DNA from: Brachybacterium sillae
Lineage (GTDB): Bacteria; Actinomycetota; Actinomycetes; Actinomycetales; Dermabacteraceae
Assembly (NCBI RefSeq): GCF_025028335.1
Contig: NZ_JAFEUW010000001.1
Coordinates: forward strand, 2,542,001-2,606,000
Length of the DNA: 64,000 nucleotides
Reading direction: 5' to 3'
Below, in pieces: positions 1 to 64,000 of the stretch (its first letter is position 1; the number at the start of each line of letters is the position of its first letter). The notes beneath the pieces are model-generated. The model searched no databases. It was not told the DNA's origin and saw only the letters and a list, made by a program, of their open reading frames with translations. Made by a program: the position numbers and the translations under genes.

Positions 1-549
1 CACCGAGTACAGCTGCGCCTGCACCCCCATCGCGCGGTGCGCACCGAGCGCCTCCACCGTGGTCAGCCGCGCCGGCGTCACCACCAGGTCGGCCTCCACG
101 TCACCGCGCTCGGTGCGGGCCACCACCCGGTGCCAGCCCAGCGGCATCCCCACCGGCAGGCGGAACGACGCCTGTCCGAACCAGGCGCCCTCGACCTCCT
201 GCGGCGGGGTGTCGTCCTGCACCTGCTGCAGGTCGGCCCGGGTCCCGTCCTCCCACACCACGTGCACCGTCACGGCGCTGCCGTGGGGCACGTGCACGGG
301 GAGGGTGCTCTCGCGGTCCTGCCGCGACACCGTGATCTCCGGCAGAGTGCGCAGCCAGGCTTCGCGGTGCCGCTCGGTGCGGATGCGGGTGATGTCGGTG
401 GAGTCGCGCACGTCATGGCCCAGAGCGGCCAGCACCTTCAGCAGCGTCTGCTCCGACACCTCCTTGCGGGTGCCGTCCCAGCCCCAGTAGTCGGTGCCGA
501 CTCCGAGGTCGCGGGCGAGGTCACGCAGGGCGCGGGGATCCACAGACAT
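1..549 (-). CDS. malQ: 4-alpha-glucanotransferase, N-terminal part (cut by window edge)
   Basis: The first 183 codons, read on the minus strand from ATG at 549-547, encode the N-terminal region typical of actinobacterial MalQ. It has a small helical domain (RDLARDLGVGTDYWGWDG, then TLLKVLAALGHDV), a beta-rich domain ending in LGWHRVVA, and the linker GVQAQLYSV that precedes the GH77 barrel. MalQ transfers maltosyl/glucan units between alpha-1,4-glucans in cytosolic maltodextrin metabolism. The catalytic barrel lies beyond position 1, so activity cannot be judged. A TACGAT box ends six bases before the ATG and there is no Shine-Dalgarno, so the mRNA is probably leaderless. The family call is from remembered homologues. 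Confidence 0.8.
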   Translation of the reverse strand, partial: MSVDPRALRDLARDLGVGTDYWGWDGTRKEVSEQTLLKVLAALGHDVRDSTDITRIRTERHREAWLRTLPEITVSRQDRESTLPVHVPHGSAVTVHVVWEDGTRADLQQVQDDTPPQEVEGAWFGQASFRLPVGMPLGWHRVVARTERGDVEADLVVTPARLTTVEALGAHRAMGVQAQLYSV

Positions 550-555
550 GGGCAC

Positions 556-561
556 ATCGTA
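556..561 (-). promoter_or_regulatory. -10 element for leaderless malQ
   Basis: TACGAT on the minus strand, six bases (GTGCCC) before the malQ ATG. This matches the actinobacterial TAnnnT box and places the transcript start at or next to the start codon. Confidence 0.5.
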
Positions 562-675
562 TCGGCGGGCGCCACACTCCAGACCCCCAGGAGCACCGGT
601 CCGTGACCCACGCGGCCGCGACCCGGGAAGGCCGGGGGCGCCGACACCACGGCCATGCCCGACACCCTGCGGAGG

Positions 676-2262
676 TCACGGCCAGCTGGGCAGCCACATC
701 CTCCACTGCCACTGTGACTGGTCGATCACCTGGCCCGTCCAGATCGGCCAGAAGAACGCCGAGACGAGCACCATCAGCGTCAGCAGGGACCCCACCACCA
801 GCGCCCCGGCCAGGCGGCGATCCGACGACGCTTGCGGCGGCCCCAGCACCAGACCCAGCACATACACCAGGCACAGGATCAGGAACGGCTCGAACACCAC
901 CGCGTAGAAGGTGAACACCGTGCGATCGAGGTACAGGAACCATGGGGCATAGCCCGCGACCACCCCGGCCAGGGCCGCTGCGGGGCGGCCGTCGCGCCGC
1001 ACGATCGCCGCGATCAGCGCGACCAGAAGGCAGACGGTGCCCAGCCACCAGATCGCCGGATTCCCCAGCGCCACCACCTGGGCCGCGCACTTGGCGACCT
1101 GGCATCCGGCCTGCCCGTAGTCGAATTCGCGGTAGTAGAAGTTCGTCGGACGGATCTGCAGCAGCCAGCCCACCGGGCTCGCCTCATACGGGTGCTCCGC
1201 ATCCAACGAGACGTGGAACTCGTAGGCACTGGCGTGATAGTGCCACAGGGAGCGCAGGGCCCCCAGCACGGGACCCGACTCCGGCGCCTCGGTGCGCCAC
1301 CACCGCCGGCCGTAACCCTTATCGGTCGCGAACCATCCGGCCCACGAGGCGATGTACGTCAGCAGGGCACCACCGACCATCGCCACGAACGCGGGGATCG
1401 CGTCGCGCACCAGGCCCGCCAGGAACCAGTGACGCTCACCGACAGCGCGACGCGCCGCCCAGTCCCACACCACGGTGAGGATGCCGAACACCGCCAGGAC
1501 ATACAGCCCCGACCACTTCACCCCGCACGCCAGGCCCAGCAGCACGCCGGCGGTCAGACGCCACGGCCGCAGGCCCCCGGCCACCCCGAGCGCGGACCCG
1601 TCGAGGCCCCGTGCCACCTGCTGCACCAGGCGTTCTCGAAACGCGTCGCGATCCAGCAGCAGGCAGCCGAACGCCGCCAGCACGAAGACCATCAGGACCA
1701 GATCCAGGAGGGACGTGCGGGATTCCACCAGGTGCAGGCCGTCGATCGCCAGCAACAGACCCGCCATCGCCCCGAGCGCCGTGGAGCGCAGCAGCCGCCG
1801 ACCGATCCGCGCCAGCATCAGCACCGAGAGGGAGCCGAGCACCGCGACCGACAGCCGCCATCCCCAGGAGGAGTCCGCTCCCAGCAGTGCCATGCCCGCG
1901 CCGATCACCCACTTGCCGACCGGCGGGTGCACCACGTAGGCGCCCTCCGGCAGGTAGGTGTCGACCCGTCCGGCCTCGAACGCCGGGTTCGGCTCCTCCG
2001 GCCAGGCCATCTCCACCCCGTTCTGCCACAGGGTGTAGCCGTCCTTCACGTAGTACGTCTCGTCGAAGATCAGCTCGTGGATGTCCCCCAGATGCCAGAA
2101 CCGCAGCACCACCGCGAGGGCCGTCACCGCCAGCGCCGGTAGCCACGCCGGCCATCCGCCGGAGAGGGGGACGATGCCGAGACGACGACGCAGCTCGTCC
2201 TCCCGGGCGGCGATGCTGCGGGGATCCTCGGCGCGGTGGGTGGGGGCGTCGGCGGCAGGCAC
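676..2262 (-). CDS. pmt: Dolichyl-phosphate-mannose--protein O-mannosyltransferase (PMT, GT39)
   Basis: 528-residue polytopic membrane protein, normal length for actinobacterial PMT. After a short cytosolic N-terminus come a first membrane segment (WLPALAVTALAVVLRFWHL) and the signature luminal loop with the acidic catalytic motif FDETYYVKDGYTLW. Later hallmarks are VHPPVGKW, several hydrophobic segments, and a conserved loop with FHVSLDAEHPYEA and the C-terminal segment ending in WRMWLPSW. The family moves mannose from polyprenyl-phosphate-mannose to Ser/Thr of secreted proteins on the outer face of the membrane. The GTG start at 2262 is chosen because TAGCAT sits six bases upstream (leaderless) and the motif spacing fits. 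It is divergent from rsmI, a common actinobacterial arrangement. Confidence 0.9.
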   Translation of the reverse strand: MPAADAPTHRAEDPRSIAAREDELRRRLGIVPLSGGWPAWLPALAVTALAVVLRFWHLGDIHELIFDETYYVKDGYTLWQNGVEMAWPEEPNPAFEAGRVDTYLPEGAYVVHPPVGKWVIGAGMALLGADSSWGWRLSVAVLGSLSVLMLARIGRRLLRSTALGAMAGLLLAIDGLHLVESRTSLLDLVLMVFVLAAFGCLLLDRDAFRERLVQQVARGLDGSALGVAGGLRPWRLTAGVLLGLACGVKWSGLYVLAVFGILTVVWDWAARRAVGERHWFLAGLVRDAIPAFVAMVGGALLTYIASWAGWFATDKGYGRRWWRTEAPESGPVLGALRSLWHYHASAYEFHVSLDAEHPYEASPVGWLLQIRPTNFYYREFDYGQAGCQVAKCAAQVVALGNPAIWWLGTVCLLVALIAAIVRRDGRPAAALAGVVAGYAPWFLYLDRTVFTFYAVVFEPFLILCLVYVLGLVLGPPQASSDRRLAGALVVGSLLTLMVLVSAFFWPIWTGQVIDQSQWQWRMWLPSWP

Positions 2263-2268
2263 CCGGCC

Positions 2269-2274
2269 ATGCTA
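2269..2274 (-). promoter_or_regulatory. -10 element for leaderless pmt
   Basis: TAGCAT on the minus strand, six bases (GGCCGG) before the GTG start of pmt. No Shine-Dalgarno is present. Confidence 0.45.
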
Positions 2275-2366
2275 GGTCACCGGGTTGCCGCGTCGACCGG
2301 GATGCCTCCGTGACCGGACCGCTGTCACGACCGGGCCGTGGGGCGCGGTGTCGCACCGCCCGGCCC

Positions 2367-2372
2367 TACGAT
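2367..2372 (+). promoter_or_regulatory. -10 element for leaderless rsmI
   Basis: TACGAT, six bases (CGAGGA) before the rsmI ATG. With the pmt box on the other strand it makes a compact divergent promoter of about 115 bp. The GAGGA could also act as a weak ribosome site. Confidence 0.5.
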
Positions 2373-2378
2373 CGAGGA

Positions 2379-3239
2379 ATGCTGGAGCCCGGAGTGCTGA
2401 CCCTCGCCGCCACCCCCATCGGGAACCCCCTTGACGCGTCACAGCGTCTGGTGCGGGCCCTGCAGGAGGCCGATGTGCTCGCGGCCGAGGACACCCGGCG
2501 TCTGCGCCGCCTCCTCAGCGAGCTCGACGTCACCGCCGCCGCCCGGGTCATCTCCTACTACGAGCACAACGAGTCCGCGCGGGCCGCGGAGATCGTCGAG
2601 GCCGTGCGGGACGGGAAACGGGTGGTGATCGTCACCGATGCCGGGATGCCGACGGTGTCCGACCCCGGGTACCGGGCGGTGCGCGCGGTGATCGACGCCG
2701 ACCTGCCGGTGACCGTCCTGCCGGGTCCGTCCGCGGTGCTCACCGCGCTCGCCGCGAGCGGCTTGCCCACCGACCGCTTCGCCTTCGACGGGTTCCTGCC
2801 CCGCACGGAGGGGAAACTGCGGGCGGCGGCCCGCGCCCTGCGCGACGAGCGCCGCACGGTGGTGCTGTTCGAATCCCCGCGCCGCACCGCCGCGACCCTC
2901 GCGGTGCTGCGTGACGAGATCGGCCCCGATCGACCGGCGGCCCTCGCAAGGGAGCTGACCAAGACGCATGAGGAGGTGGTGCGCGGCACCCTCGCCGAGC
3001 TTGCCGAGCATGCCGACGCCACCGAGGTGCTGGGGGAGGTGGTGCTGGTGATCAGCGGGGCCGACGAGGTGAGCCCCCGGCCGGAGGATCTCCTCGACGA
3101 GGTGCTGCAACGTGCCGCCGCGGGGGAGCGGCTGAAGGACGCCGCGAAGGCCGTCGCCGCCGGACGGTCGGGGATCAGCGCCCGCGACCTGTACGAGCGG
3201 GCGCTCGCCGCCCGGCAGGACGGTGGCCCCACAGCCTGA
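2379..3239 (+). CDS. rsmI: 16S rRNA (cytidine(1402)-2'-O)-methyltransferase
   Basis: 286 residues, a typical RsmI length. N-terminal tetrapyrrole-methylase-type fold with the signature TPIGNPLD (residues 12-19), EDTRRLRRLL, the SAM-site glycine-rich stretch TDAGMPTVSDPGYR, LPGPSAVLTAL and the helix-strand pair FAFDGFLPR. The C-terminus has LARELTKTHEEVVRG and a small helical RsmI tail ending in SARDLYERAL. It 2'-O-methylates C1402 in the 30S decoding centre using SAM. The ATG at 2379 is preceded by a -10 box consistent with a leaderless message. It is followed by a strong hairpin, so it appears monocistronic. Confidence 0.95.
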   Translation: MLEPGVLTLAATPIGNPLDASQRLVRALQEADVLAAEDTRRLRRLLSELDVTAAARVISYYEHNESARAAEIVEAVRDGKRVVIVTDAGMPTVSDPGYRAVRAVIDADLPVTVLPGPSAVLTALAASGLPTDRFAFDGFLPRTEGKLRAAARALRDERRTVVLFESPRRTAATLAVLRDEIGPDRPAALARELTKTHEEVVRGTLAELAEHADATEVLGEVVLVISGADEVSPRPEDLLDEVLQRAAAGERLKDAAKAVAAGRSGISARDLYERALAARQDGGPTA

Positions 3240-3272
3240 CGCAGCAGCCCGGGAGCCCTCCCGCAGAGATGC

Positions 3273-3307
3273 GGTGAGCCCCGGTCCGCAGGGGACCGGG
3301 GCTCACC
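3273..3307. terminator. Bidirectional hairpin terminator between rsmI and rpmF
   Basis: Perfect 15-bp inverted repeat (3273-3287 with 3293-3307) around a five-base loop, between two convergent genes. It is GC-rich with no T-run, the usual actinobacterial style. Confidence 0.8.
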
Positions 3308-3376
3308 GGTGGTCAGGATCGGGCGGCGTCGTCTCGGCGACCGGCCTCGCCCGGGGCGCCCGAGGGCGCCGCGGGA

Positions 3377-3547
3377 TCAGTCGTCGATCTGCAGCAGACC
3401 GCGCTGGTACGCCTTGGCCAGGCGACGCGGCACGGAGGCGGTGCGACCGCGCACGGTGACCTGCACCAGGTCGGCGGCGCTGGCCTTCCACTGGGCGCGG
3501 CGCGAGCGGGTGCGGGCCCGCGACATCTTGAACTTGGGCACTGCCAT
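3377..3547 (-). CDS. rpmF: 50S ribosomal protein bL32, cysteine-free (zinc-independent) form
   Basis: 56-residue protein starting [17 protein letters not shown], the diagnostic bL32 N-terminus. AAGGAG lies just before the ATG. The C-terminal half ([23 protein letters not shown]) has no Cys-x2-Cys pairs, so this is the C-minus paralogue type that needs no zinc. In several actinobacteria that type is made under zinc limitation; no Zur box was recognised here. A zinc-binding copy may exist elsewhere in the genome, but the window cannot show this. Convergent with rsmI. Confidence 0.95.
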
Positions 3548-3844
3548 GGGAACGCTCCTTGCGACGATGTGGCGATGAGTCCGGGGCGGTGCGACCCCGC
3601 AGGCTCCCCGGGGACAGCCCGACGGAGGGGTCACCCGGGCGCGCAGGAGCACGCACAACAGCACCCCATTGTGCCACAGGGGGCCCGCCCCGTCCCCGGT
3701 CACGGCGGTGACCTCCACCACCGCCCAGGCGCATGGCCGGTGGCAGGGACGCCCCGCACCGGCCGTCGCCCGCCGCCCAGGAAGCGGACGCCGGGGTGCG
3801 ACCTGCGGGGTGCCAGCGGTTCAGCACCCCCGGTGGGCGCCTCC
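3548..3844. other. Intergenic region between rpmF and tatD
   Basis: Divergent spacer of about 300 bases that must hold the rpmF promoter. CACAAT on the minus strand near 3668-3673 is a possible -10 element. No gene or RNA is recognisable. Confidence 0.4.
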
Positions 3845-3850
3845 TACCAT
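3845..3850 (+). promoter_or_regulatory. -10 element pointing to a tatD start at 3858
   Basis: TACCAT seven bases before the ATG at 3858. It fits the leaderless pattern of neighbouring genes and supports a native TatD start at 3858 rather than at the in-frame GTG 3965. Confidence 0.45.
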
Positions 3851-3964
3851 GGGGGACATGTCGAGCACCTCGTCGAGCCCGGTGCACGCCCGCGCGGAGG
3901 TCGACTCCTCCGGTCGTGAGCGTGACCGCTCCTGGCCCCCATCCCGGACCCGCTGCCGTTCCCG

Positions 3965-4798
3965 GTGATCGACGACCACTGCCACCTGGACTTCGCCGAC
4001 GGCGACGAGGAGATGGATGTCGCCGAGCATGCCCGGCGTGCCGCCGCCGCAGGGGTCGACGGCCAGATCACCATCGGCTGCGATCTGCCCGGGGCGCGCT
4101 GGACCGCCCGCCTGATGCAGGATCCCGCCCGTCCCGACAGCCTGCGCGGGGGCGTCGCCCTGCACCCCAACGACGCCGCCCTGCATGCCCGCGGTCACGA
4201 CCACGACGGCACGCCCCTGGTGCCGCTCGACGAGGCTCTGGCGGAGATCGCCGACCTCGCCCGCACCCCCGGGATCATCACCGTCGGGGAGACGGGGCTG
4301 GACTGGTTCCGCACCTCCCGCCGCGAGGAACGGGCCCGCACCGCCCAGATCGACGCGTTCCGTGCGCACATCGCTCTGGCCAAGGAACTCGGCCTGCCGA
4401 TGCAGATCCACGACCGGGACGCCCACCGCGACGTCCTCGAGGTCCTCGATGCCGACGGTGCCCCCGAGCGCGCCGTGCTCCACTGCTTCTCCGGGGACGC
4501 CGAGTTCGCCCGGGAATGCGTCGACCGGGGGTTCTACCTCTCCTTCGCCGGGACCATCACCTTCAAGAACTCCGACGGGGTGCGGGCCGGCTGTGCGGAG
4601 GCCGGACCCGGCCGGATCCTGGTGGAGACCGACGCCCCGTTCCTCACCCCCGTCCCGTACCGGGGTCGCCCCAACTCCAGCTACCTGATCCCGCTGACGA
4701 TGCAGACCATCGCCGAGGTGACCGGGCAGACCCTCGAGGACGCCTGTCGGTCGGTGCGTGCCACCGCCACCGAGGTGTACGGATGGCCGGCGGCATGA
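3965..4798 (+). CDS. tatD: TatD-family metal-dependent DNase (5' end apparently frameshifted)
   Basis: As read from GTG 3965, 277 residues with all TatD metal ligands: HCH (residues 5-7), GETGLDW, MQIHDRD, LHCFSG and ETDAPFL. TatD proteins are cytosolic TIM-barrel nucleases with 3'-5' exonuclease activity. The start is odd. Upstream, ATG 3858 opens a frame (SSTSSSPVHARAEV...RERDRSWPP) that resembles the usual actinobacterial TatD leader, but it is one base out of register and stops at 3968. Adding one C to the C5 run at 3936-3940 would join it as SWPPIPDPLPFPVIDDHCH. The native protein is therefore probably about 313 residues. The gene overlaps rsmA by ATGA. Confidence 0.88.
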   Translation: MIDDHCHLDFADGDEEMDVAEHARRAAAAGVDGQITIGCDLPGARWTARLMQDPARPDSLRGGVALHPNDAALHARGHDHDGTPLVPLDEALAEIADLARTPGIITVGETGLDWFRTSRREERARTAQIDAFRAHIALAKELGLPMQIHDRDAHRDVLEVLDADGAPERAVLHCFSGDAEFARECVDRGFYLSFAGTITFKNSDGVRAGCAEAGPGRILVETDAPFLTPVPYRGRPNSSYLIPLTMQTIAEVTGQTLEDACRSVRATATEVYGWPAA

Positions 4799-5676
4799 CC
4801 GCCGCGCCGAGCCCAGGGCTGCTTAGCGGACGCGACCTGCGCGATCTCGCCGACGCCGCCGGCATCCGCCCCAGCAAGCAGCGCGGCCAGAACTTCCTCA
4901 CCGACCCCAACACGGTGCGCGGCATCGTCGAGCGCGCCGACCTGCCGGACGCCGCCACCGTGCTGGAGGTCGGCCCGGGGCTGGGGTCCCTCACCCTCGG
5001 TCTGCTGGAGGCCGGTGCCGACGTGGTCGCCGTCGAACTCGACCGCGGACTCGCCGAGCTGCTGCCCGTCACGCTCCGGGCCCGCGGTGTCGCCGAGGAC
5101 CGCTGGAGCGTCATCCACCAGGACGCCCTCACCCTCACCGAGCTGCCGGCCACACCCCGCGGCCTGATCCCGACACGGTTGGTGGCGAACCTCCCGTACA
5201 ACGTGGCCACCCCCATCCTGCTGACCCTCCTGGAGCGGTTCCCCGCCCTGGAGGCGGCGCTGGTGATGGTGCAGTCGGAGGTGGTGGACCGCCTGGCCGC
5301 CGGTCCCGGTTCCCGCATCTACGGCGCCCCCAGCGTGAAGACCGCGTGGTACGGCACCGCCCGCCGGGTGGGGGAGATCTCCCGCCAGGTGTTCTGGCCG
5401 GTCCCGAATGTCGACTCCTCCCTGGTGGAGGTGCGGCGTCACCCGCAGCCACTGGGTACCGAGGCCGAGCGGGAGCACACCTTCGCCGTGGTGGATGCCG
5501 CGTTCCTGCAGCGTCGCAAGACCCTGCGTGCCGCCCTCGCCGGATGGGCGGGCAGTGCCCCGCGTGCCGGGGACGTGCTCGCCGCCGCCGGGATCGACCC
5601 GGCCGCCCGGGGAGAGACCCTCACCTGTGCCCAGTTCCTCGAGATCGCCCGCGCCGATGCGGAGGTGCCTCGATGA
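4795..5676 (+). CDS. rsmA: 16S rRNA (adenine(1518)-N6/adenine(1519)-N6)-dimethyltransferase
   Basis: 293 residues. Class I SAM methyltransferase of the KsgA family: RPSKQRGQNFLTD at residues 26-38, the SAM loop EVGPGLGSLT, acidic VAVELDRGL, the catalytic NLPYNVATP, FWPVPNVDSSLV and a C-terminal helical domain (FLQRRKTLRAAL). It dimethylates A1518 and A1519 in helix 45 late in 30S assembly. ATG 4795 overlaps the tatD stop; ATG 4783, four codons upstream, is an alternative. Its stop overlaps the ispE start by ATGA, giving a tatD-rsmA-ispE transcription unit that is conserved in actinobacteria. Confidence 0.95.
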   Translation: MTAAPSPGLLSGRDLRDLADAAGIRPSKQRGQNFLTDPNTVRGIVERADLPDAATVLEVGPGLGSLTLGLLEAGADVVAVELDRGLAELLPVTLRARGVAEDRWSVIHQDALTLTELPATPRGLIPTRLVANLPYNVATPILLTLLERFPALEAALVMVQSEVVDRLAAGPGSRIYGAPSVKTAWYGTARRVGEISRQVFWPVPNVDSSLVEVRRHPQPLGTEAEREHTFAVVDAAFLQRRKTLRAALAGWAGSAPRAGDVLAAAGIDPAARGETLTCAQFLEIARADAEVPR

Positions 5677-6611
5677 GCACGACGATGTCCCCAGAGCGCC
5701 GGCGCGTGGTCGCCCAGGCCCCGGGGAAGATCAACCTCTCCCTGCACGTCGGCGCCGTCGACCACCGCGGATACCACGCCCTGGCCACCGTGTTCCAGGC
5801 AGTGGATCTGATGGAGACCGTCACCGCGCAGGCCGCCGATGACCTCCACCTCACCGTCACCTCCCATGTCGACGGGGACGTTCCCACCGACGGCACGAAC
5901 CTCGCCCTGCGCGCCGCCCGTCTGCTGCAGCAGGAGCATAGGATCACCGCCGGAGCCGCCCTGCACATCGACAAGACCGTCCCGGTCGCGGGTGGCATGG
6001 GCGGCGGCTCGGCTGACGCTGCCGCGGCCCTGGTCGCCCTGAACCGCCTGTGGGAGCTTGATCTGGAACCCGCCGCGCTGCGGGAGCTCGGCGGGCGCCT
6101 CGGCGCCGACGTGCCCTTCGCCCTCACCGGCCACACCGCCCTGGGACGCGGCAACGGCGACGACCTCAGCCCGCTGCTGGTGACGGGGGAGTGGCACTGG
6201 GTGCTCGCGGTGCCCGGGGGACACCTGTCCACCCCCGAGGTGTATCGCACGCACGACGAGCTCGTCCGGCAGGCGGGACGGGAGCCGGCCGCGGTGCCCG
6301 AGCCCGACGACCGGCAGGTGCAGGCGCTGCGGTCCGCGGACGTCGCCCTGCTGGGGGAGACGCTCCACAACGATCTGCAGGCCGCGGCGTTCCACCTCCG
6401 CCCCGGCCTCGCGCCGGTGTGCGAGCTGGCGGAGGGCTCCGGGGCCTACGGGGCGCTGGTCTCAGGGTCCGGGCCGACGATCGCGGTGCTCGCCGGGGAT
6501 GCTGACCATGCCGCGCAGCTGGCGGCCCTCCTGCGTGCCGAGGGCGTGGCGCAGCAGTGTCTGACCACCACCGGCTCCGCTCCCGGTGCCCGGGTGATCA
6601 GCGAGGAGTAG
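5673..6611 (+). CDS. ispE: 4-diphosphocytidyl-2-C-methyl-D-erythritol kinase
   Basis: 312 residues, GHMP kinase. The N-terminal APGKINLSLHVG holds the catalytic Lys. The ATP loop is PVAGGMGGGSADAAAAL, and the C-terminal glycine-rich motif is ALVSGSGPTIAVL. IspE phosphorylates CDP-methylerythritol in the MEP route to isoprenoids, which feeds menaquinone and polyprenyl-phosphate synthesis. The ATG overlaps the rsmA stop. A hairpin follows the stop. Confidence 0.95.
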   Translation: MSTTMSPERRRVVAQAPGKINLSLHVGAVDHRGYHALATVFQAVDLMETVTAQAADDLHLTVTSHVDGDVPTDGTNLALRAARLLQQEHRITAGAALHIDKTVPVAGGMGGGSADAAAALVALNRLWELDLEPAALRELGGRLGADVPFALTGHTALGRGNGDDLSPLLVTGEWHWVLAVPGGHLSTPEVYRTHDELVRQAGREPAAVPEPDDRQVQALRSADVALLGETLHNDLQAAAFHLRPGLAPVCELAEGSGAYGALVSGSGPTIAVLAGDADHAAQLAALLRAEGVAQQCLTTTGSAPGARVISEE

Positions 6612-6630
6612 ACGGGGCCCGAAGGGGGAC

Positions 6631-6652
6631 GCGGCGGGGGCGGCCCCGCTGC
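6631..6652. terminator. Hairpin terminator between ispE and the ABC-F gene
   Basis: Nine-base-pair stem (6631-6639 with 6644-6652, one G-T pair) with a four-base loop in a 48-bp convergent spacer. Confidence 0.6.
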
Positions 6653-6659
6653 GGCGTGC

Positions 6660-8462
6660 TCAGCCCTCGACCTGCAGCGACAGCTCCAGCCACTGCTCCT
6701 CGAGGGCATCGGCCTCGTCCTCCCAGCCGCTGATCTCCCGCATCCGCGCCGCGAGGGTCTCGAAGTCTGTCGGATCCACATGGGCCATGTCGGCCTTCGC
6801 CGTGGCCACCTGGTCCCGCAGACGCGTCATCTTCCGTTCGAGGGCCGCGAGCTCCTTCTGTGCGTCCCGCAGCTCGCGCCCCGACAGCCCCCCGTCACCG
6901 GAGGCTGTCGACGCCCCGCTCGGGGACGGCCCGGACGTCCCCGCTCCCTGCGCCCGCAGCTGCAGGTACTGGTCGACCCCACCGGGCAGGTGCCGCACCC
7001 GGCCGTCCAGCACCGCGTACTGCAGATCGGTCACCCGCTCCAGCAGGTACCGGTCGTGGGAGACGACGATCAGCGGCCCCGGCCAGGTGTCGAGCAGATC
7101 CTCCATCGCCGCGAGCATGTCGGTGTCCATGTCGTTCGTCGGCTCATCGAGCACCAGCACGTTCGGTTCCTCCAGCAGCGTCAGCAGCAGGTCCAGCCGC
7201 CGCTGTTGACCACCGGAGAGGGCCTTCACCTGCACCTTCTGATGGGCTGCGGTGAAGCCGAGCCGCTCCAGCAGCTGGCCGGGCGAGACCTCATCCTTCC
7301 CCGCGCGATACGCGGTGCGATACCGGCCGACGACCTCGCTGACGCGCTCCTCGAGATGGTCCTGCAGACCCTCGAGACGTTGAGAGACCTGCCGCACGCT
7401 CACCGTGGTGCCACGTCGCACCCTCCCGACCAGCGGTTCCAGGTCTCCGGTGATCAGGGCCAACAGGGTCGACTTCCCGGCGCCGTTCGGCCCGAGCACC
7501 CCGATGCGGTCGGCGGGACCGATGTGCAGCGTCACGTCCTGCAGCACCACCGTCGGATCCCCGGAGGCCGACGGGTACCCGGCGGTGACATCCTCCAGAT
7601 CGATCACCTGCCGCCCCAGACGGCTGGTCGCCAGCTGTGTGAGCTCCACCGTGTCGCGCACCGGCGGCTCCCCGGCGATCAGCGCGTTCGCGGCGTCGAT
7701 CCGGAACTTCGGCTTCGAGGTGCGGGCGGGCGCCCCGCGACGCAACCACGCCAGCTCCTTGCGCAGGAGGTTCTGGCGCTTCGCCTCCACGGCGGCGGCC
7801 TGCCGGTCCCGCTCCACCCGCTGCAGCACGTACGCGGCATAGCCGCCCTCGAAGGGGTCGACCACTCCGTCGTGCACCTCCCACATCCGGGTGCAGACCT
7901 CGTCCAGGAACCAGCGGTCGTGGGTGACAACCACCAGACCGCCGGACCGGGCCGACCAGCGGCGGCGCAGGTGCTCGGCGAGCCAGGCGATGCCCTCGAC
8001 GTCGAGGTGGTTCGTCGGCTCGTCGAGGAACAGCACGTGATGCTCCTGCACCAGCAGCGACGCCAGGTGCACGCGGCGCAGCTGCCCACCGGACAGGGCC
8101 TGCAACGGCTGCTCCAGGTCGACCCCCGTGAGCAGACCGGCGAGGACGTCACGGATGCGGGCGTCACCGGCCCACTCGTGCTCGGGCCGGTCACCGACGA
8201 CACGCTGCCGCACCGTGGTGTCGGCGGTGGCCTCGTCCTGCTGCCGCAGCACTCCCACCCGCACGCCGTTGCGGACGGTCACGCGGCCGGAATCGGGCGC
8301 GGCCTGCCCCGACAGCAGCCGCAGCAGGGTGGATTTGCCGTCACCGTTGCGGCCGACGACACCGATGCGATCGCCGTCCTCGATACCGAGGGTGACGGAG
8401 TCGAGCAGCACACGATCGGGCAGGGCGAGATGCAGCGCCTCAGCGCCGAGCAGATGGGCCAT
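6660..8462 (-). CDS. ABC-F family ATPase (Uup/EttA-like translation or rRNA factor)
   Basis: 600 residues with two ABC domains and no membrane segment. Domain 1 has Walker A GRNGDGKST and signature LSGGQLRR, then Walker B LFLDEPTNHLD. The inter-domain arm is rich in Arg/Lys (KRQNLLRKELAWLRRGAPAR). Domain 2 has GPNGAGKST, LSGGQQRR and LVLDEPTNDMD. The tail from about residue 525 is a coiled coil (ELAALERKMTRLRDQV), as in Uup. ABC-F proteins act on ribosomes in the cytosol; the Uup type with a coiled-coil tail also binds branched nucleic acids. Start ATG 8462 overlaps the marR stop (TGATG), so the two are co-translated. Confidence 0.88.
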   Translation of the reverse strand: MAHLLGAEALHLALPDRVLLDSVTLGIEDGDRIGVVGRNGDGKSTLLRLLSGQAAPDSGRVTVRNGVRVGVLRQQDEATADTTVRQRVVGDRPEHEWAGDARIRDVLAGLLTGVDLEQPLQALSGGQLRRVHLASLLVQEHHVLFLDEPTNHLDVEGIAWLAEHLRRRWSARSGGLVVVTHDRWFLDEVCTRMWEVHDGVVDPFEGGYAAYVLQRVERDRQAAAVEAKRQNLLRKELAWLRRGAPARTSKPKFRIDAANALIAGEPPVRDTVELTQLATSRLGRQVIDLEDVTAGYPSASGDPTVVLQDVTLHIGPADRIGVLGPNGAGKSTLLALITGDLEPLVGRVRRGTTVSVRQVSQRLEGLQDHLEERVSEVVGRYRTAYRAGKDEVSPGQLLERLGFTAAHQKVQVKALSGGQQRRLDLLLTLLEEPNVLVLDEPTNDMDTDMLAAMEDLLDTWPGPLIVVSHDRYLLERVTDLQYAVLDGRVRHLPGGVDQYLQLRAQGAGTSGPSPSGASTASGDGGLSGRELRDAQKELAALERKMTRLRDQVATAKADMAHVDPTDFETLAARMREISGWEDEADALEEQWLELSLQVEG

Positions 8463-8986
8463 CAGGATCCTTCGACGGGGTCGTCCTCGAACTGCAGCAG
8501 GAGGGCGCGCAGCGCCCCGGCGAGGGCGGTCGCCTCCGCGGTCCCCAGCGGCGCCAGCAGCGTTCGCTCCGCTGCGAGCAGCCCCTCGATCGCGGTGTCC
8601 ACTGCGGCTGCGCCCGCCGCCTCCAGGTGCACCCGCACGCTGCGACGGTCGCGCTCATCACGTTCACGGCGCACCAGGCCCCTCCGCTCCAGCTTGTCGA
8701 GACGCGTGGTCATGGTGCCGCTGGTGACCAGGGTCGAGCGCAGCAGCTCACCGGGGCTCGCGACACCGCCGTCGGTGCGGCGTAGCGCCGCCAGGACGTC
8801 GAACTCCCAGGCCTCGAGCTCGGCGCGGGTGAAGGCCTCACGCCGCGCCGCCTCCAGGTGACGCGCCAGACGATGCACCCGTGACATCACCGCCATGGGG
8901 GTGGTGTCGAGATCGGGCCGGGCGCGCTCCCACCCGGCGAGGATGCGATCGACCTCATCGGGACGTCTGGGGGGCGGGGTGGGCAT
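8462..8986 (-). CDS. MarR-family transcriptional regulator
   Basis: 174 residues from ATG 8986. Winged-helix core: LEAWEFDVLAALRRT, GELLRSTLVTSGTMTTRLDKLERRGLV (recognition helix), then the wing RRERDERDRRSVRVHLE and a C-terminal dimerisation helix. It is translationally coupled to the ABC-F gene, so it may control its own operon. The ligand is unknown. The longer open frame to 9106 is not used because TAGACT sits seven bases before 8986 and the extra N-terminal sequence is unlike MarR. Confidence 0.85.
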   Translation of the reverse strand: MPTPPPRRPDEVDRILAGWERARPDLDTTPMAVMSRVHRLARHLEAARREAFTRAELEAWEFDVLAALRRTDGGVASPGELLRSTLVTSGTMTTRLDKLERRGLVRRERDERDRRSVRVHLEAAGAAAVDTAIEGLLAAERTLLAPLGTAEATALAGALRALLLQFEDDPVEGS

Positions 8987-8993
8987 GGGGGGA

Positions 8994-8999
8994 AGTCTA
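8994..8999 (-). promoter_or_regulatory. -10 element for leaderless marR
   Basis: TAGACT on the minus strand, seven bases before the ATG at 8986. Confidence 0.45.
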
Positions 9000-9050
9000 G
9001 GCGGTGCGCCGACAGTGCCCCCCAGGCCGCGCCTCAGTGCCGCGTCCCGG

Positions 9051-9698
9051 TCATGAGGCGCGCTGCGCCCTGATCCGCGGTTGCTTCTCCAGGGCTCCGA
9101 GCCCATACCAGGAGAGGTTCACCAGCCGCGCCGCGACCTCCTCCTTGGCGGGCTTGCGGTGTTCCAACCACCAGTGGCCGGTGTAGGCGACCATGCCCAC
9201 CAGCATCTGGGCATACATGCCCGCGTCCCGCACGGGATACCCGTGCTGCTTCAGCTGCACCCCGAGGATCCGCTCCACGTTCCGCGCCACCTCCCCCAGC
9301 AGCACCGACAGGGTGCCGCCGTCGCCGACACCGGGGGAGTCCCGGGCGAGGATCCTGAAGCCGTCCTCGTGCTCATCGATGTAGGTGAGGAAGGCGAGGG
9401 CGGCGCGTTCCATCAGCACCCGCGGGTGGGCGCGGGGTTCCTGCAGGGAGTCCTCCAGGGCGCGCAGCAGGGTCCCGGTCTCCCGGTCGACCACCACCGC
9501 ATACAGGCCCTCCTTGCCGCCGAAGTGTCCGTAGACGATCGGCTTCGACACGCCCGCGGCCGCGGCCACCTCCTCCACGGAGGTGGCGTCGTACCCCTTC
9601 TCCGCGAAGAGGCGGCGGCCCACGTCCACCAACTGCTCGCGTCGCTCTCGCCCGGTCATCCGGGCGGTGCGGGCGCGACGTCTCTCCTCGGCGGGCAT
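9051..9698 (-). CDS. TetR/AcrR-family transcriptional regulator
   Basis: 215 residues from ATG 9698. TetR N-terminal HTH: REQLVDVGRRLFAEKGYDATSVEEVAAAAGVSKPIVYGHFGGKEGLY (quoted in parts: RRLFAEKGYDATS; AAGVSKPIVYGHF). The C-terminal helical ligand domain contains LVGMVAYTGHWWLEHR. The partner gene is not obvious: the tRNA and glmU lie divergently upstream, and the ABC-F/marR pair lies downstream on the same strand after a 64-bp gap. Starts at codon 1 of the longer frame (9782) or at MTGRERR (9659) are possible. Confidence 0.85.
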   Translation of the reverse strand: MPAEERRRARTARMTGRERREQLVDVGRRLFAEKGYDATSVEEVAAAAGVSKPIVYGHFGGKEGLYAVVVDRETGTLLRALEDSLQEPRAHPRVLMERAALAFLTYIDEHEDGFRILARDSPGVGDGGTLSVLLGEVARNVERILGVQLKQHGYPVRDAGMYAQMLVGMVAYTGHWWLEHRKPAKEEVAARLVNLSWYGLGALEKQPRIRAQRAS

Positions 9699-9774
9699 GG
9701 CCGCATGATCGCACAGGGCCACCAGGGGTCGGGGCGCGGACGACGATAGGATCGGGCCCGCGCCCGCCGGGCGA

Positions 9775-9846
9775 TCCGCCATGGTGTAATCGGCAACACC
9801 TCAGATTTTGGTTCTGATGTTTCAGGTTCGAGTCCTGATGGCGGAA
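9775..9846 (+). tRNA. tRNA-Gln (anticodon TTG)
   Basis: 72-nt cloverleaf. Acceptor arm TCCGCCA pairs with TGGCGGA. The anticodon stem TCAGA/TCTGA encloses a loop with TTG. The T arm contains GGTTCGAGTCC. The discriminator base is A; CCA is not encoded. Confidence 0.95.
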
Positions 9847-9888
9847 CGGCCGTGAGAACCGCGGCTCAGCCGACCCCCAGGAGATCCT

Positions 9889-11415
9889 GTGACCCTCGCT
9901 GCCCCTCCCGCACCCGCCGCCGTCATCGTGCTCGCCGCCGGGGCCGGCACGCGCATGCGTTCCGCCACCCCCAAGGTCCTCCACGAGATCGGTGGGCGTT
10001 CGCTGCTCATGCACGCGATCACTGCGGCCCGCGGCGTCGGGGCCGCGGAGCTGGTGGCCGTCGTGCGTCACGAACGCGAGCGTGTCGTCACGCATCTCGC
10101 CGAGGCCGCCCCCGAGGTCGCCATCGCGGATCAGGACGACATCCCCGGCACCGGCCGCGCCGTGCAGTGCGGCCTGGAGAAGGTCCGTGCCGCCGCCGGC
10201 ACCGTGCTCGTGACCTACGGTGACGTGCCGCTGCTGGATACGCCCACCCTGCAGGCCCTGGTGGCCGAGCATGAGAGCACCCACGCCGCGGTCACCGTGC
10301 TCACCGCGCACATCGCGGACCCCACCGGGTACGGCCGCGTGCTGCGCAGCGAGGACGGCAGCGAGGTGCTCGGCATCGTCGAGCACAAGGACGCCACCGA
10401 GGCCCAGCGCGCCATCGACGAGATCAACTCCGGCATCTACGCCTTCGACCTCGAGGTGCTGCGCGACGCCCTGACCCGCATCGGCACCGACAACGCCCAG
10501 GGCGAGATGTACCTCACCGACGTGCTCGGCATCGCCCGCCAGGACGGCCGCAGCGTCCGCGCCAGCGTCACCGACGACGCGATCCTGGTCGAGGGCGCCA
10601 ACGATCGGGTGCAGCTGGCGCAGCTCGGTGCGGAACTGAACCGCCGCATCCTGGAGCGCCACATGCGCGCCGGTGTGACGATCGTCGACCCGGCCACCAC
10701 CTGGATCGACACCGAGGTCACCATCGGTCAGGACGTGACGATCCTTCCCGGCGTGCAGCTGCTCGGGGCCACCAGCATCGCGCAGGACGCGGTCATCGGC
10801 CCGGACTCCACCCTGCGCGACACCACGGTCGGTCAGGCAGCGGAGGTCGTGCGGACCCATTCCGTGCTCGCCGAGATCGGGCCCGAGGCGACCGTCGGGC
10901 CGTTCACCTACCTGCGACCCGGCACCGTGCTCGGCCGCAAGGGCAAGATCGGGGGCTTCGTCGAGACGAAGAACGCGCAGATCGCCGACGGCGCGAAGGT
11001 CCCGCACCTCAGCTATGTGGGGGATGCGGAGATCGGGGAGGGCAGCAACCTCGGCGCCGGCACCGTCACCGCCAACTACGACGGCGTGCACAAGCATCGG
11101 ACCGTGGTCGGCCGGCACGTGCGCGTCGGATCCGACACCACGCTCGTCGCGCCCGTCACCATCGGCGATGGCGCCGCGACCGGCGCCGGCACCACGGTGC
11201 GCGAGGACGTGCCCCCGGGCGCCCTGGCCGTCTCCGCCGGACCGCAGCGGAACGTGGAAGGATGGACCGCGCGTCGCCGGGGCGGGACCGCTGCCGACGA
11301 GGCGGCCCGACAGGCCCTCACCGCGCAGACGAACGGCCGTGGCGACGGCAGCACCCCCGACGCCGGCATCACCGACGCCGGCACCACCGACACCGAGGAG
11401 CGGGAGAACCGATGA
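9889..11415 (+). CDS. glmU: Bifunctional UDP-N-acetylglucosamine pyrophosphorylase / glucosamine-1-phosphate N-acetyltransferase
   Basis: 508 residues. N-terminal uridylyltransferase begins IVLAAGAGTRMRS, with YGDVPLLD and EINSGIYAFD. The left-handed beta-helix acetyltransferase follows from about residue 265, with hexapeptide turns, FVETKNAQI and NYDGVHKHRT. An Ala/Thr/Asp-rich disordered tail (about 50 residues) is common in actinobacteria. GlmU makes UDP-GlcNAc for peptidoglycan. The GTG start at 9889 has AGGAG five bases upstream. Its stop overlaps the prs ATG. Confidence 0.95.
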   Translation: MTLAAPPAPAAVIVLAAGAGTRMRSATPKVLHEIGGRSLLMHAITAARGVGAAELVAVVRHERERVVTHLAEAAPEVAIADQDDIPGTGRAVQCGLEKVRAAAGTVLVTYGDVPLLDTPTLQALVAEHESTHAAVTVLTAHIADPTGYGRVLRSEDGSEVLGIVEHKDATEAQRAIDEINSGIYAFDLEVLRDALTRIGTDNAQGEMYLTDVLGIARQDGRSVRASVTDDAILVEGANDRVQLAQLGAELNRRILERHMRAGVTIVDPATTWIDTEVTIGQDVTILPGVQLLGATSIAQDAVIGPDSTLRDTTVGQAAEVVRTHSVLAEIGPEATVGPFTYLRPGTVLGRKGKIGGFVETKNAQIADGAKVPHLSYVGDAEIGEGSNLGAGTVTANYDGVHKHRTVVGRHVRVGSDTTLVAPVTIGDGAATGAGTTVREDVPPGALAVSAGPQRNVEGWTARRRGGTAADEAARQALTAQTNGRGDGSTPDAGITDAGTTDTEERENR

Positions 11416-12392
11416 GCGGCATCGTCACCACAGGAGAGAAGCGACTGGTCCTCGCCACGGGCCGCGCCCACCCGGTCCTCGCCCAGGAGGTGGCCGAGGA
11501 GCTCGGCGTCGAGGTGCTCCCGATGGACGCCTGGGACTTCGCCAACGGCGAGATCTACGTGCGCTACGGCGAGTCCGTGCGCGGCACCGACGCCTTCGTG
11601 CTGCAGTCCCACCCCGCCCCCATCAACACCTGGCTGATGGAGCACCTGATCATGATCGATGCGCTGAAGCGAGCCTCCGCCAAGCGCATCACCGCGATCG
11701 CCCCGAGCTTCCCCTACGCCCGTCAGGACAAGAAGCACCGCGGCCGTGAGCCGATCTCCGCCCGCCTGGTCGCGGACCTCTACGAGACCGCCGGTGTGGA
11801 CCGGATGATCTCCGTTGATCTGCACGCCCCGCAGGTCCAGGGTTACTTCGCCCGGCCCGTCGACCACCTCATGGCGCTGCCGATCCTCGCCGACTACGTG
11901 AGCACGCAGTACGGCCAGGAGGACATCGCGGTCGTCTCCCCGGATGCCGGCCGCATCCGTGTCGCCGAGCAGTGGGCCAAGCGCCTGGGCGGCGTCGGCC
12001 TGGCGTTCATCCACAAGTCCCGTGACCCGAAGCGCCCGAACCAGGCGGTGGCCAAGCGCGTCATCGGTGAGGTCAGCGGCAAGACCTGCATCCTCGTCGA
12101 CGACATGATCGACACCGCCGGCACCATCGTGCAGGCCGTGGAGGCCCTGAAGACGCACGGGGCGAACTCCGTGGTGGTCGCGACCACCCACCCGATCTTC
12201 TCCGACCCCGCCTCCGAGCGTCTGCGCACCGCCGGTCTGCGGGAGGTCATCTGCACGAACACCCTGCCGATCCCGCCGGAGAAGCAGTTCGAGGGCCTCA
12301 CGCAGCTGTCGATCGCGCCGCTGATCGCCCGCGCCATCCGCGCGGTGTTCGACGACGGCTCCGTGACGAGCCTCTTCGACGGCGAGGTCTGA
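11412..12392 (+). CDS. prs: Ribose-phosphate pyrophosphokinase
   Basis: 326 residues. Catalytic features of class I PRPP synthase: FANGEIYVRY, the flexible loop SFPYARQDKKHRGREPIS, SVDLHAPQVQGYF and the PRPP-binding LVDDMIDTAGTIV. It makes PRPP from ribose-5-phosphate and ATP for nucleotide, His and Trp synthesis. It is coupled to glmU by ATGA. In related actinobacteria prs is usually followed by rplY; here the two are 10.5 kb apart. Confidence 0.95.
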   Translation: MSGIVTTGEKRLVLATGRAHPVLAQEVAEELGVEVLPMDAWDFANGEIYVRYGESVRGTDAFVLQSHPAPINTWLMEHLIMIDALKRASAKRITAIAPSFPYARQDKKHRGREPISARLVADLYETAGVDRMISVDLHAPQVQGYFARPVDHLMALPILADYVSTQYGQEDIAVVSPDAGRIRVAEQWAKRLGGVGLAFIHKSRDPKRPNQAVAKRVIGEVSGKTCILVDDMIDTAGTIVQAVEALKTHGANSVVVATTHPIFSDPASERLRTAGLREVICTNTLPIPPEKQFEGLTQLSIAPLIARAIRAVFDDGSVTSLFDGEV

Positions 12393-12463
12393 GCCCGCGG
12401 CGCCGCGGCGCCTCCCCAGGCGCGGCGCGCTGCACCGAGACCGCGTCCCTGACCGCCCCTGCT

Positions 12464-12504
12464 CGAGGACCCCGCAGCCTCCCCACGAGGCTGCGGGGTC
12501 CTCG
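12464..12504. terminator. Terminator hairpin after prs
   Basis: Perfect 18-bp stem (12464-12481 with 12487-12504) and a five-base loop, about 70 bp after the prs stop. It marks the left edge of the conserved backbone. Confidence 0.85.
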
Positions 12505-12693
12505 TGGTGTCATCGCCCTCGGGCTGGTCACGGCTGCTCGACCGCACCAAGCGGTTCCGGTGGCCCCACCATGAACGGATGGGAAAACGCTGGGGATACG
12601 GGATGAAGGTCCTGTGGAACATGTCTGCGGTCTGCCAGACGGAATTCGTCACACCGACGGGCCCTACCCCCGGATCTTGGACACGGGGTGTGA
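12505..12693. other. Spacer between the prs terminator and IS3 debris
   Basis: No gene is recognised. The stretch around 12665-12690 (ACCCCCGGATCTTGGACAC) resembles the outer end of an IS3-family element and may be the left terminal repeat of the orfB fragment that follows. Confidence 0.35.
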
Positions 12694-13290
12694 TTACGCA
12701 GCCGTCGGCAGCGTAGCGGTGTTGCCGGTCTCGTAGAGGACCGGCGGGACGTAGCGGCACCACGAATGGCGTCGCTTGGTGTTGTAGGGGACGAGCCACC
12801 TGAAGACCTGCCGGCGGCAGACCAGTTCGTTGCTCCAGCAGGCGGCGTCTTGGAGAACCTCGCGCTTCATGGTGGCGTTGAACGACTCGGCCAACGCGTT
12901 GTCCGCGCTGGACCCGACGGCGCCCATGGACTGGGTGACGCCGAGCTTGCGACAGAGCTTGGCGTAGTCCTTCGAGCAGTAGACCGACCCGTGGTCGCTG
13001 TGAAATACGCTGCCCTTGAGGGTGCCCCGGGTTGCGGAGGCGGCCTTCAACGCGTCCTCGACGAGCTCGGTACGCATGTGGTCAGCGATGGCCCACCCGA
13101 CAAGCCGACGGCTGTAGCAGTCGATCACGGTCGCCAGGTAGAGGTTCGTGCCGTCGGCGATCGGCAGATAGGTGATGTCGCCGACGTAGCGCAGCCCTGG
13201 CGCCGGGGCGGTGAAGTCGCTCTTGAGCAGGTCGGGGTACTTCTGGCCAGACGGTTCGGGGATCGTGGTCCGCACCCGCCGCTTCTTCAC
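12694..13290 (-). pseudogene. IS3-family transposase OrfB, catalytic part only
   Basis: 198 residues from an internal GTG; the reading frame is open further upstream (LQGIRGYV) without a credible start. An rve integrase core is present with the DDE residues: Asp in VGDITYLP, Asp in VFHSDHGS and Glu in NALAESFNA. The end is RRHSWCRYVPPVLYE. Normal OrfB proteins are 280-300 residues with an N-terminal helix-turn-helix, which is absent here. It is a 5'-truncated fragment. Confidence 0.8.
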
Positions 13291-13356
13291 ATAGCCCCGG
13301 ATTCCTTGCAGCCGCGGTGCCGACGTGCTCGGCCAGCCCGTCGACGGCCGGGTTGA

Positions 13357-13761
13357 TCACCGCGGCGACCGCGGCGGCTTGTCCGCGCTCTCGGAGGGCG
13401 TCTCCAAGAGCGCGTGTGCCTTTCCCATCAGGTCCAGCGCCGCCCTGGTCCTGGCCAGCTCGGCCTCGGCCTTCTCCGCCCGGGCCCGTAGCGCCTGCAG
13501 CTCCCGCTCGCGCCGGTCCCGCGGCTTGCTGCCCAGCCCGGACAGCGAGCCGGCGGCCGCGGCCTTGCGCCACTCGATGATGTGGGAGGTGTACAGGCCC
13601 TCCCGGCGCAGGATCTCCCCCCGCCCAGAGCGGTCCGCGGCGTCGTACTCGGCCAGGATCGCCGCTTTGAACTCGGCGGTGAACGTCCGCCTCTTGGGCC
13701 GGTCAGCACGAGGAGCCATAGCCCCATCATCGGTGCCGACGTCAGCAACCGTCATCGTCAT
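13357..13761 (-). CDS. IS3-family transposase OrfA
   Basis: 134 residues. Helix-turn-helix of the IS3 OrfA type (RRTFTAEFKAAILAEYDAA...EILRREGLYTSHIIEWRKA) followed by a leucine-zipper-like coiled coil (RERELQALRARAEKAEAELARTR, seen in parts). The protein ends in LLETPSESADKPPRSPR, where a longer OrfA/OrfB fusion by frameshifting would normally begin. It is intact as an ORF, but its partner OrfB is not present in full. Confidence 0.75.
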   Translation of the reverse strand: MTMTVADVGTDDGAMAPRADRPKRRTFTAEFKAAILAEYDAADRSGRGEILRREGLYTSHIIEWRKAAAAGSLSGLGSKPRDRRERELQALRARAEKAEAELARTRAALDLMGKAHALLETPSESADKPPRSPR

Positions 13762-13806
13762 CTCAGTATTGGTCCGTTCTCGCCCCGGGCAGTGCGAAGG
13801 TCAGCA

Positions 13807-14268
13807 GTGCTGGTGTCTCACCCCATCCTGACGCACAGGGTGGGCCCGCAGACCCGCGGTGCACTGAACGGCGGGGGCGCTTCGATCTCTACCGGCGGAA
13901 CGTCTGCTCCGGCTCCGGCGCACTCTGCGACGAACTCTCAGCAGGCGATCGTCGACGCCGCGCGCAGCCAGGTCGGGGTCTCGTACTCGTGGGGGACCTC
14001 CAAGCCGGGTGTCAGCTTCGACTGCTCGGGGCTGAGCTCGTACGCGTACGCGCAGGCCGGCATCGCCGTGCCTCGCACCTCGTCGCAGCAGGAGGCGGCC
14101 GGCACCACGATCTCGAAGTCCGAGGCTAAGCCGGGTGACCTCGTGGTGTGGCCGAGCCACCTGGGAATCTACGCGGGCGGCAACACGGTGATCGACGCCG
14201 GCAACAGCAAGGGCTCCGTCAGCGAGCGCACCATCTGGGGTTCGCCGACCTTCGTCACCTTCCGCTGA
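13807..14268 (+). CDS. NlpC/P60-family cell-wall hydrolase, 5'-truncated
   Basis: The C-terminal 110 residues form a complete NlpC/P60 (C40 peptidase) domain. QQAIVDAARSQVGVSYSWG leads to the catalytic Cys in SFDCSGLSSYAYAQAG, then KPGDLVVWPSHLGIYAGG with the catalytic His. Such enzymes cut D-Glu-diamino-acid bonds in peptidoglycan. No signal peptide, LysM or coiled coil precedes the domain. Upstream sequence runs straight into the IS3 remnant, so the native start was probably lost. GTG 13807 or GTG 13813 is a makeshift start, and the gene may be dead. Confidence 0.7.
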   Translation: MLVSHPILTHRVGPQTRGALNGGGASISTGGTSAPAPAHSATNSQQAIVDAARSQVGVSYSWGTSKPGVSFDCSGLSSYAYAQAGIAVPRTSSQQEAAGTTISKSEAKPGDLVVWPSHLGIYAGGNTVIDAGNSKGSVSERTIWGSPTFVTFR

Positions 14269-14287
14269 CAGCACGCCACGACGCCAG

Positions 14288-14328
14288 CGTAGAGGGAGCC
14301 TCGACCACCGGTCGGGGCTCCCTCTACG
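14288..14328. terminator. Hairpin terminator between NlpC/P60 gene and copper-storage gene
   Basis: 19-bp stem with one G-T pair (14288-14306 with 14310-14328) and a three-base loop, between convergent genes. Confidence 0.8.
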
Positions 14329-14344
14329 TGCAGAGGCAGCGGTG

Positions 14345-14755
14345 TCAGCCGATCGAGGCGAGCAGCTCGGCGCAGGCCTTCTCGCAGCGTCGGCAGGCCT
14401 CGGCACAGACGTTGCAGTGCTCGTGCATGCCGGCGTGCTTCTCGCACTCCTCGGCGCAGGAACGGCACGCTGCCCGACACGCCTCGAGCAGAGCACGGTT
14501 CAGGGCAACGTTGGTGCCCGTCTGACGGGACAGGACCCGACCGGTCGTCGCGCAGACGTCGGCGCAGTCCTGGTTCAGGCGAATGCACTGGGTCAGCTCC
14601 GCCACCATGTCCTCGGCCAAGCAGGCGTCCGCGCAGGCGGTGCAGGTCTGGGCACACTCGAAGCAAGCCTCGATGCACTCAGCGAGCTTCTGCTGGTCGA
14701 TGCTGCCGAGGTCCTTGGGGTAGGTCTGAAGCATGGATGCGACGTGATGGGTCAT
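14345..14755 (-). CDS. Four-helix-bundle copper-storage-type protein (DUF326, Csp3-like)
   Basis: 136 residues with 18 cysteines spaced along amphipathic helices (AECIEACFECAQTCTAC; DCADVC; EACRAACRSCAEEC; CNVCAEACRRC) plus conserved histidines. This is the pattern of DUF326 / Csp proteins, whose four-helix bundles store many Cu(I) ions. No signal peptide is visible, so it should be cytosolic, like Csp3. Start ATG 14755 has AAGGAG upstream. It stands divergent from the ydhK-cueP-tlpA-ccdA operon within the copper cluster, which supports a copper role. No binding data can be inferred from sequence. Confidence 0.88.
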   Translation of the reverse strand: MTHHVASMLQTYPKDLGSIDQQKLAECIEACFECAQTCTACADACLAEDMVAELTQCIRLNQDCADVCATTGRVLSRQTGTNVALNRALLEACRAACRSCAEECEKHAGMHEHCNVCAEACRRCEKACAELLASIG

Positions 14756-14976
14756 GGTTCTGCTCCTTCTCGCTCCGAACGGACCGGCGGATAGCGGCCC
14801 GCCCTGACGACGATAGTCAGGCCATCACGAGAGACGGAAGCGAGTGGACCGTGCGTTCGGAGGCAGGACGAAGAGACTGGTCAGCGCTGTGCTCAAGACA
14901 TCGAGACGTGATCTTGAGGGGACCTTGATCTGGGGGTCCTAGGCTCGTGCAAAATGTCCTCTGGCTAGGAGAAATC
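14756..14976. other. Divergent promoter region of the copper genes
   Basis: 220 bp between the divergent DUF326 and ydhK genes. It must carry both promoters. CTTGAGGGG/CTTGATCTG-like stretches are present near 14911-14935, but no convincing operator palindrome was found. Confidence 0.35.
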
Positions 14977-15573
14977 ATGCGTTCTCGTCGCTCTTTCGGT
15001 CGTTTCGCGGCGGTCGTCGTCACCGGTGCGATTGTGCTTGCCGGATGCACTGACAGCGGGTCTGACGAAGGTCAGACCTCGGGCGGGTCGGCGGCGGCCG
15101 AGACGTCCGAAGCGTCCGATAGTGGCGGCCACGGGGGCATGGAGCATCCGATGGATGGTGGCCCGGCACCGGAGGGGATGGCACCGGCGGAGGATCCCGA
15201 GTTCCCTGTCGGCACGGAGGTGACGCTCACGGCGGACCACATGGAGGGCATGGAGGGCGCGACGGCGACGATCTCCGGTGCCTTCGACACCACCACGTAC
15301 GCGGTCAGCTTCACCCCGACCGATGGTGGCGATCCGGTCACCGACCACAAGTGGGTTGTTCACGAGGAGCTCGAGGACCCGGGCGAGGCACCGCTGGCGG
15401 AGGGCACCGAGGTGGTGATCATCGCCGATCACATGGCGGGTATGGAGGGTGCTGAGGCCACCATCGACAGTGCCACCGAGGAGACCGTGTACATGGTCGA
15501 CTTCGAGGCCGACGGGATGATGATGACGAACCACAAGTGGGTCGTCGAGAGCGAGATCGAGCCCCTCCAGTGA
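14977..15573 (+). CDS. ydhK: YdhK/DUF1541-family lipoprotein
   Basis: 198 residues from ATG 14977 (AGGAGA six bases upstream). The signal peptide has lipobox LAGC (Cys24), followed by a Ser/Glu/Met/His-rich linker (GGHGGMEHPMDGG). Two tandem copies of the YdhK domain follow: EVTLTADHMEGMEGATATI...DHKWVVHEE, then EVVIIADHMAGMEGAEATI...NHKWVVESE. Met and His in each DHMxGMxGA motif are plausible Cu(I) ligands (inference). The family often sits next to copper ATPases. The protein is anchored on the outer face of the membrane. It overlaps cueP by GTGA. Confidence 0.85.
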   Translation: MRSRRSFGRFAAVVVTGAIVLAGCTDSGSDEGQTSGGSAAAETSEASDSGGHGGMEHPMDGGPAPEGMAPAEDPEFPVGTEVTLTADHMEGMEGATATISGAFDTTTYAVSFTPTDGGDPVTDHKWVVHEELEDPGEAPLAEGTEVVIIADHMAGMEGAEATIDSATEETVYMVDFEADGMMMTNHKWVVESEIEPLQ

Positions 15574-16223
15574 ACTCCCCGGCAAGACCGCGTAGCGCGT
15601 TGGGTCCCTCCGGCGGTGGATCCCGCCGCGGGATCGGCCAGCTGCCCCGACGATCACTCTTGATCGGTGTCGGACTGCTCCCGTTCGTGGTCGCTGGCTG
15701 TGGGATCCGCGGAGCTGAGGACGCTCCCGTCACGGGAGATGAGGACCTGCTCCGGGAACATGGGTTCGCTGACGCCGACGCACAGGAGATCATCGACCAG
15801 CTTGAAGCGCTCCCGGTGGCTGAGCGACCGCAGAACCTGATCGCCAGCGTCACCGCGACATCCCTTCAGCTCAGTGACGATGCAGGGCGCGAGGCCGAGC
15901 TGCCCCTTCCCGAGGACCAGTTCTACTTGTCGGTGGCCCCGTTCGTCGAGACCACCCACGAGTGCGCCTTCCACAGCCTGACCACGTGCCGCGGAGAACT
16001 GCGCAGCCGCGAGCTCACCGTGAGCGTGGTCGACAGCAGCTCGGGCGAGGTCCTTGAGGAGGGCACTCGCACCACGCACGACAACGGGTTTGTCGGTTTC
16101 TGGTTGCCGCGCGGGATCACCGCCGAGCTCACGTGCGCCCTCGAGGACGTCACAGGGACCGCGTCCATCTCGACCCAGGCGGAGGATGATCTGACCTGTC
16201 TGACCAGTCTCCAGCTGACGTGA
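15570..16223 (+). CDS. cueP: CueP-family extracytoplasmic copper-binding lipoprotein
   Basis: 217 residues from GTG 15570. Arg-rich N-terminus (QLPRRSLLIG), hydrophobic segment and lipobox VAGC (Cys44). The mature part carries CueP hallmarks: LPVAERPQNLIASVTA, HSLTTCRGEL, the strand pair DNGFVGFWLPRGI, and the C-terminal DDLTCLTSLQL. In Salmonella CueP is a major periplasmic copper protein; the conserved Cys pair is implicated in copper binding and redox. This one is membrane-tethered, as expected without an outer membrane. It is translated from the ydhK stop (GTGA), with a TlpA/CcdA pair just downstream. Confidence 0.88.
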   Translation: MNSPARPRSALGPSGGGSRRGIGQLPRRSLLIGVGLLPFVVAGCGIRGAEDAPVTGDEDLLREHGFADADAQEIIDQLEALPVAERPQNLIASVTATSLQLSDDAGREAELPLPEDQFYLSVAPFVETTHECAFHSLTTCRGELRSRELTVSVVDSSSGEVLEEGTRTTHDNGFVGFWLPRGITAELTCALEDVTGTASISTQAEDDLTCLTSLQLT

Positions 16224-16258
16224 GCAGGTGAAGCACCCGGTCCGCCTTCTGGCATTCG

Positions 16259-16879
16259 GTGGTCAGCCCAACTGGGCGGAGCGTGACACCACGCCTGAGT
16301 CGTCGGACCACGCTCCGACTGGGCGGGAGCCTGCTCGTCCTCGCGCCCCTTCTTGCGGCGTGCAGCAGTTCTTCGGACGCCGCGAGCGAGGCGAACGCCG
16401 GGTACGTCTCCGGCGATGGTGTCGTCGTCGAGATCCCCCCGGAGGGACGCGCCGATCCTCTGGAGATTCGGGGAACCACCGACGACGGCGACGACTTCGA
16501 CTCCACGGCGCTGCGCGGTGCACCCTTGCTGATCAACGTCTGGTATGCGTCGTGTCCGCCATGCCGGGTTGAAGCGCCGGCGCTGAAGGCCGTGCACGCC
16601 GAATACGGCTCCCTGGGCGTGCAATTTGTGGGCGCGAACACCCGAGATAAGGCCGGGCCGGCTGCCGCGTTCGAGGAGACCTTCGGGATCACCTATCCAT
16701 CGATCCCAGACCCCGACGGGGCCGTGATCGCGTCGATGGACGGCAGCGTCTCGCCCAACGCGGTCCCCACGACGTTGATCCTCGATGCTGAAGGGCGAGT
16801 AGCTGCCCGGATCACGGGCGCGGCCGACCAGAGCACCCTGGAGAGTCTCCTGGACGCCGTGCTGGAGGAGGGTGCCTGA
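16259..16879 (+). CDS. tlpA: TlpA/ResA-like thiol-disulfide oxidoreductase lipoprotein
   Basis: 206 residues. N-terminal RLSRRTTLRLGG signal with lipobox LAAC (Cys35), then a thioredoxin-like domain with INVWYASCPPCRVEAP (CPPC at 99-102), a FVGANTRDKAG strand and cis-Pro AVPTTLIL. It is expected to reduce disulfides on the outside of the membrane, with electrons from CcdA, which is encoded next. Starts at GTG 16259 or GTG 16283 are both possible. It lies 35 bp after cueP in a copper operon, so CueP may be its client; a cytochrome c role is the alternative. Confidence 0.85.
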   Translation: MVSPTGRSVTPRLSRRTTLRLGGSLLVLAPLLAACSSSSDAASEANAGYVSGDGVVVEIPPEGRADPLEIRGTTDDGDDFDSTALRGAPLLINVWYASCPPCRVEAPALKAVHAEYGSLGVQFVGANTRDKAGPAAAFEETFGITYPSIPDPDGAVIASMDGSVSPNAVPTTLILDAEGRVAARITGAADQSTLESLLDAVLEEGA

Positions 16880-17646
16880 TGGGTGAAATGTTCGCCACCA
16901 CCGTGCTGAGTGGGCCCCTGGCCGTGGCGCTCCTGCTGTCGATGGTGGCCGGTCTGGTCGCGTTCCTCTCCCCGTGCGTGCTGCCGGTGGTTCCTGGCTA
17001 CCTCGGATACATCACCGGCCTCACCGGACAGAACACCAGCCCGCGCAGTCCCAGCGATCCGGGTGAGCGTCCAGGGCGTTTGGTCGCCGGCGCGGTGCTG
17101 TTTGTCGCCGGGTTCACCGCGGTATTCCTGGTCATCGGCGGATTCGTCGGCGCGATCGGGGCGCTGATCGTCCAGTACACCAGCGCGATCAATCGGATCT
17201 CCGGGGTGCTGGTCATCCTCATGGGCCTGGTGTTCGTGGGGATCTTCCCCCGGCTCTCGGGTGAGAAACGGATCCGGAAGCGCCCCGATGCCGGACTCGC
17301 CGGCGCACCTTTGCTTGGGATCACGTTCGGCTTCTCCTGGACCCCGTGCATCGGCCCGACGTTCGCCGCGGTCGCGGCGCTCAGCCTCGGGGAGGCTTCT
17401 GCCAGCCGCGGCGCCCTCCTCGCCTTCGGTTACGCGATCGGGCTCGGGGTCCCGTTCATCCTCTTCGCCCTCGTGTTCCGGCGAGCCCTGGGCATCTCCA
17501 GAGTGCTGTCCCGGCATCGCCGCACGCTGCAGATCGTCGGCGGGTCCGTCCTGATCACCATCGGGCTGCTGCTGGTCTCCGGGGTGTGGGAGCAGTGGAT
17601 GGCATTGCTGCAGGTACGAGTCGGTAACTTCACCACGATCGTCTAA
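16879..17646 (+). CDS. ccdA: CcdA-type cytochrome c biogenesis / thiol-electron transport protein
   Basis: 255 residues with six predicted membrane helices. The first conserved Cys is in AFLSPCVLPVVPGYLGYI and the second in FGFSWTPCIGPTFAAV, as in CcdA/DsbD-beta. CcdA passes electrons from cytosolic thioredoxin across the membrane to extracytoplasmic thioredoxin-like proteins. It overlaps the tlpA stop (TGATG), so the pair is made together. No other cytochrome c maturation gene (resB, resC) is nearby, which argues for service to the copper lipoproteins. Confidence 0.9.
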   Translation: MGEMFATTVLSGPLAVALLLSMVAGLVAFLSPCVLPVVPGYLGYITGLTGQNTSPRSPSDPGERPGRLVAGAVLFVAGFTAVFLVIGGFVGAIGALIVQYTSAINRISGVLVILMGLVFVGIFPRLSGEKRIRKRPDAGLAGAPLLGITFGFSWTPCIGPTFAAVAALSLGEASASRGALLAFGYAIGLGVPFILFALVFRRALGISRVLSRHRRTLQIVGGSVLITIGLLLVSGVWEQWMALLQVRVGNFTTIV

Positions 17647-17672
17647 GGGGCGGCCCTCCGTGCGCGGCGGGC

Positions 17673-18812
17673 TCAGCGGTCAGCGGTCGCTCCAGGAAGC
17701 CGGATGGTGAAGGTGGCTCCCTGTCCGGGCCCCTCACTGGCTGCGGACATGGTTCCACCGTGCGCATCGACCAGGGCGCGGCTGATCGTCAGACCGATAC
17801 CTGACCCGGAGTCCTCACGGGTGCGAGCGCTGTCGGCGCGGAAGAAACGTTCGAACAGGCGTGACCGGTCCTCGGCGGTGAAACCCTCGCCGTTGTCCGC
17901 CACAGAGATCACCACGGTGCCGCCCTCCATCGTGGCCGAAAGCGTGACGGTGCCTCCGGGCGAGGTGTGCCGCAGGGCATTGCTCAGGAGGTTTCCGAGT
18001 ACCTGGGCGAGGCGGTCCGGGTCGGCGTGAATGATCGGTGATCGGCGCATAACGAAATCTCGTCGCAATGCCACACCCGCTGCCTCGAACCTCTCCTCCC
18101 ATTCCTGGAGTGTTGAGCCCAGCAGGTCGCGGACCGACGTTGGCCGCAGCTCGACCGGGAGCTGTCCCTCTTCGGCACGGGACACCTCGCTGATGTCGTC
18201 GGTCAGCCGGGACAGGCGTATGGTCTGACCGGCAAGGATGGGCATGGCCGCCTCCGGCTCGATGACACCATCAGCCATCGCCTCGTGATGTGCCGAGAGA
18301 GTAGCAATGGGAGTACGTAGCTCGTGGGCGAGGTCAGAGAGCAGCCGGCGGCGATTCTCTTCGACGGCATCTAGGCGTGCAGCCATGTCGTTGAGCGTGG
18401 CGGCCAGAGAGTCCAGCTCGGTTCCCGCGCCGAGGGCGGGCACCCGAGTGGAGTAGTGGCCTCGGGAGAGTTCGTCCACGGCCAGGGTGAGGCGGTGGAG
18501 CGTCTGCCGGAGTCGTCGCGCCAGTCTCCAGGTGACCAGGCCTGCCGCTAGGAGGGAGACCACCAGTCCGACCCCCAGGGCGAGGGCGAGAGCGTCACGG
18601 TAGGCGCGCTCGATATGCAGAATCTCAGCGCTGCCCACCGGAAGAGCAGTCTGGAGCAGGTGATAGTGGAAGACGGCGGGTCCGATCATCACCGTCAGAG
18701 CGGTGATGCTGACGGCGCCGGCACACAGCACGATGAGCTGGCCGATCATCAAACGTGAGGCGAGGCTCGTGCCGGGGCGGATCGTTCTGGCCGATGAGCG
18801 GGGATCAGTCAC
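17673..18812 (-). CDS. Two-component sensor histidine kinase (copper cluster)
   Basis: 379 residues from GTG 18812, four bases after the regulator stop. Two membrane helices (about 21-44 and 73-95) enclose only a short external loop with His residues (FHYHLLQ). HAMP follows, then HisKA with phospho-acceptor His163 in LAHELRTP, then HATPase with NLLSNALRHT, VADNGEGF and GSGIGLTISRAL. The short sensor loop suggests detection in or near the membrane. It lies last in the HMA-copB-regulator-kinase operon, so Cu or Ag sensing of the CopS/CusS type is likely, but the ligand is inferred from context only. Confidence 0.88.
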   Translation of the reverse strand: MTDPRSSARTIRPGTSLASRLMIGQLIVLCAGAVSITALTVMIGPAVFHYHLLQTALPVGSAEILHIERAYRDALALALGVGLVVSLLAAGLVTWRLARRLRQTLHRLTLAVDELSRGHYSTRVPALGAGTELDSLAATLNDMAARLDAVEENRRRLLSDLAHELRTPIATLSAHHEAMADGVIEPEAAMPILAGQTIRLSRLTDDISEVSRAEEGQLPVELRPTSVRDLLGSTLQEWEERFEAAGVALRRDFVMRRSPIIHADPDRLAQVLGNLLSNALRHTSPGGTVTLSATMEGGTVVISVADNGEGFTAEDRSRLFERFFRADSARTREDSGSGIGLTISRALVDAHGGTMSAASEGPGQGATFTIRLPGATADR

Positions 18813-18816
18813 GCCC

Positions 18817-19530
18817 TCACCCCTTCCCCATCCGGTACCCGATACCGCGGACCGTGGTGACATACCGTGCCGAACCCGCTGTCTCGTCCAGTTTTCGTCG
18901 CAGGTTGGCAATATGCACATCGACGAGATGGTCATCTCCGATCCAGGAACCACCCCAGACGGCTTCCATCAGCTGGTGGCGGCTGAAGACCTGGCCCGGC
19001 CGACGGGCCAGAGTCATAAGCAGTCCCCTCTCGGTGGGGGTCAGCGGGACTGGTTGGCCAGCGAGCCGCACCTCCTGGGCGGCCGTATCGATCTCAAGCT
19101 CTCCGAACGCGCGCACCGTGCCCGAAGGCGCGGTCCCGGGCTCGCCGCGGGGCCGCCGCAGCACGGCCTGGACCCGGGCGACAAGTTCACGCACGCTGAA
19201 CGGTTTGGTGAGGTAGTCATCCGCGCCCACCGACAGTCCCACCAGACGATCAACCTCCTCTGATCGCGCCGTCGTGATCAGCACGTAGCAGTCGGAGAAG
19301 GCGCGGATCCTCCGCATCACCTCCAAGCCATCGAGGCCAGGCAGGCCGAGATCGAGGATGATCACGTCCGGTGACAAGGCGCGGGCTACCTCCACCGCCT
19401 CCGGACCGCTTCGCGCGCTCCCCGTGGCGTAGCCGGCCTTCACGAGGTATGCCTGCACGACGTCCGAGAGCGCGACTTCGTCTTCGACAACGAGAACCGT
19501 CGCTGCAACTCGAGCCGATTCACTCCTCAT
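18817..19530 (-). CDS. OmpR/PhoB-family response regulator (copper cluster)
   Basis: 237 residues. Receiver domain with acidic pocket VVEDE, phospho-Asp60 in ILDLGLPGLDG and Lys in YLTKPFSVREL. The C-terminal winged helix has PLTPTERGLLMTLARRPGQVFSRHQL and DVHIANLRRKLDE. Its ATG lies 11 bases inside the 3' end of copB, so translation is coupled. It is cognate to the adjacent kinase. Targets probably include this operon and the divergent lipoprotein operon, though no direct-repeat box was identified. Confidence 0.9.
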   Translation of the reverse strand: MRSESARVAATVLVVEDEVALSDVVQAYLVKAGYATGSARSGPEAVEVARALSPDVIILDLGLPGLDGLEVMRRIRAFSDCYVLITTARSEEVDRLVGLSVGADDYLTKPFSVRELVARVQAVLRRPRGEPGTAPSGTVRAFGELEIDTAAQEVRLAGQPVPLTPTERGLLMTLARRPGQVFSRHQLMEAVWGGSWIGDDHLVDVHIANLRRKLDETAGSARYVTTVRGIGYRMGKG

Positions 19531-21952
19531 GGGCTCCAGTCTGGTCTCCGTTCCTGGGCGCCGTGGAGGTCCTGCTCGAGTCCGACCGGGAGCTGGCCGA
19601 GCCCGCGCGGCTCGAAGACTGGGTCGTCGACACCGAGGTCGAGCTCTCGCGGCCGGCCAGGCGCGCCGCGCTCTTGGCAGGGGTCAGATCCAGTCGGCGC
19701 AGCATCTGCGCATTCAAGGCCACAACGACAGTGGACAACGACATCAGGATCGCGCCGACCGACATGGGCAGCACGAACCCGATCGGCGCCAGGACACCGG
19801 CGGCCAGCGGAACGGCGGCGATGTTGTACCCGGCAGCCCACCACAGGTTCTGCTTCATCTTGCGGTAACTGGCACGGGAGAGCTGGATTACCGAGAGCAC
19901 CGAGCGGGGATCGTCGGAGGCCAGGATCACGCCGGCGGAGGCGATCGCGACGTCGGTGCCGGCACCGATCGCGATGCCGACGTCGGCCTGCGCGAGGGCG
20001 GGGGCATCGTTGACGCCGTCGCCGACCATCGCCACGGCTCGTCCGTCGCGCTGGAGCTCGAGGACCTTCTCGCTCTTGTGCTCCGGGCGCACCTGGGCGA
20101 AGACCTGGTCGATACCGAGCTCGCCGGCCACGGCGCGGGCAACGGGCTGGGCATCGCCCGTGATCATGACGACGCGGATTCCCAGCTCATGCAGGGCGTC
20201 GACGGCCTCGCGAGATTCCTGGCGCACTTCGTCGGCCAGGCCGATCGCTCCCGTGACCTGCCCGTCGAGGAGGACATGGAGGACGATCGCTCCGTCGGCC
20301 GACCACGACCCGGTCGCCGGCAGCGGCTGGTGACCGTGCTCGGCCAGCAGGTTGGGTCCGCCGACCTGGACGGTGCGCCCGTCCACGGTCGCGCTGACGC
20401 CGACTGCGGTGGTGGACTGGAACTCGGTGGCGCGCGGCACGTCGAGTCCGCGTTCCGCGGCAGCGGCGGCGATCGCCCGGGCGAGCGGGTGCTCGCTGTC
20501 GGCCTCGGCCGCGGCGGCCAGCGCGAGCAGCTCGTCCTCGTCCAGGGTGCCGACGGTGGTGACGTGGTTCAGGGCGGGCTCGCCCTTGGTCAGCGTGCCC
20601 GTCTTGTCGAACAGGACGGTGTCAATGGTGCGCATCCGCTCCAGGGCGGCGCGCTCCTTGACCAGGACGCCGCCCTTCGCGGCCCGCTCGGTCGAGATGG
20701 ACACCACCAGCGGGATCGCCAGACCTAGCGCGTGAGGGCAGGCGATGACCAGAACGGTGATCGCGCGGACCAGTGCACTCTCGGGCACCCCGACGACTGT
20801 CCACACGATCGCGGTGACGATCGCCGCGATCAGCGCGTACCAGAACAGCCAACCGGCGGCTCTGTCCGCGAGCAGCTGGGCCCGGGTCGTGGAGGATTGG
20901 GCGTTGGCGACCAGGCGCTGGATGCCGGACAGGGCGGTGTCCTCACCGATCGCGGTGACGCGCACGCGCAGCGCGTTGTCCGTGGCCACCGTGCCGGCGA
21001 CGACCTGATCACCGATCTCGCGACGCACGGGGCTGGACTCGCCGGTGATCATCGACTCGTCGACGTCGGCGCCACCATCGATGACTTCCCCGTCGGCCGG
21101 GACCCGGCCACCGGGTCGCACGATCACGACGTCTCCGAGCTGCAGCTCGGCCGGGGAAACCGCGACGATGTCCTCGCCCTCGATCTTCTCGGCCTGGTCG
21201 GGCAGGAGCGCGGCCAGGGAATCCAGCGCGGAGGAGGTCTGCGCGAGGGAGCGCATCTCGAGCCAGTGGCCCAGCAGCATGATCGCGATCAGGAGGGCGA
21301 GCTCCCACCAGAAATCGAGCTCGTGGGAGAGCAGTCCGAGGCTGGCGCCGAGCGAGGAGACGAAGGCGACCGTGATCGCCATCCCGATCAGGAGCATCAT
21401 GCCGGGCTTGCGGTCCCGGATCTCCTCGATCGCTCCGGTCAGGAACGGTCGACCGCCCCACAGGTACATGACCGTGCCCATGACCGGCGAGACCCACGGC
21501 ACCCAGGCCGCGTCCGGCAGCGCATAGCCGAGCAGGTCGGCGAACATCCCGTTCAGCAGTACCGTCGGGATAGCAAGGACGAGCATGATCCAGAACAGCC
21601 GACGGAACATCCCCACGTGATCACCATGACCCGCATGGCCCCCGTGACCCGACATGTCGTGCCCCGCGTGCGGGTCGTGGTGCTCGTGGCCCGTCATGTC
21701 GTGCTCACCGTGCCCGGTCATGTCATGGCCGGTGTGCGTGGCGGTCGGCAGGGCATGCCCCTCGTGCGCCATCTGCTCGGCATCGTAGCCGCCATGACGG
21801 TCCCCGCCCGGCGGAGCGTCCGCCGGGCCGTGTGGGCCCGTGCCGCGGTGATGCCCGTGCTGGGCCATGTCGTGCCCGGCGTGGTCGGGTTCGGGGGTAA
21901 CCGGGTGGTCGTGGCGGTGGTGGTGGGGGTGCTCATGGTGTCCCTTCCGCAA
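19520..21952 (-). CDS. copB: CopB-type heavy-metal (Cu/Ag) P1B-ATPase with His-rich N-terminus
   Basis: 810 residues as read from TTG 21952. The first 112 residues contain 30 histidines in GHDM/GHGxHDM-type repeats. The core has TGES, the membrane motif CPHALGLA (CPH, the CopB/P1B-3 type, not CPC of CopA), DKTGTLTKGEP, SEHPLARAI and GDGVNDAPALAQADVGIAIGAGTDVA (in parts), and the final helix MSLSTVVVAL. It pumps Cu or Ag out of the cytosol. A Ser-rich tail of 45 residues follows. The start is uncertain: ATG 21936 has a better Shine-Dalgarno (GGAAGGG) but is in another frame. One extra C in the C5 run after it would join the frames. Confidence 0.92.
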   Translation of the reverse strand: MRKGHHEHPHHHRHDHPVTPEPDHAGHDMAQHGHHRGTGPHGPADAPPGGDRHGGYDAEQMAHEGHALPTATHTGHDMTGHGEHDMTGHEHHDPHAGHDMSGHGGHAGHGDHVGMFRRLFWIMLVLAIPTVLLNGMFADLLGYALPDAAWVPWVSPVMGTVMYLWGGRPFLTGAIEEIRDRKPGMMLLIGMAITVAFVSSLGASLGLLSHELDFWWELALLIAIMLLGHWLEMRSLAQTSSALDSLAALLPDQAEKIEGEDIVAVSPAELQLGDVVIVRPGGRVPADGEVIDGGADVDESMITGESSPVRREIGDQVVAGTVATDNALRVRVTAIGEDTALSGIQRLVANAQSSTTRAQLLADRAAGWLFWYALIAAIVTAIVWTVVGVPESALVRAITVLVIACPHALGLAIPLVVSISTERAAKGGVLVKERAALERMRTIDTVLFDKTGTLTKGEPALNHVTTVGTLDEDELLALAAAAEADSEHPLARAIAAAAAERGLDVPRATEFQSTTAVGVSATVDGRTVQVGGPNLLAEHGHQPLPATGSWSADGAIVLHVLLDGQVTGAIGLADEVRQESREAVDALHELGIRVVMITGDAQPVARAVAGELGIDQVFAQVRPEHKSEKVLELQRDGRAVAMVGDGVNDAPALAQADVGIAIGAGTDVAIASAGVILASDDPRSVLSVIQLSRASYRKMKQNLWWAAGYNIAAVPLAAGVLAPIGFVLPMSVGAILMSLSTVVVALNAQMLRRLDLTPAKSAARLAGRESSTSVSTTQSSSRAGSASSRSDSSRTSTAPRNGDQTGAHEE

Positions 21953-21986
21953 GGCCCCGGACGGGGCTGGGTGTTGCCGGGGTGGG

Positions 21987-22310
21987 TCAGGCGTCGGCCA
22001 CGGTGTAGCCGGCCTCCGCGACGGCGGCGCGGACGGCGGCCGGTGCGGCAGCTCCGGCCACGGTCACGGTGGAGATCCCACCGGGCGCCAGGTCGATCCG
22101 TACTTCCTCCACGCCCTCGAGAACGGTGATTGCCGTGGTCACGCTGTCGGCGCAGTGACCACAGGTCATGCCCCGCACCGGGTACGTCGTGGTCTCGGCC
22201 GCGGACGTCGCAGTCGCCTCAGCAGCGGCGCGGTCCTCCACCGGGGCGGTGGCGCAGCAGGAACAGCCGGTGGAAGCCATCGGCAGGGGTCGAAGTGTCT
22301 CGGGGCTCAT
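21987..22310 (-). CDS. copZ: Heavy-metal-associated (HMA) copper chaperone, CopZ-like
   Basis: 107 residues. The C-terminal 68 residues form an HMA fold with the Cu(I)-binding GMTCGHC loop and YTVADA end. The N-terminal extension of about 40 residues carries an extra STGCSCCATAP cluster, not part of ordinary CopZ and a possible second metal site. ATG 22310 is preceded by GAGGAG. First gene of the operon leading to copB, the regulator and the kinase. Expected to carry Cu(I) in the cytosol to the ATPase. Confidence 0.88.
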   Translation of the reverse strand: MSPETLRPLPMASTGCSCCATAPVEDRAAAEATATSAAETTTYPVRGMTCGHCADSVTTAITVLEGVEEVRIDLAPGGISTVTVAGAAAPAAVRAAVAEAGYTVADA

Positions 22311-22368
22311 GAGGTACTCCTCGCATCAGAGGGTGCAGCAGCGGCGGAAACTGTCGTTGCTCCCCTCA

Positions 22369-22397
22369 GTTTTATACCCCCCGGGGGTATTTGGCAA
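22369..22397 (-). promoter_or_regulatory. Copper-responsive promoter with CsoR-type operator
   Basis: Minus-strand -35 TTGCCA (22397-22392) and -10 TATAAA/TAAAAC (22376-22369) flank a palindrome, ATACCCCC-C-GGGGGTAT (22374-22390). Two half-sites of TACCCCC facing each other are typical of CsoR-family operators in actinobacteria. The operator lies inside the promoter, so binding would block the polymerase. No csoR gene lies in the window. Confidence 0.7.
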
Positions 22398-22664
22398 GTG
22401 ATCCACTGCGGGAGCATGGGGTCGACCGGTTGCTCGGTGCCGGCTGCGCGGCTGTCGTCGGACACGCTCTCGTCCGCGATCGACGAACGGCCGAGCCTGC
22501 CCGTCCTGCTGCTCGCAGTTGCGTGCGGCGCCGCCATTAGCAGGAACCCCTGAAATCACGCCCGCGGCCCGGGCAGCCGCTTTTGAGCTATTAAGGTCGC
22601 CCGCTACTGAGCGCGGCGGCGTCCCCGACGCACCATCCCGGCCTCCGGCCGCGGAGCTGCCCCC
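22398..22664. other. Non-coding right flank of the copper island
   Basis: About 270 bases with no convincing gene, RNA or repeat. Open frames here lack start sites and family motifs. It probably contains the right junction of the island with the rplY backbone. Confidence 0.4.
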
Positions 22665-22698
22665 CCGAGGCGGCGGAACTCCGGTTCCGCCGCCTCGG
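22665..22698. terminator. Hairpin at the right edge of the copper island
   Basis: Perfect 15-bp stem (22665-22679 with 22684-22698) and a four-base loop. No gene runs into it from the left, since the last gene before it reads away. It may be a terminator left from an earlier neighbour of rplY, or an insulator. Confidence 0.6.
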
Positions 22699-22893
22699 CG
22701 CATGCGTGGGCCGTGATCGACCTCGCAGCCCCGGGCGGTCCCGGACTGCTGACGGCCCACCGGCGGGGCGCTACGATGTCGGGGTACTTCGGCGAGGGGA
22801 GCTGCGGCTCCCGTGATCGACGCGGTACGACCCTCGGGATGCCCCGGTGGCGCGTACCCTCGCCACCACCTCCGATCCCCGAGGAGCCACACC

Positions 22894-23526
22894 ATGGCCG
22901 AGAAGCTCTCCGTCGAGCTGCGCGAGGACTTCGGCAAGGGCGCCGCCCGCCGGATCCGCCAGCAGGACAAGATCCCCGCCGTCCTCTACGGCCGCGGGTC
23001 CGACCCGATGCACCTGGTGCTGCCGGGTCACGAGACCGCCCTGGCGGCGCGCAACAGCAACGCCCTGCTCGAGCTCGTCCTGCCCGACGGCTCCAGCGAG
23101 CTGGGCATGCTCAAGGACATCCAGCGCCACCCGCTCACCCGCATCATCAGCCACATCGACCTGCTGCTGGTCAAGCGCGGCGAGAAGGTCCAGGTGGACG
23201 TCCCCGTCACCGTCACCGGCGAGCCGGTGCCCCCGGCCATCTCCGTGCTGGATCTCCAGAACCTCACCATCGAGGTCGACGCCCTCAACGTCCCGGAGAA
23301 CATCGAGGTCTCCGTCGACGGCCAGGAGGAGGGCTTCCAGATCTTCGCCGGCGACGTCACCCTCCCCGCCGGTGCCGAGCTCATCAACGACCCGGAGCTG
23401 CTCGTCGTCGGCGTGCAGGTGCCGAAGGTCGAGGAGGAGTCCGAGGATGAGGCCGAGGGCGAGGAGACCGAGGGCGAGGAGTCCGAGGGCGGCGAGTCCG
23501 AGGGCGGTGCCTCCGAGGAGGAGTGA
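22894..23526 (+). CDS. rplY: 50S ribosomal protein bL25 (CTC form)
   Basis: 210 residues. The N-terminal 5S rRNA-binding domain (ELREDFGKGAARRIRQQDKIPAVLYG) is followed by the CTC beta domain (GEPVPPAISVLDLQNLTIEV; DVTLPAGAELI) and an acidic Glu/Gly-rich tail of about 40 residues. It binds 5S rRNA in the 50S subunit. ATG 22894 has GAGGAG eight bases upstream. It is a backbone gene that normally follows prs. Confidence 0.95.
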   Translation: MAEKLSVELREDFGKGAARRIRQQDKIPAVLYGRGSDPMHLVLPGHETALAARNSNALLELVLPDGSSELGMLKDIQRHPLTRIISHIDLLLVKRGEKVQVDVPVTVTGEPVPPAISVLDLQNLTIEVDALNVPENIEVSVDGQEEGFQIFAGDVTLPAGAELINDPELLVVGVQVPKVEEESEDEAEGEETEGEESEGGESEGGASEEE

Positions 23527-23581
23527 CCCGCGGCGGGACGAGCGCGCGCCCGGCGAGCCGTCGTCCCGCTCACCCCAGCCC

Positions 23582-23615
23582 ACCGGGGCGTCGCGCACTG
23601 TCGCGGCGCCCCGGT
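23582..23615. terminator. Hairpin after rplY
   Basis: Fourteen-base-pair stem (23582-23595 with 23602-23615, one T-G pair) and a six-base loop, 55 bp after the rplY stop. Confidence 0.65.
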
Positions 23616-23692
23616 ACCGTTGACGGGGCCCTGCCCGCCGGGGCCCCGTCGGATCGCGGCACCGCGCCGCACCGGCCCCGGGAAGGACGCGC

Positions 23693-24286
23693 ATGAATTC
23701 CACCCACCTGATCGTCGGCCTCGGCAACCCGGGCCCGCGCTACGCCGCCACGCGCCACAACATCGGGCAGATGGTGCTCGATCACCTCGCCGGCGGTACT
23801 GCGTTCAGCGCCGCCCGCCGTGCCCAGGCCGTCGTCGTCGAAGGACGGATGGGCGACCCGGTGACCGGCACCCGCACGATCCTCGCCAAGCCGACCACGT
23901 TCATGAACACGTCCGGCGGTCCCGTGAAGGCCCTCGCCTCGTACTACTCCGTCGATCCGGCGCACGTGATCGTGGTGCATGACGAGGTCGACATCCCCTT
24001 CGACACGATCCGCCTGAAGCAGGGTGGAGGGGAAGGTGGCCACAACGGTCTGCGCGACATCTCCAAGGCCCTCGGCACCCGCGACTACCTCCGGGTCCGC
24101 GTCGGTGTCGGACGCCCACCGGGCCGACAGGGCACCGCCGACTTCGTCCTGGCCCCGTTCAACTCCACCGAGCGCCGCACCCTCGACGTGCTCATCGCCG
24201 AGGCCGCCGATGCGGTGCAGATGCTCGTCCTCGACGGTCTGCTCTCCGCGCAGCAGCGCGTCCACGCCCCCCGGGAGGGTGCATGA
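23693..24286 (+). CDS. pth: Peptidyl-tRNA hydrolase
   Basis: 197 residues. Conserved LIVGLGNPGPRYAATRHNIG with catalytic His, TFMNTSGG, VVHDEVDIPFDTIRLKQGGGEGGHNGLRDI (seen in parts) and DYLRVRVGVGRP. It frees tRNA from dropped-off peptidyl-tRNA. GGAAGGA precedes the ATG. The stop overlaps mfd (ATGA). Confidence 0.96.
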   Translation: MNSTHLIVGLGNPGPRYAATRHNIGQMVLDHLAGGTAFSAARRAQAVVVEGRMGDPVTGTRTILAKPTTFMNTSGGPVKALASYYSVDPAHVIVVHDEVDIPFDTIRLKQGGGEGGHNGLRDISKALGTRDYLRVRVGVGRPPGRQGTADFVLAPFNSTERRTLDVLIAEAADAVQMLVLDGLLSAQQRVHAPREGA

Positions 24287-27200
24287 CAACCACCGGACCA
24301 GACCGAGCCCACGAGGCCGCGCCGCTTGCGCCGCTGCTGACCCTCCTCGCACAGGGGGAGGACCTCACGGGTCTGCGTGAGGCCGTGGCCGACGCGGGGC
24401 GCGAGACCGTGCGCATGATCGCGCCGACCGGCCTGCATCCGCTCGCGGCCGCGGACCTCGCCGCCCGCGCCACGGTGGAGGCCCCGCTGGTGGTGGTCAC
24501 CGCCACCACCCGCGCGGCAGAGGACGTCGCCGCGGCCCTCGGCGCCCTGATCGGTTCGGAGGGGGTGGCACAGTTCCCCGCCTGGGAGACCCTCCCGCAT
24601 GAGCGTCTCTCCCCGCGCTCCGACACCGTCGCCGCGCGCCTGGCGACCCTGCGGCGCCTTGCCCACCCCGAGGAGGGGCAGGGGGTGCGCGCCCTGGTGC
24701 TGCCGGTGCGCAGTCTGATCCAGCCCATCGCCACCGGGCTGGGGGACCTCGCACCGGTGCGGGCGCAGGTGGGTGACGACCACCCCCTGGAGCAGCTGGT
24801 CGAGGAACTCGTCGGCGCCGCCTACACCCGCGTGGACATGGTCGAACGGCGCGGGGAGTTCGCCGTGCGCGGCGGCATCCTCGATGTCTTCCCGCCCACC
24901 GAACCGCATCCCGTGCGCGTGGAACTCTTCGGCGACGAAGTCGACGAGATCCGGTGGTTCTCCGTCGCCGACCAGCGTTCCCTCGAGGCCGTCCCGCACG
25001 GCCTCGACGCTCCGCCCTGCCGGGAGATCCTGCTGACCGACGAGGTGCGCGAGCGCGCCCGCAGCGCGGCGCAGCAGCTGCCCGGTGTGCGCGACATGCT
25101 CCTGAGTCTCGCCGACGGTATCGCCGTCGAGGGCATGGAATCCCTCGGCCCGGTGCTGGTCGACGGAATGGAGCAGGTCATCGATGTGCTGCCCGAGCAC
25201 AGCCAGGTGCTGGTGCTCGACCCGGAACGCGTCGGTGCCCGCGCCGAGGAGCTCGTCTCCACCACCGAGGAGTTCCTCGCGGCCGCCTGGTCCACCGCTG
25301 CCGCGGGTGGGGGCATGCCGGTGGATGTCGGATCCGCGAGTTTCCTCACCCTGCAGGAGGTCCGTGATCACGCCTCCACCGTCGGACTCGGCTGGGCGGA
25401 GATCGCCCCCTTCGGCTGGGACGACGCCGACGTCACGGCCGCCGCGACCGCCCACCCCGGGTACACCGGATCCACGGCTTCGGCCGCGAAGGACCTCACC
25501 ACCCGCCGCGCCGACGGCTGGGCCACCGTCCTCACGTTCACCGGCGCCGGGGCAGCCCGCCACGCCGCCGAGAACCTCCAGACCGAGGGCGTACCCGCCC
25601 GGTACGTCGAGCGCTTGCAGGAGGTCCCCGCCGCCGGGGAGGTGCTCGTCACGACCGCGCCGCTCATCGACGGGCTCGTCGATCCGGGGCTGCACCTGCT
25701 GCTGGTCACCGAACGCGATCTCACCGGCAAATCCGGGACCCGCCGCGGCGGCGGCGACCGACGCATCGCCGTGAAGCGGCGCAACGCCGTCGATCCGCTG
25801 CAGCTGAGCCCCGGGGACTACGTGGTCCACGCCCAGCACGGCGTCGGCCGGTTCGTCGAGATGACCAGCCGCACCGTCGGCGTGGGCGCGAAACGCACCA
25901 CCCGCGAGTACCTCGTCATCGAATACGCCCCCAGCAAGCGCGGCCAGCCGGGGGATCGTCTCTCGGTGCCCTCCGATCAGCTCGACCAGGTCACCAAGTA
26001 CGTCGGTGGGGAGGAGCCGTCCGTCAACCGGATGGGCGGCTCCGACTGGGCGAAGACGAAGTCCCGCGCCCGCAAGGCCATCCGGGAGATCGCCGACGAA
26101 CTGGTGCGGCTGTACTCCGCGCGGCAGCACGCCCAGGGACATGCCTTCGCCCCCGACACCCCGTGGCAGGGCGAGCTGGAGGACGCCTTCGAGTTCGTGG
26201 AGACGCCCGACCAGCTCACCGCCATCGAGGACGTCAAGAGGGACATGGAGAAGGCCGTCCCGATGGACCGGCTGATCCTCGGTGATGTCGGCTACGGCAA
26301 GACCGAGATCGCGGTGCGCGCCGCCTTCAAGGCCGTCCAGGACGGCAAGCAGGTGGCGGTGCTGTGCCCGACGACACTGCTGGCCAAACAGCATCTGGAG
26401 ACCTTCACCGAGCGCTACGTCGGTTTCCCCGTCACGGTGAGGGGTCTGTCCCGCTTCACCGAGGCCCGCGAGTCGGAGGAGACCATCCGCGGACTCGCTG
26501 ACGGCACCGTCGACGTCGTCATCGGCACCCACCGTCTGATCACCGGTCAGGTGCGGTTCAAGGACCTGGGCCTGGTGATCATCGACGAGGAGCAGCGTTT
26601 CGGTGTCGAGCACAAGGAGACGCTGAAGGCGATGCGCACCAGCGTGGATGTGCTGTCCATGTCGGCCACCCCCATTCCGCGCACCCTGGAGATGGCCGTC
26701 ACCGGCATCCGGGAGATGTCCACCCTCTCCACCCCGCCGGAGGAGCGCCACCCCGTCCTCACCTACGTCGGAGCGGAGGAGGACAAACAGGTGGCCGCCG
26801 CCATCCGCCGGGAGCTGCTGCGCGAGGGCCAGGTGTTCTACATCCACAACCGGGTGGAGGACATCGACCGGGTCGCGAGCAGGCTGCGGGACCTCGTGCC
26901 CGACGCCCGCGTCGAGGTCGCCCACGGGAAGATGAACGAGCACCAGCTCGAGCGGGTGATCGTCGACTTCTGGGAGAAGCGTTTCGACGTCCTGGTGTGC
27001 ACCACCATCGTGGAGACCGGTCTGGACATCGCCAACGCCAACACCCTCATCGTCGAACGCGCCGACACCTTCGGCCTGTCGCAGCTGCACCAGCTGCGCG
27101 GTCGCGTGGGCCGCTCCAGCGAACGCGCCTACGCGTACTTCCTCTACGACGGCTCCAAGCCGCTGACCGAGACCGCCCACGACCGCCTCACCACCCTCGC

Positions 27201-27933
27201 CCAGAACACCGACCTCGGGGCCGGTATGCAGGTGGCGATGAAGGATCTCGAGATCCGCGGCGCCGGCAACCTGCTGGGCGGGGAGCAGTCCGGGCACATC
27301 GCCGGGGTCGGTTTCGACCTGTACGTGCGGATGGTGGGGGAGGCCGTGGCGGCGTTCCGCGGCGAGAGCACCGCCCCCGTCAAGGACGTCAAGGTGGAAC
27401 TGCCGCTGGACGCCCACGTGCCGCACGACTACATCCCCTCCGAGCGTCTGCGCCTGGAGGCGTACGCGAAGATCGCCGGGGCCGAGGACCTCACCGCGCT
27501 GCAGGAGGTCCGCGAGGAGCTCACCGACCGGTACGGTGCGCCGCCCGCCCCGGTGGAGGTGCTGTTCGACGTGGCCCGGTTCCGGCTGGAGTGTCGCGCG
27601 GTCGGTGTCGACGAGGTGATGGTCCACGGCCGCTCCATCCGGTTCTCGCCGGTGGTTCCCGCTGACTCCGCCGTGATGCGGATGAAGCGCCTGTACCCCG
27701 GCACCACGCTCAAACCGGCTGTGCGGCAGGTGCTGGTGCCTCGTCCGACGACCTCCCGCGTCGGCGGCGACGACCTGCGCGACCACGAGCTGCTGGAATG
27801 GTGCCGCACCGTGCTGCGGCGACTCCTGCCCGGTGCGGCCGAGACTCTCGACGCCCTCGACCCCGCCTCCGGGGACACCGGCACCGGAGACGGAGCCGAC
27901 GCGACCGCACGCCCCACCGGAACTGCGTCATGA
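24283..27933 (+). CDS. mfd: Transcription-repair coupling factor
   Basis: 1216 residues. UvrB-like N-terminal modules ([31 protein letters not shown]), the RNA-polymerase-interacting domain around residues 505-580 ([14 protein letters not shown]), then the RecG-like translocase with Walker [30 protein letters not shown] and the second RecA domain (HGRMNE-type [30 protein letters not shown]). The C-terminal autoinhibitory domain follows. Mfd displaces stalled RNA polymerase and recruits UvrA. It overlaps pth and mazG at both ends. Confidence 0.97.
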
Positions 27934-28706
27934 GCGTCGCGGATTCCGGGCGCGAGAGCGCGTCGGCGCCGCGCGGGAGTCAGCTGCTGCGCGCGGTCGA
28001 GGTGATGGAGGCGCTGCGCGCTCCCGGTGGTGACGCCTGGAGCGCCGAACAGACCCACCACTCCCTCGCCCGGTACCTGCTGGAGGAGACCCACGAGGTG
28101 CTCGAGACGATCGACGCGCCCACCTCCGCGGGGACCGATGGCGCCCTGCCGCCGCTCGTCGACGAACTCGGGGACCTGCTCTTCCAGATCCTGTTCCACG
28201 CCCGCATCGGGCAGGAGGAGGAGCCCGCCTGGGATGTGGACGACGTGGCGCGCGCCTTCGTCGCGAAGATGGAGCGCCGCAACCCGCACGTGTTCGGTCC
28301 CGACGCCGACCGGGTCCTCCGCGACCGCGGCGACGTCGAGGCGATCATCCGCCAGTGGCATGCCGCCAAGGCCGCCGAGCAGGCCGCAGCGCGATCCGGC
28401 GAGCAGGCCGCTGAGGACGATGCCGTGCCGGGGCCGCGCGATCCCTTCGCGGGGATCCCCCGGCAGCTGCCCGCCCTGCAGCGGGCGGCGAAGGCCGTCC
28501 ACCGTACCCGCTCGTCGGGGGATCTGTCGGATCTGCTCGCGCGGGCCGATGCGGCGGGGGAGGAGCTTGCCGCGGATCCCGCGATCGGTCCGGAGGGCGC
28601 GCACACAGCCCGCGCCCTGCTGGACCTGGTGGTCGCCGCAGAGGCCCGAGATCAGGACCCCGAGAGCCTGCTGAGGTCCCTCCTGGCGCGCCTGGCGCGG
28701 CGCTGA
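27930..28706 (+). CDS. mazG: MazG-family nucleoside triphosphate pyrophosphohydrolase
   Basis: 258 residues from ATG 27930, which overlaps the mfd stop. The MazG metal motif EETHEVLETID is followed by DELGDLLFQILFHARI, and ERRNPHVFG closes the domain. The C-terminal half is less conserved (LPALQRAAKAVHRT) and may be a degenerate second domain. It hydrolyses non-canonical or excess NTPs to NMP and PPi. The mfd-mazG order is common in actinobacteria. Confidence 0.92.
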   Translation: MSVADSGRESASAPRGSQLLRAVEVMEALRAPGGDAWSAEQTHHSLARYLLEETHEVLETIDAPTSAGTDGALPPLVDELGDLLFQILFHARIGQEEEPAWDVDDVARAFVAKMERRNPHVFGPDADRVLRDRGDVEAIIRQWHAAKAAEQAAARSGEQAAEDDAVPGPRDPFAGIPRQLPALQRAAKAVHRTRSSGDLSDLLARADAAGEELAADPAIGPEGAHTARALLDLVVAAEARDQDPESLLRSLLARLARR

Positions 28707-28775
28707 ACGCCGCGGCGGCGCGTCCACCAGAGACCGCGACCGTCCGGCATAGACTGGGCGCTCGCGGCAGGCGGG

Positions 28776-31786
<3,011 letters not shown>

Positions 31787-31792
31787 GGGCGG

Positions 31793-31798
31793 TAGCCT
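31793..31798 (+). promoter_or_regulatory. -10 element for leaderless ftsB
   Basis: TAGCCT seven bases before the ATG at 31806, directly after the eno stop. Confidence 0.4.
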
Positions 31799-31805
31799 CG
31801 ACCGC

Positions 31806-32531
31806 ATGACCGCACGACGACCGGGCGCCCCGCGTACTGCGCGGCGCCCGGTCGCCGCGTCACCCCACGGCGCGGCGTCACGTCCCCGCCCCCCGGCCTC
31901 GGCCGGTGGGGCCGCTGCCCGCACCGGACGCCGGCCCGGCCGTGGGGGCCCTGCCGCCGCCGGCAGCCGTCCCGCCCGCAGTGGCGCCTCCTCGGCGGGC
32001 AGCCGTCCCGCCGGGGCCGCACGCCCGCGCAGCGACGCCTCCGGTGCCGATGCGCCCGAGGGTCTGCTCGGTGGACTCACGCGCCGCGGCCTGGCCCTGA
32101 TCGCCGTCACCGTGATTGCTCTGGCACTGCTCCTTCCCACGGTCAACAGCTACGTGGCCCAGCGGCAGCAGTTGCAGGCGCTGGAGCGCCAGGTGACCGA
32201 GCAGCAGGCGGATGTCGAGCGATTGGAGGCCGAGGTCGCCCGCTGGGACGACCCCACCTTCGTGGCCGCCCAGGCCCGCGAACGTCTGCTGTTCGTGATG
32301 CCGGGGGAGACCCAGTACCGCCTCACCGACACCTCCGGACGGCCCGTGCCCCGCACCGAGTCGGAGCAGGCGCGGGCCGAAGCGCAGCGCGAGGAATGGT
32401 TCGCCGCGCTGTGGACCAGCGTGGAAGGTGCCAGCGTGCTGTCCCCCGACGATGTGCCGGAGTCCCCCTCCGGTGACCCCCAGCAGCCCACCCCGACCGG
32501 CGCTCGTCCGCCGCAGGAGACCACCCCGTGA
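31806..32531 (+). CDS. ftsB: Septum formation initiator (FtsB/DivIC family)
   Basis: 241 residues. The first 95 residues are Arg/Ala/Gly/Pro-rich and disordered, as in actinobacterial FtsB/DivIC. One membrane helix follows (RGLALIAVTVIALALLLPTV), then an extracytoplasmic coiled coil (RQQLQALERQVTEQQADVERLEAEV, seen in parts) and the conserved WDDPTFVAAQARERLLFVMPGE. It belongs to the divisome FtsQLB-type complex that activates septal cell-wall synthesis. The stop overlaps DUF501 (GTGA). Confidence 0.9.
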   Translation: MTARRPGAPRTARRPVAASPHGAASRPRPPASAGGAAARTGRRPGRGGPAAAGSRPARSGASSAGSRPAGAARPRSDASGADAPEGLLGGLTRRGLALIAVTVIALALLLPTVNSYVAQRQQLQALERQVTEQQADVERLEAEVARWDDPTFVAAQARERLLFVMPGETQYRLTDTSGRPVPRTESEQARAEAQREEWFAALWTSVEGASVLSPDDVPESPSGDPQQPTPTGARPPQETTP

Positions 32532-33133
32532 CCGACCTGCCGCCCCTCCCCTCCGAGACACCCGCCACCGCCGAGGACCTCGCGCTGATGCACGACCAGC
32601 TCGGTCGCGACATGCGCGGGGTGGTCTCCATCGCCGCTCGCTGTGTCTGCGGTGCTCCCGCCGTCGTGCGTACCCGCCCCCGCCTGGAGGACGGCACCCC
32701 GTTCCCGACCTCCCTGTACCTGACCCTGCCGAGCATGGTCGCCGCGGTCTCCCGGGTCGAAGCCACCGGCCGCATGGCCGAGCTCACCGCTGACCTCGCC
32801 GACGACGAGGACCTTGCCGCCGCCTACCGGGCCGCCCACGAGCGGTACATCGCCCGGCGGGAGCAGCTCGGCACCACCCCGGAGATCGACGGGATATCCG
32901 CCGGGGGTATGCCCACGCGGGTGAAGTGCCTCCACGCCCTTGTCGGCCAGGCCCTTGCGGAGGGCCCCGGGGTGAACCCCGTCGCCGACCGGGTGCTGGG
33001 GGAGCTGCGGGACCAGGGCATCGCCTCGCTCGGTGTCTGCCGGTGCGAGAACCCCGCCGACGAGCCCCGTGCCGCCGGGTCCATCGACACCGACCGGCGC
33101 GCTGCCGGTCCGACCCCCGAGGAGGGCGCATGA
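32528..33133 (+). CDS. DUF501 domain-containing protein
   Basis: 201 residues from GTG 32528. Contains the DUF501 signature: LGRDMRGVVSIAARCVCGAPAVV, then FPTSLYLTLPSMVAAVSRVEATGRM, GMPTRVKCLHALVGQALA and a closing GVCRCENP. Conserved cysteines (CVCG, KCLH, CRC) suggest a metal site or redox role, but the function is unknown. It is coupled to ftsB and ppx by overlapping stop/start codons. Confidence 0.9.
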   Translation: MTDLPPLPSETPATAEDLALMHDQLGRDMRGVVSIAARCVCGAPAVVRTRPRLEDGTPFPTSLYLTLPSMVAAVSRVEATGRMAELTADLADDEDLAAAYRAAHERYIARREQLGTTPEIDGISAGGMPTRVKCLHALVGQALAEGPGVNPVADRVLGELRDQGIASLGVCRCENPADEPRAAGSIDTDRRAAGPTPEEGA

Positions 33134-34086
33134 GCCGCACTGTCGCCGCCGTGGACTGCGGCACCAACTCGATCCGTCTGCTCATCGCCCGCCAGGAGCA
33201 GCCCGGCGGCCCGCTCGTCGATCTCGAGCGGCACATGGAGGTGGTGCGTCTCGGCTACGGGGTGGACCGCACCGGCGTGCTGGACCCCGCGGCGATCGAC
33301 CGCACCCTGGATGCCTGCCGCCGCTACGCCCGCCTGATCGCGCAGCACCAGGTGGAGGCGGTGCGGTTCGTCGCCACCAGCGCCACCCGCGATGCCTCCA
33401 ATCGTGAGGCCTTCGTGCGCGGTGTGCGGGAGATCCTCGGCGTCGACCCGGAGGTGATCTCCGGCGACGAGGAGGCGCGCCTGTCGTTCCGCGGGGCCGT
33501 CGGTGCGCTGCCGGATCTGCCCGAGGGGGAGATCCTGGTGGTCGACATCGGCGGGGGGTCCACCGAACTGGTGCTCGGCCGCGACGAGCCCACCGCCGCG
33601 ATCAGCCTGGACCTCGGTTCCGTGCGCCTGACGGAGCGGTGCCTTCCCACGGACCCGCCGACGCCCGCGGAGATCGACGCGGCGCGGGCAGAGGTCGATG
33701 CCCAGCTCGATCGCGCCGCCGCCGAGGTGCCGTGGGCCCGAGCTCGGGCTCTCGTGGGCGTCGCCGGGACCGTCACCACCCTCACCGCCCTCGCCCTGAA
33801 CCTCGAGCAGTACCGTCCGGAGGCCACTCACGGCGCGTCGTTGCCGGTCGCGCAGATCCAGGATCTCGCCGATACCGTCCTGCACAGCTCCCGCGAGTTG
33901 CGCGCCCAGCACGGGGCCATCCATCCCGGGCGCATCGATGTGATCGGCGCCGGGGCCCTCATCTGGTCCCGGATCATCGAGCGGGTGGCAGCGGCCGGGG
34001 AGATCAACACCGTGCGGACCAGTGAGCGCGACATCCTCGACGGCATCGCCCAGAGCGCCCTGGAGAGGCTTCCCGACGCATCGTGA
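33130..34086 (+). CDS. ppx: Ppx/GppA-family exopolyphosphatase / pppGpp phosphatase
   Basis: 318 residues. ASKHA-fold phosphatase: AAVDCGTNSIRLLIA, FVATSATRDASNRE, the glycine-rich VVDIGGGSTELVLG and GVAGTVTTLTA, then IDVIGAGALIW. It acts on polyphosphate and/or pppGpp. Length matches the short actinobacterial Ppx type without the C-terminal HD domain. ATG overlaps the DUF501 stop. Confidence 0.9.
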   Translation: MSRTVAAVDCGTNSIRLLIARQEQPGGPLVDLERHMEVVRLGYGVDRTGVLDPAAIDRTLDACRRYARLIAQHQVEAVRFVATSATRDASNREAFVRGVREILGVDPEVISGDEEARLSFRGAVGALPDLPEGEILVVDIGGGSTELVLGRDEPTAAISLDLGSVRLTERCLPTDPPTPAEIDAARAEVDAQLDRAAAEVPWARARALVGVAGTVTTLTALALNLEQYRPEATHGASLPVAQIQDLADTVLHSSRELRAQHGAIHPGRIDVIGAGALIWSRIIERVAAAGEINTVRTSERDILDGIAQSALERLPDAS

Positions 34087-34133
34087 GTGCAGGTGGGTGG
34101 CCGTCGGTTTCCCCGATGCGGCCCCACACGGCC

Positions 34134-34139
34134 TACTCT
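34134..34139 (+). promoter_or_regulatory. -10 element for leaderless ndh
   Basis: TACTCT six bases (GTGACA) before the ndh ATG. Confidence 0.45.
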
Positions 34140-34145
34140 GGTGAC

Positions 34146-35498
34146 ATGAACACCACCTCCAACGGCAAGCCCCACGTCCTCATCCTGGGTGGCGGCTCCG
34201 TCGGCCTGAACGTCGCGACCGACCTGCGCAAGGCTCTCGGCGCCAACGTCGCGGTCACGGTCGTCGACTCCCGCCCCTACATGACGTACCAGCCCTTCCT
34301 CCCCGAGGTCGGCTCCGGCATGATCGACCCGCGCAACGTGCTCGCGCCGTTGCGCAAGGCTCTCCCGGGCGCCAAGGTCGTCACCGGTGCTGTCACCGAG
34401 ATCCGCCACGCCGATCGCACCGTCACCGTCGCGACCGAGGAGGACTCGACTCTCGACATCACCTACGACTACCTGGTGGTGGGCCTGGGCTCCGTGCCGC
34501 GGACCCTCCCGATCCCGGGCCTGGCCAAGCACGCCATCGGCTTCAAGTGGGTCGAGGAGGCCGTCGCCGTCCGTGACCGCATCCTGGCCAACCTGGCGGA
34601 GGCCGCGTCCACGAAGGACTCCGAGACCCGCCGTCGCCTGCTGACCTTCACCTTCGTCGGTGGCGGTTTCGCGGGGGCCGAGGCCCTCGCGGAGGCCGAG
34701 GACATGGTGCGCGACGCCCTGCGCCACTACCCGGACCTGCACGCCTCCGACGTGCGCTTCGTGCTCATCGAGGCCATGGGCCGCATCCTCCCCGAGGTCG
34801 GCGAGGAGCTGTCCAAGCATGCGCTCGGCCAGCTGCGCGCCCGCGGCATCGAGGTCAAGCTCGAGACCTTCATGAACTCCTGCGAGAACGGCGTGGTCGT
34901 CACCTCCGACGGCGACGAGTTCGCCTCCGACCTGATCGTCTGGACCGCCGGCATCAAGCCGAACCCGGTGCTGGCGCAGTCCGACCTGCCGCTGAACCAG
35001 ACCGGCCGTCTCGACTGCCTCGCCGATCTCCGTGTGAAGGGCGAGGACGGCCCGCTCGAGAACATCTTCGCCGGCGGTGACTGCACCACCGTGCCGGACC
35101 TCGCGTCCGGTGAGGGCAAGGTGTGCGTCCCCAACGCCCAGCACGCCACCCGCCAGGGCAAGCGGATCGCCGACAACATCGTGCGTTCCATCCAGGGCCG
35201 CCCGCTGGTGGACTACTTCCACAAGAACCTCGGCACCATGGCGACTCTCGGCCAGTACAAGGGCGTCGGCTACCTGGTGTTCGGCGACAAGACCATCGAG
35301 CTGAAGGGCATTCCGTCCTGGCTCGCGGCCCGTGCCTTCCACGTCTACGCCATGCCGACCCTGGGGCGGAAGGTCGCCGTCGTGTCCGGCTGGGTCTCCA
35401 ACCTGGTCTCCCGCCGCGACATCATCGGCATCCCGGAGAGCCGCGATCCGCGGCACGCCTTCGAGCTCGCCGCTGCGAGCACCCCGAAGAAGAACTGA
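34146..35498 (+). CDS. ndh: Type II NADH:quinone oxidoreductase (NDH-2)
   Basis: 450 residues. FAD-binding Rossmann motif VLILGGGSVGLNVATDL, TYQPFLPEV, the NAD-binding FTFVGGGFAGAEALAEAEDM, IVWTAGIKPNP and IFAGGDCTTVPD. The C-terminal amphipathic region has LGTMATLGQYKGVGYLVFG. It passes electrons from NADH to menaquinone at the inner membrane face without pumping protons. Start ATG 34146 is preferred over upstream codons because of the -10 box and FAD-loop spacing. A strong hairpin follows, so it is monocistronic. Confidence 0.92.
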   Translation: MNTTSNGKPHVLILGGGSVGLNVATDLRKALGANVAVTVVDSRPYMTYQPFLPEVGSGMIDPRNVLAPLRKALPGAKVVTGAVTEIRHADRTVTVATEEDSTLDITYDYLVVGLGSVPRTLPIPGLAKHAIGFKWVEEAVAVRDRILANLAEAASTKDSETRRRLLTFTFVGGGFAGAEALAEAEDMVRDALRHYPDLHASDVRFVLIEAMGRILPEVGEELSKHALGQLRARGIEVKLETFMNSCENGVVVTSDGDEFASDLIVWTAGIKPNPVLAQSDLPLNQTGRLDCLADLRVKGEDGPLENIFAGGDCTTVPDLASGEGKVCVPNAQHATRQGKRIADNIVRSIQGRPLVDYFHKNLGTMATLGQYKGVGYLVFGDKTIELKGIPSWLAARAFHVYAMPTLGRKVAVVSGWVSNLVSRRDIIGIPESRDPRHAFELAAASTPKKN

Positions 35499-35570
35499 CC
35501 GCGGCCCGACACCGGACGGACACCGCGCGGCGGTGACGCCGCAGGGATCCGACCCGGTGCACCGCACGGG

Positions 35571-35606
35571 GGAACGGCCCCGGAGCATCTGCTCCGGGGC
35601 CGTTCC
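35571..35606. terminator. Terminator hairpin after ndh
   Basis: Perfect 16-bp stem (35571-35586 with 35591-35606) and an ATCT loop, 72 bp after the ndh stop. Confidence 0.85.
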
Positions 35607-35740
35607 GCATCCCCGGCGGGATGGGCGACGCCGGGCGTGCCGCTCGTGAGCGTGTCCCGCTGCGGCGGCCCCATTGGACGGGGACCCTCGGACACTGCGG
35701 GGGGCTCCTCCCGCGATAGACTGTGACCGTTGGTGATCGT

Positions 35741-35770
35741 TTGACCCGATGGATAGTCAGGATTGAGTAT
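35741..35770 (+). promoter_or_regulatory. Candidate nagB promoter
   Basis: TTGACC (35741-35746), 17 bases, then TGAGTA (35764-35769), just ahead of the nagB ribosome site. The -10 is poor, so this is tentative. No DasR-type palindrome was seen. Confidence 0.3.
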
Positions 35771-35795
35771 CTCGGGTCGCTCTCGAGGAGGACAC

Positions 35796-36578
35796 ATGGA
35801 GGTCATCGTCCGTTCCACCGCCGAGGAGGCGGCGGCCGTCGTCGCAGATCGGTTCGAGCAGGTCATCCGCAGCCACCCGGAGGGTGTCACCCTGGGCCTG
35901 GCCACCGGTTCATCCCCTGTGCTCGCCTACCGGGAGCTGATCCGGCGGCACCGCGAGGAGGGGCTGAGCTTCGCCGCCGCCCGGGCATTCCTGCTGGATG
36001 AGTACGTCGGCCTGCCCCGCACCCATGAGCAGAGCTACTACCGCTTCATCCGGGACAACTTCACCTCCCAGATCGACATCGACGACGCCCTGGTGCTCTC
36101 GCCCGACGGGGAGGCCACCGATCCGATCGCCGCAGCCGCCCGCTACGATCGCTCGATCGTCGAGGCCGGGGGAGTGGACCTGCAGATCCTGGGGATCGGC
36201 GCCACCGGGCACATCGGCTTCAACGAGCCCACCAGCTCCTTCAGCTCCCGTACCCGCGTGAAGACCCTCACCGAGCAGACCGTCACCGACAACGCCCGCT
36301 TCTTCGACTCCCCGGACGAGGTGCCGATCCATGTGCTCACGCAGGGTCTCGGCACGATCATGGAGGCCCGCTCGATCGTCCTGACGGCCCAGGGCGAGCA
36401 CAAGGCACCGGCGGTCGCACAGATGGTGGAGGGGCCGATCAGCGCGCGCTGGCCCGCGACCATCCTGCAGATGCACCCCTCGGTGACCGTGGTGCTCGAT
36501 GAGGCCGCCGCCTCGCAGCTGGAGCTGACCGACTACTACCGGTACGTGCAGGACAACAAGGTCCGGCTGCCGCACTGA
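35796..36578 (+). CDS. nagB: Glucosamine-6-phosphate deaminase
   Basis: 260 residues from ATG 35796 (GAGGAG six bases upstream). [23 protein letters not shown] with the catalytic Asp/Glu, [15 protein letters not shown] and [12 protein letters not shown]. Converts glucosamine-6-phosphate to fructose-6-phosphate and ammonia in amino-sugar catabolism. It stands alone between two hairpins; nagA is not in the window. Confidence 0.95.
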
Positions 36579-36617
36579 GTCCGCGCGGATGCCGCTCCGA
36601 GCATCCGTCCCCACCGT

Positions 36618-36658
36618 CGGGCCCGGGTGTGACGCGAAGTGCGTCGCACCCGGGCCCG
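36618..36658. terminator. Terminator hairpin after nagB
   Basis: 18-bp stem with one T-G pair (36618-36635 with 36641-36658) and a five-base loop, 40 bp after the stop. Confidence 0.85.
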
Positions 36659-36687
36659 CGACCTGCGGAGAGGCCGCGGCCCGCCAT

Positions 36688-36693
36688 TACGAT
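36688..36693 (+). promoter_or_regulatory. -10 element for leaderless NCS2 permease gene
   Basis: TACGAT six bases (GCGGGC) before the ATG at 36700. Confidence 0.5.
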
Positions 36694-36699
36694 GCGGGC

Positions 36700-38226
36700 A
36701 TGACCACCCCCTCATCCCCCCATACCACCGCCGGTGGTTCCTCCTCCCTCCCGACCGCGTCCGGAACCTCTGCCCTGGATCGGTACTTCGGCATCACCCG
36801 CCGTGGCTCGACCGTCGGTCGCGAGATCCGCGGCGGTCTCGTCACGTTCTTCGCCATGTGCTACATCGTGGTGCTGAACCCCCTCATCATCGGCACCGTC
36901 CCCGACTCCACCGGTCAGTACCTCGGTGGTGGCACCGAGCCGAACATCCCCGCGGTGGCCGCGGGGACCGCTCTGATCGCCGCCCTGCTGACCCTGCTGA
37001 TGGGTGCCTGGGCCAAGTTCCCCCTGGCACTGGCCACCGGCCTCGGCCTGAACGCCTTCCTCGCCTACTCCGTCGTGTCGCTGCCGGGGATGACCTGGGC
37101 CGGCGCCATGGGCCTGGTGGTGATCGAGGGTCTGCTGGTGCTGATCCTCGTCCTGACCCGCCTGCGGCGCGCCGTCTTCCGTGCCGTCCCTGCCTTCCTG
37201 AAGTCGACGATCGGTGTCGGCATCGGTCTGTTCATCGCGTTCATCGGCCTGTTCAACGCCCGCTTCGTCACCCACGCCACCGGCACCCCGGTGCAGCTGG
37301 GCAACGACGGGGCCCTCACCGGCTGGCCCGCCCTGGTGTTCGTCGTCGGGCTGCTGCTGATGATCGTGCTCTTCGTGCGCCGGGTGCCGGGCGCCATCCT
37401 CATCGCGATCATCGTCTCGACGGTGCTGGCCATCATCATGGAGTCGGTGCTGCAGCTGGGGGCCTTCGCTCCGGCCTCCGAGTCCGATCCGGGCAACCCC
37501 GGTGGGTGGAGCATGAACGTCCCCGCCCTGCAGGGCTCCCCGATCCAGGCGCCCGACCTGTCCACCCTGTTCGAGGTGGACCTCCTCGGTGGTCTCGCCG
37601 CGGTCGGTGTCGTCGGCGCCCTCATGATCGTGTTCTCACTGCTGCTGGCCGACTTCTTCGACACCATGGGCACGATGGTCGCCGTCGCCACCGAGGGCGA
37701 CCTCCTGCAGGCCGACGGCGACATCGAGCACTCCCAGCGGATCCTCGTGGTCGACTCCCTCGCCGCGATCGCCGGCGGTCTCGGCGGTGTCTCCTCGAAC
37801 ACGAGCTACGCCGAATCCGCAGCCGGTGTCGGGGAGGGTGCCCGCACCGGTCTCGCCTCGGTGGTGACCGCTGCCTGTTTCGCGTTGACGGTGCTGTTCG
37901 CCCCACTGGTGGCGATGGTTCCCTATGAGGCCGCCACGCCCGCGCTGGTGCTCGTCGGCTTCCTCATGATGACCCAGGTGACGCAGATCGACTTCACCGA
38001 TCCGGAGGTCGCGATCCCTGCGTTCCTCACCATCATCCTCATGCCCTTCGCGTACTCCATCACCGTCGGCATGGGGGCGGGTTTCGTGACCTACGTTCTG
38101 CTGCGCGTCGTCCGTGGTCGCGCGCGAGAGGTCCACTGGTTGCTGTACGTCGTCGCGGCGCTGTTCCTGCTGTACTTCCTGCGACCGACCGTGGAGCGGC
38201 TGCTGACGGGCATCATCGGCGGCTGA
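36700..38226 (+). CDS. NCS2-family (AzgA/PbuG-type) purine permease
   Basis: 508 residues with 12-14 hydrophobic segments. N-terminal DRYFGITRRGSTVGREIRGGLVTFFAMCYIVVLNP (seen in parts) is the AzgA-group signature. ATGLGLNAFLAYSV and the conserved DFFDTMGTMVAVATE and GGLGGVSSNTSYAESAAGVGEGARTG (in parts) form the substrate/ion site. The group imports guanine/hypoxanthine or adenine with protons. Monocistronic between two terminators; exact substrate is inferred from family only. Confidence 0.9.
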   Translation: MTTPSSPHTTAGGSSSLPTASGTSALDRYFGITRRGSTVGREIRGGLVTFFAMCYIVVLNPLIIGTVPDSTGQYLGGGTEPNIPAVAAGTALIAALLTLLMGAWAKFPLALATGLGLNAFLAYSVVSLPGMTWAGAMGLVVIEGLLVLILVLTRLRRAVFRAVPAFLKSTIGVGIGLFIAFIGLFNARFVTHATGTPVQLGNDGALTGWPALVFVVGLLLMIVLFVRRVPGAILIAIIVSTVLAIIMESVLQLGAFAPASESDPGNPGGWSMNVPALQGSPIQAPDLSTLFEVDLLGGLAAVGVVGALMIVFSLLLADFFDTMGTMVAVATEGDLLQADGDIEHSQRILVVDSLAAIAGGLGGVSSNTSYAESAAGVGEGARTGLASVVTAACFALTVLFAPLVAMVPYEAATPALVLVGFLMMTQVTQIDFTDPEVAIPAFLTIILMPFAYSITVGMGAGFVTYVLLRVVRGRAREVHWLLYVVAALFLLYFLRPTVERLLTGIIGG

Positions 38227-38326
38227 TCTCCGCCCGGGCCTCTGGCCCTGCCCGGGGGCTCGCCTGGTCCTCGCCCGTTCCTCCCCTGGCGAGAACGTGT
38301 TCCGCCTGGCTCGCGACGGGACGGCC

Positions 38327-38360
38327 ACTGCGCGGCCGACGATCTCGTCGGCCGCGCAGT
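38327..38360. terminator. Bidirectional terminator between the permease gene and serC
   Basis: Perfect 14-bp stem (38327-38340 with 38347-38360) and a six-base loop, between convergent genes, ending eight bases before the serC stop. Confidence 0.8.
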
Positions 38361-38367
38361 TGACGTG

Positions 38368-39513
38368 TCAGCGGGACGCGAGGTCGACCGCGCGATCCAG
38401 CACCAGGTCGAGCACCGCGATGAGCGCCTGCACGTCCTCCTCCGGCACTGAGGGGAACGTGGCGATGCGTAGCTGGTTGCGCCCCAGCTTCCTGTAGGGC
38501 TCGATGTCGACCACCCCGTGTCGGCGCAGCAGGGCGGTCACCTCGGTGGCGTCGATGCGGGGGTCGACGTCGATGGTGGTGACGACCGTGGAGCGAGCCG
38601 CCGGCTCGGTGACGAAGAACGACAGCTCCTCACGACGCTCCACCCAGGCGTGGAGGAGTCCGCTGGTCGCTCGGGTGCGGGCGTCGGCCCAGGACAGACC
38701 TCCCTGGGCGAGCAGCCATTCGACCTGCTCCGCCAGCAGCAGCAGGGTCGCGACCGCGGGGGTGTTCAGCGTCTGCTGCTTGCGGCTGTTCGCCACGGCC
38801 ACCGGCAGGGAGAGGAACTCCGGGATCCACCGGTCGGAGGCGGCGAGTCTCTCCGCGCGCTCGAGGGCGGCGGGGGAGAGGGCCGCGAGCCAGAGACCTC
38901 CGTCGGACCCGAGGCACTTCTGCGGCGCGAAGTAGTAGGCGTCGATGCCCTGCAGATCGACCGCCACGCCACCGGCCGCGGAGGTCCCGTCGACGAGGAC
39001 CAGCTGGTCGGACCGTGCACCCTGCGAACGAGTGACGGGGGAGAGCACGCCGGTGGAGGTCTCGTTGTGGGGGTAGGCGTAGACGTCGACCTCGTCCGAG
39101 GCCTCCACCTGTGCGAGGGAACCGGGTTCGGCTCGCCGGACATAGGGGTCCTCGAGGAACGGCGCCGCGTCGACGGCGGAGGCGAACTTCCCGGAGAACT
39201 CACCGTGCACGGCGTGCTGCGAGCGGCGCTCGATGAGGCACAGCGTGGCGATGTCCCAGAAGGCGGTCGACCCGCCGTTGCCGAGCACGATCTCGTGGCC
39301 GTCCGGCAGGGCGAAGAGGGCGCTCAGGCCCTCGCGCACCCGTCGCACCAGATCCTTCACGGGGGCCTGACGGTGGGAGGTGCCCAGCAGGGTGCGGCCG
39401 GCGCCGGTGAGGGTCTCGATCTGCGCGGGACGGATGCGGGATGGCCCCGCCCCGAAGCGCCCGTCGGCGGGCAGCAGCGCATCGGGGATCTCAAGGTCCT
39501 GCAGGGAGGTCAT
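38368..39513 (-). CDS. serC: Phosphoserine transaminase
   Basis: 381 residues from ATG 39513 (GGAAGGA upstream). Actinobacterial SerC type: FGAGPSRIRPAQI, LGTSHRQAPVKDLV, GNGGSTAFWDIA, NETSTGV, LVDGTSAAGG and the PLP lysine in YYFAPQKCLGSDGG. It transfers an amino group from Glu to 3-phosphohydroxypyruvate in serine synthesis. The open frame runs on upstream to 40377 but lacks conserved sequence there. Divergent from menG. Confidence 0.95.
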   Translation of the reverse strand: MTSLQDLEIPDALLPADGRFGAGPSRIRPAQIETLTGAGRTLLGTSHRQAPVKDLVRRVREGLSALFALPDGHEIVLGNGGSTAFWDIATLCLIERRSQHAVHGEFSGKFASAVDAAPFLEDPYVRRAEPGSLAQVEASDEVDVYAYPHNETSTGVLSPVTRSQGARSDQLVLVDGTSAAGGVAVDLQGIDAYYFAPQKCLGSDGGLWLAALSPAALERAERLAASDRWIPEFLSLPVAVANSRKQQTLNTPAVATLLLLAEQVEWLLAQGGLSWADARTRATSGLLHAWVERREELSFFVTEPAARSTVVTTIDVDPRIDATEVTALLRRHGVVDIEPYRKLGRNQLRIATFPSVPEEDVQALIAVLDLVLDRAVDLASR

Positions 39514-39702
39514 GGTGGTGGTCCTTCCGGGAGGGCCGCCGGGGGCAGCGTGGTCGGAGGTCCCATGGGGGCCGTGGGGCCGCCGCGTGGGTGGAACCCC
39601 GCCATTGTGGTCCCAGACACCCGACGGGCGCTGGAGATGACAGTGGGCGGAACGAGGGGCCCGGTTCGGGGAACGTCCGGGACGTGATGCGAGGATGACG
39701 CC

Positions 39703-40410
39703 ATGACGCGAGCCGATCTCAGGAAGCAGCCCTTCGACGTGGCGAGGATGTTCGACGGCGTGGCCGCCCGGTACGACCTCGTCAACGACATCGCCGCACT
39801 CGGGCAGGTGCGCTCCTGGCGGCGGGCGATGGTCGATGCAGTCGCACCGACGCCGGGAGCGATGGTCCTGGACGTCGCCGCGGGCACCGGTACCTCCACC
39901 GAGGCGCTCCGGCGCGCAGGAGCGCGTGCCCTGGCCGCGGACTTCTCCGCCGGAATGGTGGCCGAGGGGCGGGAGCGCCACCGTCAGGTGCCGTTCGTGC
40001 TCGCCGACGCCACCAGGCTGCCGTTCGCCGACGACGCCTTCGACGCCGCCACGATCTCCTTCGGGCTGCGCAATGTGCAGGAGCCGATGGCCGCTGTGCG
40101 GGAGATGATGCGCGTCGTGCGACCGGGGGGACGTATCGTCATCTGTGAGTTCTCCACGCCGACGCCCCGTCTGCTGCGAGCGGCGTACCGGACCTACCTG
40201 CCGCGAGTCATGACCCGCATGGCCCGCTTCACCTCGAGCGCCCCCGAGGCGTACCAGTACCTTGCCGAGTCGATCGCCGCATGGCCGGACCAGGAGGCTC
40301 TGCGCGAGCAGCTGCATGCCCAGGGACTGGGCGAGGTGCGCTATCGCAACCTCACCGGGGGGATCGTGGCTCTGCACCGGGGCGTTGTACCGGCTGACCG
40401 GGCTCGCTGA
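39703..40410 (+). CDS. menG: Demethylmenaquinone methyltransferase
   Basis: 235 residues. UbiE/MenG SAM methyltransferase: [20 protein letters not shown] loop [43 protein letters not shown], and the final [14 protein letters not shown]. It performs the last step of menaquinone synthesis, fitting an NDH-2/menaquinone respiratory chain. A GAGGAT box six bases before the ATG suggests a leaderless message. Confidence 0.95.
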
Positions 40411-40541
40411 GCGCTCGATCGTGCCCCGGGGAGCAGACGCCGGAGGATGCGGCGACCTGGGATGCGGCGCGGCGGGCGGAGGCGCGCGACGGCTGGGCGC
40501 AGGATGTGTCGCAGAGCACGCCCAGAAAAGGCCCTCTGAGC
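40411..40541. other. Spacer upstream of the rrn promoters
   Basis: No gene. GC-rich sequence between menG and the first rrn promoter; no clear menG terminator hairpin. Confidence 0.4.
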
Positions 40542-40570
40542 TTGCGCACCCCCGTGGGGCCGTCTAATGT
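40542..40570 (+). promoter_or_regulatory. rrn promoter P1
   Basis: TTGCGC, 17-base spacer, TAATGT. Upstream member of a tandem pair about 320 bp before 16S. Confidence 0.6.
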
Positions 40571-40684
40571 ATTCACTCGTGCCCGGCCGACGGGGACAGC
40601 GCAACGGAGAGATCCGAACCGCAGACATCGTCGGCGACGAGGGTTCTCCACTCCCCAGCGAGATGCGGATCACACCGAATCGAG

Positions 40685-40713
40685 TTGACAGAGCGGAACG
40701 GAGGGTCTAAGCT
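40685..40713 (+). promoter_or_regulatory. rrn promoter P2
   Basis: TTGACA, 17-base spacer, TAAGCT: the best sigma70-type promoter in the window. It would give a leader of about 170 nt that includes AT-rich hairpins (CCAAATATTTTGTTTGG near 40808) likely used in antitermination or processing. Confidence 0.75.
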
Positions 40714-40889
40714 ATAAGGGTTGCCTCGGAGCGAAGAACTCAGAGAGTTCGGAACACTGAGTGCGCGTGTTGCTTGATATCTCAATAGCGTGTCTGTTTG
40801 TTGATGCCAAATATTTTGTTTGGCAGTGAGGACAACAGCAAGTTTTTGCTGGTTGTTCGTATCTGCCGGGATCTTCGGATTCCATAGGT

Positions 40890-45836
<4,947 letters not shown>

Positions 45837-45962
45837 CACTTTTGCGTGTTGCTGTGTGCTCGCGTTCACTGTGCGGTTCTCGGGGAGCAATCCCGGGCCG
45901 CTTGCCGGGGTTCTTTTGGGAGCTTGGGTGGGTGGTGTGGGGGCTGGTTTAGGTCTCGTCGT

Positions 45963-46081
45963 GTTACGGTGGTCATAGCGTCGGGGAAACGCCCGGTTCC
46001 ATTCCGAACCCGGTAGCTAAGCTCGACAGCGCCGATGGTACTGCACTCGGGAGGGTGTGGGAGAGTAGGACGCCGCCGGAC
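45963..46081 (+). rRNA. rrf: 5S ribosomal RNA
   Basis: About 119 nt: GTTACGGTGGTCATAGCG at the 5' end, CCGAACCCGG in the middle and GGGAGAGTAGGACGCCGCCGG at the 3' end, which pairs with the 5' end. It lies 126 nt after 23S. Confidence 0.95.
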
Positions 46082-46101
46082 ATCTTCATGGTGGGTCGGG
46101 A

Positions 46102-46132
46102 GTTCCCGGTCCTGGTCACGGGCCCCTTTTTT
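46102..46132 (+). terminator. rrn operon terminator
   Basis: Imperfect GC hairpin (GTTCCCGGTCC... CACGGGCCCC) followed by a T6 run, 20 bp after 5S. A second T7 run near 46176 could be a back-up. Confidence 0.6.
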
Positions 46133-46453
46133 GTGGGGTGTGTGGTCGGGGTTGGTTGAGCTCCCGGCCCATTCTTTTTTTGTGCCTGCTGCCGTCCGGG
46201 GTGGGGTGGGGATTCGGGGATGCTCTCTCGCGGGTCGCGGGTCGCGGGGTGCGGGTCGCGGGTCGTGGCTGGTGGGGTGTTCCCGGGTGCCGGCGTGGAC
46301 GGTCTGGCACCCCCGGCGGGGCGGCCGTGGACACATCTCCGGCAGGCACCGGTGAGAGCTGTCACGGTTGTTGTGGACAAGCTGTGTAGGGGCTGACAGG
46401 TGTCCTAGATTGGCTCTACTGGAAGTACGTCTAACGTCATAGAGGGGCATCAG
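46133..46453. other. Spacer between rrn and the TPR-like gene
   Basis: About 320 bases with G-rich runs (CGCGGGTCGCGG-type repeats around 46230-46265). No gene. CTGACA (46393) and TCTACT (46417) spaced by 18 may be the promoter of the next gene. Confidence 0.35.
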
Positions 46454-48133
46454 GTGTCAGAGCACCGTGGAGGTCGCGAGCGCGACGACGAAGCCCGCGC
46501 ACCGCGGGGACGTGACCGTGAGGGTCGCGAGAGCACTCATGCACGCCGCCCCGACCAGGCGCGACGTCCCCGGAGCGACGGTGGACGTTCCCGGAGCGAC
46601 AGTGATGGCCGACGGGTCGCCCCTCGACGAGATGGCGGTGACCGCCCGTGGCGGGGCCGCGGCGACCGTGAGGAGACTGCGGAACGGTCGTGGCGTGCTT
46701 CTCGTCCCCGTCGTGACGAGGGTCCGGATCGGGGCGGCCGCGACCGTTTCAGTCGCGACGCCTCTCGTTCCCGCTCCGATCGGCACGAGACGCGCCGCGA
46801 CGGCGAGCGGTTCGACCGGGCGCGCGACGGTGAGCGTTTCGGCCGGACGCGTGGCGGTGAGCGTTTTGACCGTGGTCGGAACGACGCGCGTTCTCGCCGC
46901 CCTGAGGGGGACCGCGGCGAACGCGATCGCTTCGGAGGCGATGCACGCGAGCGGCGGGAGGATCGCTGGACCGAAGGCACCCGTCGCGACGATGCCCGAG
47001 GTGGGGATCGCCGCCGCCCCGCACGTCGGGACGGTTTCGCCGGCGATCGACGCAGGGGAGAGCATCGCGGTGACCACGCCGACCACCGGCGTCGGGACGA
47101 CAACCATGGATGGGGCGGGCGTTCCGACGAGCCGTTCGGGCGCAGTCGGTCAGGACGGCCGGGCCAGTCCCGGCGGGAGACCCAGCGACTCGAAGAGCCC
47201 GTGGTGCCCGAGGAGATCACCGGTCGCGAGCTCGACGCCGAGGTGCGTGAGGAACTGCGTGCCCTGAGCAAGGAGACCGCCCACCGGGTCAGCCGCCACC
47301 TCGTCGCCGCCACCGCGCTCCTGGACGGGGATCCGCTGCTGGCGCTGCGCCATGCACAGTTCGCCGCGCGCCTCGGGGGACGCATCGGTGCTGTCCGGGA
47401 GGTCTACGGCGTCGTCGCGTACGAGAACGGCGAATACCGCACGGCGATCCGCGAACTGCGCACCGCCATGCGCATCACGGGTCGGCATGACCTGGTTCCC
47501 CTGCTCGCCGATTCGGAGCGCGGCCTGGGTCGCCCCGAGAAGGCTCTCGACCTGGCCGCATCGACCGATGTCGGCTCCCTGGATGCCGCCGCCACCATCG
47601 AACTCATGATCGTGGTGGCCGGTGCTTACGCCGACACGGGGGATGTCGCCACGGCGCTCGCCTCGCTGGAGGGCCCCGCCCTGCGTCACAAGGTCGGCGG
47701 GGCGTGGCCGGTGCGCCTGTGGGTCGCGTACGCCGATCTGCTGGACCGGGCGGAGCGTCGCGAAGAGGCCCGTCGCTGGCTGACCCTCGCGGCGGATGCC
47801 GACACCGAGGGGCTCACCGACGCCGCCGAACGGCTCGGCCGGCCACCGGTCGTGCCGCCGCAACCGCAGGAGACCAGCTGGGAGGACGACGAATCGGTGA
47901 CCGTCGTCGACGCCTGGTCGGATGAGGACGAGGACTCCGAGGGCGACGCGGACGAGGGTGACGACTCCCGTCAGCGCGATGCGCACGACGAGATGATGGA
48001 GGAACGGGAGGGCGCCCCCGAGGACGCCACCGAGCAGGCCGGCATCGGCGGGAGCGGCGCGACCGAGAGCGGCGCGACCGAGGAAGGTGCCGCGACGGAC
48101 CTCGACCGGGACCCGGAGGATGACGCCGCGTGA
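46454..48133 (+). CDS. Large protein with Arg/Asp/Gly-rich disordered N-terminus and TPR-like core
   Basis: 559 residues from GTG 46454. Residues 1-255 are almost wholly Arg, Asp, Gly, Glu and Ser (RRDGGDRPWRGRGD; DGERFDRARDGERFGR repeats), strongly charged and disordered. Residues about 265-460 are helical with a TPR-like layout (ALLDGDPLLALRHAQFAARLGG; VVAYENGEYRTAIRELRTAMRI; ALDLAAS). The tail is acidic. The helical core is widespread in actinobacteria upstream of the HAD-tlyA genes, without known function. RG/RD-rich tails often bind RNA, and the position after rrn and before rRNA methyltransferase TlyA makes a ribosome-related role possible (inference). It overlaps the HAD gene. Confidence 0.85.
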   Translation: MSEHRGGRERDDEARAPRGRDREGRESTHARRPDQARRPRSDGGRSRSDSDGRRVAPRRDGGDRPWRGRGDREETAERSWRASRPRRDEGPDRGGRDRFSRDASRSRSDRHETRRDGERFDRARDGERFGRTRGGERFDRGRNDARSRRPEGDRGERDRFGGDARERREDRWTEGTRRDDARGGDRRRPARRDGFAGDRRRGEHRGDHADHRRRDDNHGWGGRSDEPFGRSRSGRPGQSRRETQRLEEPVVPEEITGRELDAEVREELRALSKETAHRVSRHLVAATALLDGDPLLALRHAQFAARLGGRIGAVREVYGVVAYENGEYRTAIRELRTAMRITGRHDLVPLLADSERGLGRPEKALDLAASTDVGSLDAAATIELMIVVAGAYADTGDVATALASLEGPALRHKVGGAWPVRLWVAYADLLDRAERREEARRWLTLAADADTEGLTDAAERLGRPPVVPPQPQETSWEDDESVTVVDAWSDEDEDSEGDADEGDDSRQRDAHDEMMEEREGAPEDATEQAGIGGSGATESGATEEGAATDLDRDPEDDAA

Positions 48134-49140
48134 TCCGCCCCGTCGTCCCCTCCCTGCTCGACCGTTACGACGCTCTGCTGGTCGATCTCGACGGCACGCT
48201 GATCCACGGCGCCCGCCCGATCCCGCACGCCGCCGAGGGTCTCCGGGCCGCGCGCCGAGCGGGCCTCGGCATCGGCTTCGCGACCAACAATGCTTCCCGG
48301 TCCGCCCAGCAGACCGCGGAACACCTCGGGGAGGCCGGGATCGACGCCTCCGCTGACGAGGTCATCAGCTCCCCGCAGGTGGCGGCGGCCTTGCTCGCGC
48401 AGCAGCTCGACCCCGCCGCGACCGTCCTGGTGGTGGGATCCGACGCCCTGGCGGCCCAGATCCGCGAGGTCGGTCTCACCCCGGTCGACCGCGACCGTGA
48501 GGACGTCGTCGCGGTGGTGCAGGGGTTCGCCCCGGATCTCGCCTGGCCGCTGCTCGCGGAGGGCGCGTACGCGCTGCGCCGCGGAGCCGCATGGATGGCC
48601 ACGAACGTCGACGCCACGCTCCCCACGGAACGCGGCCTCGCCCCCGGCAACGGATCCCTGGTCGCTGCCCTCGCCCACGCCACCGGTCGTCGCCCCGAGG
48701 TGGCCGGCAAACCCGCGCCCGGCATGTTCCAGGAGGCCGCGCGCCGTCTCGGGGCCGATCGGCCCCTGGTGGTGGGGGACCGGCTCGACACCGACATCGA
48801 GGGCGCCAGCGCCGCGGGCCTGGACAGCCTGTTCGTCCTCACCGGGGTGAACACCGTGGAGGATGCCCTGCGCGCGATCCCCGCCCAGCGTCCGACCTGG
48901 GTGCGGGCGGACCTGTCGACCCTCGGTGCCGCCGCCCCCGAGCCGGTGATCACCGCCGACGGTTCCAGCGCTCGGTGCGCCCGCAGCAGCGCCCGCTGGG
49001 TCGACGGCGACCTGGAACTGCGCGGGGCCGACAATGACCCCGACGCCGCCCAGTGCGCCCTCGCTCTGCTGCGTCGGCACCTTCCGGAGGACGCCTTCAC
49101 CGGGCAGCTGCGCCGCAGCGGGGCCGAGGCCGGTGCCTGA
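48130..49140 (+). CDS. HAD-IIA family sugar/nucleotide phosphatase (NagD-like)
   Basis: 336 residues from GTG 48130 (overlaps the previous stop). HAD motif I LLVDLDGTLIHG, motif II FATNNASRS, Lys in EVAGKPAPGMF, and motif III/IV VVGDRLDTDIEGASAAG. The C2-type cap lies between. A C-terminal extension of about 80 residues (ADGSSARCARSSARWVDGDLELR) is common in actinobacterial homologues. Probably dephosphorylates small phosphoesters (p-nitrophenyl phosphate/glycerol phosphate type); natural substrate unknown. Confidence 0.88.
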   Translation: MIRPVVPSLLDRYDALLVDLDGTLIHGARPIPHAAEGLRAARRAGLGIGFATNNASRSAQQTAEHLGEAGIDASADEVISSPQVAAALLAQQLDPAATVLVVGSDALAAQIREVGLTPVDRDREDVVAVVQGFAPDLAWPLLAEGAYALRRGAAWMATNVDATLPTERGLAPGNGSLVAALAHATGRRPEVAGKPAPGMFQEAARRLGADRPLVVGDRLDTDIEGASAAGLDSLFVLTGVNTVEDALRAIPAQRPTWVRADLSTLGAAAPEPVITADGSSARCARSSARWVDGDLELRGADNDPDAAQCALALLRRHLPEDAFTGQLRRSGAEAGA

Positions 49141-50083
49141 ACCGCTGCCCCGTCAGGACCCTCACGACGTGTTCGCACGCGCGGGTGGCACGTCGAGAGC
49201 GGGCGCACCCGCTGGAGACTTCGCGCCGTCGCGCCGCCTCGACCTGGCCCTCGTCGACCGGGGTCTCGCGCGCTCCCGCACCCACGCCCAGCGGATCCTC
49301 GCCGAGGGCCGCGTGCGTCTGGCCGGTCGTCCCGCCACCAAGGCCTCCGCGCCTGTCGGCCCGGCCGACCGGCTCGAGGTCGTCGATGTTCCTGACGGCG
49401 TCGAGTACGCCTCCCGCGCGGCCCACAAACTCCTCGGCGCCCTCGAGGAGCTCGACCTGTCCCCGCGGGGGCTGCGCTGCCTCGACGCCGGCGCCTCCAC
49501 CGGTGGCTTCACCGACGTCCTGCTGAGACGCGGAGCCTCCCGCGTCCTCGCCGTCGACATCGGCCACGACCAGCTCGCGCCGCACCTCGCCGCCGATCCC
49601 CGCGTCGAGGTCCGCGACGGCGTCAACCTGCGTGATCTGTGTCCCCGGGACGTCGACCCGCCCGTCGACCTCACCGTGGCGGACCTGTCCTTCATCTCCC
49701 TCCGCACCGTCCTGCCGGCCCTGCACGGTGTCACCCGCCCCGACGGAGCCCTGCTGCTCATGGTCAAACCGCAGTTCGAAGTGGGGCGCCGCGCCCTGCC
49801 CAAGGGTGGTGTCGTCACCGACCCGCGGGCCCGCCGCGACGCCGTGCTCGGGGTGGTCGAGACGGCCCATGACCTGGGCCTGGGGCTGGAGGGTGCCGGG
49901 CGGTCCCGCCTACCCGGCCAGGACGGCAACGTCGAGTGCTTCATCCACCTGCGCGGCCTCCACAGCGCCTCCCCGGACGCGCAGGCCGTCTATGACATGA
50001 TCGAGCGCGCGACCGGAGCGTCGGAGGCGGACCGGCCCGGACGGTCCGCCGCGCACGGACCCGGCCGCGGCACGACCTGCTGA
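49133..50083 (+). CDS. tlyA: TlyA-family rRNA (cytidine-2'-O)-methyltransferase
   Basis: 316 residues from GTG 49133, which overlaps the HAD stop. The N-terminal S4 RNA-binding domain (RRLDLALVDRGLARSRTHAQRILAEGRVRL, seen in parts) is followed by a FtsJ-like SAM domain with CLDAGASTGGFTDVLL, VAVDIGHDQLAPHL, DLTVADLSFISLRTVLPAL and MVKPQFEVGR. TlyA methylates C1409 of 16S and, in some species, C1920 of 23S. It also shapes capreomycin sensitivity. Adjacent to nadK-recN, as in mycobacteria. Confidence 0.93.
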   Translation: MPEPLPRQDPHDVFARAGGTSRAGAPAGDFAPSRRLDLALVDRGLARSRTHAQRILAEGRVRLAGRPATKASAPVGPADRLEVVDVPDGVEYASRAAHKLLGALEELDLSPRGLRCLDAGASTGGFTDVLLRRGASRVLAVDIGHDQLAPHLAADPRVEVRDGVNLRDLCPRDVDPPVDLTVADLSFISLRTVLPALHGVTRPDGALLLMVKPQFEVGRRALPKGGVVTDPRARRDAVLGVVETAHDLGLGLEGAGRSRLPGQDGNVECFIHLRGLHSASPDAQAVYDMIERATGASEADRPGRSAAHGPGRGTTC

Positions 50084-50120
50084 CCGCGCACCGACCTGGA
50101 GGACAAGGAGCTCTGGAGGC

Positions 50121-51059
50121 ATGAGGCGCTTTCTGCTGTACGCGCATACGGGGCGCGAGGCGGCACTGACGGCGCTCACCGCGATCGTCACGGAGATGCG
50201 GCACCATGACGTGCGCGGTGTCCTCATCGATGAGCAGGTCGACGAGATCCTCTCCGGCGACCTCGCCGACGCCGATCTGCGCTCCCTCCTGACCGGTGGT
50301 GCCGTCGACGTCCTGGACAGCGTCTCCGCCGCCGACGCCGTGGAGCTCGCGATCGTGCTGGGTGGTGACGGCACCATCCTGCGGGCCCTCGAGGTGGTGC
50401 GGGAGGCCGACGTCCCCGTGCACGGGGTGAACCTCGGTCACGTCGGGTTCCTCGCCGAGAGCGAGGTCGCCGACCTCGCCTTCACCGTGCGGCGGCTGCT
50501 CGCAGGGGAGTACGTGATCGAGCCGCGCAGTGCCCTCGACGTGCGGGTGTTCGACGCCGATGACCGGCTCCTCGCGACCCACTGGGCGCTCAACGAGGCG
50601 TCGCTGGAGAAGGCCGACCGGCAGAAGATGCTGCTGGTGGTGATCGAGATCGACGGCCGCCCGGTGTCGTCCTTCGGCTGCGACGGGGTGCTGCTGTCCA
50701 CCTCGACCGGGTCGACCGCCTACGCCTTCAGTGCCGGCGGCCCCGTGGTGTGGCCCGAGGTCGACGCCCTGGTGGTGGTGCCGCTCGCGGCCCACGCCCT
50801 GTTCGCGCGGCCGCTGGTGCTGGGACGGTCCTCGCAGGCGGCGGTGGAGATCAGCCCCGAGAACCGCGACCTGGGGGTGCTGACCCTCGACGGTCGTCGG
50901 GTCGAGGAGATCCGCCCCGGCATGCGGTTGGAGGCGACGTTGTCCGAGCAGTCGGTGCGCCTGGTGCGCCTGCACCGCACCCCCTTCGCGGACCGCCTGG
51001 TGGAGAAGTTCGAGCTGCCGGTCGAGGGATGGCGCGGCCGCGGCCCGGGAGCCGCCTGA
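50121..51059 (+). CDS. nadK: NAD kinase
   Basis: 312 residues. ATG 50121 has GGAGG just upstream. Catalytic LGGDGTILRA, NLGHVGFLAE, the NE/D-type NAD site HWALNEASLEK, GDGVLLSTSTGSTAYAFSAGGPVVWP (in parts) and the C-terminal beta-hairpin. It phosphorylates NAD to NADP. The stop overlaps recN (TGATG). Confidence 0.95.
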   Translation: MRRFLLYAHTGREAALTALTAIVTEMRHHDVRGVLIDEQVDEILSGDLADADLRSLLTGGAVDVLDSVSAADAVELAIVLGGDGTILRALEVVREADVPVHGVNLGHVGFLAESEVADLAFTVRRLLAGEYVIEPRSALDVRVFDADDRLLATHWALNEASLEKADRQKMLLVVIEIDGRPVSSFGCDGVLLSTSTGSTAYAFSAGGPVVWPEVDALVVVPLAAHALFARPLVLGRSSQAAVEISPENRDLGVLTLDGRRVEEIRPGMRLEATLSEQSVRLVRLHRTPFADRLVEKFELPVEGWRGRGPGAA

Positions 51060-52771
51060 TGCTCTCCTCCCTGCGGATCCGCCACATCGGCGTCATCGAC
51101 GACGCCCTGTTGGAGTTCGGCCCCGGATTCACCGCCCTCACCGGGGAGACCGGCGCCGGGAAGACCATGATCGTCACCGGTCTCGGATTGCTGCTCGGCG
51201 GGCGTCTGGACCGTGGGCGCACCACCACCGCCAGCGCCGTCGACGGCACCCTCGAACTGACCGGCCACACCGCCCTGCAGGACGCCCTCGATGAGCTCGG
51301 TGCGGAGGCCGACGACGGGGAGGTGATCATCTCCCGGCGGGTCACCAAGGACGGCCGCAGCCGCGCCCAGATCGGCGGGGTGCCCGTCCCCATCGGCACC
51401 CTCGCCCGACTCGTCGGCTCCGCTGTCACCCTCCACGGGCAGGCCGATCAGCTGCGCCTGCGGGACGCCGACGCGCAGCGGGAGGCCCTGGACGACTTCG
51501 ACGCCGGGACCGTGCGGCCGCTGCGGGAGGCCCACGCCGAGCTGTGGCGACGCCGCCGGGACCTCGAGGAGCGCCGTCGTCGGGCCCTCGCCCTGCACCA
51601 GGAGCGTGACCGCACCGAGGCCGCACTGTCCGCCGCCCTCACCCGCCTGGAGGAGATCGACCCGCAGCCGGGGGAGGAGCAGCAGGTCCGTGCCGATCTG
51701 GAGCGCCTCGGCCACGCGGTGGAGCTGCGCGCCGGCAGCGAACGTGCGAGTCTCGCCCTGATCGGGGAGGACGCCCCCTCCGTCGGATCGCTGCTGGACA
51801 TCGCCCAGGAGTCACTGCGTGGTCCCGCCGCGGTCGACGACGCCCTCGCGCCGGCGCTGGAGCGGATCGAGTCCCTGCGGCTGGAGGTCTCCGATCTCGC
51901 CGCCGACCTGTCGCGGTATGCGCAGGACGTCGACGCGTCCCCGGCACGGTTGGACGCCGCCAACGAACGGTTGCATGAGCTGACGGCCCTGGTGCGGGAT
52001 CTCGGGCCGGTCCTCGGGGGCGCCGACGATCTGGAGGGCCTGCTCGAGGCCTCCCGCACCGCCGCCGCCGACCTGGAGCGTTTCGCCGGCGCCGAGGCGG
52101 AGCTCGCCGACGCCGAGCAGGAGATCCGCCGCATCGATGAGGAGCTCGAGGTTGCCGCCGGGCACCTCACCGCCGCCCGTCACGCTGCTGCGGAGGTCCT
52201 CGCCGGGGCTGTGCAGGACGAGCTCGCGCACCTGGAGATGCCCGCCGCGTCCGTGCGGGTCGACGTGCTGGAGGCCCCCGCCCGCGAACATGGCCGCGAC
52301 GAGGTGCGGATCCTGCTGGCGCCGCACCCGGGGGCCGACCATCTGCCGGTCGCGACCGCCGCCTCCGGCGGTGAACTCTCCCGCGTCATGCTCGCCCTGG
52401 AGGTGGCGCTGGGGGAGCGGCGCACCGACCACGGCGCCGCGGCTCCCGTCTTCGTGTTCGACGAGATCGATGCCGGGATCGGCGGTCGCGCCGCCCTCGC
52501 CGTCGGGCAGCGCCTGGCGCGGCTCGCCCAGCATGCGCAGGTCATCGTCGTCACCCACCTGCCGCAGGTCGCGGCCCACGCCACCACCCACCTGCAGATC
52601 GTGAAGACCGCCGAGGACGGCGTCACCCGGTCCACCGTCCGCGCGCTCGACGCGGACCAGCGGGTACCGGAGCTGGCGCGGATGCTCGCCGGGGACGCCT
52701 CCTCCGAACGGGCCCTCGCCCACGCCGAGGAGCTGCTGGCCGACGCCCAGCAGCGCGGGGCCGACGAGTGA
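51059..52771 (+). CDS. recN: DNA repair protein RecN
   Basis: 570 residues, SMC-like. N-terminal LRIRHIGVIDDALLEFGPG and Walker A LTGETGAGKTMIV. A long central coiled coil of Arg/Glu/Leu-rich helices (about 160-400) follows, then signature ASGGELSRVMLALEV, Walker B VFVFDEIDAGIGG and ITHLPQVAAH-type VVTHLPQVAAH. It acts early in double-strand-break repair. Overlaps nadK and steA. Confidence 0.96.
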   Translation: MLSSLRIRHIGVIDDALLEFGPGFTALTGETGAGKTMIVTGLGLLLGGRLDRGRTTTASAVDGTLELTGHTALQDALDELGAEADDGEVIISRRVTKDGRSRAQIGGVPVPIGTLARLVGSAVTLHGQADQLRLRDADAQREALDDFDAGTVRPLREAHAELWRRRRDLEERRRRALALHQERDRTEAALSAALTRLEEIDPQPGEEQQVRADLERLGHAVELRAGSERASLALIGEDAPSVGSLLDIAQESLRGPAAVDDALAPALERIESLRLEVSDLAADLSRYAQDVDASPARLDAANERLHELTALVRDLGPVLGGADDLEGLLEASRTAAADLERFAGAEAELADAEQEIRRIDEELEVAAGHLTAARHAAAEVLAGAVQDELAHLEMPAASVRVDVLEAPAREHGRDEVRILLAPHPGADHLPVATAASGGELSRVMLALEVALGERRTDHGAAAPVFVFDEIDAGIGGRAALAVGQRLARLAQHAQVIVVTHLPQVAAHATTHLQIVKTAEDGVTRSTVRALDADQRVPELARMLAGDASSERALAHAEELLADAQQRGADE

Positions 52772-53940
52772 GCACGGTCAGCGGCACCGCGCGACTGGGG
52801 AAGCGCACGAAGGACCTCACCAAGCGGCTCGTCGCCGGGGACATCGCCGTCATCGACCATGAGGACATCGACCGGGTCGCCGCCGAAGCCCTGGTGGAGA
52901 GACGCCCCGTCGCAGTGCTGAACGCCGCCCGCTCCACCTCCGGGCGCTACCCGAACGCCGGGCCGCGGATCCTCGTCGAGGCCGGGATCGTCCTGGTCGA
53001 CGACCTGGGACCAGGGCTGTTCGACCACCTCACCGATGGCGACAGCATCAGCGTCACCGGCAGCACCGTCCGGGTCGACGGCGCCGCGCTGAGCCTGGAC
53101 GGTTCCCGACGCTCCCTCGCCGCCGTGGAACGGGCCGAGGCGGAGGCCCGCGCGGGCCTGTCCCGGCAGCTGGAGCTGTTCGCGCAGAACACGATGGAGT
53201 ACATGCTGCGGGAGAAGGACCTGCTGCTCGACGGCGTCGGCGCACCCGAGATCCGCACCGTCCTGCGGGACCGCCCCGTCCTGATCGTCGTACGCGGCTA
53301 CCACTACAAAGAGGACCTCGCCACCCTGCGGCCGTTCCTGCGGGAGAACCGGCCGGTGGTCATCGGGGTCGACGGCGGCGCCGACGCGGTGCTCGACGCC
53401 GGATGGCGACCCGACCTCATCATCGGGGACATGGACTCCGTCTCCGATCGCGCTCTCGCCAGCGGCGCGGAGCTGGTGGTCCACGCCTACCGCGACGGCC
53501 GCGCCCCCGGCATGGACCGGCTGCGGGAGCTCGGCCTCGACGGCGATGCCGTGCTGTTCCCCGCCTCCGGCACCAGTGAGGACGTGGCGATGCTCCTGGC
53601 CGATGAGAAGGGCGCCAGTGTGATCGTCGCCGTCGGCACCCACGGCACCCTCGAGGAGTTCCTCGACAAGGGCCGCGCCGGCATGAGCTCCACCTTCCTC
53701 ACCCGTCTGCGGGTCGGCTCGAAACTGGTCGACGCCAAGGGCGTCTCCCGCCTGTACCGGCAGCGGATCTCCACGCTCCAACTCGTCGTCCTCGCCGTCG
53801 CCGGTCTGCTGGCGCTCACCGCCGCCCTCTGGGCGACCCCCGGCGGGCAGGCGATGGGGCAGATCGCCGGTGCCCGCCTCGACGACCTGCTCTCCTGGTT
53901 CACGGCCCTGTTCACCAGCGGGCCGGGCCCCACCGGTTAG
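52768..53940 (+). CDS. steA: SteA-like cytokinetic ring protein (TPK-fold domain plus membrane anchor)
   Basis: 390 residues from GTG 52768 (GTGA with recN). The central thiamine-pyrophosphokinase-like fold has VVIGVDGGADAVLDAGWRPDLIIGDMDSVSD (in parts), then PASGTSEDVAMLLA. A C-terminal membrane helix (TLQLVVLAVAGLLALTAALW) precedes a short external tail. In Corynebacterium SteA works with SteB at the division site and ties septation to cell-wall remodelling. The neighbouring membrane gene is the SteB/MctB type, which supports the call. Confidence 0.88.
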   Translation: MSTVSGTARLGKRTKDLTKRLVAGDIAVIDHEDIDRVAAEALVERRPVAVLNAARSTSGRYPNAGPRILVEAGIVLVDDLGPGLFDHLTDGDSISVTGSTVRVDGAALSLDGSRRSLAAVERAEAEARAGLSRQLELFAQNTMEYMLREKDLLLDGVGAPEIRTVLRDRPVLIVVRGYHYKEDLATLRPFLRENRPVVIGVDGGADAVLDAGWRPDLIIGDMDSVSDRALASGAELVVHAYRDGRAPGMDRLRELGLDGDAVLFPASGTSEDVAMLLADEKGASVIVAVGTHGTLEEFLDKGRAGMSSTFLTRLRVGSKLVDAKGVSRLYRQRISTLQLVVLAVAGLLALTAALWATPGGQAMGQIAGARLDDLLSWFTALFTSGPGPTG

Positions 53941-53950
53941 GACGCCACCC

Positions 53951-54940
53951 GTGATCGATTTCCGCTACCACCTCGTCTCCCTCATCTCGGTGTTCCTGGC
54001 GCTCGCCGTCGGCATCGTGCTGGGGGCCGGCCCGCTGCGCGAGAACCTCGGTGACCAGCTCGTCGGCCAGGTCGAGCAGCTGCGCACCGAGCGGGACCAG
54101 ATGCGCGCCGCGAACGATGACCTGACCGCCCGCACCGAGGACCTCGCTGCCTACGCCACCGCCTCCGGTCCACGGCTGGTCGCCGGAACCCTCCCCGAGC
54201 GTCGTGTCGCCGTGGTCACCGATCACGACTCCACCCGCGCCAGCGTCGAGTCCGTCAGCACGCTCCTGCAGGATGCCGGGGCCGAGGTGTCTCTCCGCGT
54301 CGACCTGCAACCCCTGCTGTGGTCCCCCGAGGATGCGGATGCCCGGACCTCGCTGCTGACGCAACTGCGGCAGGAGACGCCCGGTGCTGTCGCCGACGGC
54401 CCCACCGACGCGGAGGCGCTCAGCGCGACCATCGGCCGCCTGCTGACCGCCGACACCGAACAGATCGACACCGAGGAACGCCGGCGCGCCTGGCAGCTGC
54501 TGCAGGAGGGTGGGGCAGTCCGGGTCGACGGCGACTCCGGCGACCCCGCCCAGGCCGTGCTGTGGACCGCGGCCGACCCCTCGGCCTTCGAGATCGCCGC
54601 GGACGACGATGCGACCGCCGCCGATCGCACCCGCCGCGTGCTGTCCGCGCAGACGGCCCTCGCACTCGCCCTGGTGGAGTCGCCGACGCCGTCGGTTCTC
54701 GCGGCGACCACCCCGGGCGGTGCCGACACCACCGGGATGATCCGCGCCGTCCGACAGGACTCCCGCTTCTCCCGCCTGACCACCACCGACTCCCTGCAGG
54801 AGGGGTACGGCCCGGTCATCGCGGTGCTGGCACTGGCCCAGGCCGACACCGGAACCCCCGGTGACTTCGGCGTCGGCGCCTCCGCGGAGTCGATGCTGCC
54901 CGGCAGTGCCCCCGCGCCGTCCGACGGGGGTGGCGAATGA
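53951..54940 (+). CDS. steB: SteB / MctB-family membrane protein (DUF3186)
   Basis: 329 residues from GTG 53951. Starts IDFRYHLVSLISVFLALAVGIVLGAGPL, one membrane helix, then a coiled coil (QVEQLRTERDQMRAANDDLTAR, in parts) and an extracytoplasmic alpha/beta domain with EGYGPVIAVLAL. Mycobacterial homologue MctB is described as a copper-transport protein, while corynebacterial SteB is a SteA partner in division. Gene order favours the division role; copper export is not excluded and it is far from the copper island. Confidence 0.85.
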   Translation: MIDFRYHLVSLISVFLALAVGIVLGAGPLRENLGDQLVGQVEQLRTERDQMRAANDDLTARTEDLAAYATASGPRLVAGTLPERRVAVVTDHDSTRASVESVSTLLQDAGAEVSLRVDLQPLLWSPEDADARTSLLTQLRQETPGAVADGPTDAEALSATIGRLLTADTEQIDTEERRRAWQLLQEGGAVRVDGDSGDPAQAVLWTAADPSAFEIAADDDATAADRTRRVLSAQTALALALVESPTPSVLAATTPGGADTTGMIRAVRQDSRFSRLTTTDSLQEGYGPVIAVLALAQADTGTPGDFGVGASAESMLPGSAPAPSDGGGE

Positions 54941-55884
54941 CCGCGCCGGGGAGCCCCCGCGGGGCACTGCTGTGGGACGCGATCCGAGGGGAACTGCGCC
55001 GCCGGAACTACGCCGGCCGCACCGTCACCCTCGCCGAGGGCGTCGTCGTCTCCGCCGTCGCCGGGGCCGTGGCCGGAGTGACCGGCGGTGGTCCGCGGGC
55101 GGCGGCCACCGCCGCGGTGTCGGCGCTGGGACTGGCCGATGATCTCGTGGAACACCGTCAGCGCGTCGCTGGGGTGCCGGTGGCAAAAGGACTCCGCGGG
55201 CACCTGCGGGCGCTGCGTCACGGCCGCCTGACGACCGGCGGCGCGAAGGCCATCGGCATCCCCGTGGTCGCCCTCGCCGCGGCGGCCGCGGACCGGTGTC
55301 ACCCCCTGGCCGTGTGTCGCCCGCCGTCGGGGAGCGCCGCCGGGCACGGTGTGCCCGGTGGCGCGTGGGCGCTCGCCGTCACCGCCTCGGGTGTCCTGCT
55401 CGACGGGGCCCTCGCCGCCGGCACCGCCAACCTGGTGAACCTCCTGGATCTGCGTCCCGGACGCGCTCTGAAGGCGGTGGCGGTGGCCGATGTGCTCCTG
55501 GCCGCGCCGTTCCCACCGGGGCACGACGCCGAGGACAGCGTCGAGGCCTATCCTCGGTCCCGCTCCCGTGACGGGCGACGACTGGCACTGCTCACGCTCT
55601 GCCTGGCCACGGCCGCCCTTCCCACGGATCTGCGGGAGCGGGGCATGCTCGGGGACGTGGGTGCCAACACTCTCGGGTTCCTCACCGGCACCGCCGCCGC
55701 CCGCCGTCTCAGCCCGCTCGGACGCGTGACCGCTCTGGCGGTCGTGGCCGCCCTGGTGCTGGCGAGCGAGAAGGTCAGCTTCAGCGCGGTCATCGACCGC
55801 AACTCCCTGCTGCGCCGCCTCGATGCCGGGGGTCGTCGGCCCCTGCCGCCCGCTCCACAGGATCCGGAGGGCGCCTCGGCATGA
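54937..55884 (+). CDS. Polytopic MraY/WecA-like (PNPT superfamily) protein
   Basis: 315 residues with about 8 hydrophobic segments. Shows the layout of polyprenyl-phosphate N-acetylhexosamine-1-phosphate transferases: an aspartate pair in ALGLADDLVEHRQ, an Asn/Asp loop ANLVNLLDLRPGRALKA (compare NxxDGLDGL in MraY) and GMLGDVGANTLGFLTG (compare FMGDVGS). KGLRGHLRAL...GRLTTGGAK lies between. MraY itself is expected at the mur/dcw locus elsewhere, so this is a separate paralogue with an unknown polyprenyl-linked substrate. Overlaps steB and murJ (ATGA), so it is made with the division and flippase proteins. Confidence 0.75.
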   Translation: MTAPGSPRGALLWDAIRGELRRRNYAGRTVTLAEGVVVSAVAGAVAGVTGGGPRAAATAAVSALGLADDLVEHRQRVAGVPVAKGLRGHLRALRHGRLTTGGAKAIGIPVVALAAAAADRCHPLAVCRPPSGSAAGHGVPGGAWALAVTASGVLLDGALAAGTANLVNLLDLRPGRALKAVAVADVLLAAPFPPGHDAEDSVEAYPRSRSRDGRRLALLTLCLATAALPTDLRERGMLGDVGANTLGFLTGTAAARRLSPLGRVTALAVVAALVLASEKVSFSAVIDRNSLLRRLDAGGRRPLPPAPQDPEGASA

Positions 55885-57688
55885 GCAGCCCCCACCGCCC
55901 CACACCGGCCCGGCCGGTCTCGGCGCGGCCCGCCTCGGCGCGTCCCCACCCCCCGCGGCCCGCACCGCTGGGCCGGCAGGTGCGGCGCGCCGCCGGGCTG
56001 ATCCTCGTGGTCACGGTCCTGGCTCGGATCGTCGGGTTCCTGCGTTATCTGGTGTTCGGAGCGAGCGTCGGCGGTGGCGATGTGGGCACCGCCTACGCCA
56101 GCGCGAACCTGGTGCCGAACGTGCTGTTCGAGGTCGCCGCGGGCGGGGCCCTGGCGGCTCTGGTGGTGCCCCTGGTCGCGGGGGTGATCGAGAACCCGGA
56201 TCGGCGGGTCGCCGCGATCGACGACGCCGACGGGGCTCCGGATGTCGCCGGCGGTGACGGCGCATCCGCCCGCGCCGCCCGGGAGGCCTCCCACCTCGTC
56301 TCCGTGATCCTGTGCTGGTCGCTCCTCATCACCGGAACCCTCACGGTCGCGCTGGTCCTGGCCGCCGACCCCCTGGCCGAGCTGATTCTGCGCGGTGGCG
56401 GTCGCGGCGAGATCGAGCTCGCCGCCCGGTTGCTGCGGGTGTTCGCCCTGCAGCTGCCCCTGTACGCCGTGGCGATCGTGCTGGGAGCGTTCCTGCAGGC
56501 CCGCCGACGCTTCCTGTGGCCGGCCCTGGCGCCGCTGCTGTCCAGCCTGGTGGTGATCGTCTCCTATCGGGTGTATGCGCTGCTGGCACCGACGGTCGCG
56601 ACCGTCGCGACCGTCGATCGCGCTGCGGAGGCCGTGCTCGCCTGGGGCACCACCGCCGGGGTGCTCGCCATGGCGCTGCCGCTGATCGCCCCCGCATACC
56701 GGGCGGGACTGCGCCTGCGACCGGCCTGGCGACTGCGCCGCGTCGTCGCCCGCCGCGCCCTGGCCCTCGCCGGTGCCGGATTCGGAGCGGTCGGCGCCCA
56801 GCAGCTCGCCCTCGCCGCCATCCTCGCGCTCGCGATGCGTGCCGGCGGCACCGGCACCCTGCCGGTGTTCCAGTACGCCCAGGCGGTGTACCTGCTGCCC
56901 TTCGCGGTACTCGTCGCGCCACTGGTCACGAGCGTGTTCCCGCAGCTGTCCGAGCAGCGTCTGGTGGGTGACGACCTCGCGTTCGCCGCCACCGCCGCCT
57001 CCAGTCTGCGCACTGTCGCGGCGCTCGCGGCGCCGGGAGGGGCCGGTCTGCTCGCCGCCGGGCCCGCCCTGGAGGCGTTCTTCCAGGTCGTGGACCGTGC
57101 GGCCGTGCAGGGTGTCGGTGCCGCCGTCGGGGGCTTCGCGCTCGGGCTGCTGGCGTACGCCATCTCCACCCAGTGCACCCGCATCCTCTCTGCGGCGCTG
57201 CGCGCCCGCGACGCCCTCCTCGTCGGCTCCGCGGGATGGCTCACCGCCACCGGACTGATCCTCGCGCTGACCCTCACCTCGCCGACGCGCCGTGCCGCCG
57301 AGGCCGCGACCGCCTTCGCCCTGTGCATCGCCCTCGGGCAGGTGGTCTCCGCGGCGCTCGGTCTCGGACGGGTCTCCGATCTGGTACGCCCCAGCGGTCA
57401 GGGACGACGTCTCGGCCTGACCGTCGCGACCGCGGCGCTCGCCGTGCTGATCGGCGGCATCCCCGGTCTGATCCTCGGACGGCTCGGCGCCGCCGGCCAG
57501 CCCGGCCCGCTGGCGCTGGTCCTGCTGGGGTTCGGTTGCGGCATGATCGGCGCGCTGCTGGCGCTCGCCGTCGTCGCGATCCCCGAACATCGCCTGCTGC
57601 GGGTCCTCCTGCACCGGGCCCGCGTCCGGTCGCTTCGCAGGGTGCGCCGCGGCCGCCAGGCATCCGCCTCGAATGATGGAGCAGCGGC

Positions 57689-57692
<4 letters not shown>
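55881..57692 (+). CDS. murJ: MurJ/MviN-family lipid II flippase
   Basis: 603 residues with 14 predicted membrane segments. MOP-superfamily core: VVTVLARIVGFLRYLVFG, ASANLVPNVLFEVAAGGAL, FALQLPLYAVAIVLGAFLQA, PVFQYAQAVYLLPFAVLVAPLVTSVFPQLS (in parts). The Pro/Arg-rich N-terminus (about 35 residues) is disordered. It moves lipid-linked peptidoglycan precursors, or the product of the neighbouring PNPT enzyme, across the membrane. In actinobacteria another MurJ copy usually sits near trxB/parAB, so this one may be a paralogue. Confidence 0.88.
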
Positions 57693-61285
<3,593 letters not shown>

Positions 61286-62092
61286 GACGTGTCTCCCACA
61301 TCCGCAGTCTGCGCCGGCAAGGGTGATCGCATGTCGCGGTTGCAGACGCTCTCGGATGCCGAGTGGGATTTGATCGAGGACTTCATGCCGTCTTCGGACG
61401 GGCGGCGGGGTCGTCGGTTCTCGGATCACCGGTTGGTGGTCGAGGGGATCGTCTACCGCTACCGGACCGGCGTTGCGTGGCGGGACCTGCCTGCGGAGTT
61501 CGGTCCGTGGCTGACGGTGTGGAAGCGGCACCGCCGCTTCGCAGGCGACGGGACCTGGGACAAGGTCCTGCCGGCCTTGATGACCAGGGCAGACACCATG
61601 GGCGTGATGGATTGGGATGTTGCGGTCGATTCGACCATCGCGTGTGCCCACCAGCACGCGACGAACACCAGGCGCCTCGCGGGGCGCTCCATCGAATTAC
61701 ATGATGCAGATGCCCGAGCCGGTCGATCATGAGATCGGGCGATCGCGTGGCGGTCTGTCGACGAAGGTCCATCAGCTGTGCGACGGCAAGGGACGTCCCA
61801 TGGTCATCGCCGTCGGGCCGGGGCAAGGCAGCGACTCGAAGATGTTCCCGCACCTGCTCGCTGCGGTTCGGGTCCCGCGCGACTGGGTGGGGCGGCCTCG
61901 CACCACCCCTGACGCGGTGTTGGCAGACAAGGCGTACTCCTCGCGGGCCACCGCACCCTGCTGCGCAGTCGAGGGATCACGGCTGTGATTGCTGAACCTC
62001 GGGACCAGCAGTCGAACCGGAAACGCCGTGGTTCGCGTGGTGGACGTCCGCCGCTGACCGATCCAGGCAGGTACGTCAAGCGGCATGTGACT
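61286..62092 (+). mobile_element. IS5-family (IS427-like) element, left end to broken right side
   Basis: Begins with GGACGTGTCTCCCACATC, which resembles IS427-group terminal repeats, immediately after the Nudix TAG (a TA-containing target). It carries a broken transposase. No matching right repeat follows: the homology stops near KRHV at about 62092 and TniB-like sequence begins. Confidence 0.7.
61331..62092 (+). pseudogene. IS5-family transposase, frameshifted and 3'-truncated
   Basis: Segment 1 (61331-61732): RLQTLSDAEWDLIEDFMP, YRTGVAWRDLPAEFGPW, and first catalytic Asp in VDSTIACAHQHATN. Segment 2 (to 61988), one frame over: EPVDHEIGRSRGGLSTKVH and second Asp in AVLADKAYSSRA. Segment 3 (from about 61945), another frame: RTLLRSRGITAVIAEPRDQQSNRKRRGSRGG (in parts). 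The C-terminal catalytic Glu region (VER) is lost. The first shift could be natural for IS427-type elements. The second fits loss of one C in GGGCCACC near 61934. Confidence 0.8.
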
Positions 62093-62136
62093 TCGTCTGC
62101 TGAATGGCGGGGTTCTTCGGTCGCTTCGTGGCGGGG

Positions 62137-62567
62137 TCAGGTGACACCGATGACCAGGGTGCTCTGTGCGGCTTCGATGACGTCGTTGGTGATGGTGTCG
62201 AGTTCGTTGATCTTCAGGACCCGCTGGATCTGGGGGAAGAGGCGTTCGAGGAGCCGGAAGTTGCCGCGGGTGATCCGTGCGATGGCTGCGATGGCTTGGG
62301 CGTCGGTGAAGTCGTCGGGGTCGAGGGTCTTGCCGAGGGATCGCCAGTGTCGCTCGAGGACGAACAGCAGTTCGTCTTGTCCAGGGGCCGGTACTGGTGG
62401 GCGAAGCCGACTCGGCTGTAGAACTGGGGGTAGTGGCTGAACTGCTTCTCCAGGCCGGGCATGCCGATCAGGATCAGGGCGATGTCGTCGCGGTCGTAGC
62501 AATCGCGCAGCAGTTCCAGAGCGGCGGGACGCAGTCGTTCGGCCTCGTCGACGATGATCAGCTCCAC
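62137..62567 (-). pseudogene. TniB-like AAA ATPase, C-terminal fragment with frameshift
   Basis: Starts at the Walker B strand MELIIVDEAERL (no Walker A), continues ALILIGMPGLEKQFSHYPQFYSRVGFAHQYRPLDK, then needs a one-base shift near 62380 to reach DELLFVLERHWRSLGKTLDPDDFTDAQAIAAI and ends NDVIEAAQSTLVIGVT (quoted in parts). This is the helper ATPase of Mu/Tn5053-like transposons. A tiny ORF follows the stop in overlap (SPDPATKRPKNPAIQQ), possibly the start of the next transposon gene, and is cut at the IS5-type junction. Confidence 0.72.
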
Positions 62568-62568
62568 G

Positions 62569-62615
62569 TGTCAGTTTTCGAAGTCCACTGCACGAGTGTC
62601 CGAAGTCGACTGCAC
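62569..62615 (+). repeat. Transposon-end-like sequence with two direct repeats
   Basis: TGTCAGTTTTC followed by CGAAGTCCACTGCAC (62579-62593) and CGAAGTCGACTGCAC (62601-62615), 14 of 15 bases identical, 22 bp apart. Terminal TGTCA plus repeated transposase sites is the layout of Tn5053/Tn7-like ends. It abuts the truncated tniB fragment. Confidence 0.55.
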
Positions 62616-62786
62616 ATTTTAAGGTTGCGCAGCCGTTGTCTGGTGAGGCGTCATGGTGAGGGCTGCGGCGGCCTAGGAACGCCGTAGCGCAGCCGGGCAC
62701 TGGTGACAGCACGCCCGGACGGTCCGAGGCGCGACCCTTTTGCGATCGCTGAAGCGAGGGCATGGTGCTGGGAACGGTGCGGATGT
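62616..62786. other. Spacer before the thiamine riboswitch
   Basis: About 170 bases with no gene seen. It holds the thiM promoter region. Confidence 0.4.
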
Positions 62787-62792
62787 TAAGCT
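62787..62792 (+). promoter_or_regulatory. Candidate -10 element for the thiM riboswitch transcript
   Basis: TAAGCT, identical to the rrn P2 -10, seven bases before the aptamer. No clear -35. Confidence 0.4.
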
Positions 62793-62799
62793 GGTGAAT

Positions 62800-62877
62800 G
62801 ACGCGGGGTGCCGTGCTGGTACGGCTGAGATCACACCCGTTGAACCTGATCTAGTTCGTACTAGCGAAGGGAACGTC
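62800..62877 (+). promoter_or_regulatory. TPP riboswitch (THI element)
   Basis: Conserved aptamer: P1 GACG...CGTC, GGGGTGCC, the pyrimidine-sensor CTGAGA, ACCC, and GAACCTGATCTAGTTCGTACTAGCGAAGGGAA (in parts). The aptamer ends about four bases before the thiM ATG, so the P1 region and start site overlap. This suggests control of translation initiation rather than termination. Confidence 0.92.
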
Positions 62878-62881
62878 GCCG

Positions 62882-63709
62882 ATGTCGGCACCTTCTTCCG
62901 TCCCTACTGTCCCACTCGATGCTGCCGCTGTGGGCGAGGCCTTGGCGGCGATGCGCGGGCATGCCCCGCTGGTGCAGTGCCTGACCAACGTCGTCGTCGC
63001 TCAGTGGACAGCGAACGTCCTGCTCGCGGTCGGCGCCATTCCGTCGATGGTGGACAACCCGGAGGAAGCCGGGCCGTTCGCCGCCGTCGCCGACGGGGTC
63101 CTGGTCAACCTCGGCACGCCCCAAGAGGCGACGGTGGCTGCGATGCACGGCGCGGTCAGTGCCGCCGCGGCGGCCGGCACCCCGTGGGTGCTCGACCCGG
63201 TCGGGGTGGGTGGGCTCGCCTGGCGCAGCCGGGTTGTCGTCGACCTGCTTGCCCACGCCTCCCCGGCACTCGTCCGTGGCAACCCCTCAGAGATTCTCGC
63301 TTTCGCCGGTGGGGGCAGCGGTGGGCGGGGTCCGGAGAGCGTCGACGCCGCCGAGGATGCCGTCGACGCCGGCCGGGCGCTGGCCCGGGAGCACGGCACC
63401 ATCGTCGCGGTCTCCGGGGAGGTCGACCACCTCACCGACGGCACCCGGCTGGTGCGGGTGGCCAACGGCCATCGATGGTTGACCCAGGTCACTGGCGGTG
63501 GGTGCGCGCTGGGCGCGCTCATGGCTGCCTTCGCCGCCACCACCGACGACCCGCTCCTGGCCGCCACGGCCGCGACCGCGACGTACACCGTGGCCGCCGA
63601 GGTCGCGGCCGAGCGTGCCGCCGGGCCGGGGAGCTTCGCCGTTGCGCTGCTGGACTCTCTCGCCACCCTCAACCCGCAGGAGCTGACCGAGAAGGTGGTG
63701 CTCCGGTGA
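62882..63709 (+). CDS. thiM: Hydroxyethylthiazole kinase
   Basis: 275 residues. Ribokinase-like fold: [35 protein letters not shown] (in parts), [23 protein letters not shown] and the anion-hole [16 protein letters not shown]. It phosphorylates the thiazole alcohol in thiamine salvage. It follows the TPP riboswitch and overlaps thiE (GTGA). Confidence 0.95.
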
Positions 63710-64000
63710 CCCGCCGACCGGTGAACCTCAGCCTCTACCTGGTCACCGACACCGGTTTGTGCGGCCCACGGGGGGTGCCCGCGACCGTGCAGGCTGCGGT
63801 CGCGGGCGGAGTCACCGTGGTGCAGTTGCGTGACCCGGGCGCCACCGACGCCCACTTCGTCGCCCTCGGCGTGGCGGTCCGCGAGGTGCTGGCGGGGACC
63901 GGGGTGCCGCTGATTATCGATGACCGGGTCCACCTCGTTCAGGACATCGGCGCCGACGGCGTCCACGTCGGTCAGCGCGACATGCCGCCTGCTCAGGCCC
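63706..64000 (+). CDS. thiE: Thiamine-phosphate synthase, N-terminal part (cut by window edge)
   Basis: 98 codons from GTG 63706. TIM-barrel start [33 protein letters not shown] (QLR phosphate-site region), [25 protein letters not shown]. It joins HMP-PP and thiazole phosphate to form thiamine phosphate. The rest lies beyond the window; thiD is likely next. Confidence 0.93.

Follow-up and report, generated by a model that had tools for sequence, protein, structure and literature searches.

Four described systems resemble parts of the locus analysed here. In System II cytochrome c maturation (TlpA/ResA-CcdA-ResB-CcsB), TlpA/ResA and CcdA form the thiol-reducing arm and ResB-CcsB are the heme-ligation genes. 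In the cop region of Corynebacterium glutamicum (cg3281-cg3289, the CopRS regulon), CopRS, a copper P-ATPase, the secreted cg3286 and TlpA lie in one copper-induced region (PMC3140484, in part). The term 'ccdA' is absent from the main text of that paper, and no role for TlpA is proposed in its accessible portion. In Salmonella, ScsABCD includes a thiol-electron carrier in the membrane and a protein of thioredoxin fold, both tied to CueP and to copper tolerance (PMC8900818, in part). For Staphylococcus aureus, CopXL, of which CopL is a tandem-DUF1541 protein, combines a copper ATPase with a neighbouring YdhK-type lipoprotein at the surface; CueP, TlpA and CcdA are not mentioned in the accessible part of that report (PMC5947656).

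The window examined was a stretch of 64,000 nucleotides from Brachybacterium sillae, in which YdhK, CueP, TlpA and CcdA form one operon on the plus strand, at 14977-17646 (Table 1). The original prediction had placed these families in a single operon in a copper context, with YdhK and CueP linked and TlpA-CcdA close behind. Families, position and context were all confirmed; YdhK and CueP overlap by 4 nt (GTGA), a gap of 35 nt separates CueP from TlpA, and TlpA and CcdA overlap by 1 nt (TGATG). Lipobox-like cysteines were located by eye in YdhK (C24), CueP (C44) and TlpA (C35), and Cys24 together with two DUF1541 stretches makes YdhK a tandem-DUF1541 lipoprotein of the YdhK/CopL kind. CueP passed the cut-offs of PF21172 (167 bits vs 27) and NF038094 (177 bits vs 60) and fell under that of the narrower model NF038095 (123 vs 195); its Cys132, Cys140 and Cys210 were invariant over 11 rows and also align with PDB 4gqz. 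For three of the four proteins (all except CcdA), relatives of solved structure were found by sequence, namely 4mdw for YdhK (2.5e-43) and 4gqz for CueP (4e-28); the relatives of TlpA have a thioredoxin fold, with 4pq1, 3or5 and ResA 1st9 ranked first. We propose that YdhK/CopL and CueP bind copper outside the membrane.

Table 1. Features of the copper region in the window
Feature	Position	Strand	Basis and remarks
Csp-type four-helix copper storage protein (DUF326)	14345..14755	-	PF03860 2.2e-12; TIGR04401 below cut-off; divergent from operon
Direct repeat, 11 bp, ATCTTGA-N4-ACCTTGATC	14911..14930	+	OmpR/CopR-type box upstream of YdhK
YdhK/CopL-type lipoprotein, Met/His-rich	14977..15573	+	two DUF1541 stretches, PF07563 9.3e-49
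CueP lipoprotein	15570..16223	+	PF21172 2.4e-49; NF038094; GTG start overlaps YdhK stop
TlpA/ResA-type lipoprotein thioredoxin	16259..16879	+	Redoxin PF08534 5.3e-18, PF00578; CPPC Cys99/Cys102
CcdA membrane electron carrier	16879..17646	+	DsbD_TM PF02683 3.1e-8, 33.6 bits (cut-off 27.1); Cys33, Cys157
Sensor histidine kinase, CopS by position	17673..18953	-	PF02518, PF00512, PF00672; convergent with CcdA
OmpR-family response regulator, CopR by position	18817..19530	-	PF00072, PF00486
Copper-translocating P-type ATPase, His-rich N-terminus	19520..21952	-	TIGR01511 580 bits, cut-off 397
CopZ-like HMA-domain protein	21990..22307	-	NF047957 7.4e-16, below cut-off; upstream of ATPase
Palindrome-like ATACCCCCCGGGGGTAT	22374..22390	.	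upstream of CopZ-CopA-CopR-CopS

CcdA has 255 amino acids and DsbD_TM as the sole domain matched; the genome has one other DsbD_TM place. The CPPC pair of TlpA and the two CcdA cysteines, together with the trees described below, identify the pair as the thiol-reducing arm of System II; it is a paralogue of that arm with the same gene order, but its setting is a copper operon that lacks ResB-CcsB. The Salmonella system differs: its ScsB is related to DsbD and has three domains, and its ScsC is DsbA-like, whereas the window combines a CcdA that has no further domains with a lipoprotein of TlpA/ResA type from cytochrome c maturation. The window CcdA thus lacks the alpha/gamma periplasmic domains of ScsB, and no DsbA-like gene that could stand for the DsbA/DsbC-like ScsC was found between CueP and the kinase.

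The operon is flanked by the copper-storage protein on one side and by the CopRS-type pair and CopZ-CopA on the other, and 18 of the 20 Brachybacterium operons with all four genes have a Csp match ahead of them. We take the palindrome to be a CsoR-type operator, and the 11-bp direct repeat is probably the CopR operator of the operon. Because one match to the CopR-type box in the window compares with 0.22 expected by chance, the box is not significant there alone and only its conservation counts. The repeat was found upstream of YdhK in 14/14 relatives scanned (13 four-gene operons and L266) and an alignment of 20 upstream regions showed it in 18, the other two, L239 and L261, carrying it further upstream.

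The original prediction was to be given up if the gene set did not recur in other genomes, and the set does recur. All four genes stood together at 20 of the 41 CueP places of the window's family; among the loci examined, the strict set was restricted to Brachybacterium. Window-type CcdA (>=85% identity) was present as 20 copies in 18/47 family genomes, every copy in a CueP operon (20/20), three of them in pieces and one piece, in G018, lying on another contig. The remaining CcdA matches in the 47 genomes were 50-63% identical to the window CcdA, and a further CcdA copy was present in all 47. A chance neighbourhood is ruled out by the 20/41 places and the 20/20 copies. Gene maps of CueP loci were drawn from profile scans, and 64 of 80 CueP loci had none of the linked genes. 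The set of the 80 loci most similar to the window CueP (best 80 of 394) overlaps the family and order sets, so some places are counted more than once.

The original prediction further stated that no cytochrome c genes are near. This is true of the window, but the same genome carries a housekeeping TlpA-CcdA-ResB-CcsB locus away from it and encodes a c-type cytochrome, whose gene has PF13442 matched twice in a single frame. ResB-CcsB, absent from the window operon, is present at the housekeeping locus. Outside the genus, ResB-CcsB also lies directly behind copper-operon TlpA-CcdA: in two Serinicoccus loci (L061, L096) the pair follows CueP, and on four Corynebacterium plasmids the order is CueP, multicopper oxidase, TlpA-CcdA, then ResB-CcsB. 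ResB was confirmed by Pfam in L061, L096 and L123; an NCBIfam search of ResB returned no family. A third Serinicoccus CueP (L113) has no TlpA-CcdA beside it, and a Corynebacterium-like genome, G831, retains only TlpA-CcdA, so the ligation genes are not always kept. Two further candidates were not counted. The CueP-TrxA neighbours at L122, L255 and L283, considered as a fourth recruitment, encode a protein that starts without a visible signal sequence, and the TlpA of L230, considered as a Dermabacteraceae CueP-multicopper oxidase-TlpA case, proved to be a remnant of a Corynebacterium-type island.

By synteny with pLEW279b, cg3286 of C. glutamicum is presumably CueP; its cop region differs from the window in the multicopper oxidase between cg3286 and TlpA and in a TlpA of the Corynebacterium type. 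This arrangement bears on the possibility that TlpA reduces cysteines while the copper sites of a multicopper oxidase or of cytochrome oxidase subunit II are being assembled, as for CuA in Bradyrhizobium, where B. japonicum TlpA reduces subunit II cysteines (PMC7558416, in part). Besides the Corynebacterium type, many Brachybacterium loci have a multicopper oxidase gene beyond CopR, and genes for SURF1 or a 'cytochrome c oxidase assembly protein' occur near CcdA on metal plasmids. However, the window showed no multicopper oxidase match up to 9 kb from CueP, and CuA assembly would be needed at low and high copper alike, making a copper-stress operon an odd place for such a function, which we regard as improbable.

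The origin of the pair was examined by sequence identity and by phylogeny. The window CcdA and TlpA are 60% and 55% identical to the genome's housekeeping pair, whereas identity to the copper-operon pair of Corynebacterium is only 37-38% and 29-30%. Phylogenies built from 74 CcdA rows and 70 TlpA rows, which left out operons with a TlpA frame break and in which the L192 TlpA is a partial row, placed the copper copies of each lineage beside that lineage's own copies; the program flagged long branches that come together, Serinicoccus and Corynebacterium rows among them. A single clade for all copper copies was rejected by AU tests on 35 rows, a subset of the larger trees selected once their outcome was known (p-AU 2.9e-40 for CcdA and 0.0011 for TlpA), and pairwise single-clade tests gave 1.5e-4 to 1.7e-6. 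Each lineage took TlpA-CcdA from its own cytochrome-maturation genes, and there were at least three independent recruitments of the pair beside CueP. These trees rule out a single CueP-TlpA-CcdA cassette of ancient, mobile origin. Beside the TlpA active site, Brachybacterium metal-operon copies read CRVE and PTT vs CRKE and PST in the housekeeping copies, and these altered neighbours could reflect a different client.

Median dN/dS, determined from pairs with dS >0.05 only, was 0.13 for TlpA and 0.12 for CcdA, and the pair is under purifying selection. It is also dispensable, since 7 of the 20 Brachybacterium operons carry it in damaged form, and it has been deleted from several transferred islands in which CueP is retained. 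That TlpA-CcdA are passenger genes without a copper role would fit such frequent damage, but this is very unlikely, as recruitment next to one and the same gene happened three times independently, dN/dS is low and genes overlap. Given the host-lineage origin and the repeated damage or loss while CueP stays, TlpA-CcdA tracks the host and not CueP.

The reading to which we give about an even chance makes TlpA-CcdA a spare thiol-reducing arm for System II cytochrome c maturation, switched on by copper; CueP may be a second client. We infer copper induction in this organism, the direction of electron flow and the identity of the client. The operon would respond to copper and act at the cell surface, where CcdA would take electrons from thioredoxin in the cytoplasm and hand them through the membrane to lipoprotein TlpA, which would in turn re-reduce exported cysteine pairs oxidised or occupied by copper. 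Because copper would strike such pairs, the operon would add reducing capacity at high copper. The main beneficiary would most likely be assembly of the host's c-type cytochrome (the apocytochrome CXXCH), while the cysteines of CueP and other surface thiols may also be served. In C. glutamicum, copper raises the cop-region tlpA about 236-fold and ccsA, ccsB and cg0520 3.6 to 4.6-fold (PMC3140484, in part), and in a Rubrivivax copI mutant cytochrome c assembly is impaired by copper (PMC6247083, in part). The repeated independent recruitment suggests that the thiol-reduction step needs help under excess copper. Copper tolerance in Gram-positives would thereby be tied, through repeated independent evolution, to thiol reduction for cytochrome c assembly, and what copper damages outside the Gram-positive membrane becomes testable via two genes.

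Several observations were counted against the spare-arm reading: the lack of ResB-CcsB in the Brachybacterium operon, the retention of TlpA-CcdA alone in G831, the CRVE/PTT change, the damage in 7/20 operons, the pairless L113 and the long-branch warning.

The original prediction had instead read the pair as keeping the CueP cysteines reduced. As a dedicated reductase for copper binding or reduction by CueP, it would parallel, in a Gram-positive bacterium, the connection between Scs and CueP in Salmonella. One part of this reading stands, in that three recruitments link CueP, the copper gene common to all of them, to an extracytoplasmic thiol-reducing pair; the three invariant CueP cysteines and the changed residues beside the TlpA active site are also consistent with CueP as client. 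In a 2015 study of C. diphtheriae, DsbA is said to reduce CueP. The title of that paper, as cited in PMC9974433 (in part), links the two proteins, and Salmonella ScsB keeps ScsC reduced while ScsC interacts with CueP (PMC8900818, in part). CueP is nonetheless less favoured as the client: the pair tracks host lineage, it is damaged or lost where CueP stays, most CueP loci examined lack it (64/80 have none of the linked genes), and ResB-CcsB was recruited with it in two lineages, Serinicoccus and Corynebacterium. We therefore consider a dedicated CueP reductase possible but doubtful, and TlpA-CcdA beside CueP is not necessarily a CueP reductase. In Salmonella, CueP supplies copper to Cu,Zn superoxide dismutase; a corresponding role was rejected here, as no SodC (PF00080) match was found in this genome.

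The spare-arm reading may extend beyond this operon. Actinobacterial copper operons would repeatedly capture, beside CueP, the cytochrome c maturation thiol arm of their own host, whether or not heme ligation comes along, as a host-matched spare for a copper-poisoned step. They would then exemplify a broader rule by which metal-resistance islands duplicate envelope-assembly factors that metals damage (TlpA-CcdA, VKOR-DsbA, ResB-CcsB, SURF1/oxidase assembly, LspA/Lnt), a generalisation we offer tentatively, as somewhat short of an even chance. General repair of wrong surface disulfides induced by copper, with no specific client, is unlikely: reducing power is already present, since 47/47 family genomes have a further CcdA copy, an origin matched to the host, with ResB-CcsB recruited alongside, speaks for cytochrome maturation, and one of the ten plasmid CcdA contexts read (among 40 matches listed, from 376 records), in Streptomyces, had no metal gene. 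Fitting such a general function, DsbA-like, VKOR, TlpA or CcdA genes stand beside other metal genes in Brachybacterium islands and on Micrococcales plasmids.

Re-reading the window with profile matches confirmed the coordinates and family names assigned to YdhK, CueP, TlpA and CcdA in the original prediction. The genome (G000, 2.67 Mb) belongs to the genus Brachybacterium. YdhK and CueP share a GTGA overlap and TlpA and CcdA a TGATG overlap, with 35 nt separating CueP from TlpA; the operon is flanked by a divergent gene for a Csp-type copper storage protein and a convergent kinase-regulator-ATPase-CopZ set. An 11-bp direct repeat, kept in relatives, lies 5′ of YdhK and a palindrome 5′ of CopZ; by resemblance, we take these putative operators to be of OmpR/CopR and CsoR type, respectively. 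G+C content is 65-68% across 14-20 kb versus 68-74% for the remainder of 8-29 kb, and IS3-type transposase frames (12694-13761) lie immediately 5′ of the copper region, which together fit an acquired island. In the signal sequences of both CueP and TlpA, twin arginines precede the lipobox, so Tat-path export of the two lipoproteins is possible.

Features of the copper operon, its surroundings and related loci
Feature	Position	Remark
YdhK-CueP-TlpA-CcdA operon	window 14977-17646 (+)	
IS3-type transposase frame	window 12694-13290	over cut-off
IS3-type transposase frame	window 13360-13761	weak match
CueP signal sequence	window 15570-15700	PRRSLL
TlpA signal sequence	window 16259-16365	SRRTTL
TlpA CRVE/PTT residues	window 16553-16570 and relatives	also in cadmium-type copies nesting among housekeeping TlpAs
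Small thioredoxin behind CueP	L122 8638-8961	
Damaged operon L240		TlpA and CcdA both
Damaged operon L241		CcdA split by IS1380 element
Damaged operon L246		CcdA broken close to contig end; remainder on another contig
Damaged operons L248, L251, L252, L253		TlpA spans two frames at a single position
Damaged operon L253		also early stop in CcdA

The set recurs in other genomes. Within the Dermabacteraceae, CueP was present in 32 of 47 genomes, and 20 of its 41 places had YdhK, TlpA and CcdA, 3 had YdhK alone, 1 had a multicopper oxidase (MCO) followed by a remnant of TlpA, and 17 had none. In a phylum-wide sample of 396 genomes, CueP was found in only 3, one of them the genome of the window, and it was found in 16 of 397 genomes of the order that includes Dietzia; at the 20 further CueP places in these samples, TlpA-CcdA was seen once. 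Among the best 80 of 394 CueP loci, a set overlapping with the others, 12 had YdhK, TlpA and CcdA, every one in Brachybacterium; 2, in Serinicoccus, had TlpA, CcdA and ResB, 2 had only YdhK and 64 had none. None of the linked genes was seen at a third Serinicoccus CueP locus (L113). Twelve of 24 CueP-bearing plasmid records were inspected. Four, from Corynebacterium, had the order CueP-MCO-TlpA-CcdA-ResB-CcsB; pLEW279b had TlpA cut short behind CueP-MCO, Rothia p2 had CueP-MCO plus a scar, Rothia p3 had CueP-TrxA, and on the other five no TlpA-CcdA pair stood beside CueP. A small thioredoxin without a visible signal peptide follows CueP at L122, L255 and L283, the hosts being Rothia, Brachybacterium (G007) and a third genome (G493); because the sequences are nearly identical, CueP-TrxA is perhaps a mobile pair. 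In two Brachybacterium genomes (L258 and L262), YdhK and CueP are adjacent without TlpA-CcdA, and CueP carries one additional cysteine in the region where the window CueP has Cys189.

Titles and abstract starts of the open-licence papers listed yielded no description of CueP-TlpA-CcdA as a unit. The Corynebacterium glutamicum cop region with tlpA and metal islands containing CueP are already in print (PMC3140484 and PMC12889094, respectively).

The window's genome has exactly two DsbD_TM places, the second being the housekeeping TlpA-CcdA-ResB-CcsB locus. The window pair is 60% (CcdA) and 55% (TlpA) identical to this housekeeping pair; against the copper-operon pair of Corynebacterium, the figures drop to 37-38% and 29-30%. 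In maximum-likelihood trees of 74 CcdA and 70 TlpA rows, 13 Brachybacterium copper copies grouped with Dermabacteraceae housekeeping copies (joint group 100/100 and 100/98 in the two trees), 2 Serinicoccus copper copies fell among Serinicoccus copies in both, and 5 Corynebacterium-type copper copies stood next to the other copy present in genome G831 (100/99 and 100/96). G831 also carries a copper copy, whose TlpA is 99% identical to the C. marinum copper TlpA. The tree tool gave a long-branch warning, making far joins unsure; near groupings were relied on (starred). A single origin of all copper copies was rejected by tree tests for both proteins, and a quick tree of CueP, built from 123 distinct rows, requires six changes in TlpA linkage. 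The pair thus joined CueP on at least three occasions, the source being the host lineage in every case.

Median dN/dS across 20 Brachybacterium operons was 0.12 for YdhK, 0.26 for CueP, 0.13 for TlpA (the 15 rows with one frame) and 0.12 for CcdA (19 rows with one stretch, some partial). YdhK and CueP domains are whole in all 20, with an odd CueP start in L253 (= L021); TlpA and CcdA are both full length in 13. The two-frame TlpA found at the same position in four genomes would reflect either a break that all four have in common or a reading site of unusual type. In L266, a 21st operon, YdhK-CueP is retained and TlpA-CcdA is reduced to a scar. CueP is kept and TlpA onward is missing or cut, with differing end points, in Corynebacterium-type islands of three Dermabacteraceae genomes (L230-L232), Rothia p2 and pLEW279b; in G831, the similarity stops behind CcdA. 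DNA identity of 93-98% across genera suggests that these islands were transferred. Window-type CcdA occurs as 20 copies in 18 of the 47 family genomes, all inside CueP operons; other CcdA matches, 50-63% identical to it, number at least one in each of the 47.

CcdA moves electrons from thioredoxin outward, and the reductant of apocytochrome c is TlpA/ResA. Copper would induce the operon through CopR, adding reducing capacity outside the membrane. The families, cysteines, operon, recruitment, selection and loss are established. Reduction of CueP itself, the reading first proposed, has a precedent in Salmonella Scs (PMC8900818), and the absence of ResB-CcsB from the Brachybacterium copper operons counts against cytochrome maturation. 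Apocytochrome c is nevertheless favoured over CueP as the probable main client on three grounds: it is the host, not CueP, that the pair matches; two of the three recruitments brought heme-ligation genes with them; and the pair is lost once islands sit in other hosts. A link between copper and cytochrome c maturation is plausible, since copper strongly induces the cop-region tlpA and mildly the housekeeping ccs genes in C. glutamicum (PMC3140484), and cytochrome c assembly is stated to be a copper target in a Rubrivivax copI mutant (PMC6247083).

In Brachybacterium metal-operon TlpAs, CPCRVE-type residues follow the active site and the cis-proline loop reads PTT (13 of 13 copper and 5 of 5 cadmium-type copies). 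At these positions, the 14 housekeeping TlpAs from Dermabacteraceae in the trees carry CRKE and PST without exception. As they may reflect a different client, these differences count against the apocytochrome reading. Among the housekeeping copies, the K and the S seem to be derived, which leaves the direction of change unsure.

A third TlpA-CcdA copy, with VKOR and a DsbA-like protein, was seen in five Brachybacterium genomes (L183, L185, L198, L199 and L300, in G442, G445, G447, G444 and G017, respectively), and the four loci whose stretch reaches that far also have a gene for a metal P-type ATPase beside it. This third copy nests inside the housekeeping Brachybacterium group in the trees, a recruitment distinct from that of the copper pair and into a different metal operon. 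Extra envelope genes also stand beside metal genes and CcdA on actinobacterial metal plasmids (L115, L117, L125, L129-L135 and L138), in varying sets drawn from lipoprotein processing (LspA or Lnt), SURF1, oxidase assembly, ResB and VKOR/DsbA-like genes.
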